A stretch of 64,000 bases of DNA from an uncultured Actinomycetes bacterium (GCA_903920435.1 CAIXMB010000094.1:1-64000); one strand, 5' to 3'. Numbered from the stretch's first letter, positions 1-64,000 are shown. Notes: generated from the sequence alone by a model not told the origin. Translations and numbers: made by a program.

Positions 1-493
1 GCGCGCGCTCGTGGGGCTCGCGGTGCTCGCGGTCGCCGCGGCCCTCATCGTCTCCCCGCCGCGATCGACGCTCGCGTCGTGGGGAGACGCCGAGCGCGCC
101 ACGGGCAGCTTCGACGCGCTGACGGTGCCGCCGCCCGCGCTCGGCCCGACGTGCACGCTCGCCCCCGGAGCGCTCGGTCTCAACCCCGTCGTCACGATCA
201 CCTGGACGCTGCCCGCCGGCTACGCGTTCGGCGACGTGCGCTACGGCTACTACAACGTGACGGGGCTCGAGGTCGTCACGGGCGGGCTGCTGGGCTCGGT
301 GACGACGACCGGCGGGCCCACCTACACGACGAAGTTCGGCTCGGGCCTGCTCAGCGGGCTGCTCGGCGGCAGCAAGTCGGTGGGCATGCTCATCGTGCAC
401 CCGAGCGGATGGATGTCGAAGTGGGCCACGGTCACCGCGAGCATGGGGCTGGCGGGCTCGAACCCCACCTGCACGGTCAACCCGGTCGTCTAG
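1..493 (+). CDS. Secreted protein with SipW/TasA-like N-terminus (N-terminus possibly truncated by window edge)
   Basis: ORF open to window start; hydrophobic segment followed by STLASWGDAERATGSFDA, resembling the A-x-(F/W)-x-D-x-E-x-x-x-G-x-F motif of SipW-type exported proteins. Confidence 0.5.
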   Translation, partial: RALVGLAVLAVAAALIVSPPRSTLASWGDAERATGSFDALTVPPPALGPTCTLAPGALGLNPVVTITWTLPAGYAFGDVRYGYYNVTGLEVVTGGLLGSVTTTGGPTYTTKFGSGLLSGLLGGSKSVGMLIVHPSGWMSKWATVTASMGLAGSNPTCTVNPVV

Positions 494-501
494 CGGTGCG
501 G

Positions 502-1587
502 CTAGATCAGCGCTGCGGATTGGCGCGCGATCTCGAGCTCCTCGTTCGTCGGCACCACGAGCACCGCAACGCGCGAGCCGACGGATGACACCACCCGCGC
601 CTCGGGCGACCGCGTCGCGTTGAGCGACTCGTCGAGCTCGATGCCGAGCCACTGCATGCCCGCGAGCGCCGCCGCCCTCGTCACCGGACTGTTCTCCCCC
701 ACACCCGCCGTGAACACGATCGCGTCGGCGCCGCCGAGCAGCGCCAGGTACGCGCCGAGGTAGTGGCGCAGCCGGTGGTGGTACACGTCGAGGGCGAGCC
801 GCGCGGGCTCGTCGCCGCCCGCCGCGGCCTCCTGCACGTCGCGCATGTCGCCCGTGCCACTCAGGCCGAGCAGTCCGCTACGCCGGTTGAGCAGGGTGTC
901 GAGCTCGTCGAGCGTCGAGCCGGACCGGCCGAGGTGGAAGATCACCCCCGCGTCGAGGTCGCCCGAGCGCGTGCCCATGACCAGCCCCTCGAGCGGCGTG
1001 AGCCCCATCGAGGTCTCGACCGAGCGGCCGGAGTCGATTGCCGCGACCGAGGCGCCGTTGCCCAGGTGGAACACGATGAGCTTGGCGTCGTTACGACCGA
1101 GCAGCTCGGCCGCCACACGCGAGACGTACTGGTACGAGGTGCCGTGGAATCCGTACCGCCGGATGCCGTGCTCGCGTGCCACGTCGGCGTCGATCGCGTA
1201 CGTGTACGCCTCGGGGGCGAGGGTCTGGTGGAACGCGGTGTCGAACACCGCGACGTTGGGCACGCCCGGGAACGCCGCGCGGGCCGCACGGATTCCCGCG
1301 AGGTTGGCGGGGTTGTGCAGCGGCGCGAGCGCGGAGAGCCGCTCGATCGCCGCCTCGACCTCGTCGGTCACCAGGGTCGCCGCCGTGAACACGGCACCGC
1401 CGTGCACGACGCGGTGGCCGATGACATCCGGATGCTCGTTGCCGAGCTCGGCGAGGATGCCGACCATCGCCTCGGCGTGGTCGGTGACGCGCTCGACGAT
1501 CCCCCCGCGGGACTGCCCGGACACGAGGTCGAGGAGCGTCCACTTGATCGACGACGAGCCCGAATTGACGACGAAGGCCGTGGTCAC
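502..1587 (-). CDS. ackA: Acetate kinase
   Basis: N-terminus FVVNSGSSSIKWTLLDL, HRVVHGG, FDTAFHQT and RYGFHGTSYQYVS motifs; overlaps pta by 4 bp. Confidence 0.95.
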   Translation of the reverse strand: MTTAFVVNSGSSSIKWTLLDLVSGQSRGGIVERVTDHAEAMVGILAELGNEHPDVIGHRVVHGGAVFTAATLVTDEVEAAIERLSALAPLHNPANLAGIRAARAAFPGVPNVAVFDTAFHQTLAPEAYTYAIDADVAREHGIRRYGFHGTSYQYVSRVAAELLGRNDAKLIVFHLGNGASVAAIDSGRSVETSMGLTPLEGLVMGTRSGDLDAGVIFHLGRSGSTLDELDTLLNRRSGLLGLSGTGDMRDVQEAAAGGDEPARLALDVYHHRLRHYLGAYLALLGGADAIVFTAGVGENSPVTRAAALAGMQWLGIELDESLNATRSPEARVVSSVGSRVAVLVVPTNEELEIARQSAALI

Positions 1588-3665
1588 GACTTCTGCGCCT
1601 GGATCGCGGTGATCGCCACGGTGTTCACGATGTCGCGCACGAGCGCTCCGCGCGAGAGGTCGTTGACCGGCTTCCGCAGCCCCTGCAGCACGGGCCCGAT
1701 GGCGACGGCCCCCGAGCTGCGCTGCACGGCCTTGTAGGTGTTGTTGCCGGTGTTGAGGTCGGGGAAGATGAACACCGTCGCGCGGCCAGCGACCTGCGAC
1801 TCGGGCATCTTCGCCTTGGCGACCGCCGCGTCTGCCGCGGCGTCGTACTGGATCGGCCCCTCGACGAGCAGATCGGGGCGGCGCTCGCGCACGAGGGCCG
1901 TCGCCGCCCGCACCTTGTCGACGTCGGCGCCCGACCCGGACTCTCCGGTCGAGTACGACAGCATGGCGATGCGGGGCTCGATGCCGAACTGCTCGCTCGT
2001 GGCGGCAGCCGAGATGGCGATGTCGGCGAGCTGCTCTGCCGTGGGATCCGGCACTATCGCGCAGTCGCCGTAGACGAGCACGCGGTCGGCGAGCGCCATG
2101 AAGAACACCGACGAGACGATGGTGACGCCCTCGACGGTCTTGATGAACTGCAGCGCAGGCGTGATGGTGTGCGCGGTGGTGTGCGCGGCCCCCGAGACCA
2201 TGCCGTCGGCGAGGCCGAGGTGCACCATCATGGTGCCGAAGTACGAGACGTCGGTGACGATGTCGCGGGCGTCCTCGACGGTCACGCCCTTGTGGGCGCG
2301 CAGCTTGGCGTACTCCTGGGCGAACCGCTCACGCAGCTCCGGATCGGTCGGGGAGGTGACCATCGCCGCCGCGATGTCGACACCGAGACCGGCGGCCCGC
2401 GAGCGGATGTCGCTCTCGTCACCGAGGATCGTGAGCTCGACCACGCCGCGGCTCAGGAGGGTGCCAGCCGCCTGCAGGATGCGGTCGTCGCTGCCCTCGG
2501 GCAGCACGATGCGCTTGAGGTCGGCCCGCGCGCGCTCGAGCAACCCGTACTCGAACATGAGGGGGGTGACGACGTCGCTCTCGCCGGCGCCGAGCGCGCT
2601 CGAGAGCACGTCGGCATCGACGTGCTGCTCGAACAGCGCGAGCGCGGTGTCGACCTTGCGCTGCGAGGTCGCAGTGAGCCGCCCGCGTGTCTGCGCGATG
2701 CGCTGCGCGGTCGGGTAGGTGCCGAGGTCGGTGGCCACGATGGGCAGGCTCGCGTCGAGGCCCTCGATGAGCCGGTCGATCACCGGCGAGAGCGCGAACC
2801 CGCCGTTGAGCACGATGCCGGCGAGCGACGGGAAGGTCGCGGAGGAGTGGGCGGTGAGCGCCGCGAGCAGCATCTCGCTGCGGTCTCCGGGGATGACGAC
2901 GAGCCCGCCCTCCATGAGCCGGGGCAGCACGTTCTCCATCGACATCGCCGCGATGACCACGCCGAGCGCCTCGCGGGCGAGCAGCGCCGGGTCGCCCTTG
3001 AGCAGGGTGCCGTCGACGGCGTGCATCACCGCCTCGACGGTGGGGGCGACGAGGTACGGGTCTTCCGGGATCGCCCAGGTCGGCACGTGGGTGGCGGCAC
3101 CGACCGTGTCGATGATGGCGTCGAGCTGCTCGGGGTCAGCGCGGTTGACGACGACGGCGAGCAGGGTGGCGTGCGCGGTCGTGAGCTCGGGCAGGCTGAG
3201 CTCGGCGACCTGGCGCAGCTCGTCCGGGGTGCGGGGGCGCGTCTCATCCGTCTCGCGGCCGGTGAGCACGAGCAGCACCGGCGCCCCGAGGTTGGCGGCG
3301 ATGCGCGCGTTGTAGGCGAGCTCGGTGGGGGTGGCGACGTCGGTGTAGTCCGAGCCGACGATCACGACGGTGTCGCACTGGCGCTCGACTGCCTTGAACC
3401 TGTCGACGATGCGCGAGAGGGCGGCATCCGGATCCTCGTGCACCTCCTCGTACGTCACACCGACGCACTCGTCGTAATCGAGGTGGACGCCGTCGTGGGC
3501 GAGGAGGAGTTCGAGCACGAAGTCCCGCTCGTCGGTGGAGCGGGCCACGGGCCGGAACACACCCACGCGCTCGACCCCGCGCAGCAGGGTGTCGAGCACG
3601 CCGAGCGCGACAGTCGACTTGCCCGAGTGCCCTTCGGCGGAGGTGACATACAGCGAATGACCCAC
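1584..3665 (-). CDS. pta: Phosphate acetyltransferase (long form with DRTGG/BioD-like N-terminal region)
   Basis: N-terminal P-loop-like SAEGHSGKSTVALGV; C-terminal PTA domain (LPEGSDDRILQAA...MVSGAAHTTAHTITPALQFIKT...FPDLNTGNNTYKAVQRSSGAVAIGPVLQGLRKPVNDLSRG). GTG start at 3665 preferred; ORF open to 3695. Confidence 0.93.
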   Translation of the reverse strand: MGHSLYVTSAEGHSGKSTVALGVLDTLLRGVERVGVFRPVARSTDERDFVLELLLAHDGVHLDYDECVGVTYEEVHEDPDAALSRIVDRFKAVERQCDTVVIVGSDYTDVATPTELAYNARIAANLGAPVLLVLTGRETDETRPRTPDELRQVAELSLPELTTAHATLLAVVVNRADPEQLDAIIDTVGAATHVPTWAIPEDPYLVAPTVEAVMHAVDGTLLKGDPALLAREALGVVIAAMSMENVLPRLMEGGLVVIPGDRSEMLLAALTAHSSATFPSLAGIVLNGGFALSPVIDRLIEGLDASLPIVATDLGTYPTAQRIAQTRGRLTATSQRKVDTALALFEQHVDADVLSSALGAGESDVVTPLMFEYGLLERARADLKRIVLPEGSDDRILQAAGTLLSRGVVELTILGDESDIRSRAAGLGVDIAAAMVTSPTDPELRERFAQEYAKLRAHKGVTVEDARDIVTDVSYFGTMMVHLGLADGMVSGAAHTTAHTITPALQFIKTVEGVTIVSSVFFMALADRVLVYGDCAIVPDPTAEQLADIAISAAATSEQFGIEPRIAMLSYSTGESGSGADVDKVRAATALVRERRPDLLVEGPIQYDAAADAAVAKAKMPESQVAGRATVFIFPDLNTGNNTYKAVQRSSGAVAIGPVLQGLRKPVNDLSRGALVRDIVNTVAITAIQAQKS

Positions 3666-3847
3666 GCACGCCAGACTATTCGCTCGAAAATGCAAAAGAC
3701 TCCTCGCGCACCCGCCAGAGCCCGGTTACCCTTGCTACGTTTCCGTCCTGGGGGAGTTGGCCTGGATGGCGCCACGCGAGGAGCCATCTAGATTCTAACG
3801 CTATGATTCCATGAGGTCTTCAAGCCGTGCTCGGCCCAGACCCGCCA

Positions 3848-3935
3848 GGAGAATTCGCCTAGTGGCCTATGGCGCACGCTTGGAAAGCGTGTTGGGTGAA
3901 AGCCCTCGGGGGTTCGAATCCCCCATTCTCCGCCA
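3848..3935 (+). tRNA. tRNA-Ser(GGA), CCA encoded
   Basis: GGAGAAT/ATTCTCC acceptor stem, anticodon loop TTGGAAA (GGA at 3882-3884), long variable arm, GGTTCGAATCC T-arm, encoded CCA at 3933-3935. Confidence 0.95.
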
Positions 3936-3960
3936 GTTTCAACGATGACGTACTTGACCC

Positions 3961-4566
3961 GTGGGGGGCGTGGTGAAGCTTCGGCCGCACGCTCACCTGT
4001 TCAGTCAGGGCATCATCGCCGTCGTCGCCTTCATGACACCCGTCTTCGTGGTGCTCTACGTGCTGACGATCCCCTCCGGCCCGTGGCGCGCGGTGCTCGC
4101 GACCCAGGTGATCGCGACGATCGTCGTCGTCGGCGCGAGCGCCTCGTACTTCAGGGTCGCGATCTGGGTCGACCGCACGAGCATCACCGAGGTCGGTTTC
4201 TTCGGCCGCACGATCAGGGTCGAGGCCGACGAGATCGGCTCCGTGTTCGTGGCCGAGGTGTTCGAGGCGTCCGGCACCAAGTCGCTGCCGCAGCTCTTCG
4301 TGCGCGACAAACAGGGCCGGCAGGTGATCCGGATGCGCGGGCAGTTCTGGTCGCGCGAGGCGATGGACGCCGTGCTCGCCACCCTTGACGTGCCCAAGCA
4401 AGCGCGGGAGAACACGGTGTCGACGCGGGAGCTGCGGGACGAGTATCCGGGCCTGCTGTACTGGTTCGAACGCCGGCCCGTGATCGCGGCACTCGTCTTC
4501 ACCGGAGTCACGGCGCTCGTCGGCGGCGCCGTCTACGGCGTGTTCCTGCTGACGGGCCTCGCCTAG
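3961..4566 (+). CDS. Small membrane protein, PH-like domain possible, function unknown
   Basis: Two N-terminal hydrophobic segments and one C-terminal TM segment; exact start uncertain. Confidence 0.6.
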   Translation: MGGVVKLRPHAHLFSQGIIAVVAFMTPVFVVLYVLTIPSGPWRAVLATQVIATIVVVGASASYFRVAIWVDRTSITEVGFFGRTIRVEADEIGSVFVAEVFEASGTKSLPQLFVRDKQGRQVIRMRGQFWSREAMDAVLATLDVPKQARENTVSTRELRDEYPGLLYWFERRPVIAALVFTGVTALVGGAVYGVFLLTGLA

Positions 4567-6264
4567 CTACTTGCGCTTGAGCGTGGAGAAGATTCCGCGC
4601 AGCACCTCACGGATGACGGTCTGGCCCGTGCGCGAGCCGAGGATGTCGCCGATCGGGTTGTCCGCCTTGCGGGTGGTCGTGCGGGTGGTCGTGCGCGGCT
4701 TGTGCTTCTGCTCGCTGGTGCGCATGTCGCGCACCGCCCGGTCGTAGTCGGCCTGGACTTTCTTGGCCTGCTTGTCGGCCTCCGCCTTTCGGTCGGCCTC
4801 GGCGGCGGCGTTCATCTTCACCGACAGCAGCTCGTAGGCGGACTGCCGGTCGACGGGGGTGCCGTAGGTGGCCAGCAGCGGGCTCGCGACGACCGTCGCG
4901 GCCATCGCGTCGGCGGGGGTGGGCGCCATCGAGCCCTGCGGCGCGCGCAGGCGCGTCCAGGCAACGGGCGAGGGCGCGCCCTCCTCGTTCATGACCGTGA
5001 TGATCGCCTCGCCGATGGCGAGCTCCTGCAGCACCTCGCCGAGGTCGTAGCCCGAGGTCGGGTAGGTCGAGACTGTCGACTTGAGAGCGCGCGCATCGTC
5101 GGGGGTGTGGGCGCGCAGCTGGTGCTGCACCCGCGAGCCGATCTGCGCGAGCACGTCGCCCGGCACGTCCTTGGGCGTCTGGGTGACGAAGAAGATGCCG
5201 ACGCCCTTCGACCGGATGAGCCGCACCGTCTGGGTGATCGAGGCGATGAAGTCCTTCGACGCATCCTTGAAGAGGAGGTGCGCCTCGTCGAAGAAGAACA
5301 CGAGCTTGGGCTTGTCGATGTCGCCCACCTCGGGCAGGTCGTTGAACAGGTCGGCGAGCAGCCACATCAGGAAGGTCGAGAACACCGCCGGGCGGTCCTG
5401 CACACCCGGGATCTCGAGGAGGCTCACGATGCCCCTGCCCGCGGCATCGGTGCGCAGGAAGAGGGCGGTGTCGATCTCGGGCTCGCCGAAGAACACGTCT
5501 GCGCCCTGGTCGGCGAAGCCGATGAGCTCGCGCAGGATCACCCCCGCGGTCGCGCCGCTCAGACCGCCGAGGGCCTTCAGCTCGGGCTTGCCCTCGTCGC
5601 TCACGAGCCACTGCAGCACCGCGCGCAGGTCGTCGAGGCCCACGAGCGGCAGCCCCGCCTGGTCGGCGTAGTGGAAGACGAGGCCGAGGCTCGACTCCTG
5701 GGTGTCGTTGAGGCCGAGTACTCGCGAGAGCAGGAGCGGCCCGAAACTCGAGACCGTGGCCCGGATCGGGATGCCGGTTCCGACGCCGCCGAGGGTGAAG
5801 TACTCCGTGGGCGTCGCCGCCCCCGACCAGTGCTGCCCGATACCGCGCGTGCGCTCGAGGAGCTTCTCGCTCGGCTCACCCGCTGTCGCGATGCCGGAGA
5901 GGTCGCCCTTGATGTCCGCGGCGAATACCGGCACGCCCTGCGCCGAGAGCTGCTCGGCAAGCACCTGCAGGGTCTTCGTCTTGCCGGTGCCCGTGGCACC
6001 CGCCACGAGTCCGTGCCGGTTGACCATGGCGATGGGGATGCGCACGGGCACGTCGGCGAGCGGCCCGCCGTTCACGAGGGCGCCCATCTCGAGCGCCGGG
6101 GCGTCGAACGTGTAACCGGCTTTGATGGTGGCGACTTGGGCCGGGGTGAGGGGCCCGGTCTCGACAGGCTCGACCACTGGCGCCGCCTGCTCCGCGGCGA
6201 GCGCGGCCTCCGCCGCGGCGAGCGCCTTCTTCGCCGCTTCAACCTGGGCCGCTGCGTCACTCAT
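4567..6264 (-). CDS. DUF853/HerA-like ATPase
   Basis: Walker A GATGTGKTKTLQVLAEQLSAQGVPVFAADIKGDLSG; Walker B KLVFFFDEAHLLF; HerA/DUF853-type C-terminus. Confidence 0.9.
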   Translation of the reverse strand: MSDAAAQVEAAKKALAAAEAALAAEQAAPVVEPVETGPLTPAQVATIKAGYTFDAPALEMGALVNGGPLADVPVRIPIAMVNRHGLVAGATGTGKTKTLQVLAEQLSAQGVPVFAADIKGDLSGIATAGEPSEKLLERTRGIGQHWSGAATPTEYFTLGGVGTGIPIRATVSSFGPLLLSRVLGLNDTQESSLGLVFHYADQAGLPLVGLDDLRAVLQWLVSDEGKPELKALGGLSGATAGVILRELIGFADQGADVFFGEPEIDTALFLRTDAAGRGIVSLLEIPGVQDRPAVFSTFLMWLLADLFNDLPEVGDIDKPKLVFFFDEAHLLFKDASKDFIASITQTVRLIRSKGVGIFFVTQTPKDVPGDVLAQIGSRVQHQLRAHTPDDARALKSTVSTYPTSGYDLGEVLQELAIGEAIITVMNEEGAPSPVAWTRLRAPQGSMAPTPADAMAATVVASPLLATYGTPVDRQSAYELLSVKMNAAAEADRKAEADKQAKKVQADYDRAVRDMRTSEQKHKPRTTTRTTTRKADNPIGDILGSRTGQTVIREVLRGIFSTLKRK

Positions 6265-6273
6265 GCAGCAAGG

Positions 6274-6894
6274 CTAGACGAGTCGCCGCGGGTCGATGCC
6301 CAGCACGACGGCGTCGCCCTCCACGGCGAGTTGCGAGAATCCGAGGCGGTCGTAGAACGCGCGGGCCGCGGTGTTCTCGCTCGACATCACGAGGTGGATG
6401 CCCGGCACTGCGGCCGCGAGAGCGGCGAGCCCGAGCTCCCGCATGAGCGCGCGGCCCGCGCCCTGCCCCTGCGCCTCGGGAAGCAGGTTGATGTGCAGGT
6501 GGGCGGGGAATCCGTCGTCGAGCCAGAAGTACGCGTCGTCCGCGATGCGGTCGAGCCACTCCGCTCCCGGCTCGGGCAGGGGGTGTCGACGGCGGTACTC
6601 CGGGGTCCACTCCGCGCGCCAGCGATCGGAGAACGCCCTCGTGTCGAGCGTCGACACCAGGTAGCCCACCGGCTCCCCGTCGGTCTCGACCACCCACGCG
6701 GTCTCGGGTGCGAGGGTCAGGTACGGCTCCAGGAACACGTCGGGCAGGATCCCGTCGTCGGAGAAGCGGCCCGTGCCATCCTTGCCGCGGTCGCCGGTGA
6801 GCAGGCAGATGCGGCGCAGGGCCGGGAGGTCGGCAGGTCGATAGGGGCGGATCAGATCTCGGCTTCGCACGATCACCGGGCTCGGCTCGATCAC
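6274..6894 (-). CDS. GNAT family N-acetyltransferase
   Basis: IRPYRPADLPALRRI... PEAQGQGAGRALMRELG ... SSENTAARAFYDRLGF; GTG start at 6894 overlaps upstream stop (GTGA). Confidence 0.88.
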   Translation of the reverse strand: MIEPSPVIVRSRDLIRPYRPADLPALRRICLLTGDRGKDGTGRFSDDGILPDVFLEPYLTLAPETAWVVETDGEPVGYLVSTLDTRAFSDRWRAEWTPEYRRRHPLPEPGAEWLDRIADDAYFWLDDGFPAHLHINLLPEAQGQGAGRALMRELGLAALAAAVPGIHLVMSSENTAARAFYDRLGFSQLAVEGDAVVLGIDPRRLV

Positions 6895-8159
6895 CGGAGG
6901 CGGTCTTCGAGCCCCCACGCCTGGCCGTAGCCGCCCTCGGCGAGCGGCAGCGCCATGAGGTCGAGGAACGGCTTCGCGTCGAACGCCTCGGGGCCGAGCA
7001 CTCCCGTGCCCTGCCACGTGCCGTTCGAGAGCAGCTCGAGCGCGATGACGGGGTTGAGGGCGGTCTGCCACACGACGCACTGGCTCTCGTACTCGGCCAT
7101 CGTCCACTCGTTGTCGCTCACGTGGTACAGGTACACCTCGCGGGGTGCACCGTCGGTCCCGGTACCCGTGACCCAGAGGCCCGCGCAGGTCTTGCCGGTC
7201 ATCCGTGGCCCGAGGGTCGCCGGGTCGGGCAGGCCCGCCGCGACGACATCGCGCGGTGCGACCATGACGGGGCCGTCTGCCGAGCGCACGCGCAGCGGCT
7301 CGGTCTTGTCGAGGCCCAGCTGGTGCAGGGTCTTGAGGATTCCGATGAACTCGTCGCCCAGGCCGTACTTGAACGTGACGCGCTTGGCGTCGACCCAGCG
7401 CGGCATGAGCAGCACCTCCTCGTGCTCGACGTTGACGCACTCGACGGGACCGATGCCCTCGGGGAACACGAACGTCTCCGGCTCACTGAACGGCGGCGTC
7501 GTGTACCAGCCGCGGTCCTTCTCCCAGATGACGGGAGGGTTCAGGCACTCCTCGATCGTCGTCCAGAGGATGAACGAGGGCGCGAAGTTCTCGTTGCCGG
7601 CCTCGTCGCGCACGACGAGGTTCGCGCCGTCGCGTGTTCCGAGTTCATCGATGTCGCTGAACAGGTGGTCGGCCGCGTAGCGCGCGAACACGTCGCTCAG
7701 CCCGGGCTCGACGCCCATGCCGACGAGGGCGAGGCGGCCCGCGGTCTCCCAGTCGGGCGCCTGCGCGAATTGATCGTCGCCGAGCTTGACCCCGGTCTCG
7801 CTGTGCGGGTCGGTCGGGTGCGGCTCAGACAAGCTCATCGCCATGTCGAGGTAGTCGGCCCCTGCGGCGAGGGCGCCCGCGAAGATCGTGGGCACGAACT
7901 TGGGCTCGACCGCGTTCATGACGTGGGTCGCGCCGTGCTCCTTCGCGACGGATGCCACGTTGTCGGGGTCGGACGCGTCGATCTTGGCGGCCACGAACCT
8001 GCCGTTGCCCTGGCCCTTCGACTCGATCCACGCGATCGTGCGCTCGGCCCGCGAGAGGTCGTAGTCGCTCACGATCATCGTCTCGAAGAAATCACGCCGA
8101 GCGGCGATCTTGGCTATCGCGTCACCGACGCCACCGGCGCCGACCAGGAGGATTCTCAT
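6891..8159 (-). CDS. Saccharopine dehydrogenase family protein
   Basis: Rossmann MRILLVGAGGVGDAIAKIAARRDFFETMIVSDYDLSRAE; family-typical length and C-terminus. Confidence 0.88.
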   Translation of the reverse strand: MRILLVGAGGVGDAIAKIAARRDFFETMIVSDYDLSRAERTIAWIESKGQGNGRFVAAKIDASDPDNVASVAKEHGATHVMNAVEPKFVPTIFAGALAAGADYLDMAMSLSEPHPTDPHSETGVKLGDDQFAQAPDWETAGRLALVGMGVEPGLSDVFARYAADHLFSDIDELGTRDGANLVVRDEAGNENFAPSFILWTTIEECLNPPVIWEKDRGWYTTPPFSEPETFVFPEGIGPVECVNVEHEEVLLMPRWVDAKRVTFKYGLGDEFIGILKTLHQLGLDKTEPLRVRSADGPVMVAPRDVVAAGLPDPATLGPRMTGKTCAGLWVTGTGTDGAPREVYLYHVSDNEWTMAEYESQCVVWQTALNPVIALELLSNGTWQGTGVLGPEAFDAKPFLDLMALPLAEGGYGQAWGLEDRLR

Positions 8160-8827
8160 GGTGCGACGCTATCGGGCGGCGCCGAGCTTGACCACTCCTT
8201 CTGCAGTCGCGCTGCCAGCGGCGCCCAGAGCAGCACCGCCACCGCGCCGCCGAGGAGCAGACCGCCGACCGTGTCGCTCAGCCAGTGCGCGCCGAGGTAG
8301 GTGCGGCTGAGGATCATCAGCAGCGTCCACGCAGCGCCCGCGAACCACACCCAGCGGCGCTGCAGCAGGATGGCGAGCGCCACCGAGATCGTCGCGGCGT
8401 TCGCTACATGCCCCGAGGGGAATGAACCGAAATCGGCGGCCACGAGGATCTGCTCCGGCCGCGCCCTGGCAAACAGGCTCTTCAGCAACTGGACGATCCC
8501 GGCGCTCACTGCGGAGGCGACGACGAAGTAGAGGGCCGACCACGGCTTGCGGGCGATGAGCAGTGCCGCGCCGACCCCGATCGGCACGAGGAACACGCCG
8601 AACCAGCCTCCGCCGAGGAAGCTCATCACGTAGGCGGGCACATCCCACAGCGGGCTGCGGTGCTCGACGAGCTCTTCGAGCCACTCCGCGTCGACGCCGT
8701 AGGGGTTGGCGCGCAGCGCGACGATGAGGCCGAGGCCGAGCGCGGCGAGGATCGCGGTGCCCCCGCTCACAATCGGCCAGAGCCGCGAGACCTTGCGGGC
8801 TTGGGGAGCGGTGATCGGCTGGGACAT
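8156..8827 (-). CDS. PAP2 family phosphatase
   Basis: PAP2 signatures KSLFARARPE, FPSGHVANAATISVA and SRTYLGAHWLSDTVGG. Confidence 0.9.
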   Translation of the reverse strand: MSQPITAPQARKVSRLWPIVSGGTAILAALGLGLIVALRANPYGVDAEWLEELVEHRSPLWDVPAYVMSFLGGGWFGVFLVPIGVGAALLIARKPWSALYFVVASAVSAGIVQLLKSLFARARPEQILVAADFGSFPSGHVANAATISVALAILLQRRWVWFAGAAWTLLMILSRTYLGAHWLSDTVGGLLLGGAVAVLLWAPLAARLQKEWSSSAPPDSVAP

Positions 8828-8870
8828 CAGTCCACGCTACCGGCCGAGCCTGCGAAAGCACTGCTCCGGA

Positions 8871-10100
8871 TCACCGCGCCAGCGCGGGCACCGTCCACGG
8901 CCGCACGACCGTCCAGAGCACGACGATCGAGACGAACGCAGTGCAGCCCATGATCGCGCCCATGGGCACGGCGCTGCTGATCCCGAACAAGCCGACGATG
9001 GGCGAGATGGCACCCGCGAGCCCGAAGTTGAGGGCGCCGAGGAGCGATGCAGCGGTGCCTGCCTCGCTCCCGTGATTCGCGAGCGCGAGCACCTGCGTGC
9101 ACGGGAAGCTGAAGCCGCACGCCGCGATGAAGAACCAGAGCGGAACGAGGATGCCGACGAGCCCCGCGCCCGCCGCATCGAGCACGACGATCGTGGCCGC
9201 CGAGAGCAGAAGCACCGTGAGGGCGCCGGAGAGGATCCACTGCGGCCCGACGAACCGCGCGAGGAAGGCGCTCGCCTGCACTCCCCCGACGACGCCCAGC
9301 GAGTTGATCGCGAACAGCAGCCCGAACTGCTGGGCGTCGAGCCCGTAGACCTGCTGGAAGAGGAACGACGACGACGAGAGGTACGCGAAGAGTCCCGAGA
9401 ACGTCATGCCCGCGATGATCGCGATGCCCACGAAGATGCGGTCGGAGAAGAGGGCGCCGTAGCGCTCGCGCGCCGTGCTGTGCCCGAGGTCGATGCGGCG
9501 CGCGGCGGGCAGGGTCTCCACGAGGAAGAACACCGACGCGAGCAGCACGATGCCGCCGTAGACGGCGAGGAACACGAACATGCCGCGCCACGGCATGAGG
9601 AGGAGCAGCTGCGAGCCGATGACGGGCGCGAGGATGGGGGCGAGTCCGTTGACGAGCGACAGGCGCGAGAGCATCCGTACCAGGGGCAGCCCGCCGAACA
9701 GGTCGCGCACGATCGCCATGGCGACGACACCCCCCGCCGCCGCCCCGATGCCCTGCAGCACCCGGAACACGAACAGCCACTCGATCGCGGGCGCGAGCGC
9801 GACGCCGATGCTGGCCGCGACGTGGATGCTCGCCGCAACGATGAGCGGAAGCCGCCGCCCCACGCGGTCGCTCCACGGGCCGACGAGCAGCTGCCCGACG
9901 GCGAAGCCCACCGTAGTGGCCGTGAGGGTGAGCTGGATGACCGCCGTCGACACGTCGAGCTCGCCCTCGATGACCGGGAAGGCGGGCAGGTACAGGTCGA
10001 TCGTGAACGAACCGAGTGCGGTCAGCGCCCCCAGCACGAGAACGTAGACGAGGCGCTGGCGGGGAGAGAGGGAGTCACCGGGGTGAACGACGGTAGTCAC
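8871..10100 (-). CDS. Bcr/CflA-type multidrug efflux MFS transporter
   Basis: 12-TM pattern; TIDLYLPAFP near N-terminus, VGQLLVGPWSDRVGRR motif A. Confidence 0.87.
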   Translation of the reverse strand: MTTVVHPGDSLSPRQRLVYVLVLGALTALGSFTIDLYLPAFPVIEGELDVSTAVIQLTLTATTVGFAVGQLLVGPWSDRVGRRLPLIVAASIHVAASIGVALAPAIEWLFVFRVLQGIGAAAGGVVAMAIVRDLFGGLPLVRMLSRLSLVNGLAPILAPVIGSQLLLLMPWRGMFVFLAVYGGIVLLASVFFLVETLPAARRIDLGHSTARERYGALFSDRIFVGIAIIAGMTFSGLFAYLSSSSFLFQQVYGLDAQQFGLLFAINSLGVVGGVQASAFLARFVGPQWILSGALTVLLLSAATIVVLDAAGAGLVGILVPLWFFIAACGFSFPCTQVLALANHGSEAGTAASLLGALNFGLAGAISPIVGLFGISSAVPMGAIMGCTAFVSIVVLWTVVRPWTVPALAR

Positions 10101-10112
10101 AGCTAGCCAAGG

Positions 10113-11309
10113 TTACTGGCGCGAGCCCGCGGGGTCGGCGACGAGCGGCGCGAAGGCGAGCTCTGCGGCGCCGATGAGAAGTCGGTCGGCCCCGAGCCGG
10201 GCGGGCATGATGCGCGTATCGGCCCAGGCGGCGGCAACCACCTGGCCACCGACCGTCGTGTCGAAGGCCTCGGGGTCGAAACCCCGCAGGTCGGTGAGGA
10301 ACCCGCCGAGCACGACGAGGGAGGGGTTGAGCACGTTGATGGCGTTGCTGAGCGCCACGGCGAGGATGCGCCGCTGCCGGGCGACCTCGTCCACCACCTG
10401 CCGCCCGGTGGCAGACCGCAGCGCCGCGGTCAGGGTCGCCTCGTCGGCGGCCCGCAGTCCGAGCACGTCGAGCAGGCGCGCACGGCTCACCTCGTCCTCG
10501 AGTGTGCCGTCGGCGGTGACGCGGTCGGCGGGGTCGCCCACGCCGGGCCGGTTCTGGCCGAACTCGCCCGCGTAGCCGCCCGCGCCGGCGAGGGGGTGAC
10601 CGTCGACGATGACTCCCCCGCCGATGCCGCTCGCGCCGCCGTTGAGGTAGACGAGATCGTCGACGCCGCGCCCCGCACCGAAGCGGTGCTCGGCGAGCGC
10701 GCCCAGGCTCGCGTCGTTGCCGACCCAGGCCGGCAGCCCGGTCGCGCTCTCGACGAGCGAGGTGAGCGGAGCATCGGTCCAGTCGAGGTGCGGGGCCCAC
10801 CGCACGAGCCCGTCGCGGGCGCGCACGACGCCGGGCACCGCGAGCCCGACCCCGATCATCCGCCGGGAGCCGATCGCGTCTCGGAGCCCCTCGATGCGCT
10901 CGGCCACGATCTGCGCAACCTCGTCCGGGCTGGCCGGATGATCCATCTCGTGCCGCACGCGGTGCTCCACCCGCCCGGCCAGGCCGACGACGGCGAGCTC
11001 GATGGCGTCGACCTCGGGGTTGACCGCGATCGTGACGGGAGCCTCACCCGGCTGAACCCGGGGCGACGGGCGGCCCACGCGGTTCGTGGGGTCCGCGGTC
11101 GTCTCGACGACGATGCCGAGCTCGACGAGCTCGGCCACGAGTGCGGCGATGGTCGACCGGTTGAGCCCCGTGGCGGTGGTGAGGGTGGCCCGCGAGAGCC
11201 CGCCGGAGCGGTGCACGAGCTCGACGACCGCCGACAGGTTCTCGCGGCGCACCGAGTCGTTGCGGCTTCCGCGCACCGCGGGGAGCGGTTCGGCCTCGGT
11301 CACAGGCAC
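10113..11309 (-). CDS. ROK family transcriptional regulator/sugar kinase-like
   Basis: N-terminal wHTH (LVHRSGGLSRATLTTATGLNRSTIAALVAELVELG) and ROK domain (VYLNGGASGIGGGVIVDGHPLAGAGGYAGEFG). Confidence 0.88.
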   Translation of the reverse strand: MPVTEAEPLPAVRGSRNDSVRRENLSAVVELVHRSGGLSRATLTTATGLNRSTIAALVAELVELGIVVETTADPTNRVGRPSPRVQPGEAPVTIAVNPEVDAIELAVVGLAGRVEHRVRHEMDHPASPDEVAQIVAERIEGLRDAIGSRRMIGVGLAVPGVVRARDGLVRWAPHLDWTDAPLTSLVESATGLPAWVGNDASLGALAEHRFGAGRGVDDLVYLNGGASGIGGGVIVDGHPLAGAGGYAGEFGQNRPGVGDPADRVTADGTLEDEVSRARLLDVLGLRAADEATLTAALRSATGRQVVDEVARQRRILAVALSNAINVLNPSLVVLGGFLTDLRGFDPEAFDTTVGGQVVAAAWADTRIMPARLGADRLLIGAAELAFAPLVADPAGSRQ

Positions 11310-11340
11310 ACGATACCGTCCTCCCGCGGCGGGCGCTCAC

Positions 11341-12804
11341 TCAGGAGCGGTCATCCTGCGACCAGCCGGTGACGAGGGTGCTCGCGCCCACCGGGCCGGA
11401 GACGTAGGGGCCGAACGTGGTGCCGACGAATCCACCCGCCGTCTCGGTGCTCAGGGCGCTGAGCGGTGTGGTGCCGAGGGCGAGGGGCGGGGCATCCGTC
11501 GTCGAGGCCGACCAATCGACCCCGGCGCTCGAGATGCGGGCGGTGAGGGTGATCGGCCAGGCCGGGGCCGCCGCACTGGAGACCACCGCGTCATGACCGT
11601 GGCGGGCAATCAACCGCAGGCCGGATGCCCCGAGCTCGAGCCGCACGTGCGTGCCCGACGACTGGCGCAGCACGAGCCCCGCGCTGCCCTCCGGGTCGAG
11701 GCGCCCCAGGGTCACCGACACCGTGCTGTCGGTGCTGGAGAGCCTGCGCAGCAGTGCGGCGGTGGGCAGCGGGGAGGAGAGGTCGCTGCCCGTCGAGCGC
11801 AGTTCGAGCCCCTCCTCGGTCGGCACGGCGAAGGTCGCGAAGCCGCGCACCGCGAGGAAGTCGTCGGGCTGCGGCACGCCATCGGAGGCCCAGTGCCCCG
11901 CGCGCGGCACCGGCGGCTCGAGGCGGCCGAGACCGGGGTTGACCACGGGCCAGTCGTCCTCCCAGCCGACGCTCGCGAGGTGGGTCTCACGGCCGAGCAC
12001 GGTGTGCCCGTCGATCGGGCGGGTGGCGAGCATCACCATCCACCAGCGGCCGTCGGCCCCCTCGACGAGGTCGGCGTGCCCGACGTCCTGTACCTCGACG
12101 CCGTGGCCCAGGTGCCGGTGGGTGAGCACCGGGTTTCGCGGGCACGGCAGGTAGGGGCCGTGGAGGTCGCGGGAGCGCGCGACCATCACGGAGTGCTCGA
12201 ACGACGTGCCGCCCTCTGCGGTCATCAGGTAGAACCAGCCGTCGCGGTGGTAGAGGTGGGGCGCCTCGGCCCAGACGGCGCGGGCCATCGTGCGCGTCCA
12301 GATCACGCGCTCCTCGCCCACCAGCTCGCCGCGCGCGAGGTCGAGCTCGCGCATCCACACCTCGGTCTCGCCGTCGAACTGCTGCTCGGCGACCTCCCGG
12401 CAGCCGATCCACCAAGCGCGGCCCTCGTGGAAGAACAGCGAGGGGTCGATGCCGCGCGCGTCGGTCAGCAGCACCGGAGCCGACCACGGGCCTGCCGGGT
12501 CCTCGGCGGTCACGTAGAAGTTGCCGCCGCCGTCCATGCTCGTGCACGCGACGAAGAAGAGGCCGTCGTGGTGGCGGATGGTCGGGGCGAACATTCCGCG
12601 CGAATCGCCCACGGTCTCGTAGTCGAACTGCGCGGGGTCGTGGATCGCGTGCCCGACGAAGGTCCACTCCACGAGGTCGGTGCTCGCGTGGATGGGGATG
12701 CCCGGCAGGTACTCGAACGTGGAGGTCGCGAGGTAGTAGGTGCCGTCGACGAGGCAGATGCTCGGGTCTGGGTACATGCCCCGCAGCAGGGGGTTCGCCG
12801 TCAT
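11341..12804 (-). CDS. Glycoside hydrolase family 43 (beta-xylosidase/arabinofuranosidase-like)
   Basis: NPLLRGMYPDPSICLVDGTYYLATSTFEYLPGIPI at N-terminus (catalytic Asp in YPDPS), AEAPHLYHRDGWFYLMTAEGGT. Confidence 0.9.
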   Translation of the reverse strand: MTANPLLRGMYPDPSICLVDGTYYLATSTFEYLPGIPIHASTDLVEWTFVGHAIHDPAQFDYETVGDSRGMFAPTIRHHDGLFFVACTSMDGGGNFYVTAEDPAGPWSAPVLLTDARGIDPSLFFHEGRAWWIGCREVAEQQFDGETEVWMRELDLARGELVGEERVIWTRTMARAVWAEAPHLYHRDGWFYLMTAEGGTSFEHSVMVARSRDLHGPYLPCPRNPVLTHRHLGHGVEVQDVGHADLVEGADGRWWMVMLATRPIDGHTVLGRETHLASVGWEDDWPVVNPGLGRLEPPVPRAGHWASDGVPQPDDFLAVRGFATFAVPTEEGLELRSTGSDLSSPLPTAALLRRLSSTDSTVSVTLGRLDPEGSAGLVLRQSSGTHVRLELGASGLRLIARHGHDAVVSSAAAPAWPITLTARISSAGVDWSASTTDAPPLALGTTPLSALSTETAGGFVGTTFGPYVSGPVGASTLVTGWSQDDRS

Positions 12805-15101
12805 ACGCTCGCGACCACCCGCTCGATCTGCGCGGCGCCGATGCGCCCGTCGGCTGCGGTCAGCACGTGGGTCGTGCCGGTGAGCACGAGAGCCGCAGTG
12901 GCCTCCTTCGTCGCGCACGACGGGCCCACCCACAGCTCGATGTCGCCGGCCTCGACGATGCGCTCGCCGTCGGTGCCCGTGAAGGCGAGGGCGGCCGCGG
13001 GCACGGTGAACTGCACGGTGACCTCCTCGCCGGGCTCCAGCTCCACCCGCTGGTACGCGACCAGCTGGGCGAGCGGCCGCGTCACACTGGCGACGACATC
13101 GCGCGCGTACAACTGCACGACGTCGGTTCCCGCGCGGTCGCCCGTGTTCAGCACGCGCACGCGCGCCGTGAACGCCGAGCCGGCGGCGACGGGACCGTCG
13201 ACGACGAGGGCCTCCCGGGAGAACGAGGTGTAGGTGAGTCCGTGGCCGAACGGGAAGACCGGCGTGCTGTCGACGCTCGTGATGTCGGAGGGACCGCCGA
13301 GCCTCGGGTGCAGGTAGGAGTACGGCTGCGCGCCGGCCGAGCGCGGCATCGAGACCGGAAGCCTGCCCGAGGGCGCCTCACGGCCCGACACGATGGCGGC
13401 GAGCGCCGCCGAGCCCTCCTCACCCGGGAAGAACGTCTGGAGCACGGCCCCGACGGGTCCCGAGAGGGCCCAGTCGAGCACGTACGGACGCCCCGTCACG
13501 ACGATCACGACGACGGGCGTGCCCGTCGCTGCCACCGCCTCGATGAGCTCGCGCTGCACGCCCGGCAGCTCGAGCGACTCGACATCGTTGCCCTCGCCCA
13601 CGGTTCCGCGGCCGAACAGTCCGGCCCGATCGCCGACGACCACGATGGCCACCTCGGCGCTCCGGGCCGCTGCCACGGCGGCGGGGATGCCCGTGCGGTC
13701 GGTGCCTTCGACCGCGCATCCGGTCTCGTGCACGATCTCGGCGCCCGGCAGCTCGGCGCGCAGTGCGTCGAGGATCGTGGGGATCTCGAAGCCCAGGGGC
13801 ACCTCGGGGTGGAAGGCGAGTACATGGTTGGCGAACGAGTAGCAGCCCATGAGCGCCTCGGACGAATCCGCGTTCGGGCCGATCACCGCGATGGAGCGGG
13901 TCGTGCCGGCCAGCGGAAGCACCCCGTCGTTGGTGAGCAGCACCACGGATTCGGCGGCCAGGCGGTGGGCCACGGCGCGGTGCTCCGGCGAGTCGAGGTC
14001 GATCGCCGTCGGCGGGGTGTCGAAGGTCTCGTCGAGCAGGCCGAGCTCCTCCTTCTGCGCCAGCACGCGCAGCACGGCGCGGTCGATGAGCGCGATGTCG
14101 GTCTCGCCCGACGCGACCCTGGCGGCGAGCGGGGCGGCGAACGCGTCGCCGTTGGGCAGTTCCACGTCGATGCCCGCGCGCAGCGCCAGGTCGGCGGCGG
14201 CCCCGGGGTCGACGGCGACGTCGTGCATGCTGTGCAGGAACTCGACGGCGAAGTAGTCGGAGACGACGACGCCGTCGAAGCCCCAGCGCGTGCGGAGGAT
14301 GTCGGTGAGATAGCGCGGGGTCCCGCCCACCGGTTCGCCGTCGATCTCGGCGTACGAGTTCATGACCGAGCGCGCCCCGCCATCGCGGATCGCCATCTCG
14401 AACGGCGGCAGCAGCACGTCGTTGATCTCGCGCTGCCCCGCGTGCACGGGGGCGTGATTGCGCCCCGCCTGCGAGGCCGAGTACCCGACGAAGTGCTTGA
14501 GGGTGGCGTGCACACCGGCCTTCTGGAGACCTTGCACGTAGGCGGTGCCGATCGTGCCGACGACGTACGGATCCTCGGCGATGCACTCGTCGACGCGCCC
14601 CCAGCGGGCGTCGCGCACGACGTCGAGCACGGGCGCGAGGCCCTGGTGGATGCCGAGCGCGCGCATGGAGTCCCCGATGAGCTCGCCCATCTCGCGCACG
14701 AGCTCCGGGTCGAACGCGGCACCCCACGCGAGCGGAGTCGGGAACGTCGCGGCCTTCCACGCGGCGAGGCCCGTGAGGCACTCCTCGTGCACGATCGCCG
14801 GGATGCCCAGCCGGGACTGCTCCCGCAGGCGCGCCTGCTCCAACCACAGCCAGCGCGCACGTTCGATCGGCTCGACCGGCCGGGTGCCGTAGACGCGGCT
14901 CAGGTGCCCGAGCCCGTGCGCGGTGACCGTCTCGTACCGGGCAGTCGCGACCTTCTCGCCCGACATGGGTGCGACGACCTCGTTGCCCTGGTCCACCCAG
15001 TAGCCGACGAGCTGTGCGAGTTTCTCGTCGACGGTCATTCGCGCGTGCAGTTCGCGCACGCGCTGGGAAACCACGATGTCCTGATCGGTCACGTTCCTCA
15101 A
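12801..15101 (-). CDS. Glycoside hydrolase family 3, beta-xylosidase-like (BxlA-like)
   Basis: GH3 architecture with KHFVGYSASQAGRNHAPVHAG, GFDGVVVSDYFAVEFLH nucleophile region, C-terminal FnIII-like domain. Confidence 0.9.
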   Translation of the reverse strand: MRNVTDQDIVVSQRVRELHARMTVDEKLAQLVGYWVDQGNEVVAPMSGEKVATARYETVTAHGLGHLSRVYGTRPVEPIERARWLWLEQARLREQSRLGIPAIVHEECLTGLAAWKAATFPTPLAWGAAFDPELVREMGELIGDSMRALGIHQGLAPVLDVVRDARWGRVDECIAEDPYVVGTIGTAYVQGLQKAGVHATLKHFVGYSASQAGRNHAPVHAGQREINDVLLPPFEMAIRDGGARSVMNSYAEIDGEPVGGTPRYLTDILRTRWGFDGVVVSDYFAVEFLHSMHDVAVDPGAAADLALRAGIDVELPNGDAFAAPLAARVASGETDIALIDRAVLRVLAQKEELGLLDETFDTPPTAIDLDSPEHRAVAHRLAAESVVLLTNDGVLPLAGTTRSIAVIGPNADSSEALMGCYSFANHVLAFHPEVPLGFEIPTILDALRAELPGAEIVHETGCAVEGTDRTGIPAAVAAARSAEVAIVVVGDRAGLFGRGTVGEGNDVESLELPGVQRELIEAVAATGTPVVVIVVTGRPYVLDWALSGPVGAVLQTFFPGEEGSAALAAIVSGREAPSGRLPVSMPRSAGAQPYSYLHPRLGGPSDITSVDSTPVFPFGHGLTYTSFSREALVVDGPVAAGSAFTARVRVLNTGDRAGTDVVQLYARDVVASVTRPLAQLVAYQRVELEPGEEVTVQFTVPAAALAFTGTDGERIVEAGDIELWVGPSCATKEATAALVLTGTTHVLTAADGRIGAAQIERVVASV

Positions 15102-15946
15102 CCCTTTACTGCGCCGGTGAGGCCACCGACGATACGACGTTCGAACAGGCTGAAGAAGACGAGCGCGGGGATCATCGACAGCGAGGTGAAGGCGAGCACC
15201 TTGGCGGTGTCCACCGAGTACTGCGAGGCGAACGCCTGCACGCCGAGCGGCAGCGTGTACGACGCCTCGTTGTTGAGGATGAACAGCGGCAGGATGTAGC
15301 TGTTCCAGCTCTGGATGAAGGCGAGGATCGCCACCGTGATGACGCCCGGCTTCGACAGTGGGATGACCATGCGCCAGAAGAAGCCGATGCGGCTGCAGCC
15401 GTCGATGGCCGCGGCCTCCTGCAGCTCACGCGGGATCGCCTGCAGGAACGGCACGAGGATGATGATCGTGAGCGGGAGCGCGAAGGCGATCTGCGGCACG
15501 ATGACACCGCCGAGCGAGTTCATCAGGCCGAGCGTGCGCACGAGGATGTACAGCGGCGTGATCGCGACGGCGAGCGGGAACATGAGCCCGGCCGAGAACA
15601 GCGCGTACATGAACCCGCGACCGCGGAAGCTGTAGCGCGCGAGCACGAAGCTCGCCATGAGCCCGAGGGCGACGACGAAGAAGGTGGTCACGACGGCGGT
15701 GATCAGCGAGTTGGCAACCTCGCGCCAGAACACCTCGCTCGACAGCACATCGCCGTAGTGGCTGAGGTTCCAGGTCGACGGCAGCCCCGCGGGGTCGACC
15801 GTGATCTCGGAGTTGGTGCGGAACCCACCGAGGATCACGTACGCCACCGGCACGAGCATCACCGCGATGAGCACGAGGGCGATGAAGTAGATCACCGGCC
15901 CCGAGGTCTTGCGCCGACGGGGTCGGGTGTCGAGTGCCACGGCCAT
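15098..15946 (-). CDS. Carbohydrate ABC transporter permease (MalG-type, BxlG-like)
   Basis: EAAAIDGCSRIGFFWRMVIPLSKPG EAA loop; ATG at 15946. Confidence 0.92.
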   Translation of the reverse strand: MAVALDTRPRRRKTSGPVIYFIALVLIAVMLVPVAYVILGGFRTNSEITVDPAGLPSTWNLSHYGDVLSSEVFWREVANSLITAVVTTFFVVALGLMASFVLARYSFRGRGFMYALFSAGLMFPLAVAITPLYILVRTLGLMNSLGGVIVPQIAFALPLTIIILVPFLQAIPRELQEAAAIDGCSRIGFFWRMVIPLSKPGVITVAILAFIQSWNSYILPLFILNNEASYTLPLGVQAFASQYSVDTAKVLAFTSLSMIPALVFFSLFERRIVGGLTGAVKG

Positions 15947-16965
15947 CAGATCTTGTCTCCCGAGATAGCTCCCTGGGTATCGCGGCGCAGGAGGAAGCGC
16001 TGGTACAGCAGTGCGATGCCGAGCGAGATGAGGAACATGACGACGGCGACGGCGTTGCCGTAGCCGTAGCTGCCGGCGTTGCGGCCGTTGACCACCATGT
16101 AGGTGGCCATCGTCGAGGTGCCCGCGGTCGAGGCGATGTACTGGCCCCAGATGATGTAGACGAGGTCGAACAACTGGAACGACCCGATGATCGAGAGGAA
16201 CGCCCAGATCCGGATCGTCGGACCGAGCAGCGGGAGCACGATGAGCCGCTGCACCTGCCAGTAGGAGGCGCCGTCGATGGATGCCGCTTCCGACAGCTCC
16301 TCGGGAATGCCCTGCAGGCCCGCGAGGAAGAGGATCACGGCGAAGCCGACGTACTTCCAGGTGATGATCACGAGCAGCGACCAGATCGCGAGGCTCGGGT
16401 TGGAGAGCCAGTCCTGCCGGAGGTCGCCGAGGCCGACCTTCTCGAGCAGGCCGTTTGCGGCGCCGCCCGACTGCAGCATGAGGCTCCAGCCGAGACCGAC
16501 AGCGACCTCGGAGATCACGTACGGCACGAAGATCAGCACCCGGATCACGGACTGCCCGCGCATCTTCCGGTTGAGCAGCAGGGCGAGGCCGATCGCGATC
16601 GGGCCCTGCACGACGAGCGACAGCACAGCGATCATGACGTTGTGCTTGAGGGCCTCGATGAAGGTCGGGTCCTGAAGGATCGTGACGTAGTTGCGCAGCC
16701 CGACGAAGTCGGTGGCGGGGCCGTAGCCGGCCCAGCTGAAGAAGCCGTAGTACGCCGCGAGGATGACGGGGAAGATCACGAACAGGACGAAGACGACGAG
16801 CGCCGGCCCTGCGAGTGCCGCGATCTCGAGGCGCATGCGCCAACCGCCGTTGCCCTGGGGGCGACGCCGGCGGGATGGGGCCGCTGCGGTTGCAGCGACC
16901 CCACCCCCTCCGAGATCCACGTGCGGGTCCAGCGCCAGGCGCGGGTTCTCGCTAGTGGATGTCAT
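15946..16965 (-). CDS. Sugar ABC transporter permease (MalF-type, BxlF-like)
   Basis: SEAASIDGASYWQVQRLIVLPLLGPTIRI EAA loop, multiple TM segments. Confidence 0.92.
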   Translation of the reverse strand: MTSTSENPRLALDPHVDLGGGGVAATAAAPSRRRRPQGNGGWRMRLEIAALAGPALVVFVLFVIFPVILAAYYGFFSWAGYGPATDFVGLRNYVTILQDPTFIEALKHNVMIAVLSLVVQGPIAIGLALLLNRKMRGQSVIRVLIFVPYVISEVAVGLGWSLMLQSGGAANGLLEKVGLGDLRQDWLSNPSLAIWSLLVIITWKYVGFAVILFLAGLQGIPEELSEAASIDGASYWQVQRLIVLPLLGPTIRIWAFLSIIGSFQLFDLVYIIWGQYIASTAGTSTMATYMVVNGRNAGSYGYGNAVAVVMFLISLGIALLYQRFLLRRDTQGAISGDKI

Positions 16966-16978
16966 GCGCTGGTGCTCC

Positions 16979-18259
16979 TTACGACTTGGCCGCGGCGTCG
17001 TTGACGGCGGTCACGATGTCCTTCGCCGTGCCCTGGCCCGCCATGAGGTTGACCACCGCGACATTGAGCGCGTTGCCCACGTTCTGGCCGAACAGGGTGT
17101 CGAGCCAGACCGTCACGTAGGGAGCGTCGTTGTACGAGCTGAGCAGCAGCTTCGCCGCCGCGTCGGTGACCGCACCCTGCGCGTCCTTGCTCGCGGGGAT
17201 CGTCTGGAACGCGGTCGCGTAGCCCTCCTGGTTGTCCTTCTCGGCGATGAAGTTGAGGAAGTCCACGCAGGCTGCCGGGGCATCCACGTAGCAGGAGAAG
17301 CCGTCGACGCCGCCCATCATGGCGCCCTCGCCGCCCTCGCCGCCGCTGACCGCGGGGAACGGGAACCACCCGAGGTCGGGCAGCGCCTTGCCGTCGGGCG
17401 TGAGCGAGGCGATGACTCCCGGATCCCACGCGCCCATGAGCTCCATGGCCGCCTGGTGGTTCGCCAGCAGGCCCGCCGACGAGCCGGCGCCCTGCTGGGC
17501 GGAGGTGGTGAGGAAGCCGTCGTTGTAGGGGTCGGTCGCGATGAAGTCGGCGAGCTGCTCGCCGGCCTTCTCGAAGCACGGGTCGTCGAATGAGCGCGTT
17601 GCCGCTGCCTCGTTGATCACGTCCTGCGAGCAGGCGCGCAGCGCGAAGTTGTAGTACCAGTGCGCTGCGGGCCACGCGTCCTTCGCCCCGAGGGCGATGG
17701 GCGCGATACCGGCCGCCTTGAGCTTGTCATTGGCGTCGACGAGCTCGTCGATCGTCGTCGGGGTCTCGGTGATCCCGGCCTGGTCGAACAGGTCTGTGCT
17801 GTAGTAGATGCCCTCGGGGAGCACTGCCACGGGCATCCCGTAGTTCTTGCCGTCGACGACGTAGGCGTCGAGCACGCCGCCGAGCGCGTCCTTGGTGGCC
17901 TGGGTGATCTTGTCGGTCAGGTCCATCGCCTGGCCGGCCTTGACCACGTCGGCGAGCTTGCCGCCGCCGCGGGCCATGAAGATGTCGGGCGCGTCACCCG
18001 AGTTGAGGGCGGTCTGGAGCTTGCCGTCCATCTCCTCGTTCTGGATGGCCTGGATCTCGATGGTGACGTTGGGGTTGGCCGCCTCGAACGCGGCGACGGT
18101 CTTCTCCCAGTAGGCCTTGCCATCGCCCGTGGTCGAGTTGTGCCAGAAGGTCATCGTGACCTTGCCGTCATCGGCGGTGCCTCCGCCGCTGCATCCGCTG
18201 AGGGCGAGCGCGCCCGCGGCGACGAACGCCGCGGCCGAGAGGATTCTCTTGGCTTTCAT
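16979..18259 (-). CDS. Extracellular solute-binding lipoprotein (BxlE-like)
   Basis: Lipoprotein signal MKAKRILSAAAFVAAGALALSGCSGGG; MTFWHNSTTGDGKAYWEKTVAAFEAANPNV. Confidence 0.93.
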   Translation of the reverse strand: MKAKRILSAAAFVAAGALALSGCSGGGTADDGKVTMTFWHNSTTGDGKAYWEKTVAAFEAANPNVTIEIQAIQNEEMDGKLQTALNSGDAPDIFMARGGGKLADVVKAGQAMDLTDKITQATKDALGGVLDAYVVDGKNYGMPVAVLPEGIYYSTDLFDQAGITETPTTIDELVDANDKLKAAGIAPIALGAKDAWPAAHWYYNFALRACSQDVINEAAATRSFDDPCFEKAGEQLADFIATDPYNDGFLTTSAQQGAGSSAGLLANHQAAMELMGAWDPGVIASLTPDGKALPDLGWFPFPAVSGGEGGEGAMMGGVDGFSCYVDAPAACVDFLNFIAEKDNQEGYATAFQTIPASKDAQGAVTDAAAKLLLSSYNDAPYVTVWLDTLFGQNVGNALNVAVVNLMAGQGTAKDIVTAVNDAAAKS

Positions 18260-18435
18260 TGATTCCACCTGTTCTCTTCGTTGAGTCGCGTCTCGATCCT
18301 TGAGACGCTGCGGGGATGCGCCGTGCCACACGGCGCAGCTGATTGCGGTGCGGTTGTCCCGGTAGGAACCCGGGCTGTATCCGGATCCTGTCCAGAGTGG
18401 GGCCAGTGTTACTGGCGATCGCATATCGTGTCAAA

Positions 18436-18449
18436 CGTTTTCGAAAACG
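18436..18449. promoter_or_regulatory. Candidate LacI-family operator
   Basis: Perfect 14-bp palindrome CGTTTTCGAAAACG in the divergent intergenic region between the solute-binding protein gene and the lacI-type gene. Confidence 0.7.
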
Positions 18450-18475
18450 CTTTCGGAGGACTAGCATTTCGACCC

Positions 18476-19483
18476 ATGAGCCGCCGGACGACCATCAATG
18501 ACGTTGCCGCGGCCGCCGGTGTCTCCGTTGCCACGGTATCGAAAGCCGTCAACGGCAGGTACGGAATCGCCCCCGAGACCATCGCGCGCGTGCTCAAGGT
18601 CGTCGAGGAACTGGGCTACGAGTCGAGCCTCGTCGCCAGCAGCATGCGCTCCCGGCGCACGGGTGTGATCGGCGTGCTGGTCGCCGATTTCGAGCCGTTC
18701 AGCGCCGAGATCCTGAAGGGCGTGGGGGCGGAACTCCGCGACACCCACTACGACCTGCTCGCCTATGCCGGGTCGCGCCAGGTCGAGGGCCCGGGGTGGG
18801 AGCGCCGGTCGCTCCAGCGCCTCAGCGGCACGCTCATCGACGGCGCCATCATGGTGACGCCGACGGTCGTCAGCGCGTCTGCGGACATCCCGATCGTCGC
18901 CATCGACCCGCACACCGGGCGCGCAGATCTGCCGACGGTCGAGTCCGACAGCTTCGGCGGCGCCCGCGAGGCGACCCAGTACCTCATCGAGCTCGGTCAC
19001 ACGCGCATCGGGTTCATCGGCGGTCGCGCCGACCTGCGCTCAGCGGCGCTCCGGGATGCCGGCTACCGGCGCGCACTCGCCGACGCGGGCATCCCGTTCG
19101 ACCCGTCGCTCGTGCAGTCCGGCACCTACCAGCAGGAGACCGCGCGCGAGCCCGCGCTCGCGCTGCTGCGGTCGCCGCGGCGGCCCACGGCGGTGTTCGC
19201 GGCGAACGACCTCTCCGGCATCGCGATCCTCTCCGCGGCCACGGAGCTCGGGCTCGACGTGCCCGGCGACCTCTCGGTGATCGGCTTCGACGACATCCCG
19301 GAGGCGTCGCAGATGACCCCGCCGCTCAGCACCATCCACCAGCCCATGCAGTCGCTCGGCGCGACCGCGGCGCGCATGGTCGTGGCGCTCATGGCGGGCG
19401 AGACCCCGGAGACCACGCACATCCTGCTGCCCACGAGGCTCGTCCCGCGCGCCACCACCGCTCCGCCACGCGCCGGGCGTTGA
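18476..19483 (+). CDS. LacI family transcriptional regulator (BxlR-like)
   Basis: HTH TINDVAAAAGVSVATVSKAVNGRYGIAPETIARVLKVVEELGY; periplasmic-binding-like effector domain. Confidence 0.93.
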   Translation: MSRRTTINDVAAAAGVSVATVSKAVNGRYGIAPETIARVLKVVEELGYESSLVASSMRSRRTGVIGVLVADFEPFSAEILKGVGAELRDTHYDLLAYAGSRQVEGPGWERRSLQRLSGTLIDGAIMVTPTVVSASADIPIVAIDPHTGRADLPTVESDSFGGAREATQYLIELGHTRIGFIGGRADLRSAALRDAGYRRALADAGIPFDPSLVQSGTYQQETAREPALALLRSPRRPTAVFAANDLSGIAILSAATELGLDVPGDLSVIGFDDIPEASQMTPPLSTIHQPMQSLGATAARMVVALMAGETPETTHILLPTRLVPRATTAPPRAGR

Positions 19484-19508
19484 CGGGCTGCCCGGTTCCG
19501 CTATAGGT

Positions 19509-19522
19509 TGTTGTTCGCAACA
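19509..19522. promoter_or_regulatory. Candidate operator upstream of xylA
   Basis: Inverted repeat TGTTG-TTCG-CAACA about 30 bp upstream of the xylA start. Confidence 0.4.
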
Positions 19523-19551
19523 TTTAGTCCGGCCGCGCAAAGGAGCCCACC

Positions 19552-20742
19552 GTGCCCACACCCACCCCCGCAGACAAGTTCTCGTTCGGACTGTGGACCA
19601 TCGGCTACAACGGCACGGACCCCTTCGGCGGCCCCACCCGTGCGCCCCTCGACGTGGTGCACGCCGTCGAGAAGCTCGCCGAGCTCGGCGCGTACGGCAT
19701 CACCTTCCACGACGACGACCTGTTCGCCTTCGGCTCGACCGACGCCGAGCGCCAGACGCAGATCGACCGGCTCAAGGGTGCCCTGGCGGCCACCGGCCTC
19801 ATCGTGCCGATGGTCACCACCAACCTGTTCAGCGCGCCCGTCTTCAAAGACGGCGGCTTCACGTCGAACGACCGCGACGTGCGCCGCTTCGCGATGCGCA
19901 AGGCCATGCGCCAGCTCGAACTCGGCGTCGAGCTGGGCGCCAAGACGTTCGTCATGTGGGGCGGCCGCGAGGGCGCAGAGTACGACGCCGCGAAGGACAT
20001 CCGCCAGGCCCTCGAGCGCTACCGCGAAGCGGTGAACGTGTTCGGCGAGTACGTCACCGACAAGGGCTACGACATCCGCTTCGCCATCGAGCCCAAGCCC
20101 AACGAGCCCCGCGGCGACATCCTGCTGCCCACCGTCGGCCACGCGATCGCGTTCATCGAGACCCTCGACCGCCCCGAGTTGTTCGGTGTTAACCCGGAGG
20201 TCGGTCACGAGCAGATGGCGGGGCTCAACTTCGCCGCCGGAATCGCCCAGGCGCTCTACCAGGGCAAGCTCTTCCACATCGACCTCAACGGCCAGCGCGG
20301 CATCAAGTACGACCAGGACCTCGTCTTCGGCCACGGCGACCTCTACAACGCGTTCGCCCTCGTCGACCTGCTCGAGAACGGCGGCCCGCAGGGCGGCCCC
20401 TCGTACGACGGCCCGCGCCACTTCGACTACAAGCCCAGCCGCACGGAGGACGAGAACGGCGTCTGGGCGTCCGCCGAGGCCAACATGCGCAACTACCTCC
20501 TGCTCAAGGAGCGCGCCGCGGCCTTCCGCGCCGACCCCGAGGTGCAGGAGGCGCTCGCCGCCTCGCGCGTGCCCGAGCTCTCGGTGACCACCCTCGCCGC
20601 CGGCGAGACCTACGACGACCTCCTCGCCGACCGCTCGGCCTTCGAGGACTTCGACCACGACGCCTACTACAACGGCAAGGGCTTCGGCTTCGTGCGCCTG
20701 CAGCAGCTCGCCACCGAGCACCTGCTCGGTGCGCGCGGCTAA
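19552..20742 (+). CDS. xylA: Xylose isomerase
   Basis: [89 protein letters not shown]. Confidence 0.98.
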
Positions 20743-20752
20743 CCGTCAGCCC

Positions 20753-22120
20753 ATGACTCTCGTCGCCGGGGTCGACTCCTCAACCCAGTCCTGCAAGGTC
20801 GTCATCACGGATGCCGCGACCGGCGCACTCGTGCGCGAGGGCCGCGCGGCGCACCCCGCCGGGACCGAGGTAGACCCCGAGGCCTGGTGGACCGCACTCC
20901 AGCTCGCCCTCGCGGAGGCCGGTGGCCTCGACGATGTCTCGGCGGTCTCGGTGGGCGGCCAGCAGCACGGCATGGTCGTGCTCGATCACGGGGGGCGGGT
21001 CATCCGGCCGGCCCTGCTGTGGAACGACACGCGCTCGGCGAAGGCCGCGGCCGACCTCGACGCGGAGTTCCCCGACCTCGTCGAGCGCACCGGCTCGCGC
21101 CCGGTCGCGAGCTTCACCTCGACGAAGCTGCGCTGGCTGCGCGACGCCGAGCCCGAGCACGCGGCCGCGGTGGCCGCCGTTGCGCTCCCCCATGACTGGC
21201 TGACCTGGCGCCTTCGCGGCTTCGGCCCCGAAAACCCCCGGCTCGACGCCCTCACCACCGACCGCTCCGATGCGAGCGGCACGGGCTACTGGAACCCCTC
21301 CACGGGAGACTACGACCGCGAGGTGCTCGTCGCGGCCCTCGGCCACGACGCCATCCTGCCGCGCGTGCTCGGCCCCGGCGATCGTGCGGGAGTGGTGGGC
21401 GAACTCATCGTGGGCGTGGGCGCGGGAGACAACGCGGGCGCGGCCCTCGGACTCGGCGCCCGCGACGGCGACGTCGTGGTGTCGATCGGCACGAGCGGAA
21501 CCGTGTTCGCCGTCACGGGTGCTCCCGCCCGCGACGCGTCGGGCGCGGTCGCCGGTTTCGCCGATGCATCGGGACTCTTCCTGCCGCTCGTCGCGACCCT
21601 CAACGCCGCGCGCGTGCTCGACTCGGTCGCCGGGCTGCTCGGGGTCGACCACGACGGGCTCGGCGGCCTCGCCCTCGAGGCAGAGCCCGGGGCGGCCGGG
21701 CTCGTGCTGCAGCCGTACTTCGAGGGCGAGCGCACCCCCAACCTGCCGGATGCCACGGCCACCCTGTTCGGCATGACCCTCGCTTCCACGACCCGCCCGA
21801 ACCTCGCGCGCGCCGCCGTGGAGGGACTGCTCTGCGGTCTCGCCGATGGCCTCGCTGCCCTGCAGGCGCAGGGCGTCTCCGCACGGCGGATCCTGCTCAT
21901 CGGCGGGGCCGCCCAGAACCCGGCCGTCGTGGCGATCGCCGCGCAGGTGTTCGACGTGCCGGTCGTAGTGCCGCGCCCCGGCGAGTACGTGGCCCTCGGC
22001 GCAGCGGTCCAGGCCGCCTGGGCCCTCACGGGAGACCGGCCGGACTGGCAGGTGCCGCTCACGGCGGAGCCTGCGGTCGACCACCAGCCGCGCATCCGGG
22101 CGCAGTATGCCGCTCACTGA
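20753..22120 (+). CDS. xylB: Xylulokinase
   Basis: FGGY kinase: [43 protein letters not shown]. Confidence 0.95.
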
Positions 22121-23060
22121 CCTGCCCCTCGCGGAACTGCGCGAGTTCAGCCCGCGGGTTGCGGAGCCGGCCGACTTCGACGATTTCTGGGCCTCGACCC
22201 TCGAGGAGTCCCGCGCCGCCGGCGGGCCGGTGAGCCTCGTCGACGCCATCACACCGGTGACCCGGCTCATCGTGGGCGACCTCACGTTCCCCGGGTTCGC
22301 CGGCGAGGGCGTGCGCGCGTGGGTGACCCGCCCGCCGGGCAACACGCTCGGCACGATCATCGAGTACCAGGGCTACGGCGGCGGGCGGGGTCTGCCCCAC
22401 GAGCGCCTGCACTGGGCGGCCGCGGGCTACGTGCACATCCTCATGGACACCCGCGGGCAGGGCGGCACCTGGGGCACCGGTGGCGACACCCCCGACCCGC
22501 ACGGCTCGGGGCCTGCGGCGCCGGGAGTCATGACGCGCGGCATCGCGTCGCCGCGCGACTACTACTACCGCCGCTTGTTCACGGATGCCGTGCGCCTCGT
22601 CGACGCCGCGCGCGAGCTGCCCTTCATCGACCCCGACCGCATCGCGGTCACCGGGGGCAGCCAGGGCGGCGGCGTGGCCCTCGCCGTCGGTGGACTCGTC
22701 CCGGGCTTGCGCGCCGTGATGCCCGACGTGCCGTTCCTGTGCAACTTCCGGCGCTCGGTCGAGCTCACCCCGAGCGATCCGTTTGCGGAGATCGCGCGCT
22801 ACCTCGCGGTGCACCGCGACCGCACCGAGCGTGTGTTCGAGACGCTGTCGTACTTCGACGGGGTCAACTTCGCGCGGCGCGCGACGGCGCGCGCGCTCTT
22901 CTCGGTGGCGCTCATGGACCAGACGGTGCTGCCGTCGTCGGTCTTCTCGGCATTCAACGCCTACGCGGCGCCCGCCGAGATCGAGGTGTACGAGTTCAAC
23001 GGGCACGAGGGCGGCGAGGGGCACCACTGGCTGAAGCAGGCGGCGTTCCTGTACAGCTGA
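22107..23060 (+). CDS. Acetylxylan esterase (CE7/cephalosporin-C deacetylase family)
   Basis: [49 protein letters not shown] nucleophile elbow, [10 protein letters not shown]; overlaps xylB by 14 bp. Confidence 0.92.
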
Positions 23061-23079
23061 GCCGGCACGCGGCCCCGGC

Positions 23080-24189
23080 CTAGACCGGCAGCCAGGCGCT
23101 CCCCTGCGCCGAGCTCGCCTCGACGGCCGCGAGCACGCGCTGCACCTGCAGTCCGTCGGCGAACGACGGCCTCGGCTGCGTGAGCGACGTGATGCCGTCA
23201 ACGAAGTCCTTCACCTGGTTCGAGAATCCGTGCTCGTACCCGAGGGTGTGGCCGGGCGGCCACCAGGCCGCGATGTACGGATGCACGGGCTCCGTGACCA
23301 TGATCGTGGTGAAGCCGCGCTCCGCCTGCGGGGCGGTGGCGTCGTAGAACTGCAGCGAGTTCATGTCCTCGAGGTCGAACGAGATCGCGCCGGCATCTCC
23401 CGACACCTCGATGCGCAGGGCGTTCTTGCGGCCCGTCGCGAGGCGGGTCGCCTCGATGTTCACGAGCACCCCCGAGTCGAGTCGACCGTGGAACAGGGCG
23501 AGGTCGTCGACGGTCACCCGCTGGCCGTCGCGCTCGGGCACGAGCGTCTCGATGATGCCCGAGACCGTCGTGAGGGTGGAGCCGGTGACGAACTGGGTGA
23601 GGTCGACGGCGTGCGCCGCGATGTCGCCGAGGGCGCCGGAGCCGGCGAGCGACTTGTCGAGGCGCCAGACGAAGGGCGCCGCCGGATCGGTGAGCCAGTC
23701 CTGAAGGTAGCTCGCGCGCACCTGGTAGATGCGACCGAGCCGGCCCGAGGCGACGATGTCACGGGCGAGGGTCGCCGCCGGGACGCGGCGGAACGTGAAG
23801 CCCGTCATGGCGAACACTCCGCGGGCGGCGGCGCGGGTTGCGGCATCCGTCATGGCCTGCGCCTCGGCGACCGAGTTCGCGAGCGGTTTCTCGCACAGTA
23901 CGTGCTTGCCGGCGTCGAGCGCGGCGATGGCGATCTCGGCGTGCGAGTCGCCCGGGGTCACGATGTCGATGACGTCGATGTCGTCGCGCTCGACGGCCTC
24001 GCGCCAGTCGGCGGAGCTCGAGTTCCAGCCCCACTTCTCGGCGGAACCCTGTGCGCCCGTGCGCCCGACCACCAGCTCCATCACGGGCTGGGCGTCGAGA
24101 TCGAAGAAGCGCGGTGCGACGCGCCAGCCCTGGGAGTGGGCGGCGCCCATGAATCCGTGGCCGATCATCGCGACGTTGAGGGTGGTCAT
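23080..24189 (-). CDS. Gfo/Idh/MocA family oxidoreductase
   Basis: NVAMIGHGFMGAAHSQGW Rossmann, DIVTPGDSHAEIAIAALDAGKHVLCEKPLA. Confidence 0.92.
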   Translation of the reverse strand: MTTLNVAMIGHGFMGAAHSQGWRVAPRFFDLDAQPVMELVVGRTGAQGSAEKWGWNSSSADWREAVERDDIDVIDIVTPGDSHAEIAIAALDAGKHVLCEKPLANSVAEAQAMTDAATRAAARGVFAMTGFTFRRVPAATLARDIVASGRLGRIYQVRASYLQDWLTDPAAPFVWRLDKSLAGSGALGDIAAHAVDLTQFVTGSTLTTVSGIIETLVPERDGQRVTVDDLALFHGRLDSGVLVNIEATRLATGRKNALRIEVSGDAGAISFDLEDMNSLQFYDATAPQAERGFTTIMVTEPVHPYIAAWWPPGHTLGYEHGFSNQVKDFVDGITSLTQPRPSFADGLQVQRVLAAVEASSAQGSAWLPV

Positions 24190-24216
24190 CGTGCTCCTCG
24201 AGGGGGGTTAAGGGGA

Positions 24217-24248
24217 GAGGCCGGTCGGGGCGAACCCCAACCGGCCTC
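24217..24248 (-). terminator. Hairpin, probable terminator of the solute-binding protein transcript
   Basis: GAGGCCGGT ... ACCGGCCTC perfect 9-bp stem just downstream of the minus-strand stop at 24263; no strong U-tract. Confidence 0.55.
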
Positions 24249-24262
24249 CTTCTAGCTAAGAA

Positions 24263-25375
24263 CTACGAGCCGCCAGCAGCAGCGAGCAGGTCGGGGTTGT
24301 TCGCGTAGGCGTCCTTCGCGTTGTCCTTGGTCACGACGACCGGGGCGAGGAGGTACGACGGAACGACCTTGACACCGTTGTCGTAGGACTTGGTGTCGTT
24401 GATCTCGGAAACTTCCTTGCCAGCCTGCAGCTCCTTGACCATGTCAACGGCAGCGGCGACGAGCGAACGCGTGTCCTTGTAGATGGTCATGTACTGCTCG
24501 CCAGCCACGATCGACTTGACGGACTCAACCTCGGAGTCCTGTCCGGTCACGACCGGGATCGGCTTGCCCGCGGAGCGGACAGACTCGATGATCGCGCGAG
24601 CCAGGGTGTCGTTCGGGGAGAGAACGCCATCGAGGTCGGTGCCCTGGTAGTTGGCGGCGAGGAGGGTGTCCATGCGGCTCTGCGCGTTGGCGGCGAGCCA
24701 ACCCTGCGTAGCCGTCTGAGCAACCTCGGTCTGGCCCGACACGACGACGAGGGTTCCGTCGTCGATCTTCGGCTGGAGGACGTCCATCGCACCGTTGAAG
24801 AACACACCGGCGTTGTTGTCGTCGGGCGAGCCCGAGAACAGCTCGATGTTGTACGAGGTCTTGTCCGGGAACTTCGCCTTGAGGCCGTCAAGGAGAGCCT
24901 GGCCCTGGAGCTGGCCGACCTTGAAGTTGTCGAAGGCGAGGTAGTAGTCAACGGCCTCGGTGTTCAGGATGAGGCGGTCGTACGCGATGACGGTTGCACC
25001 GGCGTCGTGTGCGGCCTCGACCTGGGCGGAGAGCTGCGCGCCGTCCTTGGCACCGATGATGATGACCTTGGCGCCGTTGGTCACCATGGAGGTGATCTGG
25101 TTCTGCTGCTCGGCGACCGTGTTGCTGGCCGGCGCGTACTGAACGTCGGGGGTGAAGCCGGCCGCGGTCAGGTCGTCGGTGAACAGCTGGCCCGCGAGGA
25201 CCCAGTTCTCCGAGGTCTTGTCCGGGAGGGCAACACCGATCGTGGCGTCAGCGGCGAAACCGGCGGCGGCTTCGTCGCCCGTTCCCGTTCCGGTGTCGGT
25301 GCGAGCGGAGCAACCGGCGAGGGTCATCGCTGCGATGGCAGCGAAGCTCGCCGTCGCAATAACGAGTTTCTTCAT
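24263..25375 (-). CDS. Multiple-monosaccharide ABC transporter substrate-binding lipoprotein (ChvE-like), copy 1
   Basis: MKKLVIATASFAAIAAMTLAGCSA lipoprotein signal; IGVALPDKTSENWVLAGQLFTDDL; family-typical C-terminus. Confidence 0.92.
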   Translation of the reverse strand: MKKLVIATASFAAIAAMTLAGCSARTDTGTGTGDEAAAGFAADATIGVALPDKTSENWVLAGQLFTDDLTAAGFTPDVQYAPASNTVAEQQNQITSMVTNGAKVIIIGAKDGAQLSAQVEAAHDAGATVIAYDRLILNTEAVDYYLAFDNFKVGQLQGQALLDGLKAKFPDKTSYNIELFSGSPDDNNAGVFFNGAMDVLQPKIDDGTLVVVSGQTEVAQTATQGWLAANAQSRMDTLLAANYQGTDLDGVLSPNDTLARAIIESVRSAGKPIPVVTGQDSEVESVKSIVAGEQYMTIYKDTRSLVAAAVDMVKELQAGKEVSEINDTKSYDNGVKVVPSYLLAPVVVTKDNAKDAYANNPDLLAAAGGS

Positions 25376-25424
25376 TGATATTCTCTTTCCTGGTGCATCT
25401 GGATAGATGGAAACCACGTAGTGC

Positions 25425-26813
25425 TTAGCCTTCGGGAGTGAGGTCCTGGGGGCGAGCGGTTTCCTGGGCCCCACCCTGTGAAGGGGTGGGAGTCTGTGTA
25501 CCGACCGGGGCTGCAGGTACGGGCGTCTCGTCGACACCCGTCCTGCGGCCCCGCGTCAGCAGGCCGATGATCGAGGGCTTGCCCTGGCGCTTCGAGTAGA
25601 CGTCGATGCCGACGGCCACGAGCAGCACGAGCCCCTTGATCATCTGCACGCGGTCGGCGCCGACCGAGAGCAGCTGGAGGCCGTTGTTGAGCACGGCGAT
25701 CACGAGACCACCGATGATCGAGCCGACGATGGTGCCGATGCCGCCCGAGACCGCGGCGCCACCGATGAAGACTGCGGCGATCGCGTCGAGCTCCCACCCG
25801 ACGCCGTCACCGGGGCCGGATGCCACGGATCGCGCGATCCACAGCATGCCCGCGACCGCGGCGATGACCGACATGTTCGCCATGACGAAGAAGTTGACGC
25901 GGCGGATGTTGACACCCGACAGCTCTGCCGCGCGCCAGTTGCCACCGACGGCGTAGATGTGACGGCCGATCGTGGTGTTGTTCGTGAGGAACGAGTAGCC
26001 CAGCACGAGCACGGCGAGGATGATGCCGGCGATCGGGTAGCTGGTGCCGACGCGGCCCGAGGCGAAGAGGTAGGTGGCGCCGATCACGACGAGCAGCAGC
26101 ACGACGACCTTGACCACGCTCACCCACACCGGTGCCGACACGGCGCCCATCTTGCGCTGGTTGCTGCGCAGGCGGCGCTCCTGCCAGATCACGGCGACCG
26201 CCGCGAGGAGGCCGAGGATCAGCGTGGGGTTGGAGAAGCCGAAGTCCGGGCCGAAGTCGGGGAGGAAGCCGCCGCCGATGAAGGTGAACTCGCGGGGCAC
26301 CGGGATGCTCGTCGAGTTGCCCACGAACTGGTTGGCGCCGCGGAAGAAGAGCATGCCCGCGAGCGTCACGATGAACGCCGGGACCCCCACGTACGCGACC
26401 CACCAGCCCTGCCAGGCACCCACGATGGCGCCGACGACCAGGCCGAGCACCATGGCGAGCGGCCACGGCCAGTGCCACACGTACATCGACTGCGCGACGA
26501 CGATACCGACGAACGCGGCGACCGAGCCGACCGAGAGGTCGATGTGCCCGGCGACGATGACCATCACCATGCCCACCGCGAGGATGAGCACGTAGGCGTT
26601 GCCGTTGACGATGTTGATGAGGTTGTTGGGGTCGAGCGTCTTGCCCTTGGTGAGGATCTCGAACAGCACGATGATCACGACGAGGGCGCCGAGGATGCCG
26701 AACTGGCGGCCGGACGACTGGCTGCCGCCGAACATCTTGCCGAGATCGCGGAAGCGGAACGGGGCCTTCTCCACGGACTCGGTGCCGGTGGTGGGGGTGG
26801 TGTCGCTCATCAA
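25425..26813 (-). CDS. mmsB: Multiple-monosaccharide ABC transporter permease (MmsB-like), copy 1
   Basis: [67 protein letters not shown]. Confidence 0.92.
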
Positions 26814-28360
26814 GACGCTTTCTTGTTCGAGGAGGTCATGCTGCGCATGAGGGATTCGGGGTTCGCCTGCTCGGCGGTCATCTCGTTGGTGATGGCACCC
26901 TCGAAGATCGTGTAGATGCGGTCGGAGACGCCCAGCAGTTCGGGCAGCTCCGACGAGATCATGATGATGCCCTTGCCGGAGGCCGCGAGGTCGTTGATGA
27001 TGCCGTAGATCTCGGTCTTGGCGCCGACGTCGATGCCGCGCGTGGGCTCATCGAGGATGAGCAGGTCGGGATCGGTGAACATCCACTTCGCGAGGACGAC
27101 CTTCTGCTGGTTGCCGCCGGAGAGCTTGTTCACGCCCTCGTCGACGGTGGGCGTCTTGATCCGGAGGCTCTTGCGGAACTTCTCCGAGACGTTGTACTCC
27201 TCGACCTTGTTCACGACATCGAGCTTCGAGATCTTGCTGAGCTTGGCCGCTGTGATCGAGGTCTTGATGTCGTCGAGCAGGTTGAGGCCGAGAGCCTTGC
27301 GGTCCTCGCTCACGTAGGCGAGGCCCTGGTCGATCGCCTCGTCGACGTTGCGGAGGCGGATCTCCTTGCCGTCCTTGAACACCTGGCCCGAGATGAAGTT
27401 GCCGTACGAGCGGCCGAAGAGGCTCATCGCGAGCTCGGTGCGGCCGGCACCCATGAGGCCGGCGAAACCGACGACCTCGCCGCGGCGCACGGTGAAGCTC
27501 GAGTTCTTGACCACGAGGCGGTCTGCCGAGTGCGGGTGCTGCACCGTCCAGTTCTTGACCTCGAAGAAGACCTCGCCAATCTTGGCGTTGCGCTTCGGGA
27601 AGCGGTTCTCGAGCACGCGGCCGACCATGCCCCGGATGATCCGGTCCTCGTCGACACCGTCCTTGGCGACGTCCAGCGTCTCGATCGTCTTGCCGTCGCG
27701 GAGGATCGTGATCTCGTCGGCGATCGCCTCGATCTCGTTGAGCTTGTGCGAGATCATGATGCTCGTGATGCCGCGGCCCTTGAGGCCGCGCAGCAGGTCG
27801 AGCAGGTGCTGCGAGTCGGATTCGTTGAGCGCCGCGGTCGGCTCGTCGAGGATGAGCAACTTGACCGACTTGTTGAGCGCCTTCGCGATCTCGACCAGCT
27901 GCTGCTTGCCGACGCCGATGTCCTTGACCAGGGTGTCGGGGTCGTCGTCGAGACCGACCCGGGCGAGGAGCTCGATCGCCCGGCGCTTGGCCTCGATCCA
28001 GTCGATGGCGAAGCCCTTGCGCGGCTCATTGCCGAGGAAGATGTTCTCGGTGATCGAGAGCAGGGGGATGAGCGCCAGCTCCTGGTGGATGATGACGATG
28101 CCGGCGTTCTCGCTCTGGCGGATGTTGCTGAACCGGGACTCCGCGCCCTGGAAGAAGATCTCGCCCGTGTAGCTGCCGTACGGGTAGACACCCGACAGCA
28201 CCTTCATGAGGGTCGACTTGCCAGCGCCGTTCTCGCCGCAGATCGCGTGGATCTCACCGGCCCGCACAGTAAGGCTGACGTTCTCGAGGGCCTTGACTCC
28301 GGGGAACTCCTTGGTGATGCTCCGCATCTCCAAGATTGTCGGCTCGCTGCTCTGTGCCAA
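26810..28360 (-). CDS. mmsA: Multiple-monosaccharide ABC transporter ATP-binding protein (MmsA-like, two NBDs), copy 1
   Basis: [19 protein letters not shown], second [56 protein letters not shown]. Confidence 0.94.
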
Positions 28361-28547
28361 CTGTGACCTCCGCGTCAGTATGTGGTGCGCCCTGCATCCG
28401 AAAACCTAACCCCCGGAATGCTTGGCGTCAAATAGTAAACGCAAGACTCACAGGATCGTGACCATGCCGAAACGTTTGGCTCCCCCACATATCCGCGATA
28501 TTCCGCGGGACACCCGCGTTCCCGGGCCTCGCGTGTATCTTTAGGTC

Positions 28548-29729
28548 GTGCAAAGCCGCAACCCAACGCCGGGTTCTCAGACTTCATTACGCGAAGCCAA
28601 CCGCGCGCGTATTGTCGAGTCGCTCATGCACCACGGCCACCTCACCCAGGTGGAGCTCGCCGGATCGACCGGGCTCTCGCCCGCCACCGTGTCGAACATC
28701 GTCAAGGAGCTCTCGGCCTCCGGGGTGCTGCACACCTCGGTCACCTCGCGCAGCGGCCGCCGCGCGACGGAAGTCACCCTCGCCCGTCGCCTCGGGCTCG
28801 TCGCGGGCCTGCACTTCTCGAGCCGCCACCTGCGCGTCGCCATCTCGGATGTGGGGCGCACCGTCGTCGCCGAGAACCACGTGCCGCTCGCCCTCGACCA
28901 CCGCCACGACCGGGAGCTCGACCGCGCGACGCTCCTCTTGAGCGACATGCTCGAATCGGTCGACGCGACGTTCTCCGACCTCCTCGCGGTGGGGATCGCG
29001 CTCCCCGCGCCCATCGACACCAACACCGGCATGATCGCGACCCCCGGCCTGCTGCGCGGGTGGGAGAACGTGCGGGTCGCGGAGGTCATGACCAACCGCA
29101 TCGAGGTGCCCGTCTTCGTCGACAACGAGGCGAACCTCGGCGGCCTCGCCGAAGTGCGCTCGGGCGCGGCGCGGGGCACCAGGGGCGCCGTCTACATCCG
29201 GGTCGGCCACGGCGTGAGCGCCGGGCTCGTGATCAACGGGGCGATCTACCGCGGCGTCACGGGCAAGGCCGGCCAGATCGGCCACGTCACCATCGACGAG
29301 AACGGCCCGATCTGCCGCTGCGGCAGCCGCGGCTGCCTCGACACGCTCGCGGGCGGCCCCGCCCTGCTCGAGCTCTTCCGCGACGACCCCGGCATGCAGC
29401 GCCTGCGCGACCTGCTCGTGCGCGCGGAGTCCGGTGACGCGAGCGCACGTCGCGTCATCGCGGATGCGGGCCGCCACATCGGTATCGCCGCGGCGAGCCT
29501 GTGCAACCTCTTCGACCCCGAACGGCTCGTGATCGGAGGCGAACTGGCCCAGGCCGGCGAGATCCTCCTCGCCCCCATGAGGCACGCCCTCGAGCGCTCG
29601 GCGCTCGCGGGAGTGGAGGGCGTTCCCGAGATCGTGCAGGGCGAACTCGGTGAGAGGGCGGAGCTCCTCGGAGCGCTCGCGCTCGCCATCGAGAACGTCG
29701 GCCTCGAGGCCGACGTTCGAAGGCGATGA
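28548..29729 (+). CDS. ROK family transcriptional regulator (XylR/Rok7B7-like)
   Basis: wHTH LMHHGHLTQVELAGSTGLSPATVSNIVKELSASG; ROK motif CRCGSRGCLDTLAGGPALL; positioned directly upstream of xylFGH. Confidence 0.9.
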   Translation: MQSRNPTPGSQTSLREANRARIVESLMHHGHLTQVELAGSTGLSPATVSNIVKELSASGVLHTSVTSRSGRRATEVTLARRLGLVAGLHFSSRHLRVAISDVGRTVVAENHVPLALDHRHDRELDRATLLLSDMLESVDATFSDLLAVGIALPAPIDTNTGMIATPGLLRGWENVRVAEVMTNRIEVPVFVDNEANLGGLAEVRSGAARGTRGAVYIRVGHGVSAGLVINGAIYRGVTGKAGQIGHVTIDENGPICRCGSRGCLDTLAGGPALLELFRDDPGMQRLRDLLVRAESGDASARRVIADAGRHIGIAAASLCNLFDPERLVIGGELAQAGEILLAPMRHALERSALAGVEGVPEIVQGELGERAELLGALALAIENVGLEADVRRR

Positions 29730-29789
29730 GCCCCAGCTATTGATCACCCGTCCACAGCAACACTCGAGCCACCAACGAAGGCGGTCCCA

Positions 29790-30854
29790 GTGAGAGGCAG
29801 CACCATCACATCCCGGTTCGTCAGGTTCACCGCGCTCGCGGTCGTCGCGCTCATCGCGTCGGGCGCGCTCGCTGCCTGCACCACCGGCAGCAATGCCATC
29901 AAGATCGCGCTCCTGCTCCCCGAGTCGAAGACGGCACGGTACGAGGCGTTCGACCGCCCGTTCTTCGAGAAGCGCATCGCGGAGCTCGGCGACTACGAGG
30001 TGCTCTACTCGAACGCCGACCAGGATGCCGCGAAGCAGCAGTCGCAGGCGGAGGCCGCCCTGGTCTCCGGCGCCAAGGTGCTCGTGCTCGACCCGGTCGA
30101 CTCCTCGGCGGCCGCGAGCATCGTCGCGGCGGCCAACGCGCAGGGCGTTCCGGTGATCGCCTACGACCGGATCGTCAACGGCGGTCAGCTCGCCTACTAC
30201 GTGTCGTTCGACAACGAGAACATCGGCGAGCTGCAGGGCGCGGCGCTCGTGAAGAAGCTCGATGAGGATGGCGCGAGCGGCGGCATCCTCATGGTCAACG
30301 GCTCCCCCACCGACGGCAACGCCGGTGAGTTCAAGTCGGGGGCCCACCTCAAGATCGACGGCAGCGACTACCCCGTGCTCGCCGAGTTCGACTCACCGGA
30401 CTGGAGCCCCGACAAGGCGCAGGACTGGGTGGCCGGCCAGATCACGCAGTTCGGCGACCGCATCGCGGGCGTCTACGCCGCGAACGACGGCACCGCGGGC
30501 GGCGCGATCGCCGCGCTCAAGGCCGCGAACGTGACCCCGCTGCCCATCGTCACCGGCCGGGACGCGGAACTCGCGGGCATCCAGCGCATCGTCTCGGGCG
30601 ACCAGTACATGACCATCTACAAGGCCATGAAGCAGCAGGCGACGCTCGCCGCCGAGGTCGCGGTGAAGCTCGCCAAGGGCGAGACCGTCACCGGCGACAT
30701 CGAGGTGAACGGCGCGCCCGCGACCCTGCTCTCCGCCGTCGTCGTCACGAGGGACAACATCATGGATACCGTTGTGGCAGACGGGATCTACACGGTTGCC
30801 GAGATCTGCACCCCCGAATATGCCGCGGCCTGTGCCGCTGCGGGAATCAAATAG
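29790..30854 (+). CDS. xylF: Xylose-type ABC transporter substrate-binding protein
   Basis: Signal peptide/lipobox LIASGALAACTTG; KIALLLPESKTARYEAFDRPFFEKRI; YDRIVNGGQLAYYVSFDNENIGELQG. Confidence 0.88.
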   Translation: MRGSTITSRFVRFTALAVVALIASGALAACTTGSNAIKIALLLPESKTARYEAFDRPFFEKRIAELGDYEVLYSNADQDAAKQQSQAEAALVSGAKVLVLDPVDSSAAASIVAAANAQGVPVIAYDRIVNGGQLAYYVSFDNENIGELQGAALVKKLDEDGASGGILMVNGSPTDGNAGEFKSGAHLKIDGSDYPVLAEFDSPDWSPDKAQDWVAGQITQFGDRIAGVYAANDGTAGGAIAALKAANVTPLPIVTGRDAELAGIQRIVSGDQYMTIYKAMKQQATLAAEVAVKLAKGETVTGDIEVNGAPATLLSAVVVTRDNIMDTVVADGIYTVAEICTPEYAAACAAAGIK

Positions 30855-30860
30855 GACCGA

Positions 30861-31670
30861 ATGACCAACCTCTCCAGCACCACTCGAAGCCGCACCGCGG
30901 AGCAGCTGCTCTCGCTGCGCGGCATCACCAAGCGCTTCGGCGCCGTGCGCGCCCTCAGCGGCGTCGACCTCGACGTGTACGCGGGCGAGGTCGTCGCGAT
31001 CGTGGGCGACAACGGCGCGGGCAAGTCGACGCTGGTGAAGATCCTCGCGGGTGTGCACCCGCAGGACGGCGGCACCATCTCGTTCGGCGGCGTGCCGACG
31101 CACATCCCGAGCCCCACCGACTCGCGCGACCTCGGCATCGCCACCGTGTACCAGGACCTCTCGCTGTGCGACAACCTCGACGTGGTGAGCAACCTGTGGC
31201 TCGGTCGCGAGCTGCGCAAGAACGGCGCGCTCGACGAGGTCGAGATGGAGCAGCGCTCGTGGACCCTGCTGCGCGAGCTCAGCGCGCGCATCCCGTCGGT
31301 GCGCATCCCGGTCGCGGCGCTCTCGGGCGGCCAGCGCCAGACGGTCGCCATCGCGCGCTCGCTCATCGGCGAGCCGAGCGTCGTGATCCTCGACGAGCCG
31401 ACTGCCGCGCTCGGTGTCGCACAGACCGCCGAGGTGCTCAACCTCATCGAGCGCCTGCGCGAGCGCGGGCTCGGCGTCATCCTCATCAGCCACAACATCG
31501 CCGACGTGCAAGCCGTCGCCGACCGGATCATCGTGCTGCGGCTCGGTCGCAACAACGGAGACTTCAGGGTCGCGGATGTCACGAGCGAGATGATCATCGC
31601 CGCCATCACCGGTGCCAGCGACAACTCGGTGAGCCGCCGCGCTGCGCTGCAGGAAGAGAACGAGTCATGA
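30861..31670 (+). CDS. xylG: Xylose-type ABC transporter ATP-binding protein, single NBD
   Basis: Walker [45 protein letters not shown]; 269 aa. Confidence 0.9.
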   Translation: MTNLSSTTRSRTAEQLLSLRGITKRFGAVRALSGVDLDVYAGEVVAIVGDNGAGKSTLVKILAGVHPQDGGTISFGGVPTHIPSPTDSRDLGIATVYQDLSLCDNLDVVSNLWLGRELRKNGALDEVEMEQRSWTLLRELSARIPSVRIPVAALSGGQRQTVAIARSLIGEPSVVILDEPTAALGVAQTAEVLNLIERLRERGLGVILISHNIADVQAVADRIIVLRLGRNNGDFRVADVTSEMIIAAITGASDNSVSRRAALQEENES

Positions 31671-32899
31671 CCGAGACCAAACTCGACCAGCAAGACGAGC
31701 GGGTAGTCCGCAACCCCGGGTTCCGCGGTGCCGTGCGCGACTTCGTGCTGCGCGTGCGCGGCGGCGACCTCGGCTCGCTGCCCGTCATCCTCGGGCTGGT
31801 CGTCATCTGGACGGTCTTCCAGATCCTGAACCCCACCTTCCTGTCGAGCTCGAACCTCGTGAACCTCACCACCCAGTCGGCCGCGGTGGGCACGATCGCC
31901 ATCGGCATCGTGCTGGTGCTCCTGCTCGGCGAGATCGACCTCTCCGTCGGCTCGGTGAGCGGGCTCTCGTCCGCGATCCTCGCTGTCGGCTTCGTGCAGC
32001 TCGGCATCCCCCTGCCGCTCGTGCTGCTCGCCTCGCTCGTCGCCGGAGTGCTCGCCGGTCTCGCGTTCGGCTTCCTGCGCACCCTGTTCGGCGTGCCCAG
32101 CTTCGTCATCACCCTGGGCGGCCTGCTGGGCATCCTGGGCCTGCAGCTCTTCGTACTGGGCAAGACGAAGTCGATCAACATCCCGTTCGACTCAGGTGTC
32201 GTGCAGTTCGGGCAGCAGTGGTTCCTCCCGGCGTGGTCGAGCTACCTGCTCGTGGCCATCGCCGTGCTGGTGTTCGCGTGGAACTCGCTCGCCCTCTCCC
32301 GCCGGCGCGAGTCGGCCGGTCTGTCGTCGCTGCCGCTCAGCATCATCGTGCTGCGCAGCGCGGGCCTCCTCGTCTTCCTCGGCCTAGCCGCCTGGTACCT
32401 GAACCTGTCGCGCGGGGTGGGCGCGCCGTTCGCGCTGTTCCTCGTGCTCGTCGTGATCATGCACTTCTTCCTCACCCGCACGCGCTGGGGCCGGTCGGTG
32501 TTCGCCGTGGGCGGCAACGTCGAGGCGGCGCGGCGAGCGGGCATCCGGGTCAACCGCGTCTACATCTCGGTCTTCGTGCTGTGCTCGCTGTTCGCCGCGC
32601 TCGGCGGCCTGATGGCCGCCGCACGCGCGGCCTCCGCGAACTCGTCGAGCGGTGGCGGCGACACCAACCTCAACGCGATCGCCGCTGCCGTGATCGGAGG
32701 CACCTCGCTGTTCGGCGGGCGCGGCTCGGCGTTCTCGGCGGTGCTCGGCATCGTCGTGATCATGTCGATCAACTCCGGGCTCGCGCTGCTGTTCCTCGAG
32801 TCGTACGTGCAGTACATCGTCACGGGCGCAGTGCTGCTGCTCGCCGTCGTGATCGACTCGCTGTCGCGGCGCTCACGGGCGGCTGCCGGCCGCGCCTAG
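31667..32899 (+). CDS. xylH: Xylose-type ABC transporter permease
   Basis: ATGA overlap with xyl[49 protein letters not shown]. Confidence 0.9.
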   Translation: MTETKLDQQDERVVRNPGFRGAVRDFVLRVRGGDLGSLPVILGLVVIWTVFQILNPTFLSSSNLVNLTTQSAAVGTIAIGIVLVLLLGEIDLSVGSVSGLSSAILAVGFVQLGIPLPLVLLASLVAGVLAGLAFGFLRTLFGVPSFVITLGGLLGILGLQLFVLGKTKSINIPFDSGVVQFGQQWFLPAWSSYLLVAIAVLVFAWNSLALSRRRESAGLSSLPLSIIVLRSAGLLVFLGLAAWYLNLSRGVGAPFALFLVLVVIMHFFLTRTRWGRSVFAVGGNVEAARRAGIRVNRVYISVFVLCSLFAALGGLMAAARAASANSSSGGGDTNLNAIAAAVIGGTSLFGGRGSAFSAVLGIVVIMSINSGLALLFLESYVQYIVTGAVLLLAVVIDSLSRRSRAAAGRA

Positions 32900-35800
32900 G
32901 CGGTGGCCCAGCTCCGCTTGTAGGCGGCGGACTCCCACTCGTCGTCGTAGGGCTCGTCGCGCAGTCGCGGCAGCGCCATGGCGAGCACGAGCCCGACCAC
33001 GAGCACGGCACCGGCGAGGATCGCGAGCAGCGGCACGTCGAGCAGCAGGCCCGCGGCCACGGGGGCCGCGGTGGCCACCACGAGCACGGCGCGCTTGGTC
33101 CAGGCCCAGCCGGCCGACTCGAGCGCGCGCGCGAGGCGCGAGGCGACGAGCAGCAGGGCAAGGGCACCGAGCGCCCAGAGCAGCCACCACGGCGCCTGCA
33201 GGTCGAGCGGGATGATGCGCACCGCGAGCTGCGAGCCGCCGAGCGTGTTGTCGCCCGACACGCGCACCGCGGCATCCGTGCCCTGGTCGAACTTCTGGAT
33301 CTCGTCGAGCTGCGCCGCGGTGAGCACGATGGCACCCGTCGCATCGACCGACACGGCGCCGATCTCGCGGTCTCCCACCACGCGCAGGTGGTGCACGCCG
33401 GCCGGCAGCACGTCCATGGCCATGTCGCCCTCGACGAGCGCCGTGCCGTCCTTGCCGACCACGGTGCTCGCGAACACCACGGGCGTCGAGGTCATCGCGA
33501 GGTACACGGTGCTTCCGGGCTTGTAGCCCGTCACCTGCACCGAGAAGTGCACCCAGCTCTTAGCTGTGTCGGTGACGAGCGAGCCCAGGGTCACGGGCAA
33601 GTCGAGCGTCGCAAGGGTGAAGTACTCCTTGTCGGACGAGGGGATGCGCGCCGTGGTCGGCGGGGCGGCGTCGGCAGCAGCCAGCGGCTCGGCGCCCGTG
33701 AGCACGGCGAAGGTGTTCGAGCGGTCACCGCCGGCGGCGTCGCGCGCGGCCTTCGCGATCATCGTCGCGTCGAGCGTGCTCCCGCCGCCCACGGCGATGG
33801 TCGCGAGCGTCTTGGCCCCGAGCACGTCGACCCGCGCCGTCGTTCCGGGCGCGTAGCCGCTGATCGTCTCCGACTGCAGTTCGGTGACCGTGCGCTTCGC
33901 CGAGCCGAGCTGGTCGGCGGAGACGCCGGCGGCCGCGACCTGCGAGCCCGACCCGAGGTCGACGGTGTTCGTGCTCGTCGCGGGCTTCGGGGTCTTCACC
34001 GTCGCGCCGAGCACGGGCGTGCGCGGCTTGGGCGTCGCCACCGGTGCGGCGGCCGGAGCCGGGTCGTCGTCGCGCGAGGTCGCGCGCTGCACGACCGGGG
34101 CGACGGATGCCGCAGCGATGACGATCCGCAGCGTGCGGGTGTGCGTGGCGCCGCCCTCGGTGTACGACACCGTGACGTTCAGGTCGTACGCCGCCGTGGG
34201 TGTTCCGGAGAGCATGCCCGTGGACGGGTTGAGGCCCAGGCCGTAGGGCAGGCCGCTCAGCACCGCCCAGGTTCCGCCGCCCACTCCGCCGGTGGCGAGG
34301 TAGGTGGTCGCGTATGCCGAGCCCGCGGTGCCACCGGGCAGCGAACTCGTCGTGATGCCGATGATGCGGAACGAGCGCGTGACATCCGCGGCCGCCGAGT
34401 AGGTGGCGTCGCCCGGCTGGCTCGCCGTGAGCGTGCACAGGCCCGTGGCAACGATGGTCACCGTGAAGCCCGAGACCGTGCAGACGGCAGTCGTGCTCGA
34501 GGCCAGCGAGGGGGTGAGGCCCGTGGCATCCGTGCTCGGGGCGAGCACCACGCTCGCGGTGGAGATCGCGAGGGTCGACGGCTGGGCGAAGGTGATCGTC
34601 TGCGTCAGGGGTGCCGCGACGTCGACGGTGAGCGACAGGCTCGAGGTGACGGTGGCGCCGCCCTCGGTGTACGTGACCTCGACGGTGCCGGTGAAGGCGC
34701 TCGTCGGCGTGCCGTGCAGTTCGCCCGTGGCCGGGTCGAGCGTGAGGCCCGCGGGCAGCGAGCTCGTCGCAGCCCAGGTGCCGCCGCCCGCCGCACCCGC
34801 GAGGGCGTAGGTGGCCGAGTAAGCCGAGCGAGCCGTGCCGTTCGGCAGCGAGGAGGTGGTGATCTCGATGACGCGGAAGGTGCGGGTCACATCGGTGGCC
34901 GCGGCGTAGGTCGAGTCACCGGGCTGGCTCGCGGTGAGCGAGCACAGGCCAGCACCGACGATTGTGACTGTGGGGTCGGCGAAGGTGCACACCGCGGGCG
35001 TCGTCGAGACGATGGTCGGCGTCAGGCCGGAGTCGGCGGTCGCCCCCACCGTGAACGGCGTCGCGCCCACCGGCTGGGTCGCGAGCGGCGAGAATGTGAT
35101 GGTCTGGGGCGTGAGTGCCGCAGCACCCACGACGGTGAGGGCGAGCGTCACCGTGTGCGTCGCGGAGCCCTCGGTGTAGCTGAAGCGGTAGCTGCCGGTG
35201 CTCGTGGCGGTGGGCGTACCCGAGAGTTCGCCCGTCGTCGCGTCGAGCGAGAGGCCGCTCGGAAGCGTGTCCAGAGCAGCCCAGGTGCCGCCGCCCGCGG
35301 CACCCGCGAGCGCGAGCGTCTGCGAGTACGCGGTGCCGACCTGGCCGTCGGTGAGCGACGCGGTGGTGATCGCGAAGACCGCGAACGAGCGCGTCACGTC
35401 GGGCGCCGCCAGCCACGTGCCGTTGCCGGCCTGGCTCGCGGTGAGCGTGCAGGTTCCCGCCGCGACAAGGGTCACGGTGAAGGACGAGACGGTGCAGACA
35501 CCCGCGGTCGACGACGCGAGCGTCGCGGCGAGGCCGCTCGACGCGGTCGGGCTCACGGCGATGCTCGCCGTCGAGATGGCCTGGGTGGCCGGCTGCGCGA
35601 AGGTGATCGTCTGGGAGGCGCGCGTGAGGTTGAACGACCGCGTGACCGGCGAGGCCGCGGCGTAGGTCGCGTCGCCCGGCTGGGTCGCGCGCACGCTGCA
35701 CAGTCCGATGCTCACGGGCACGATGGAGGTGCCGCTGATCGTGCAGACGCCGAGGGTCAGCGAGGTGAGGGTCACGGAGCGCGCGGGAGCGGTGGTCGCG

Positions 35801-37305
35801 GCATCCGTGCTGATCGTGGCGCCGGAGAACTCGCGGTCCCCGGGGTTGGTGAAGGTGATGGACTGGCCGAGGAGCGTGGTCACGGCGAACTGCTGCGTCA
35901 CGGCCTCGGCGCGGCCGTAGTTCGCATCGCCGTCCTGGCTCGCGATGACGACGCAGGTCGCTGACGTGACGCCGGCGGGGAGCGCGGCGGTCGTGATGGT
36001 GAGGCCGCTCACCGTGCACACGCCCGTGGAGAGCGAGGTGAGGGTGGGGGTGAGGCCGGACGAGGCCGTCGCGTTGCTCGCGAACACCTGCTGCGTCGCG
36101 CCGTTCTGGCTGCCGGGGCTCGGGAAGCTGATCGTCTGCGAGGTCGTGGCGGTCGTGAACGTGAGGGTCGCGGGCGTGCTGAACGCGAGCCCGTCGTTGA
36201 CCTCGAACGTGAAGCTGCCACCACCGGGGGCCGGGCTGAGCCGCAGTTTGCCGAGGTCGAGGTCGCTCACCGTGATGGTGTCGCCGGCGGTGACCGGCAC
36301 CCAGCCGCTCGACAAGTAGAACTCGAGGATGCCCGCGGTCGGCAGGGTTGCGACCTTGAGCGAGGCGAAGGCGTTGTTCTCGACGTCGCTGTACGGGAAG
36401 TCGGAGGCGCGGAATACGTAGCCGGTGTCCTGCGCGGCGAAGAAGGTGGTGATGTCGGCGGTGGTGGGCGCGGCGTTGAACGGGTTCGTGCTCAGGGTCG
36501 GGGTGACCGCGGTGGTGCCGTTGGTCGTCCACGTGCCACCCGCGCTGAAATCGAGCGCGAAGTAGGCGGTACCGCCGCCGAGCTCGCCGATGCGCACGGT
36601 GAGAGTCGAGATCTGGTCGTAGTTCACCTGCACGCGCGAGAACGAGTACGAACCGGAGGTGGCACTGACGTTGAGGCTGCCGTCGCGCGAGACGAACCGC
36701 ACGAGGCCCGCACCCTTGTCGGAGGCGTCCAGCCCCTTGGTCGACGACTCGGAGTAGCTCTTGTACGACTGGAAGCCGCGGAAGTCGATGAACTGCTTGA
36801 CGCCGGAGAGCCCGTCGATGTCGTAGGAGTTGATGGCGACGTTCGCGAGGGTCACGGGCACGCCGGAGCCCACGCCCGTGTAGGTGCCGCCCTCGTAGAA
36901 GCTGAACTCGTAGGTGACCATCGACTCGGTGCCGCTCGACCCGTTGATGTCGCTCATGAAGAGGTCGTCGACGGCCTGGGTCGATCCGGGCGGGGCGCTC
37001 GTGACGGCAGAGCCCTCGTCGTACTTCGTGAGGCTGACGCCGGCGAGTGCGACGGTCTTGATCACGGCATCGACGACGACGCCGTTGATCGTGGCCACGT
37101 CCGTGTACTTCATGATGTCGCCGACGGCCTTGCCGGTGCCGCCGCTCGTGATCGCGACGCGGTTCGCCTGCTTGAACTTGAGCGAGACGGATGACGCGTC
37201 GTACACGGTCGCGGAGGCGGGAGCCGTCGACTCCGGCACGACGCCCAGGGGTGCCAGGACGGCCAGGAGCATGACGACGAGGCCCGCCCCGATGAACTTA
37301 CGCAC
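32896..37305 (-). CDS. Large modular surface protein: signal peptide, cadherin-like region, alternating MBG/BIg-like and He_PIG-type Ig domains, C-terminal TM anchor
   Basis: GTG start 37305 (VRKFIGAGLVVMLLAVLAPLGV signal); repeated QTITFxxP...GVCTVSG...GTCTLTASQPGD and GTAYS...GGGTWA...LPxGLxLxxxTGxLSGTP modules; WWLLWALGALALLLVASRLA and further C-terminal TM helices; no LPXTG seen. Confidence 0.85.
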   Translation of the reverse strand: MRKFIGAGLVVMLLAVLAPLGVVPESTAPASATVYDASSVSLKFKQANRVAITSGGTGKAVGDIMKYTDVATINGVVVDAVIKTVALAGVSLTKYDEGSAVTSAPPGSTQAVDDLFMSDINGSSGTESMVTYEFSFYEGGTYTGVGSGVPVTLANVAINSYDIDGLSGVKQFIDFRGFQSYKSYSESSTKGLDASDKGAGLVRFVSRDGSLNVSATSGSYSFSRVQVNYDQISTLTVRIGELGGGTAYFALDFSAGGTWTTNGTTAVTPTLSTNPFNAAPTTADITTFFAAQDTGYVFRASDFPYSDVENNAFASLKVATLPTAGILEFYLSSGWVPVTAGDTITVSDLDLGKLRLSPAPGGGSFTFEVNDGLAFSTPATLTFTTATTSQTISFPSPGSQNGATQQVFASNATASSGLTPTLTSLSTGVCTVSGLTITTAALPAGVTSATCVVIASQDGDANYGRAEAVTQQFAVTTLLGQSITFTNPGDREFSGATISTDAATTAPARSVTLTSLTLGVCTISGTSIVPVSIGLCSVRATQPGDATYAAASPVTRSFNLTRASQTITFAQPATQAISTASIAVSPTASSGLAATLASSTAGVCTVSSFTVTLVAAGTCTLTASQAGNGTWLAAPDVTRSFAVFAITTASLTDGQVGTAYSQTLALAGAAGGGTWAALDTLPSGLSLDATTGELSGTPTATSTGSYRFSYTEGSATHTVTLALTVVGAAALTPQTITFSPLATQPVGATPFTVGATADSGLTPTIVSTTPAVCTFADPTVTIVGAGLCSLTASQPGDSTYAAATDVTRTFRVIEITTSSLPNGTARSAYSATYALAGAAGGGTWAATSSLPAGLTLDPATGELHGTPTSAFTGTVEVTYTEGGATVTSSLSLTVDVAAPLTQTITFAQPSTLAISTASVVLAPSTDATGLTPSLASSTTAVCTVSGFTVTIVATGLCTLTASQPGDATYSAAADVTRSFRIIGITTSSLPGGTAGSAYATTYLATGGVGGGTWAVLSGLPYGLGLNPSTGMLSGTPTAAYDLNVTVSYTEGGATHTRTLRIVIAAASVAPVVQRATSRDDDPAPAAAPVATPKPRTPVLGATVKTPKPATSTNTVDLGSGSQVAAAGVSADQLGSAKRTVTELQSETISGYAPGTTARVDVLGAKTLATIAVGGGSTLDATMIAKAARDAAGGDRSNTFAVLTGAEPLAAADAAPPTTARIPSSDKEYFTLATLDLPVTLGSLVTDTAKSWVHFSVQVTGYKPGSTVYLAMTSTPVVFASTVVGKDGTALVEGDMAMDVLPAGVHHLRVVGDREIGAVSVDATGAIVLTAAQLDEIQKFDQGTDAAVRVSGDNTLGGSQLAVRIIPLDLQAPWWLLWALGALALLLVASRLARALESAGWAWTKRAVLVVATAAPVAAGLLLDVPLLAILAGAVLVVGLVLAMALPRLRDEPYDDEWESAAYKRSWATA
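34115..36145 (-). repeat. In-gene modular repeat array (A-A-AB-AB-AB; AB period about 505 bp)
   Basis: A-module starts near 36145, 35876, 35620, 35115 and 34608 on the minus strand; the last three A modules are each followed by a B (He_PIG-like) module. Confidence 0.8.
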
Positions 37306-37480
37306 GATGTGATCCCCCGCTTGGTGCACTGCGCGATGCCCCCGCACCGCCTCGTCCAAGGGTGGCAGAGCGGGGTACATCCGCGCGCACCGGCGGCGCC
37401 CCCAGTAGGAGGGCACGAGTCACCCCAGAAACGGGGACAGGCCCGGCCGCTCGCGCGACCGGGCCCGTCTCGAACTGCTG

Positions 37481-39055
37481 TTAGCGGCCGCCCGCGCGGC
37501 GCTTGTTGAACACGTCGAACGCGACGGCGAACAGGAGCACGAGGCCCTTGACCGCCTGCTGCCACTCGATGCCGATACCGAGGATCGACATGCCGTTGTT
37601 GAGCACACCGATGATGAGACCACCGATGATGGCGCCGCCGATGGTGCCGACACCGCCCTGCACGGCGGCCCCACCGATGAACGCAGCGGAGATCGCCTCG
37701 AGCTCGAATCCGTCACCGGCCTTGGGGCCCGCGAGGTTGAGCCGCGCGGTGAAGACCAGGCCGGCGAGCGCTGCGAGCACGCCCATGTTGACGAAGATCA
37801 GGAAGTCGACCTGGCGGGTCTTGACACCGCTCAGCTCGGCCGCGTGGCGGTTGCCGCCGATGGCGTAGATGTGGCGGCCGTACACGCTGCGGTTGGTCAC
37901 GATGCCGTAGATCATCACGAGCACCGCGAGCACGATGAGCGTGATCGGGATGCCCTTGAACGACGCCAGGGCGAACGCGAACGCTCCGACACCCGCTGTC
38001 ACGAGCACGATCTTCGCCACGAACCAGCCGAGCGGCTCGACCTCCTGGCCGTAGCTCTTGCGACCGGCGCGCGAGCGCACCTGCTGCACGATGAATCCCG
38101 CGATCGCGATGACCGCGACCCCCATGGTGAGCGGGTCGACCTGGAAGTCCCCGAACACGTTGGTGAGGAATCCGTTACCCAGCGCGCGGTACTCGACGGG
38201 GAACGAGCCGATGTTCGAGTTGCCGAGCACGACCAGCGCGAGCCCTCGGAAGATGAGCATGCCCGCCAGTGTCACGATGAACGCCGGTATGCCCACATAG
38301 GCGATCCAGAACCCCTGCCAAGCCCCCACCAGAGCGCCGATGAGCAGCGAGAGGATGATCGCCACGAACCAGGGCAGTTCCATCTTGACGGCGAACACAC
38401 CGGATACGGCACCGATGAAGGCGGCGACCGAGCCGACCGAGAGGTCGATGTGGCCCGCGACGATGACCATGACCATACCGATCGCGAGGATCAGGATGTA
38501 GCCGTTCTGCACGATGAGGTTGGAGATGTTCTGCGGGCGCAGGAGCACGCCGTTGGTGAGGATCGAGAACAGCACGACGACCGCGATGAGGGCCAGGAAG
38601 ATGCCGTTCTTGCTCAGGTCGGCGACCACGTGGGTGAGCGCTGCCGAGACACCGCTGCCGGTCGGGAAGTCCTTCTCCGCGGGGTCGAAGCCCTCGCGCA
38701 CGTCGAACGTGGTGGCGCCACTGCGCGTGAGGGCGCGCGGCCAGCCGACGGGCGTGCCCGTCGCGCTGTCGAGCACGCGCAGGCCCTGGAACTGGTTGCC
38801 CACCGTGTACCCGCGCGTCGCGAGCAGGCGCACGCTGTAGACGATGAACGCGACGGTCGCCGCCCACAGGATCACCGCGATCACGAGCGTCACGTAGTAG
38901 GTGTTGAGGTTGCCGCTCGCCGAGCCGACGATGAGGGCACCGGCACCGGCTCCCGCAAGGACGAGCGCGATGACGACGTCGATGACGACGGCGAGCGCCT
39001 TCCTCCCGGTGGGCGCCGCCTTCGTGGCGGATGATGCGGTGGCGGTTGTCGACAT
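37481..39055 (-). CDS. mmsB: Multiple-monosaccharide ABC transporter permease (MmsB-like), copy 2
   Basis: [68 protein letters not shown]. Confidence 0.92.
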   Translation of the reverse strand: MSTTATASSATKAAPTGRKALAVVIDVVIALVLAGAGAGALIVGSASGNLNTYYVTLVIAVILWAATVAFIVYSVRLLATRGYTVGNQFQGLRVLDSATGTPVGWPRALTRSGATTFDVREGFDPAEKDFPTGSGVSAALTHVVADLSKNGIFLALIAVVVLFSILTNGVLLRPQNISNLIVQNGYILILAIGMVMVIVAGHIDLSVGSVAAFIGAVSGVFAVKMELPWFVAIILSLLIGALVGAWQGFWIAYVGIPAFIVTLAGMLIFRGLALVVLGNSNIGSFPVEYRALGNGFLTNVFGDFQVDPLTMGVAVIAIAGFIVQQVRSRAGRKSYGQEVEPLGWFVAKIVLVTAGVGAFAFALASFKGIPITLIVLAVLVMIYGIVTNRSVYGRHIYAIGGNRHAAELSGVKTRQVDFLIFVNMGVLAALAGLVFTARLNLAGPKAGDGFELEAISAAFIGGAAVQGGVGTIGGAIIGGLIIGVLNNGMSILGIGIEWQQAVKGLVLLFAVAFDVFNKRRAGGR

Positions 39056-39090
39056 GGGGATTGCTCCTTCGGATCTCTGCTGCGGGCCCG

Positions 39091-40620
<1,530 letters not shown>

Positions 40621-40677
40621 GTCGGCGTCTCCGGCTTCTTTGTCGAACGGGCTTGGGGGCAGCGTAGTACGAGGGGT

Positions 40678-40714
40678 GCCAGTGGCGGGAAGGGGTTGCC
40701 TCCCCGCCACTGGC
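40678..40714 (-). other. Intercistronic hairpin between chvE-like copy 2 and mmsA copy 2
   Basis: GCCAGTGGCGGG ... CCCGCCACTGGC, perfect 12-bp stem, between minus-strand stop at 40742 and start at 40620. Confidence 0.75.
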
Positions 40715-40741
40715 GGAGTGTGCTAATTGCAGAACTGCTGG

Positions 40742-41866
40742 TTACAGGCCGATCTCGGCTGCGGTCCAGTAGCCCGTGTCAACGAGCGCTTCCTTGACGT
40801 TGTCCTTGGTGACCTGCACCGGCTGGAGCAGGTAGGACGGGACGACGAGCTTGCCGTTGTCGTACGTCGTGGTGTCGTTGATCTCCGGCTCGTCTCCACC
40901 GAGGACGGCGATAGCCATGGCCGCAGCGACCTTGGCGAGCTCGCGGGTGTCCTTGAAGATGGTGGCGTACTGCTCACCGGCGAGGATCGCCTTGACCGAG
41001 TCGACCTCGGCGTCCTGGCCCGAGATGATCGGCCAGCCCTCTCCGACCGTGTAACCAGCGTCGGTCAGAGCCGAGATGATTCCACGCGAGAGACCGTCGT
41101 ACGGGGAGAGCACGGCGTTGACCTTGCTGCCGTCCGAGTACGTCGACGTGAGGATGTCCTCCATGCGGCTCTGGGCGACCTCGCCGTCCCAGCGAAGCGT
41201 TGCCGCCTGCTCGATGGCGGTCTGGCCGCTCTTGACGACGAGCGTTCCATCATCGATCAGCGGCTGGAGCACGTCCATGGCGCCGTTGAAGAAGAAGAAC
41301 GCGTTGTTGTCGTCAAGCGATCCGGCGAACAGCTCGATGTTGAACGGGCCGGCAGGCGCGTCAGCGATCGCGGTGCCGTCGAGCTCCGTGAGGCCGAGGC
41401 CGTTCAGGAGCGTCCAGGCCTGCTGCTGGCCCACGAGGAAGTTGTCGAACGTCGCGTAGTAGTTGACGTTCTCCGAGTCGCGGATCAGGCGGTCGTACGC
41501 GATGACGGGAATGCCGCCGTCAGCAGCCTCCTGCAGCACGTTGGTGAGCGTGGTGCCGTCGATCGCGGCGATGATCAGGGCCTTTGCGCCCTTGGTGATC
41601 ATGTTCTCGACCTGGCTGACCTGGGTGGGGATGTCGTCTTCTGCGTACTGCAGGTCGACGGTGAATCCCTGGCCCTCGAGGGTCTCCTTCAGCGCGTTGC
41701 CGTCGGCGATCCAGCGCTCCGACGACTTCGTCGGCATCGCGACGCCGATGAGGCCGCCGTCGGTGGCTGCGTCGCCGCTGCCGGTGTCTGCCGCAGGTGC
41801 GCAAGCCGCGAGGCCGACAACCATGGCGCCAGCAGCAACGAGCGAGAGAATGCTTCTCTTCTTCAC
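40742..41866 (-). CDS. chvE: Multiple-monosaccharide ABC transporter substrate-binding lipoprotein (ChvE-like), copy 2
   Basis: GTG start 41866, [29 protein letters not shown] lipoprotein signal; [29 protein letters not shown]. Confidence 0.92.
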
Positions 41867-41948
41867 TGTGTTTCCTTTCGAAATGGACGTCATTGTCAGT
41901 TGTGGTGCTGTTGCGATCCGGCTTCGTCCATGAAAGTCGGATCCCTTT

Positions 41949-41966
41949 CCGGGGAGTGGTCCCCGG
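41949..41966. terminator. Short GC hairpin downstream of araA
   Basis: CCGGGGA-GTGG-TCCCCGG stem-loop between the araA stop (41991) and chvE-like copy 2 start (41866). Confidence 0.45.
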
Positions 41967-41990
41967 CAAGTTCCTTGGTACTTGTGGTGC

Positions 41991-43502
41991 TTACAAACCC
42001 TGCGCCAACCGGTAGTAGGCCGCGTTCCAGCGGACCTCCTTCTGGAAGTCACGCAGGGTCGTTTCCTCGTCGATGACGAGAAGCTCTGTGCGGGCCATCT
42101 CGGCCCAGTCGCGGAAGACGTCGACGCCCACCGCGGTGGTCATGACGGTGTGGTGAGCGGCACCGGCGGTCAGCCAGGCGGCGGCGCTCGTCGCGAAGTC
42201 GGGGGCGGGCTTCCACACCGCGCGCCCGACGGGCAGGTTCGGCATAGGTGCATCGAGCGGCACGTTCTCCACGACGTTCGCGACGAGCCGGAACCTGTCG
42301 CGCATGTCGCTCAGCGCCACGACGACTGCCGGGCCGGAGTCCGCGGTGAAGACCAGGCGCACCGGGTCGTCCTTGCCGCCGATGCCGAGCGGGTGGATCT
42401 CGAGGCTCGCCTTCTGCGAGCTCAGCGACGGGCTCACCTCGAGCATGTGCGCACCGAGGATCTTCTCCTCGCCGGGCGTGAGGTGGTAGGTGTAGTCCTC
42501 CATGAGCGACGCGCCGCCGGGCAGGCCGGCACCCATGACGGATGCCACGCGCACGAGGATCGCGGTCTTCCAGTCGCCCTCCGCGCCGAAGCCGTAGCCA
42601 TCGGCCATGAGCCGCTGAACGGCGAGCCCGGGGAGCTGCTTGAGCGCGCCGAGATCCTCGAAGCTCGTGGTGAATGCCGAGAAGCCGCCGGCCTCGAGGA
42701 AGCTCCGCAGGCCCAATTCGATCGCGGCGCCGTAGCGCAGCGACTCGTGGCGCTCGCCACCGCGGCGCAGCTCGGGCACGACGTCGTACTCGTCCTCATA
42801 GACGGCGACGAGCGCGTCGATGTCCGCGCCCGATGCGGCGTGCACCGCGTCAGCGAGCTCGTTGACGCCCCAGGTGTTGACCTGCACGCCGAATCGCAGC
42901 TCCGCCTCGGTCTTGTCACCCTCGGTGACGGCGACGTAGCGCATGTTGTCGCCGAACCGCGCGAGCTTGAGGCCGCGTGCGGCGTCCCATCCGGCCGCCG
43001 CACGCGACCAGGTCACGACGCTCGACACGACCGCCGGGTTCGACACGTGGCCGACGACGGTCTTGCGGGCGACGCCCAGGCGCGCCTGGATGTACCCGAA
43101 CTCACGGTCGCCGTGGGCGGCCTGGTTGAGGTTCATGAAGTCGAAGTCGATGTCGCCCCAGGGCAGCTCGACGTTGGCCTGGGTGTGCAGGTGCAGCAGC
43201 GGCTTGCGCAGCGCGTCGAGCCCGGCGATCCACATCTTTGCCGGGCTGAAGGTGTGCATCCACGCGATGACGCCGATGACGTTGTCGGCGGCGTTGACCT
43301 CCAGGGCCATGCGGCGGATCGCGTCGGAACCCTTCAGCACCGGCTTCCACACGAGCGTGACGGGCAGCCCCGCACCGAGTTCGGCGGCGACGGCCTGCGA
43401 CTGCTCGGCGACCTGGCGCAGTGTCTCCTCGCCGTAGAGATCCTGGCTTCCCGTGAGGAACCAGACCTCTTTGGTCTTCAGGTCGGGGATGATGCTGGTC
43501 AC
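41991..43502 (-). CDS. araA: L-arabinose isomerase
   Basis: [74 protein letters not shown] start 43502. Confidence 0.97.
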
Positions 43503-44209
43503 TTCAGGGCTCCCTGGGGTGCTTGGCCGTAGACGTTCTGGTACCGGTTGAAGAGGGAGTCGATCGCGTCCTGCGGCAGCGGGATGAGCGGGCCGCCCTG
43601 GCGGGCGAGGTGCACGGTGCGCGCCACATCCTCGACCATGACCGCTGCCTTGACCGCGTCGCGGGCGTCCTTGCCGATCGTGAACGGGCCGTGGTTCTGC
43701 ATGAGCACGGCGCGCGAGCGGTGGCCGGTGAGGGTCTGGACGATGCCGCGGCCGATCGAGTCGTCGCCGATGATGGCGAACGGCCCGACGGGAATGGGCC
43801 CGCCGAACTCGTCCGCCATCGCGGTGATGACGCACGGGATCTCCTCGCCGCGCGCCGCCCATGCCGTCGCGTAGGTCGAGTGCGTATGCACGACGCCGCC
43901 GACCTCGGGCATGGTGCGGTAGACGTAGGCGTGGGCGGCGGTGTCGCTCGAGGGCGACCGCTCCCAGCCCGGGGTGTCGGGGATGACGGCGCCGTCCAAG
44001 TCGCACAGGATCATGTTCTCCGGCGACAACTCGTCGTAGCTCACGCCCGACGGCTTGATGACGAACAGGTCGGCGCCGGGCACGCGGCCGGAGATGTTGC
44101 CGCCCGTCCACACCACCAGGCCGTAGCGGGTCAGCTCCGAGTGCAGGGCGGCGACGTCGTCGCGCACGCGTGCGATGGCCACCTGCACCTCGGGAGTGAA
44201 CGCGCTCAT
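43499..44209 (-). CDS. araD: L-ribulose-5-phosphate 4-epimerase
   Basis: [62 protein letters not shown]. Confidence 0.97.
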
Positions 44210-45897
44210 GCGGTCACCCGCTCGCGCAGCGCCTCACGGCGCAGGGCCTTGAGGCGGTGCATGACGTCGTTGGCGCCGCGCCCGAAGTAGTCGTGCAGCT
44301 GCGTGTACTCCGCGTACAGCGCGTCGTAGGCGTCCGCGGCCTCGGGGTTCGGCTCGTAGACGGCCCGGTTGACCTTGCCCATCGCCTCGCCGGCGGCGAG
44401 CACGCTCGGGTAGGCGCCGGCCGCCACCGCGGCGTGGATCGCCGAGCCGAGCGCGGGGCCCTGCTCGCTCGCGATGATCGAGAGCGGCATGCGCAGCACG
44501 TCGGAGTACACCTGCATGAGGAACGGGTTGCGCAGCAGCCCTCCGGCGACGATGAACTCGGTGACCGGAACCCCACTGGCGTTGAACGACTCCACGATCT
44601 CGCGGGTGCCGAAGGCCGTCGCCTCGAACAGCGCGCGGTAGATCTCCTCGGGGCGGGTGGTGAGCGTCTGGCCGACGAGCAGTCCGCTCAGCTCGGCGTC
44701 GACCAGGACGGAGCGGTTGCCGCCGTTCCAGTCGAGGGCGATGAGTCCATGGCCGCCCACGGGCTGGCCCTGGGCGAGCTGGGTGAGGTGCTCGTGGATG
44801 CTCAGGCCGGCGGCCGCGGCATCCGTGTAGTAGCTCGCGGGAACCTGGTTCTTGACGTACCAGGCGAAGATGTCGCCGACGCCCGACTGGCCGGCCTCGT
44901 AGCCGTACAGGCCCGAGACGATGCCCCCGTCGACCACGCCGCACATGCCGGGCACCTCGACGAGCACGTCCGAGTTCATGACGTGGCAGGTGGACGTGCC
45001 CATGATCGCGACGAGCTGGCCGGGCTGCGTGGCGCGCGCGGCGGGGGCCGTGACATGCGCGTCGACGTTGCCGACCGCGACGGCGATGCCCTCGGGCAGG
45101 CCAGTCCAGCCGGATGCCTCGGCGGTCAGTGTGCCCGCGGCGTCGCCGAGCTGGCCGATCGTGTGCTCGAGCTTGTCGGTGACGAAGCCCGCGAAGCCAG
45201 GGTTGAGCGCGGCGAGGAAGTCGCTGCCGGGGTACTGGCCGTCCTGCAGTATCCCCTTGTAGCCCGCCGTGCAGGCGTTGCGCACGTAGGCGCCGGTGAG
45301 CTGCCAGACGATCCAGTCGGCGGCCTCGACCCAGTGGTCCATGCGCTCGTAGATCTCGGGCGCCTCCTCGAGCAACTGGAGGCCCTTGGCGAACTCCCAC
45401 TCGCTCGAGATGAGGCCGCCGTACCGCGGCAGCCAGCCCTCGCCGCGCGACGCAGCGAGCTCGTTGATGCGGTCGGCCTGCGGCTGGCCGGCGTGGTGCT
45501 TCCAGAGCTTGACGTAGGCGTGCGGGTTGCCGGCGTACTCGGGCAGCTCGTTGAGCGGCGTGCCGTCGGCGAGCGTCGGGATCATCGTGCACGCGGTGAA
45601 GTCGGTGCCGATGCCGATCACGGCTGCCGGGTCGATCCCCGCGGCCGACACGGCTGCCGGAACGGCGGTCTTGAGCACGTCGACGTAGTCGGAGGGCACC
45701 TGCAGGGCCCACTCGGGCGGCAGCTTCGCCCCGGTGCTGGCGAGCACGTCGTCCATGACGGCGTGGCTGTAGTCGTGGGTGGCGGAGCCGAGCTCTGCGC
45801 CATCGGAGACCCGGACGACTACCGCGCGCCCAGAGAGAGTCCCGAAGTCGATGCCGACGACGTACTGCTCGTCAGTTGGGCTCACGGGGGACTCCAT
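44206..45897 (-). CDS. araB: Ribulokinase
   Basis: [70 protein letters not shown]. Confidence 0.97.
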
Positions 45898-45915
45898 CGT
45901 CTGGGTGCTGCGCTT

Positions 45916-45964
45916 TGTGACCGTTCACATTGCGTGCGCCCATGTTACATGCGAAACGGTCACA
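45916..45964. promoter_or_regulatory. Candidate AraR (LacI-type) operator pair upstream of araB
   Basis: TGTGACCGTTCACA at 45916-45929 and a second box at 45950-45964 (rc TGTGACCGTTTCGCA). Confidence 0.6.
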
Positions 45965-46117
45965 TCTGTCAAGCGGCCCAAGGTCACCGTCGGATAACGT
46001 CCCGCCTTCGGGGGGGGTGTGTGGCGCACCGCGCCCAAGCGGGCACACCTTCGTCGTCCGAGCACGGGAACGTCTGCGTGCCCTGAGCACGAACGCGTGC
46101 GGGTACGTCAGGAGGGA

Positions 46118-47128
46118 CTAGGCCCGCGGGCCCGCCGACTCCCGCACGATCAGCTCGGGTTCGATCTGCCCGTGCTCGAGGCGCGTGTCGCCCCGGAGCT
46201 CGGCGAGCAGGAGGGAGATCGCGCGACGGCCGATCTCGGTGAAGCTCTGCCGCACCGTGGTGAGCGGCGGGAAGAAGTGCGCGGCCTCCGGGATGTCGTC
46301 GAAGCCCACCACACTGATGTCGCCCGGGATCGAGATGTCGAGCTCGCGGCACGCGTGCATGAAGCCGAGCGCCATCTGGTCGTTGCTCGCGAACACGGCG
46401 GTGAAGTCGCGGTACCGCAGCAGCTCGAGCCCGGCGTAGTAGCCGAAGTGCGCGCTCCAGTCGCCGATGATCGGCGCCCGCGTGGCGAGCCCGGCCGCCG
46501 TCATCTCCTCCACGTAGCCCTGAAGTCGGGCCTCGGCCTCGATCCAGTCCTGCGGCCCGGAGATGTGCATGATCTCGGTGTGCCCGAGGTCGATGAGGTG
46601 CCGCGTCGCGAGCCGCGCGCCCGCCACCTGGTCGATGGACATCGAGTGCGTGCCGCCGAGGTCGGTGGTCTGCAGCGTGACGAAGGGCACGGTGATCGAC
46701 AGCTCCTTGATCACCTCGAACACGCGCACCTGCGGCGCGATGATCACGAGCGCCTCGATCGACTGGCTCAGCAGGTAGTCGAGCCCCGTCTTGATCGCGA
46801 CGTAGTCGTTCGACGAGATGTTCGTGATGCTCAGGCGGTATCCGGCCTCGCGGGCGGCGCGCTCGATCTCCTTGGTGCTCGTCGTCGGCCCGTAGTCGGC
46901 CGTCTGCTGCGCGAGCACGCCGATCGTGCGCGAGCGGCTCGTCACGAGGGCCCGCGCGGCCTGGTTGGGCCGGTAGCCGATCTCCTCGATGACATCGAGC
47001 ACGCGCTGCTTCGTGGTCTCCTTGATGCTGGGGCTCTCGTTGAGCACGCGCGACACCGTCTGGTACGAGACGCCCGCGAGGCGCGCGACGTCGCGGATAT
47101 TGGGCGCGCGCACCCGATCCGGTTCCAT
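46118..47128 (-). CDS. LacI family transcriptional regulator (AraR-like)
   Basis: HTH NIRDVARLAGVSYQTVSRVLNESPSIKETTKQRVLDVIEEIGYRPN; adjacent to araBDA. Confidence 0.9.
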   Translation of the reverse strand: MEPDRVRAPNIRDVARLAGVSYQTVSRVLNESPSIKETTKQRVLDVIEEIGYRPNQAARALVTSRSRTIGVLAQQTADYGPTTSTKEIERAAREAGYRLSITNISSNDYVAIKTGLDYLLSQSIEALVIIAPQVRVFEVIKELSITVPFVTLQTTDLGGTHSMSIDQVAGARLATRHLIDLGHTEIMHISGPQDWIEAEARLQGYVEEMTAAGLATRAPIIGDWSAHFGYYAGLELLRYRDFTAVFASNDQMALGFMHACRELDISIPGDISVVGFDDIPEAAHFFPPLTTVRQSFTEIGRRAISLLLAELRGDTRLEHGQIEPELIVRESAGPRA

Positions 47129-47137
47129 GAGGCTCAA

Positions 47138-48409
47138 TTATGCACGCGAGGCCCGGATGCCCTTCACCACCGTCACCGCGACGGCGACCACGGCGAGCAC
47201 CGCCGGGATCACGAGGTGCACCCCCGCGAGCACGAGCAGCCCCGCGACCAGCACGACGGACACGATGGCCATCCACCAGCCGAGCGAGTACCGCTTCAGC
47301 AACCGCACAGCGGCGATCATGCCGAGCGCGTACACGGCGACCATCGAGCTCGTGTGGATGAGGATGAACGGCTCAAGGTGCAGCCCCGTCGCGACCATGG
47401 CCGCGTAGTAGATCAGCGCGATGACCGCCCACGCCCCGAGTGCGCGACGCGGCACCGCGCCGGCCTCCGCGCCCTTCGCGAACCAGCGCGGCAGGTGGCC
47501 GTCTCGGCCCAGGGATGCCCCGAGGTTGGCGAACGCCGGAATGTAGGCGTTGAGCACCCCGACGCACACGATCGCCGAGATCACCGCGACGATCATGGGC
47601 CCGACCACGGGCACCGTGACGGCCACGAGGTCGATGAGCGGCACCTGGCTGTGCACGCGCGCGGAGCCGAGCACCCCGACGGTCACCACCTGCAGCGCCA
47701 GGTAGGCCAGGCCGACCACGACGATCGCGATGCCCGTCGCGAGCGGGATGGTGCGGCGCGGGTTGCGGAACTCGGCCGCGATGTGGGTCACCGCCTCCCA
47801 GCCCGCGAACGCCCACACGAACAGGCTGATCGCGAGCCCCACACCGGCCCAGCCGTGCGGGAGGAAGGGCGTGAAGTTGGCGGCGTCCATCGCGGGGCCA
47901 GACACCACGACCACCCCGACCACGACGACGACGAGCAGCGCCGTGAGCACGAGTTGGATGCGGCCCGTCAGGCGCAGCCCGAACACGTTGACCACGAGCG
48001 GGAACACGAGGAAGGCGAGCCCGAGCCACGGCACGAACGACCGCGGCGCGCCGAGGGCCGCCGACACGTACTCGCCGCCGACCGTCGCGAGCACCGGCGC
48101 GCCGAAACTCACCCCGAAGAAGAACCAGTAGCCGCTCATGCGCGCCGCGGTCGGCCCGAGCGCGAGGCGCACGAAGGTGGCGACGCCGCCCGCGTCCGGG
48201 TAGCGCGCGGCGAGCGCCGCGAACGTGCCCGCGAGCGGGGTGGAGGCGATGAGCACGGCGACCACCGCGACGATCGACGCCGGCCCCGCGGCTTCCACGG
48301 CAAGGCCCGGCAGGGCGAGGATGCCCGTGCCCAGCACCGCCGCGATGTAGAGCGCCGAGGCCTGCCCCAGTCCGAGGCGAGCGGTGTGGGCTGGAGCTTC
48401 GGCGGTCAC
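47138..48409 (-). CDS. APC family amino acid/polyamine permease
   Basis: LYIAAVLGTGILALPGLAVEAAGPASIVAVV; about 12 TM segments. Confidence 0.88.
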   Translation of the reverse strand: MTAEAPAHTARLGLGQASALYIAAVLGTGILALPGLAVEAAGPASIVAVVAVLIASTPLAGTFAALAARYPDAGGVATFVRLALGPTAARMSGYWFFFGVSFGAPVLATVGGEYVSAALGAPRSFVPWLGLAFLVFPLVVNVFGLRLTGRIQLVLTALLVVVVVGVVVVSGPAMDAANFTPFLPHGWAGVGLAISLFVWAFAGWEAVTHIAAEFRNPRRTIPLATGIAIVVVGLAYLALQVVTVGVLGSARVHSQVPLIDLVAVTVPVVGPMIVAVISAIVCVGVLNAYIPAFANLGASLGRDGHLPRWFAKGAEAGAVPRRALGAWAVIALIYYAAMVATGLHLEPFILIHTSSMVAVYALGMIAAVRLLKRYSLGWWMAIVSVVLVAGLLVLAGVHLVIPAVLAVVAVAVTVVKGIRASRA

Positions 48410-48463
48410 CGGTCAATCATGTCCGAGACCGCCGTCACCGTCGCGCGAGAAACGGACAGCGCG

Positions 48464-50332
48464 CTACAAGTTCACGCCAGCGGGCTTCGTGAGATCGTAG
48501 AACCGCACGCCGTCGATGGTCACCTGGTCGAAGGTGCCGATGACCCAGCCCGAGATGAGCGCGGACGAGTCGGAGCCGCCATTGGCGTGGCCGAGCCGGC
48601 CGGCGATGTACCAGTGGATCCGGCCGTCGGCGACGAGCTGCTGGAACTGCGCGAGCGTGGGTGACGGGTCGCTGCCGTTGAAGCCCCCGATGGGCATGAC
48701 CGGCAGTCCGGTGGCGAGCTGGTAACCGGCTGCCTGGTTCGACCCCATGGCCGCCGCGACCCAGGTGTACCGGGTGCCGTCGACCGCGAGCTGCTGGGCG
48801 AGGCTCGGCGAGATGATGGCGGCGTCGAGCAGGCCGCCGCCGATGGTGCCGTGCTGCAGGATCGACGGCGTGTTGCCGGGGGCGAGTGTCGCCCGCCCGC
48901 CGGTACCGGGCCCGGCCATCGGGATCGATCCCGTGTGCCCGACCGTGAGTGTCACGAGTGTGAACGCCGCTGGCCCCAGCAGCACCGCGGCAAGGGCGAC
49001 GGATGCCGCGGCCCGCCGCGCCCGCACGAGCAGCAGCACGGCTCCCGCAACGCCGAGTGCCACGACCACCCACTTCAACCAGGGCAGCCACAACGGGGAC
49101 CGGTACAGCAGCTCGAACCCCCACCCGGCCGTACCCGCGACGAGCACGGCCATGACGACGCGCGCCCAGAGCAGGCGGCGCCGCGACCAGAGCATTCCCG
49201 CGCCGATCGCGAAGGTGCCCGCGAGGGCGGGGGCGAAGGCCACCGTGTAGTACGCGTGGAAGATGCCGGCCATGAAGCTGAAGGCGAGCGCGGTCACCAC
49301 GAGCGTGCCGCCGAGCAGGAGGGTCGTGGCCCGCGCGGGCGACGTGCGCGGCAAGCGCCGCATGAGCCACAGCGTCACGCCGAGCCCGGCGAGAGCGGCG
49401 AACATGAGCCACGTGACCTGCGCGCCGAAGTCGCCGCTGAAGAGCCTATCGATTCCCGTGTAGCCCCAGTGCTGACCGACGGCGGGGTTGGTGACGCTGC
49501 CGGTCTCCTCCCCCGTGAGTCGGCCGAGGCCGTTGTAGCCGAACGTCAGCTCGAGGAAGTCGTTGGACTGCGATCCGCCGATGTACGGCCGGGCGCTCGC
49601 GGGCACGAGCTCGACGACCGCCACCCACCAGCCTGCGGAGAGGATGACCGCGCCGAGCGCGCCGAACAGGTGGCCGAAGCGCACGCGCAGGGAGCGCGGC
49701 GAGGCGTAGAGGTACACGCCTGCGAGCACGGGAAGCACGAGGAAGGCCTGCAGCTGCTTGGTGAGGAAGCCGAGGCCCACCATCGCCCCTGCCCACAGCA
49801 CCCAGCGCAGCCTGCCGCTCTCGACCCCCCGCAGGGTGAAGTACACCGCGAGCGTGAGGAGCAGCACGAGCAGGGCATCCGGGTTGTTGAAGCGGAACAT
49901 GAGCGCCGCGACGGGGGTGAGCGCGAGCGTGAGACCGGCCAGCAGAGCCGTGCCCGCCGGGAAGCGCCTGCGCACGATGAGGTAGAGCACCGCGACGGTG
50001 GCGACGCCCATGAGGGCCTCGGGCAGCAGGATGGCGAACGGCGTGAGGCCGAGCAGGCGCACGGACAGCGCCATGAGCCACAGGCTCGCGGGCGGCTTGT
50101 CGACGGTGATCGAGTTGGCGGCGTCGGAGGAGCCGTAGAAGAACGCCTCCCAGTTCTGGGAGCCGGCCTGCACTGCGGCCGAGTAGAACGAGTTGGCCCA
50201 GCCGCTCACCGAGAGATTCACGAGGTAGAGCAGGGCGGTGAGGGCGAGCAGGCCGATGAATGCCGGGCGCTCCCAGGTGAAGGCGAACCTCGTCAGCCGC
50301 GATCGCACTGACGAAAGGGGGAGCGCCGTCAC
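48464..50332 (-). CDS. Membrane glycosyltransferase, GT39/ArnT-like
   Basis: NSITVDKPPASLWLMALSVRLLG, RFNNPDALLVLLLTLAVYF, many TM segments; GTG start 50332. Confidence 0.85.
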   Translation of the reverse strand: MTALPLSSVRSRLTRFAFTWERPAFIGLLALTALLYLVNLSVSGWANSFYSAAVQAGSQNWEAFFYGSSDAANSITVDKPPASLWLMALSVRLLGLTPFAILLPEALMGVATVAVLYLIVRRRFPAGTALLAGLTLALTPVAALMFRFNNPDALLVLLLTLAVYFTLRGVESGRLRWVLWAGAMVGLGFLTKQLQAFLVLPVLAGVYLYASPRSLRVRFGHLFGALGAVILSAGWWVAVVELVPASARPYIGGSQSNDFLELTFGYNGLGRLTGEETGSVTNPAVGQHWGYTGIDRLFSGDFGAQVTWLMFAALAGLGVTLWLMRRLPRTSPARATTLLLGGTLVVTALAFSFMAGIFHAYYTVAFAPALAGTFAIGAGMLWSRRRLLWARVVMAVLVAGTAGWGFELLYRSPLWLPWLKWVVVALGVAGAVLLLVRARRAAASVALAAVLLGPAAFTLVTLTVGHTGSIPMAGPGTGGRATLAPGNTPSILQHGTIGGGLLDAAIISPSLAQQLAVDGTRYTWVAAAMGSNQAAGYQLATGLPVMPIGGFNGSDPSPTLAQFQQLVADGRIHWYIAGRLGHANGGSDSSALISGWVIGTFDQVTIDGVRFYDLTKPAGVNL

Positions 50333-51573
50333 GAGCTCAGCACCCGGTCGCGCGAGGTGACGACGCGGCTCGCCGTCACGGCAGGCGCGTGCGTCGCTCT
50401 GGTGCGGAACACCCACAGGCGCAGCGCGAGGAAGCGCATGACCGTCGCGGCGAGGTTCGCCGCGGTGAGGATCACGAGCTCGTGGTGCGGCCCCGCGGCG
50501 GGCAGGTAGTGGTGCAGTACCGCGAGCGATCCGGCGGTCATGCCCCAGGCCACGCCGAACACGACGAGCCCCTGCACGTGGTGCCGCAGCGCGCCCTGCG
50601 GCCCGCGCACACGGAACGTGAACCGGCGATTCGCCCACGTGTTGGCGATGGCGGTGATGAGCAGCGCGATGAAGTTGGCGAGCTGCTCGGCGACCACGAA
50701 CTGCAGCGCGAAGTACAGGGCGGCGTAGGCGAGGGTCGAGATGCCACCGATGACCCCGAACCGGATGACCTGGCCGAAGAAGCTCGGTGGTCGAGCGGGG
50801 GCGAAGGGCTGCCTGCCGAGCTCGGCGTACACCTCCTCGAGCGGGATCCGCCCCGTGAGGATCGACCTCGCGACCCGAACCAGCCCGCGCAGGTCGGCGG
50901 TGGCCGTCGCGACGATGTCGACGCTCGAGTTCTCGTCGTCGATCCAGTCGACGGGCACCTCGTGGATGCGCAGGCCGGCGCGCTCGCCGATGATGAGCAG
51001 CTCGGTGTCGAAGAACCAGCCGGTGTCCTCCACGAGCGGGAGCACCCGCTGGGCGACATCCCTGCGCATGGCCTTGAAGCCGCACTGGGCGTCGGTGAAC
51101 GTCACGCCCATCGCGCGGCGCAGGATCAGGTTGTAGCTGCGCGAGACGAACTCGCGCTTGGCACCCCTGACCACGCGCGAGCCGCGCCCGAGGCGGGTGC
51201 CGATCGCGATGTCGGAGTGGCCGGAGAGCAGCGGCGCGACGAGCGGGGGCAGCGCCCGGAGGTCGGTGGAGAGGTCGACGTCCACATACGCCACGACCTC
51301 GGCGGTCGACTCGAGCCAGGCTAGCTTGAGGGCTCGTCCGCGGCCCTTCTCGACGAGGCTGAGCACCGTCACCTCGGGCAGCTCGGCGGCGAGGCGCGCG
51401 GCGATGAGCGCGGTGTCATCCGTGCTCGCATTGTCGGCGATGGTGATGCGCCACGGCTCGTCGAACTGCTCGCCGAGCGTGGCGTGCAGCACACGCACGC
51501 TGCTCTCGAGCGATTCCTGCTCGTTGTAGACGGGGACGACGACGTCGAGGCTCAGGCGCTCGGAACTTCTCAC
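50329..51573 (-). CDS. Bifunctional GT2 glycosyltransferase (DPM1/DPG synthase-like) with C-terminal GtrA domain
   Basis: VVVPVYNEQESLESSVRVLH, AYVDVDLSTDLRALPPLV, DAQCGFKAMRRDVA; C-terminal four-TM GtrA region. Confidence 0.9.
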   Translation of the reverse strand: MRSSERLSLDVVVPVYNEQESLESSVRVLHATLGEQFDEPWRITIADNASTDDTALIAARLAAELPEVTVLSLVEKGRGRALKLAWLESTAEVVAYVDVDLSTDLRALPPLVAPLLSGHSDIAIGTRLGRGSRVVRGAKREFVSRSYNLILRRAMGVTFTDAQCGFKAMRRDVAQRVLPLVEDTGWFFDTELLIIGERAGLRIHEVPVDWIDDENSSVDIVATATADLRGLVRVARSILTGRIPLEEVYAELGRQPFAPARPPSFFGQVIRFGVIGGISTLAYAALYFALQFVVAEQLANFIALLITAIANTWANRRFTFRVRGPQGALRHHVQGLVVFGVAWGMTAGSLAVLHHYLPAAGPHHELVILTAANLAATVMRFLALRLWVFRTRATHAPAVTASRVVTSRDRVLSS

Positions 51574-51635
51574 TCCGCTGACTGTGGACCTGCTGTCTGG
51601 ACCTCAGCCGCTACCGCGCTGGGAGTTTTCTGAAG

Positions 51636-52787
51636 CTAGACCCGGTCGAGTGCGCCGAGCAGGTCGGCGGTGAGGTCGGCCACGTCCTCGATGCCCACCG
51701 ACAGGCGCACGACGTTCTCCGGAACCTCGAGGTCGGTGCCGCGCACCGAGGCGTGGGTCATCTCCGAGGGGTAGCAGACGAGCGACTCCACGCCGCCCAG
51801 CGACTCCGCGAGCTGGAACAGCTCCATCGACTCCGCGAGCTTCTTCGCGGGGCCGACGCCGCCCTTGACCGCCACCGAGATCATGCCGCCGAACGCCTTC
51901 ATCTGCCGGGCCGCGATGTCGTGGCCGGGGTGGTCGGGCAGGCCCGGGTAGTACACGGCGTCGAGCTTGGGGTGGCCGACGAGCGCCTCGGCGATCGACT
52001 GCGCGTTCGACGAGTGCCGGTCGAGTCGCACGGCGAGCGTCTTGATGCCGCGCACGGTGAGCCAGGCGTCCATGGCGCCCGACACCGCGCCCACGCCGAA
52101 CTGGAGGAAGCCCACCTTCTCGGCGAGTTCGTCGCTGTTCACGATGACCGCCCCGCCCAGGACGTCGGAATGGCCGCCGAGGTACTTCGTCGTCGAGTGC
52201 ACGACGACGTCGGCACCGAGCGAGAGCGGCTGCTGCAGGTACGGCGACGCGAAGGTGTTGTCGACGACGACGAGGATGCCCGTCTCCTTCGCGATGCTCA
52301 CGAGCGCGGCGATGTCGCTGATCTTCATGAGCGGGTTGCTCGGGGTCTCGATCCACAGCACCTTGGTCGCGTCCGGGCGGATTGCGGCACGCACCGCGTC
52401 GAGGTCGCTCATGTTCACCGTCGAGAGCGAGACGCCCCACGGGATGAACACGCGGCTCACGAGCCGGTGGGTGCCGCCGTAGACGTCGTTGCCCATGACG
52501 ATGTGGTCGCCCGGCTTCAGCACCGCACGCAGCAGGGCGTCCTCGGCGGCCAGACCCGAGGCGAAGCTGAACGCCTTGACACCGCCCTCGAGCGAGGCGA
52601 GCAGTTCCTGCAGCGAGTCGCGAGTGGGGTTGCCGCCGCGGTTGTACTCGTAGCCGCCGCGGAACCCGCCCACGCCGTCCTGCACGAAGGTCGACGTGAA
52701 GTACACGGGCGGGACGACCGCTCCGGTGCTCGGGTCGAAGTCCTGCCCGGCGTGGATGGCGCGGGTGGGGAAGGCGAAGTCAGACAC
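51636..52787 (-). CDS. metB: Cystathionine gamma-synthase/lyase (PLP)
   Basis: FPTRAIHAGQDFDPSTGAVVPPVYFTSTFVQDG, YEYNRGGNPTRDSL, HSTTKYLGGHSDVLGGAV. Confidence 0.94.
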   Translation of the reverse strand: MSDFAFPTRAIHAGQDFDPSTGAVVPPVYFTSTFVQDGVGGFRGGYEYNRGGNPTRDSLQELLASLEGGVKAFSFASGLAAEDALLRAVLKPGDHIVMGNDVYGGTHRLVSRVFIPWGVSLSTVNMSDLDAVRAAIRPDATKVLWIETPSNPLMKISDIAALVSIAKETGILVVVDNTFASPYLQQPLSLGADVVVHSTTKYLGGHSDVLGGAVIVNSDELAEKVGFLQFGVGAVSGAMDAWLTVRGIKTLAVRLDRHSSNAQSIAEALVGHPKLDAVYYPGLPDHPGHDIAARQMKAFGGMISVAVKGGVGPAKKLAESMELFQLAESLGGVESLVCYPSEMTHASVRGTDLEVPENVVRLSVGIEDVADLTADLLGALDRV

Positions 52788-52809
52788 AGTGGTCGCGTTT
52801 CTGTAGGAG

Positions 52810-54174
52810 TTACTCGGAGAGGAAGGTCAGGAGGTCGTGGCGCGTGAGCACGGCCGCGGGCTTGCCGTCGTTGGTGACGAGCAGGGCATCCGTGGTCGCC
52901 AGCGCAGCCTTCGCGGCGGAGACAGACTCGTGCACACCGATCAAACCGAGCGGCTTGCCGACGAATTCCCGCAGGGCGTCGGTCATCGCCGCGTCGCCCG
53001 AGAACACCGACTCGAGCAGCGAGCGCTCGTCGATCGCGCCGATGACCTCGCCCATCACGACGGGCGGCTCCGCCGTGAGCACGGGCATCTGCGACACCTC
53101 GTACTTGGCCATGATCTCGATCGCATCGCGCACCGTGTCCGTCGGGTGCACGTGCACCAGGTCGGGCAGCTCGCCCGTCTTCGTCTTGATGACGTCGCCG
53201 ACCGTGCGCTCCTCGGCGTCGGAGAGGAAGCCGTAACTGCGCATCCACTTGTCGTTGAAGACCTTGCCCAGGTAGCCGCGCCCGCCGTCCGGCAGGAGGA
53301 TCACCATGACGTCGTCCTTGCCGAGCGCTGCCGCGGCCTTGAGCCCGGATGCCACGGCCAGCCCGCTCGAGCCGCCGACGAGCAGCCCCTCCTCGCGCGC
53401 CAGCCGCCGGGTGAACTCGAACGATTCCGCATCGCTCGACGCGATGATCTCGTCGACGACCGACGGGTCGTAGGCGGTCGGCCAGAAGTCCTCGCCGACA
53501 CCCTCGACGAGGTAGGGGCGACCGGTGCCGCCGGAGTAGACGGAGCCCTCGGGGTCGGCGCCGATGACGACGACCTTGCCGTCGGAGACCTCCTTGAGGT
53601 ACTTGCCGACGCCGCTGATCGTGCCGCCCGTGCCCACGCCCGCCACGAAATGGGTGATCTTGCCCTCGGTGTCGGCCCAGATCTCGGGGCCGGTGGTCTC
53701 GTAGTGGCTGAGCGGGCCGTTCGGGTTGGAGTACTGGTTCGGCTTGAACGCGCCCGGGATCTCCCTGGCGAGGCGGTCGGAGACCGAGTAGTACGACTCG
53801 GGGCTCGACGGCTCGACGGCGGTGGGAGTCACGACGATCTCGGCGCCGTACGCGAGCAGCACGTTGCGCTTGTCCTCGCCGACCTTGTCGGGAAGCACGA
53901 ACACGCAGCGGTAGCCGCGCTGCTGGGCGACGAGCGCCAGGCCGATGCCGGTGTTGCCGCTCGTGGGCTCCACGATCGTGCCGCCCGGCTTCAGGAGTCC
54001 CTTGGCCTCCGCGTCGTCGATGATGCGGGTGGCGATGCGGTCTTTCGACGAGCCGCCCGGATTCAGGTACTCGACCTTGACGAGCACCGTCGCGGCGATC
54101 CCCTCCGTGACTCGATTGAGGCGAACCAGTGGCGTGTTGCCGACGAGGTCGATGACGGAGTTCGCGTACTTCAT
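52810..54174 (-). CDS. cbs: Cystathionine beta-synthase with C-terminal CBS domains
   Basis: LVGNTPLVRLNRV, YLNPGGSSKDRIA, EPTSGNTGIGLALVAQQRGYRCVFV, GVGTGGTISGVGKYLKE; CBS pair at C-terminus. Confidence 0.94.
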   Translation of the reverse strand: MKYANSVIDLVGNTPLVRLNRVTEGIAATVLVKVEYLNPGGSSKDRIATRIIDDAEAKGLLKPGGTIVEPTSGNTGIGLALVAQQRGYRCVFVLPDKVGEDKRNVLLAYGAEIVVTPTAVEPSSPESYYSVSDRLAREIPGAFKPNQYSNPNGPLSHYETTGPEIWADTEGKITHFVAGVGTGGTISGVGKYLKEVSDGKVVVIGADPEGSVYSGGTGRPYLVEGVGEDFWPTAYDPSVVDEIIASSDAESFEFTRRLAREEGLLVGGSSGLAVASGLKAAAALGKDDVMVILLPDGGRGYLGKVFNDKWMRSYGFLSDAEERTVGDVIKTKTGELPDLVHVHPTDTVRDAIEIMAKYEVSQMPVLTAEPPVVMGEVIGAIDERSLLESVFSGDAAMTDALREFVGKPLGLIGVHESVSAAKAALATTDALLVTNDGKPAAVLTRHDLLTFLSE

Positions 54175-54271
54175 GGTCCCGCAAATCTACCAGCGGGTCT
54201 CACATGTGTTTCAGAGCAACTACCAGCCATGATTGAAGCGACAACCTTCTTCTGAGCCGACAGGAATTGCC

Positions 54272-54940
54272 GTGCCCGATCCCGCCAAGCCCACCGTCAA
54301 GCAGCAGCGCGATGCCCGGAGGGCGGAGAAGGTCGCGGCCATGCAGAAGCAGATGGCCACCCAGAAGCGCAATCAGCGCATCGGCCTCATCGGCGGGATC
54401 GTCGGCGGCGTGCTCGTGCTCGCCCTCATCGTCACGTTCGTCATCGTGAGCGCCACCCCCAAGGTCGACCCGAGCTCGATCACGATCGACGGCATCAAGA
54501 CGTTCGGCACGCTCTCCGCGACCCACGTCGACGGCACCGTCGACTACGAGGCCGACTACGGCATGAACCCTCCGGCGGGCGGCAACCACAACGCTGTGTG
54601 GCTCAACTGCGGCGTGTACGACCAGCCCCAGGAGAACGAGCACGCCGTGCACGCGCTCGAGCACGGTGCCGTGTGGATCACCTACGACCCCGACGCCCTC
54701 ACCGCCGACCAGCTGGCCTCGCTGCGCAACAAGACGCCGAGCACCTACGCGATCCTCTCCCCGTACCCGGGGCTGCCCGCGCCCGTCGTGATCTCCGCCT
54801 GGTCGGCGCAGGTGCAGCTCGACGGCGTCGACGACCCGCGACTCGACGAGTTCATCAAGAAGTACCGGCTGTCGCAGGACGCCCCGGAGCCCGGCGCCGC
54901 CTGCACCGGCGCACTCGATGGCCCCGGCAAGCTCTCCTGA
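54272..54940 (+). CDS. DUF3105 domain-containing membrane-anchored protein
   Basis: N-terminal basic segment and one TM; GTVDYEADYGMNPPAGGNHNAVWLNCGVYDQPQENEHAVHALEHGAVWITY. Confidence 0.88.
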   Translation: MPDPAKPTVKQQRDARRAEKVAAMQKQMATQKRNQRIGLIGGIVGGVLVLALIVTFVIVSATPKVDPSSITIDGIKTFGTLSATHVDGTVDYEADYGMNPPAGGNHNAVWLNCGVYDQPQENEHAVHALEHGAVWITYDPDALTADQLASLRNKTPSTYAILSPYPGLPAPVVISAWSAQVQLDGVDDPRLDEFIKKYRLSQDAPEPGAACTGALDGPGKLS

Positions 54941-55595
54941 GTCGGCCCCGGACCCGGGGCGCCGGGTTCGGCTCGCCATCGCCGCAGTGCTCACGGCACT
55001 GCTGCTGGTCGCGGCATCCCTCGTCATCGGCCGCCTGAGCGCGCCGCAGCAGAGCACGCCCACCGACACGAGCGCCGAGGCCGGCTTCGCGCGCGACATG
55101 CAGGTGCACCACGCGCAGGCAGTCGAGATGTCACTGACGGTGCGCGATCTCACGACCGACCCCGAGGTGCGCCTCCTGGCCTACGACATCGCGACCTCGC
55201 AGTCGCAGCAGTCGGGTCAGATGTTCGGCTGGCTCAACCTCTGGGGGCTGTCGCAGACCGCGTCGCAGCCCGCGATGACGTGGATGACGCTCCCCGCGCT
55301 CGACGGCGGCGGGCACGAGATGGAGATGGGCACGGGCACGGATGCCCCGCCCGCCACGATGCCCGGCTACGCCACCCCCGAGCAGCTCGCGCAGCTCAGG
55401 GCCGCGACGGGCGTCGAGGCCGAGAAGATCTTCCTCACGCTCATGATCGCCCACCACAAGGGTGGCGTCGAGATGGCGGAGGCCGTGATCGCACGCTCGA
55501 CGAACTCCGTGGTCGTCGCGCTCGCGACGAGCATGGCGCAGGCGCAGACGAGCGAGATCGGCGTCATGGAGGACATGCTCGCAGCGCGTTCCTAG
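54918..55595 (+). CDS. DUF305 domain-containing protein (ferritin-like fold)
   Basis: AGFARDMQVHHAQAVEMSL and LMIAHHKGGVEMAEAVI paired His motifs; N-terminal TM. Confidence 0.9.
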   Translation: MAPASSPESAPDPGRRVRLAIAAVLTALLLVAASLVIGRLSAPQQSTPTDTSAEAGFARDMQVHHAQAVEMSLTVRDLTTDPEVRLLAYDIATSQSQQSGQMFGWLNLWGLSQTASQPAMTWMTLPALDGGGHEMEMGTGTDAPPATMPGYATPEQLAQLRAATGVEAEKIFLTLMIAHHKGGVEMAEAVIARSTNSVVVALATSMAQAQTSEIGVMEDMLAARS

Positions 55596-57025
55596 GCGAT
55601 GAGGCGAGACCCGGGCGGCACGTCGACCCCGGCGGCGGAGAGCGCGGAGTACGCGAGCGTGCGGCGGTTGTCGATCTCCTGGCCGATGTCGCGCGCGAGC
55701 TTGGGCCGTGACTTCACGAGCCCGTCGAGCACGCCCACCGGGATGAACAGCACGGCGAGGTCGGTGGTCGCCGTGACCCGGGCGGAGACGCCCTGCCGGG
55801 TGAGCGCCGTCAGCCCCACCACGTCGTCGCGGTCGAGGGTGGCGAACCGCACCTCGGCGCCCGCCTCGATGGGCGTCGCGATCTGGGCGGTGCCCTCCAC
55901 GATGTAGCGCATGCCGTCGGGGACGGTGAGCGGGTGCTGCACGACCTCGCCCTCGCCCCACCGCTCGAGCCGCGCCTGGGGTGCGACGACGAGCACGTCC
56001 TCCGGCGTGAGGTAGAGCGCGGGAGCCATGCGCCGCACCGCGGCCTCCACGTTAGCGGGGGTGTTGTAGTTGTCGGTGAGGTCGCCGTCGAGGTGCAGGT
56101 CGGCGCGACGCGCGGCGTACCAGAGGCGCGTGCGGAAGGCCTTGATCGAGCTGGCGTTGTCCGCGGGGCTCGTGATGGGGATCTCGACCTCGTACTTCGC
56201 CTTGGGCATCGGGGTGATGGTCGCGGGCTCGCCCGGCACCGCGGCCGGCAGGTCGGCGGCGACGCGCATGCACACGTCGATGACCTGCTGCGGCGCGTCG
56301 TCCGTCGCGAACTTCACGACGATGTCGAGTTCGAACGGCGAGGGCTTGCGGCTCAGGTTGAGGAACGCCGAACTCGCGAGCGACGCCGTGGGCATGACCA
56401 GCACTCCCCGCGCGGTCTTGATGTGCACGGCTCGCCAGTTGACCTCGACGATGCGGCCCCGGGTGCCGTTCACCTCGAGCCAGTCGCCGAGCTGGAAGGG
56501 CTGCTCGAAGAGCAGCAGCAGGCCCGTCACGATCGAGCCCACGGCGTTCTGCAACGAGAGGCCGATGACGATCGAGCCCACGCCCAGGGCGGCGAAGAGC
56601 CCGCCGACATCGGCGTTCCAGACCGCGGAGAACAGCACGGCGAGGCACACGATGATGAGGATGATCCGCACGATGTCGACGAAGATCGACGGGATCTTGC
56701 TGCGCCAGGTGCCCTCCTTCGCGGTCACGAAGAGCGCGAAGTTGAGGGTGTTGAGCAGCACGAGGATGACCAGGAAGCCGAAGAGCGTCGCCACGACGCG
56801 CGTCCAAGTGAGCTCGATGTTCACGTACTGCGCCTGGCTCATGAGCAGCAGGAGCGCACCCACGGGCGCGACGTAGTTGCGCAGCAGCACGACGATGCGG
56901 GAGGCCCTGCTCCCCCGCCGCTCGAGCATGCTCTGCACCTCGGTGAGCACGAGCAGCACGACGGGCAGTCCGATGACGACCCCGACTGCGGGCCAGAACC
57001 AGGGCTGCGACCAGAAGGCGGTCAC
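55592..57025 (-). CDS. MscS-family mechanosensitive channel with C-terminal cyclic-nucleotide-binding-like domain
   Basis: ALGVGSIVIGLSLQNAVGSIVTGLLLLFEQPFQLGDWLEVNGTRGRIVEVNWRAVHIKT pore/beta domain; C-terminal cNBD-like region GMRYIVEGTAQIATP...DRDDVVGLTALTRQGVSARVTATTDLAVLFIPVG; GTG start 57025. Confidence 0.9.
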   Translation of the reverse strand: MTAFWSQPWFWPAVGVVIGLPVVLLVLTEVQSMLERRGSRASRIVVLLRNYVAPVGALLLLMSQAQYVNIELTWTRVVATLFGFLVILVLLNTLNFALFVTAKEGTWRSKIPSIFVDIVRIILIIVCLAVLFSAVWNADVGGLFAALGVGSIVIGLSLQNAVGSIVTGLLLLFEQPFQLGDWLEVNGTRGRIVEVNWRAVHIKTARGVLVMPTASLASSAFLNLSRKPSPFELDIVVKFATDDAPQQVIDVCMRVAADLPAAVPGEPATITPMPKAKYEVEIPITSPADNASSIKAFRTRLWYAARRADLHLDGDLTDNYNTPANVEAAVRRMAPALYLTPEDVLVVAPQARLERWGEGEVVQHPLTVPDGMRYIVEGTAQIATPIEAGAEVRFATLDRDDVVGLTALTRQGVSARVTATTDLAVLFIPVGVLDGLVKSRPKLARDIGQEIDNRRTLAYSALSAAGVDVPPGSRLIA

Positions 57026-59202
57026 GCCTCGACCCCGGCGTGCACGTCGTCCGGATCCACCCGCCAGACCTTCTGCGGACCGGTCGCCGTGTTGACGAAC
57101 CCCCAGTCGCGCACATGGACCGTGTCGGGCATCCGGTCGACGACCTGCTGGGTGAGGAAGATGCCCGAGTCGCGGTTGGTGCCCTGCAGCTGGAAGGCGA
57201 GGTTCACCGCGTCGCCCCACAGGTCGTAGGCGATGTGGCTCTGGCCCACGAGCCCGCTCGTGACGGTTCCCGTATCGATACCCGCACGGATGCTGAGGCT
57301 CGTGCCGTGCTTGCCGCCGTAGCGCTCGGCGATCCGCTCGAGCTCCATCGCGAAGTCGACCATGCGGCGGGCGTTGTCCACGCGCGGGATCGTGAGGCCG
57401 CAGCTCGCGAGGTAGCCGGCGCGCGTGGTGCGCACGCGCTCGACGCCGTACCGGTCGGCGGCCTCGTCGAAGGCGCGGATGATCTCGTTGAGCTTCTCGA
57501 GCGCATCCTCCGAGGGCAGGCCGCGGCTGAACGCCTCGAACCCGACGATGTCCGCGAACAGCACGGACACCTCCTGGTGGTCGAGCACGATGGTCTGCGC
57601 GCCCTCCTTGTACTTCTTCACGAGCGGCTCGGGCATGAGCGAGAGCAGGAGCCGCTCGTTCTCGGCCTGCTGCTCCTCGAGCAGGGTCGCCTTCACCTGC
57701 AGGCTACGGCTCATGTCGTTGAATGCCGCGCCGACGTCCGCGAGCTCGTCGCTCGTGCCCGCGTCGACCTGCACTCCCGTCTCGCCCGCGGCGATGCGGC
57801 GCGCGGCGTCGCGCAGGCGCCGCACCGGCCGCACGATCACCCCCGCGATGACGAGCGAGAGCAGCGACACCAGGAGCACGATGATCGCCGACGACAGGAC
57901 GAGGTTGCGAGTGAAGTCGTCGACCGGCGCGAACGCCTCCGAGCTGTCGATCTCGGCGACGATCACCCAGTCGAGCCCGTGCAGGTCGAGCGGCGCGTAG
58001 GCGGCGATGGTCTCGCTGCCGAGGTAGCCGACGGCGAGGTTGGTGCCGGTCTTGCCCTCGGCGGCGGTGCTGACGGCATCCGTGCGCACCGGCTGCACGA
58101 GCAGGGTGTTCCCCGTCTCGACGGCCTGCCGGGCCGCTTCGGGCGGAGTGCCCGCCTCGATCGCCTGCTTCTCGTAGTCGTCGGGGTGTTCGATGAGGTC
58201 GCGCGACGCCGACCGCATGAGGTTGTCCTGCGCACCGACGATGTACGTCTCGCCCGTGCGCCCGAGGCCGCTCGCCTCCCAATCGCCGCCGCCCGTCATG
58301 ACCTGGTTGATCGCCGCCACGGGCAGCTCGACGGCGAGCGCTCCGACGATCGTGCCGTCGACTGCCACGGGCGTGACCGCCCATGCCGCCGGCACGCCGA
58401 GCGACGGCGGGTAGTCGGCGAAGTCGGTGAACTCGACGGTGTCGGCGACGTTGCCGGTGAGCGCGGCGGAGTACGCGGCGGCGAGGTTGGTGCGCTGCAG
58501 CGGTCCGGTGTCGAGGTTCGTGCCGAGGTCGACACCCTTGTATGCGGTGTAGACGACGTTGCCCTTGGTGTCGAGCAGCAGCACGTCCTCGTAGGTGAAG
58601 AGCTCGGTCATCCGGCGGAAGTAGTCGTGGTACAGCGCGTGCGCCTGCGACCACTCGCTGCCGTCGCCCGCGTCGTCGACGGCTATCGCATCGGCGAAGC
58701 TTGCGGCCTTGGCCGTGTAGTTGAGCTGCAGGTAGGCCTCGGCGGGGTCGGTGGGCACGAGCGTCGACGCGTCGACGGTGGCGCCCGTCGCGCTCGCGAG
58801 CTGCGGCCCGAAGGTGCCCGTGTAGTACGCCTGCAGCGTGGCGCGCTCGTCGGCGGTGAGCTCGCGGCCTTCCAGATCGGCGAAGCCCGCGGAGAACGCC
58901 TGCACCGCCTCGCGCACGCTCTCCCCCCGCGCGTTCAGCAGGAGGGTGCTCTCGATCGTGTCGAACAGATCCTGCATCTCGCGGGCCCGGGAATCACGCA
59001 CCTCGACGAGGCGGTTGAACGCGGCATCCCTGAGCGAGTCCCGCCCGTTCACGTAGCCGATGAGCCCCACGACCACGCTCGACGCCACGCTCACCAGCAG
59101 CAACCTGATGAGCAGGATCGAACGGATGCTCAGCCCGGCCTTCATCGTCGTGCTGGGCAGCACGATCGTGCCCTGTGCGGGCGGAATGGGCGGGGTTGAC
59201 AC
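57022..59202 (-). CDS. dCache-HAMP-class III nucleotide cyclase homology domain receptor protein
   Basis: Two TM helices flanking a dCache-like extracytoplasmic domain, HAMP VIVRPVRRLRDAARRIAAGE, CHD VSVLFADIVGFEAFSRGL...YDLWGDAVNLAFQLQG. Confidence 0.92.
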   Translation of the reverse strand: MSTPPIPPAQGTIVLPSTTMKAGLSIRSILLIRLLLVSVASSVVVGLIGYVNGRDSLRDAAFNRLVEVRDSRAREMQDLFDTIESTLLLNARGESVREAVQAFSAGFADLEGRELTADERATLQAYYTGTFGPQLASATGATVDASTLVPTDPAEAYLQLNYTAKAASFADAIAVDDAGDGSEWSQAHALYHDYFRRMTELFTYEDVLLLDTKGNVVYTAYKGVDLGTNLDTGPLQRTNLAAAYSAALTGNVADTVEFTDFADYPPSLGVPAAWAVTPVAVDGTIVGALAVELPVAAINQVMTGGGDWEASGLGRTGETYIVGAQDNLMRSASRDLIEHPDDYEKQAIEAGTPPEAARQAVETGNTLLVQPVRTDAVSTAAEGKTGTNLAVGYLGSETIAAYAPLDLHGLDWVIVAEIDSSEAFAPVDDFTRNLVLSSAIIVLLVSLLSLVIAGVIVRPVRRLRDAARRIAAGETGVQVDAGTSDELADVGAAFNDMSRSLQVKATLLEEQQAENERLLLSLMPEPLVKKYKEGAQTIVLDHQEVSVLFADIVGFEAFSRGLPSEDALEKLNEIIRAFDEAADRYGVERVRTTRAGYLASCGLTIPRVDNARRMVDFAMELERIAERYGGKHGTSLSIRAGIDTGTVTSGLVGQSHIAYDLWGDAVNLAFQLQGTNRDSGIFLTQQVVDRMPDTVHVRDWGFVNTATGPQKVWRVDPDDVHAGVEA

Positions 59203-59228
59203 GGGTTCACTTTAGCCACCGGGGGCAG

Positions 59229-61088
59229 CTACTGCACCTGCTGCGCGTAGAGCGACGAGTACATGCCGCCGGCGGCGAGCAGCTCGGTGTGCGTGCCGTG
59301 CTCGACCACCCTGCCCGCGACCACCACGAAGATGACGTCGGCATCGACGACGGTGGAGAGCCGGTGCGCCACCGCGATGGTCGTGCGGCCGCGCGACGCG
59401 GTGTCGAGCGCCTCCTGCACGACCCGCTCCGAGATCGAGTCGAGCGCACTCGTGGCCTCGTCGAGGATGAGCACGGCCGGGTCTTTGAGCAGCACGCGCG
59501 CGATGGCGATGCGCTGCTTCTCGCCACCGGAGAGGCGGTAGCCGCGCTCCCCCACCACCGTGTCGTACGCGTCGGGGAACGACACGATCGTGTCGTGGAT
59601 GTTCGCGGCCTTCGACGCCGCCACGAGCTCGTCGAGGGTCGCGTCGGGTTTGGCGTACCTGAGGTTGTCGGCGATCGTGGCGTGGAACAGGTAGGTCTCC
59701 TGACTCACGATGCCGATGTTGCGCACGAGCGAGTCGGCCTCGAGGTCGCGCACGTCGTCGCCCGCGAACAGCACCCGGCCGGATGTCACGTCGTGCAGCC
59801 GCGGGATCAGGTAGCTCACCGTGGTCTTGCCCGCGCCCGACGGTCCCACGAACGCGGCGAACTGGCCCGGCTCGATGGTGAGCGAGACGCCCTTGAGTGT
59901 CGCCGGGCTGTCGCTCGGGGCATCCGGATAGCGGAACACCACGTCGTCGAACTCGATCCTGCCGAGGTCGGGGGTGCGCACGGCGTGGGCGTCGGGCTTG
60001 TCGGTGATGGCGGGCACGAGGTCGAGGTACTCGAAGATGCGGGCGAACAGCGCCGACGAGGTCTGCAGGTCGAGCGCGACGCGCAGCAGCCCGAGCAGCG
60101 GGAACATCAGGCGCGCCTGCACCGTGGTGAAGGCCACGATGGTTCCCGCCGTCACATCGACGCCGCCCGTGATGAGGTAGGCCGCGACGATGTAGATCAC
60201 CGCGGGGATGATCGACAGGAAGATGTTGACCATCGCGAAGAACCACTGGCCGCTCATCTGCTGGCGCACCTGCAGCGAGATCTGGTTCTGGTTCTCGGCC
60301 TCGTAGCGCGCGGTCTCGGCCTTCTGCTGGTTGAAGCTCTTGGCCAGGAGGATGCCCGAGACGCTCAGCGCCTCCTGGGTGATCGCGGTCATGTCGCTCA
60401 GCGACTCCTGCGTCTTGGTCGCGATGCGCGCGCGCACCTGGCCGACGCGGCGCTGGGCGATCACGAGCACGGGCAGCAGGATCACCGCGACGATCGTCAG
60501 CTGCCAGCTCAGCACGAGCATGCTCACGAACGCCGCGATCACGGTCACGGTGTTGCCGATGACGCTCGAGATCGTGTTGCTCAGCACGCCCGCCACGCCG
60601 CCGACGTCGTTCTGCAGCCGCGACTGGATGATGCCGGTCTTCGTGCGCGTGAAGAACGCGAGCTCCATGGCCTGCAGGTGGCCGAAGAGCCGGATGCGCA
60701 TCGCCCCCATCACCTTGTTGCCCACGTTCGCCGTGAGCCAGGTCTGCCAGACGCCCAGTGCCGCCGACAGCACGAGGAGGCCGACCATCGCCCCCACGAG
60801 CTCGAGCAGCACGGGCACGTTGGGCCCGCCGGTCGGCGGGAAGAGGCCGACGTCGAAGAGCTGCTTGGTGAGCAGCGGGGGGAGCACCCCGAGCCCGGCG
60901 CTCACGAGCACGAGCACGATGGTGACCGTGAGGGCTGTGCGGTGCGGTGCGAAGAGCCCCATGATGCGCTTCAGCAGATCGGGGATCTTCGGCGCCTGGG
61001 CATTCGCCGCCCGCTGCGCCGCGGCGTCGCCGCCACTGACCCGGCCGCCGCGGCCGCCCCCGCCCCCGCCGCCGTGCATTCCGCTCAT
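59229..61088 (-). CDS. ABC transporter ATP-binding/permease (exporter half-transporter)
   Basis: TM domain followed by NBD: GPSGAGKTTVSYLIPRL, LSGGEKQRIAIARVLLKDPAVLILDEATSALDSISE. Confidence 0.93.
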   Translation of the reverse strand: MSGMHGGGGGGGRGGRVSGGDAAAQRAANAQAPKIPDLLKRIMGLFAPHRTALTVTIVLVLVSAGLGVLPPLLTKQLFDVGLFPPTGGPNVPVLLELVGAMVGLLVLSAALGVWQTWLTANVGNKVMGAMRIRLFGHLQAMELAFFTRTKTGIIQSRLQNDVGGVAGVLSNTISSVIGNTVTVIAAFVSMLVLSWQLTIVAVILLPVLVIAQRRVGQVRARIATKTQESLSDMTAITQEALSVSGILLAKSFNQQKAETARYEAENQNQISLQVRQQMSGQWFFAMVNIFLSIIPAVIYIVAAYLITGGVDVTAGTIVAFTTVQARLMFPLLGLLRVALDLQTSSALFARIFEYLDLVPAITDKPDAHAVRTPDLGRIEFDDVVFRYPDAPSDSPATLKGVSLTIEPGQFAAFVGPSGAGKTTVSYLIPRLHDVTSGRVLFAGDDVRDLEADSLVRNIGIVSQETYLFHATIADNLRYAKPDATLDELVAASKAANIHDTIVSFPDAYDTVVGERGYRLSGGEKQRIAIARVLLKDPAVLILDEATSALDSISERVVQEALDTASRGRTTIAVAHRLSTVVDADVIFVVVAGRVVEHGTHTELLAAGGMYSSLYAQQVQ

Positions 61089-61203
61089 TGCTTCACCTTA
61101 CGACTCGGGCATGCCCCCGCCGCGCGCTGTTCGCTGCGGGCGACCGCGGCGTCGCGCCTCCCGCCCGGGCGTTCCCGCGCCCGGCCGCCGCCCGGCCCCA
61201 CCC

Positions 61204-61290
61204 TTCCGAAATGACGGAGCCTGTGAGCCGGATGCCCGCGCGAACCGCCTGCCGTGGCATCCGGCCGCCCGTATCTCCGTCATTTCGGAA
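61204..61290. repeat. Nested inverted repeat (REP/MITE-like intergenic palindromic unit)
   Basis: Perfect 16-bp arms TTCCGAAATGACGGAG (61204-61219) and CTCCGTCATTTCGGAA (61275-61290); inner arms GCCGGATGCC (61227-61236) and GGCATCCGGC (61256-61265). Confidence 0.85.
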
Positions 61291-61340
61291 CGGGGAAGGG
61301 TGCGGGGGCCGTGGCGTGGCGGGACGCGACGCAACGACGA

Positions 61341-61368
61341 AGGGCGGCTCCCCGCGGGGAGCCGCCCT
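61341..61368 (-). terminator. 28-bp perfect palindrome, probable terminator of the downstream sugar ABC operon
   Basis: AGGGCGGCTCCCCGCGGGGAGCCGCCCT immediately 3' of minus-strand stop at 61383. Confidence 0.65.
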
Positions 61369-61382
61369 CGACACACGCCGCG

Positions 61383-62357
61383 CTAGCCCTTCGTGGCGCC
61401 CGCGAGCAGGCCGCGCACGAAGAACCGCTGCAGCGCGAAGAACACGATGAGCGGCACGACGATGGCGATGAAGGTACCCGCCGACTGCAGGTACCACTGG
61501 TTGCCCCACGTGCCCGAGAGCGAGTTGAGCGTCTGGGTGATCGGCAGGGAGGAGGTTGGCGCGAAGATCGTCGCCACCAGCAGGTCGTTCCACACCCACA
61601 GGAACTGGAAGATCGCGAACGAGGCGATTGCCGGCGTCGCCAGCGGCAGGATGATCCGGAAGAAGATCTGCCCGTGCCCGGCGCCGTCGACGCGCGCCGC
61701 CTCGATGACGTCGCCCGGGATCTCGCTGATGAAGTTGTGCAGCAGGAAGATCGCCAGCGGCAGCGCGAAGATCGAGTGCGCGATCCACACCGTCGCGAAG
61801 CTGTGGTCGACATCGCGCAGCGCGAAGCCCGGGAAGATGCCGACCCCGTTGATCGTGAGGCCCCGGGAGAAGAGGCTCAGGAGCGGCACGAGAGCCATCT
61901 GCAGCGGAACGATCTGCAGCGCGAAGACGAAGATGAAGAGCATGTTCTTGCCCTTGAACTCGATCCACGCGAATGCGTAGGCGATGAGCGACGCGACGGC
62001 GATGGGGATGAGCGTCGCCGGGATCGTGATCGCCAGTGAGTTGATGAACGACTGGCCGAGAGACAGCGCCGTGCCACCCGAGTTGAGTGCCTCGAAGTAG
62101 TTGTTGAGCGTGAATCCGGGGTTGACGAAGACCGTCCACCAGCCGGTCGTGTTGCTGTCGGCGCCGGGGCGGAACGACGTGACGAAGAGCCCGAAGGTCG
62201 GGATCGTCCAGAGGATGGCGATGAGGATCGCGACCAGGGTCGCGCCGCGCGAGCTCAGGCGCTTCTGGGCGTCCTTCTCGTTCCGTGCGGTCTGCCGCGC
62301 CACCTCGCGCTTCGACCGGGGGTCGACAGCGGGCACGGGCGTGGTGATGGCGGTCAT
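61383..62357 (-). CDS. Carbohydrate ABC transporter permease (MalG/AglG-like)
   Basis: EAARVDGAGHGQIFFRIILPLATPAI EAA loop; ATG at 62357. Confidence 0.92.
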   Translation of the reverse strand: MTAITTPVPAVDPRSKREVARQTARNEKDAQKRLSSRGATLVAILIAILWTIPTFGLFVTSFRPGADSNTTGWWTVFVNPGFTLNNYFEALNSGGTALSLGQSFINSLAITIPATLIPIAVASLIAYAFAWIEFKGKNMLFIFVFALQIVPLQMALVPLLSLFSRGLTINGVGIFPGFALRDVDHSFATVWIAHSIFALPLAIFLLHNFISEIPGDVIEAARVDGAGHGQIFFRIILPLATPAIASFAIFQFLWVWNDLLVATIFAPTSSLPITQTLNSLSGTWGNQWYLQSAGTFIAIVVPLIVFFALQRFFVRGLLAGATKG

Positions 62358-63664
62358 CGGATCTCCCTCTGCTTCTTGATCTGCCGTGCGTTGTAGATGA
62401 TGAGCGGTAGTACGAAGATGAACAGCACCACCGCGAGGGCCGCCGAGTGGCCGTAGCTCTGGAACCGCTGCTGCTGGTTGACCATCTCGAACCCGAGCAC
62501 CGAGGTGTTCGCCCGGCCGCCGGTCATGACCGCGACGATGTCGTAGACCTTGAGCGCCGCGATGGCGATGGTCGTGAGCACCACGATCAGCGAGGAACGG
62601 ATGCCCGGCACCGTCACGTTGATGAACGACTGCCAGGCGGTGGTGCCGTCGAGCGCCGCGGCCTCGAGCTGCTCGGCCGGCACGCCCTTGATCGCCGACG
62701 ACAGGATGACCATCGCGAAGGCGGTCTGGCTCCACACGAAGACGACCAGGAGCATGAAGGTGTTCACGAGGGGCTGAGCATCGAGCCACGACACCGGCTG
62801 GCCGCCGAACGCGGTCACGATGGCGTTGAGCAGACCGATCTGCTCGCCCTGGCGGAAGTCGTAGACGAACTTCCAGATGATGCCCGCGCCGACGAACGAG
62901 ATCGCGTACGGCATGAACACGATGACCTTGAGGAACTTCTCACCGCGCGACCGGTCGACGAGCGCCGCGTAGGCGAGCCCGATGACCGTCGCGAAGACCG
63001 GGGCGATGAGCACCCAGATGACGGTGTTGATGACCGACCAGAAGCCCTCGGGGTTGGTGAAGACCCACACGTAGTTCTCGAGCCCGACGAACTTGGTGGT
63101 CGTCTTGTCGAAGAACGACTGGAACAGGGTCGCGATCGTCGGGTAGACCAGGCCGACCAGCAGCAGGATCGCGGCGGGCGCCGTGAAGATGATCAGCTGG
63201 AAGAGGTAACCGGCGCCCTGCCGCGAGCGGTAGTCGAAGAAGAAGAGCGCACCGCCGAGCACGATCGCGATGATCAGAACGAAGATGAACGAGTTCTGGT
63301 AGGGGCGAAGGAGCATGAAGGCGAGCGCGGGGATGACGAAGCACGCGGCGAGGCGGAGGTAGAAGTACCCCTTGCCGGAACGCGGTGCGTACTCGATGAG
63401 CACGAGGATCAGCGCGACGACGGCACCGAACACGGCGAGGATGAGGGGGATCTGCGCGAGCGGCGGCAATCCGCCCAGCCACACGAACAGGCTGTTCAGC
63501 GAGAATCCGAGCGACACCGGTCGGGCATCCGGGTTCGGCTGCTGGGTGATCAGGAAGATGAAGGCGGCGATCACGGCGATCACCGTGACGGCGGCGACTA
63601 TCGCGGCGGTCTGGCGCGAGGGCACCTTGCGCCGGGCGTCCAGCTCCGGGGTTGTGGCAGTCAT
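62354..63664 (-). CDS. Sugar ABC transporter permease (MalF/AglF-like)
   Basis: EAAALDGTTAWQSFINVTVPGIRSSLI EAA loop, about 8 TM segments. Confidence 0.92.
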   Translation of the reverse strand: MTATTPELDARRKVPSRQTAAIVAAVTVIAVIAAFIFLITQQPNPDARPVSLGFSLNSLFVWLGGLPPLAQIPLILAVFGAVVALILVLIEYAPRSGKGYFYLRLAACFVIPALAFMLLRPYQNSFIFVLIIAIVLGGALFFFDYRSRQGAGYLFQLIIFTAPAAILLLVGLVYPTIATLFQSFFDKTTTKFVGLENYVWVFTNPEGFWSVINTVIWVLIAPVFATVIGLAYAALVDRSRGEKFLKVIVFMPYAISFVGAGIIWKFVYDFRQGEQIGLLNAIVTAFGGQPVSWLDAQPLVNTFMLLVVFVWSQTAFAMVILSSAIKGVPAEQLEAAALDGTTAWQSFINVTVPGIRSSLIVVLTTIAIAALKVYDIVAVMTGGRANTSVLGFEMVNQQQRFQSYGHSAALAVVLFIFVLPLIIYNARQIKKQREIR

Positions 63665-63719
63665 GGGCTTACCTTTCGAGTACAACGTTGGACTCTGAGA
63701 GCAACCACGCTAGCTCAAG

Positions 63720-63753
63720 GGTGAGGGCCCCCGCCGCAGCGGAAGCCCTCACC
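63720..63753 (-). other. Intercistronic hairpin between solute-binding protein and MalF-like genes
   Basis: GGTGAGGGC ... GCCCTCACC perfect 9-bp stem between stop at 63779 and start at 63664. Confidence 0.65.
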
Positions 63754-63778
63754 TCATCGAGCACGTGGTGCGGTGGTG

Positions 63779-64000
63779 CTAGTTGTCGTAGCCAGCCTGG
63801 ATGTCGGAGAGCACCGTGTCGGTGTCGCGTCCGTCAATCCAGTTGACCATGCCCTTCCAGAACGACCCGGCGCCGACAGTCGACGGCATGAGGTCGGATG
63901 CGTCGAAGCGGACCGTGGTGTTCGGGTCCTGCAGGAGCTTCATCGCGTCGGTGAGCAGCGGGCTCGAGGCCTTCGAGGGGTCGGCCTTCAGGTTGGCGGA
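63779..64000 (-). CDS. Carbohydrate ABC transporter substrate-binding protein (C-terminal fragment, truncated by window edge)
   Basis: Minus-strand reading ...LLTDAMKLLQDPNTTVRFDASDLMPSTVGAGSFWKGMVNWIDGRDTDTVLSDIQAGYDN*; position upstream of MalF/MalG-like genes. Confidence 0.8.
   Translation of the reverse strand, partial: SANLKADPSKASSPLLTDAMKLLQDPNTTVRFDASDLMPSTVGAGSFWKGMVNWIDGRDTDTVLSDIQAGYDN

Follow-up and report, generated by a model that had tools for sequence, protein, structure and literature searches.

We describe an obligate two-gene module of actinobacteria, in which a membrane receptor with a cyclase homology domain (CHD) is paired with an MscS-type channel ending in a domain with the cyclic nucleotide-binding (cNBD) fold. 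Synthesis of the messenger by the receptor and its recognition by the channel both appear to have been lost, and we think it rather probable that the pseudo-cyclase serves as the ligand-sensing subunit of the channel by direct contact, in analogy to KCNH homology domains. A broader proposal, in which a cAMP relay has become a relay without a messenger, a pseudo-cyclase gates an MscS-type channel by contact and actinobacteria, including mycobacteria, thereby possess a ligand-gated role for MscS, is put forward tentatively, since we rate it slightly below an even chance.

The pair lies on the minus strand of the 64,000-nt stretch of DNA that was analyzed (the window), and its features are collected in Table 1. 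Both open reading frames begin with GTG and have the positions and lengths given in the initial annotation, 726 aa for the receptor and 477 aa for the channel (478 when the stop is counted), and the 4-nt overlap described there was confirmed, GTGA containing both the stop of the receptor gene and the start of the channel gene. Genes overlap in 155 of the 180 pairs read, by exactly 4 nt in 111, which shows that the overlap does not arise by chance and supports the proposal that the two genes are translationally coupled. A scan for promoters and terminators yielded nothing useful.

Table 1. Positions of the receptor–channel pair and its domains and motifs in the window.
Feature	Position	Strand	Basis
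Receptor pseudo-cyclase, dCache-HAMP-cyclase homology domain	57022..59202	-	ORF, Pfam, AlphaFold model, fold search
Extracytoplasmic dCache sensor region, residues ~111-420	57943..58872	-	dCache_1 in relatives; pLDDT mostly 90-97
HAMP domain, residues 452-502	57697..57849	-	PF00672, 3e-13
Cyclase homology domain (CHD), residues 539-715	57058..57588	-	PF00211, 3.5e-31; dN/dS 0.10-0.17
Degenerate motif R591-T-T-R-A595-G-Y597	57412..57432	-	Arg replaces the substrate Lys, Ala the second metal Asp
D664-A-V-N667-L-A-F-Q671	57190..57213	-	Alignment: transition-state Arg to Gln in the window copy
GTGA overlap, receptor stop/channel start	57022..57025	-	Sequence; 155/180 pairs overlap
MscS-type channel with C-terminal cNBD-like domain, 477 aa	55592..57025	-	ORF, Pfam, model, Foldseek
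Predicted pore-lining helix region, residues 140-176	56498..56608	-	Best-conserved channel part; MscS fold
cNBD beta-roll and C-helix, residues 351-464	55634..55975	-	pLDDT mostly >90; CAP match; dN/dS 0.11-0.18
Altered phosphate-binding cassette GLTALTRQ, residues 404-411	55793..55816	-	Family motif GxTxLTR[QE]

The architecture originally assigned to the two proteins was borne out by Pfam, AlphaFold models and Foldseek. In the receptor, Pfam recognized the HAMP domain and Guanylate_cyc; dCache_1 fell below threshold in the window copy and was found in 13 of 16 relatives, and the AlphaFold model (mean pLDDT 85) has a two-lobed sensor layout together with a long N-terminal helix. The CHD adopts the class III cyclase fold (TM 0.82–0.86 to solved bacterial cyclase domains), which places the receptor by fold among the class III nucleotide cyclases. 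The channel (mean pLDDT 86) matched MS_channel_2nd (3e-16) and cNMP_binding (1e-7, above cut-off). Foldseek searches of the PDB agreed on an MscS core and matched the C-terminal domain to Thermus thermophilus CAP (E 5e-8), so that the predicted cNBD fold is present. The channel thus shares with bCNG channels an MscS core and a C-terminal cNBD fold.

The pair is conserved well outside its source genome. A scan of named genomes gave 357 candidate relatives, and the best 80 of these, which were read, belong to Microbacteriaceae, Mycolicibacterium/Mycobacterium, Propionicimonas and unnamed bins. The channel lies directly behind the receptor in 79 of these best 80, the remaining locus stopping at a contig edge; over all 180 loci read, which are partly redundant and represent 169 distinct pairs, it adjoins the receptor in 179, the exception being a contig edge. 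Of the 250 Microbacteriaceae genomes scanned, 35 have both receptor and channel, 215 have neither, and none has one alone. In the mycobacterial genus, the receptor was found in 200 of 248 genomes, with the channel adjacent in the loci read. Nine mycobacterial loci (L191, L196, L199, L200, L207, L208, L211, L212 and L217) have two complete modules each, either in tandem or separated by several kb, and the duplicated modules show no swapping of partners between paralogues. The trees of receptor and channel mirror each other with r 0.97, a value that linkage alone could yield. This neighborhood survey upholds the conserved actinobacterial sensor–channel module that the initial annotation had postulated.

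It could be argued that the two proteins act independently and are co-expressed for reasons of stoichiometry or history, with the channel as a plain safety valve against osmotic stress and the receptor signaling elsewhere. Genes of a single transcript do often stay together, but the complete lack of singletons in 250 genomes despite patchy presence, the duplication of whole pairs and the strict partner fidelity would be difficult to account for if the two did not depend on each other functionally, and we consider independent action very unlikely. Receptor and channel form an obligate module.

Neighboring genes differ between Microbacteriaceae and mycobacteria, and only the pair is common to both. 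A search for a conserved third partner showed that an ABC exporter recurs upstream and a CBS gene downstream in Microbacteriaceae; neither was found beside the mycobacterial pair. In the window, 26 bp separate the end of the ABC exporter gene (59229–61088, minus strand) from the receptor start downstream of it; relatives of the exporter precede the pair in 38 of the 80 loci (best 80 of 357 candidate relatives), and exporter and receptor are possibly part of the same transcript in Microbacteriaceae. Behind the channel lie convergent DUF3105 and DUF305 genes (54233–55595, plus strand), an arrangement kept in about 12 related loci. Elsewhere in the window, a small SRP RNA (minus strand) adjoins a tRNA-Ser(GGA) (plus strand) at 3692–3935. 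In a distant actinobacterial lineage, two genomes (loci L036 and L037) have two divergent cyclase homologues flanking one MscS–cNBD channel, and a third (G212) apparently has the same arrangement split across contigs C46 and C49. The presence of two cyclase homologues around one channel suggests that the receptor there may be a heterodimer.

A mycobacterial cyclase of solved structure served as the alignment reference for the catalytic residues of the receptor. The window copy keeps the first metal Asp (D551) as well as D664 and N667, and it carries R591 in place of the substrate Lys, A595 at the second metal Asp site and Q671 at the position of the transition-state Arg. In a set of 170 non-redundant receptors, only 2 have the second metal Asp (168 lack it), and neither the substrate Lys nor the full catalytic set occurs in any. 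The window receptor thus has one of the two metal Asp residues that mark an active class III cyclase, and lacks the combination of substrate Lys/Asp and transition-state Asn/Arg. Two other cyclases from genomes with the module, taken as controls, retain the canonical GDAVMA motif. We infer from these substitutions that the CHD is catalytically inactive. Residual nucleotide binding is nonetheless possible, since 157 of the 170 receptors still have the first metal Asp and 42 have the transition-state Asn together with the Arg. In missing a metal Asp the receptor resembles Rv1359, which has been described as a probably inactive, metal-Asp-deficient homologue of class III cyclases (PMC3961136); it differs in being a dCache receptor tied to a channel and in having lost the other metal Asp.

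The channel has lost its cNMP contacts as well. In either alignment register, the Glu and Arg of the phosphate-binding cassette (PBC), which contact the ribose and the phosphate of a cNMP, are each found in 0 of 170 channels. In this respect, and in having an obligate receptor partner, the channels depart from the bCNG type. The PBC is replaced by a GxTxLTR[QE] motif, with T409-R410-[EQ]411 in 147 of 170 channels. The tail that follows the C-helix, compared by eye, is not common to both main clades. Both altered domains remain constrained: in comparisons of the window copy with four relatives, the dN/dS of CHD and cNBD (Table 1) stays below that of the sensor domain, which indicates that both domains are under purifying selection and are not decaying.

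The initial annotation had offered nucleotide-mediated signaling as one option. In such a relay the receptor would be a cyclase, weak or unusual, and the cNMP that it makes would gate the bCNG-like channel next to it. The intact cyclase and cNBD folds and the mostly retained first metal Asp speak for it. In the source genome (96% complete) the single PF00211 match is the receptor and the single convincing PF00027 match is the channel; a second, weak PF00027 match was rejected as a cNMP domain and is a cupin by sequence. No other PF00211 match was found in 41 of 44 module-bearing Microbacteriaceae genomes, and any cAMP in these would therefore come from the receptor. In the actinobacteria available to Shenoy 2004 (PMC2447327), class III cyclases alone were reported, which makes cyclases of other classes in the host unlikely. 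However, the catalytic set is complete in no receptor, both cNMP contacts are gone from every channel, the host offers no other class III homologue as a source, and the canonical motif persists in two other cyclases of module-bearing genomes. We regard a nucleotide relay as highly improbable, and conclude that the module of the initial annotation was right and that its relay was probably wrong. Direct protein contact, offered there as a second option, would be the one remaining.

A parallel drawn to Pycsar was not supported either. The likeness consists of a two-gene architecture and a weak PycC profile match for the receptor (7e-7), whereas the receptor of the module lacks the catalytic set, a search for a Pycsar effector beside the cyclase gave no PADLOC match for the channel, and no defense neighborhood was seen around the pair.

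The main rival to direct contact is an altered ligand. The GxTxLTR[QE] pocket would bind some other small molecule or an anion, with the pseudo-cyclase acting as a nucleotide-binding sensor or as a scaffold. A degenerate PBC is no proof against ligand binding; the motif that has taken the place of the cassette is strongly conserved (G404 in 169, T409 in 162 and R410 in 159 of 170 channels), as binding sites would be, and several arginines of the CHD, including R613 and R627, are invariant. Yet the motif could equally support the fold or touch the partner, no linked ligand-making gene was seen, and it is the receptor that is the invariant partner. An altered ligand seems to us unlikely.

With messenger synthesis and recognition apparently lost, and with the two genes inseparable and constrained, direct contact between the CHD dimer and the cNBD is the simplest reading. 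The two gene products would form one receptor–channel complex, with the dCache domain as the sensor of an extracellular ligand; the ligand-induced change would travel via the HAMP domain and a signaling helix to the CHD dimer. That dimer, which would no longer make cAMP, would touch the cNBD-like domain of the channel, and this contact would open or close the MscS pore or set its tension threshold. The contact itself, control by a ligand, activity of the channel and the direction of gating are all predicted properties of the pair. MscS is a heptamer and the receptor would be dimeric, a symmetry mismatch that counts against a receptor–channel complex. With 76 effective sequences at 80% identity, inter-protein co-variation analysis by mean-field DCA with a reduced alphabet was underpowered; its top pairs were scattered and gave no interpretable signal. 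Direct contact has a precedent in KCNH channels, in which the cNBD fold is not regulated by cNMP and acts by direct contact with a sensory (PAS) domain (PMC7515569). The channel of the module likewise has a cNBD fold without cNMP contacts; it differs in that its pore is of the MscS type instead of a voltage-gated K+ pore, and in that its partner is a separate pseudo-cyclase receptor; a motif for an intrinsic ligand was not identified in it.

The proposed kinship to the Rv2435c/Rv2434c pair of Mycobacterium tuberculosis gains support from published primer sequences. MSMEG_3578 is listed as the M. smegmatis orthologue of Rv2435 (PMC3961136), and the RT-PCR primers published for it in the same study match mycobacterial loci with 1–2 mismatches; one of them reads LHNGYL, which places Asn at the second metal position. 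These matches support the assignment of the mycobacterial members as Rv2435c/MSMEG_3578 orthologues, the channel lying directly downstream of the orthologous receptor in mycobacterial loci. Primers for the Rv2435c promoter had no match among the loci read. MSMEG_4477 was rejected as an orthologue of Rv2435c, since PMC3961136 lists it against Rv1900. Our reading departs from the literature seen, in which Rv2435c and MSMEG_3578 figure as adenylate cyclases (PMC4822843, PMC7739888) and Rv2434c as a candidate member of a cAMP pathway (PMC11205783); we found no text there on a loss of cNMP chemistry at both receptor and channel. Modern Beijing strains reportedly carry a 213-bp deletion, RD311, that inactivates Rv2434c (PMC8386458), a naturally occurring loss of the channel orthologue. 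In M. smegmatis, D113G in MSMEG_3578 was present alongside an lsr2 mutation in an isolate resistant to phage (PMC10066036).

Taken together, our results describe a module that is real, conserved and under-described. If the contact mechanism is true, one protein now counted as an adenylate cyclase of M. tuberculosis and M. smegmatis would be the sensory subunit of a channel, the neighboring 'cNMP-binding' protein would be the pore of that sensor, and the count of mycobacterial cyclases would change. The module would then offer a counterpart of KCNH homology domains in bacteria, as well as a two-gene system for direct tests of MscS gating by an extracellular ligand.
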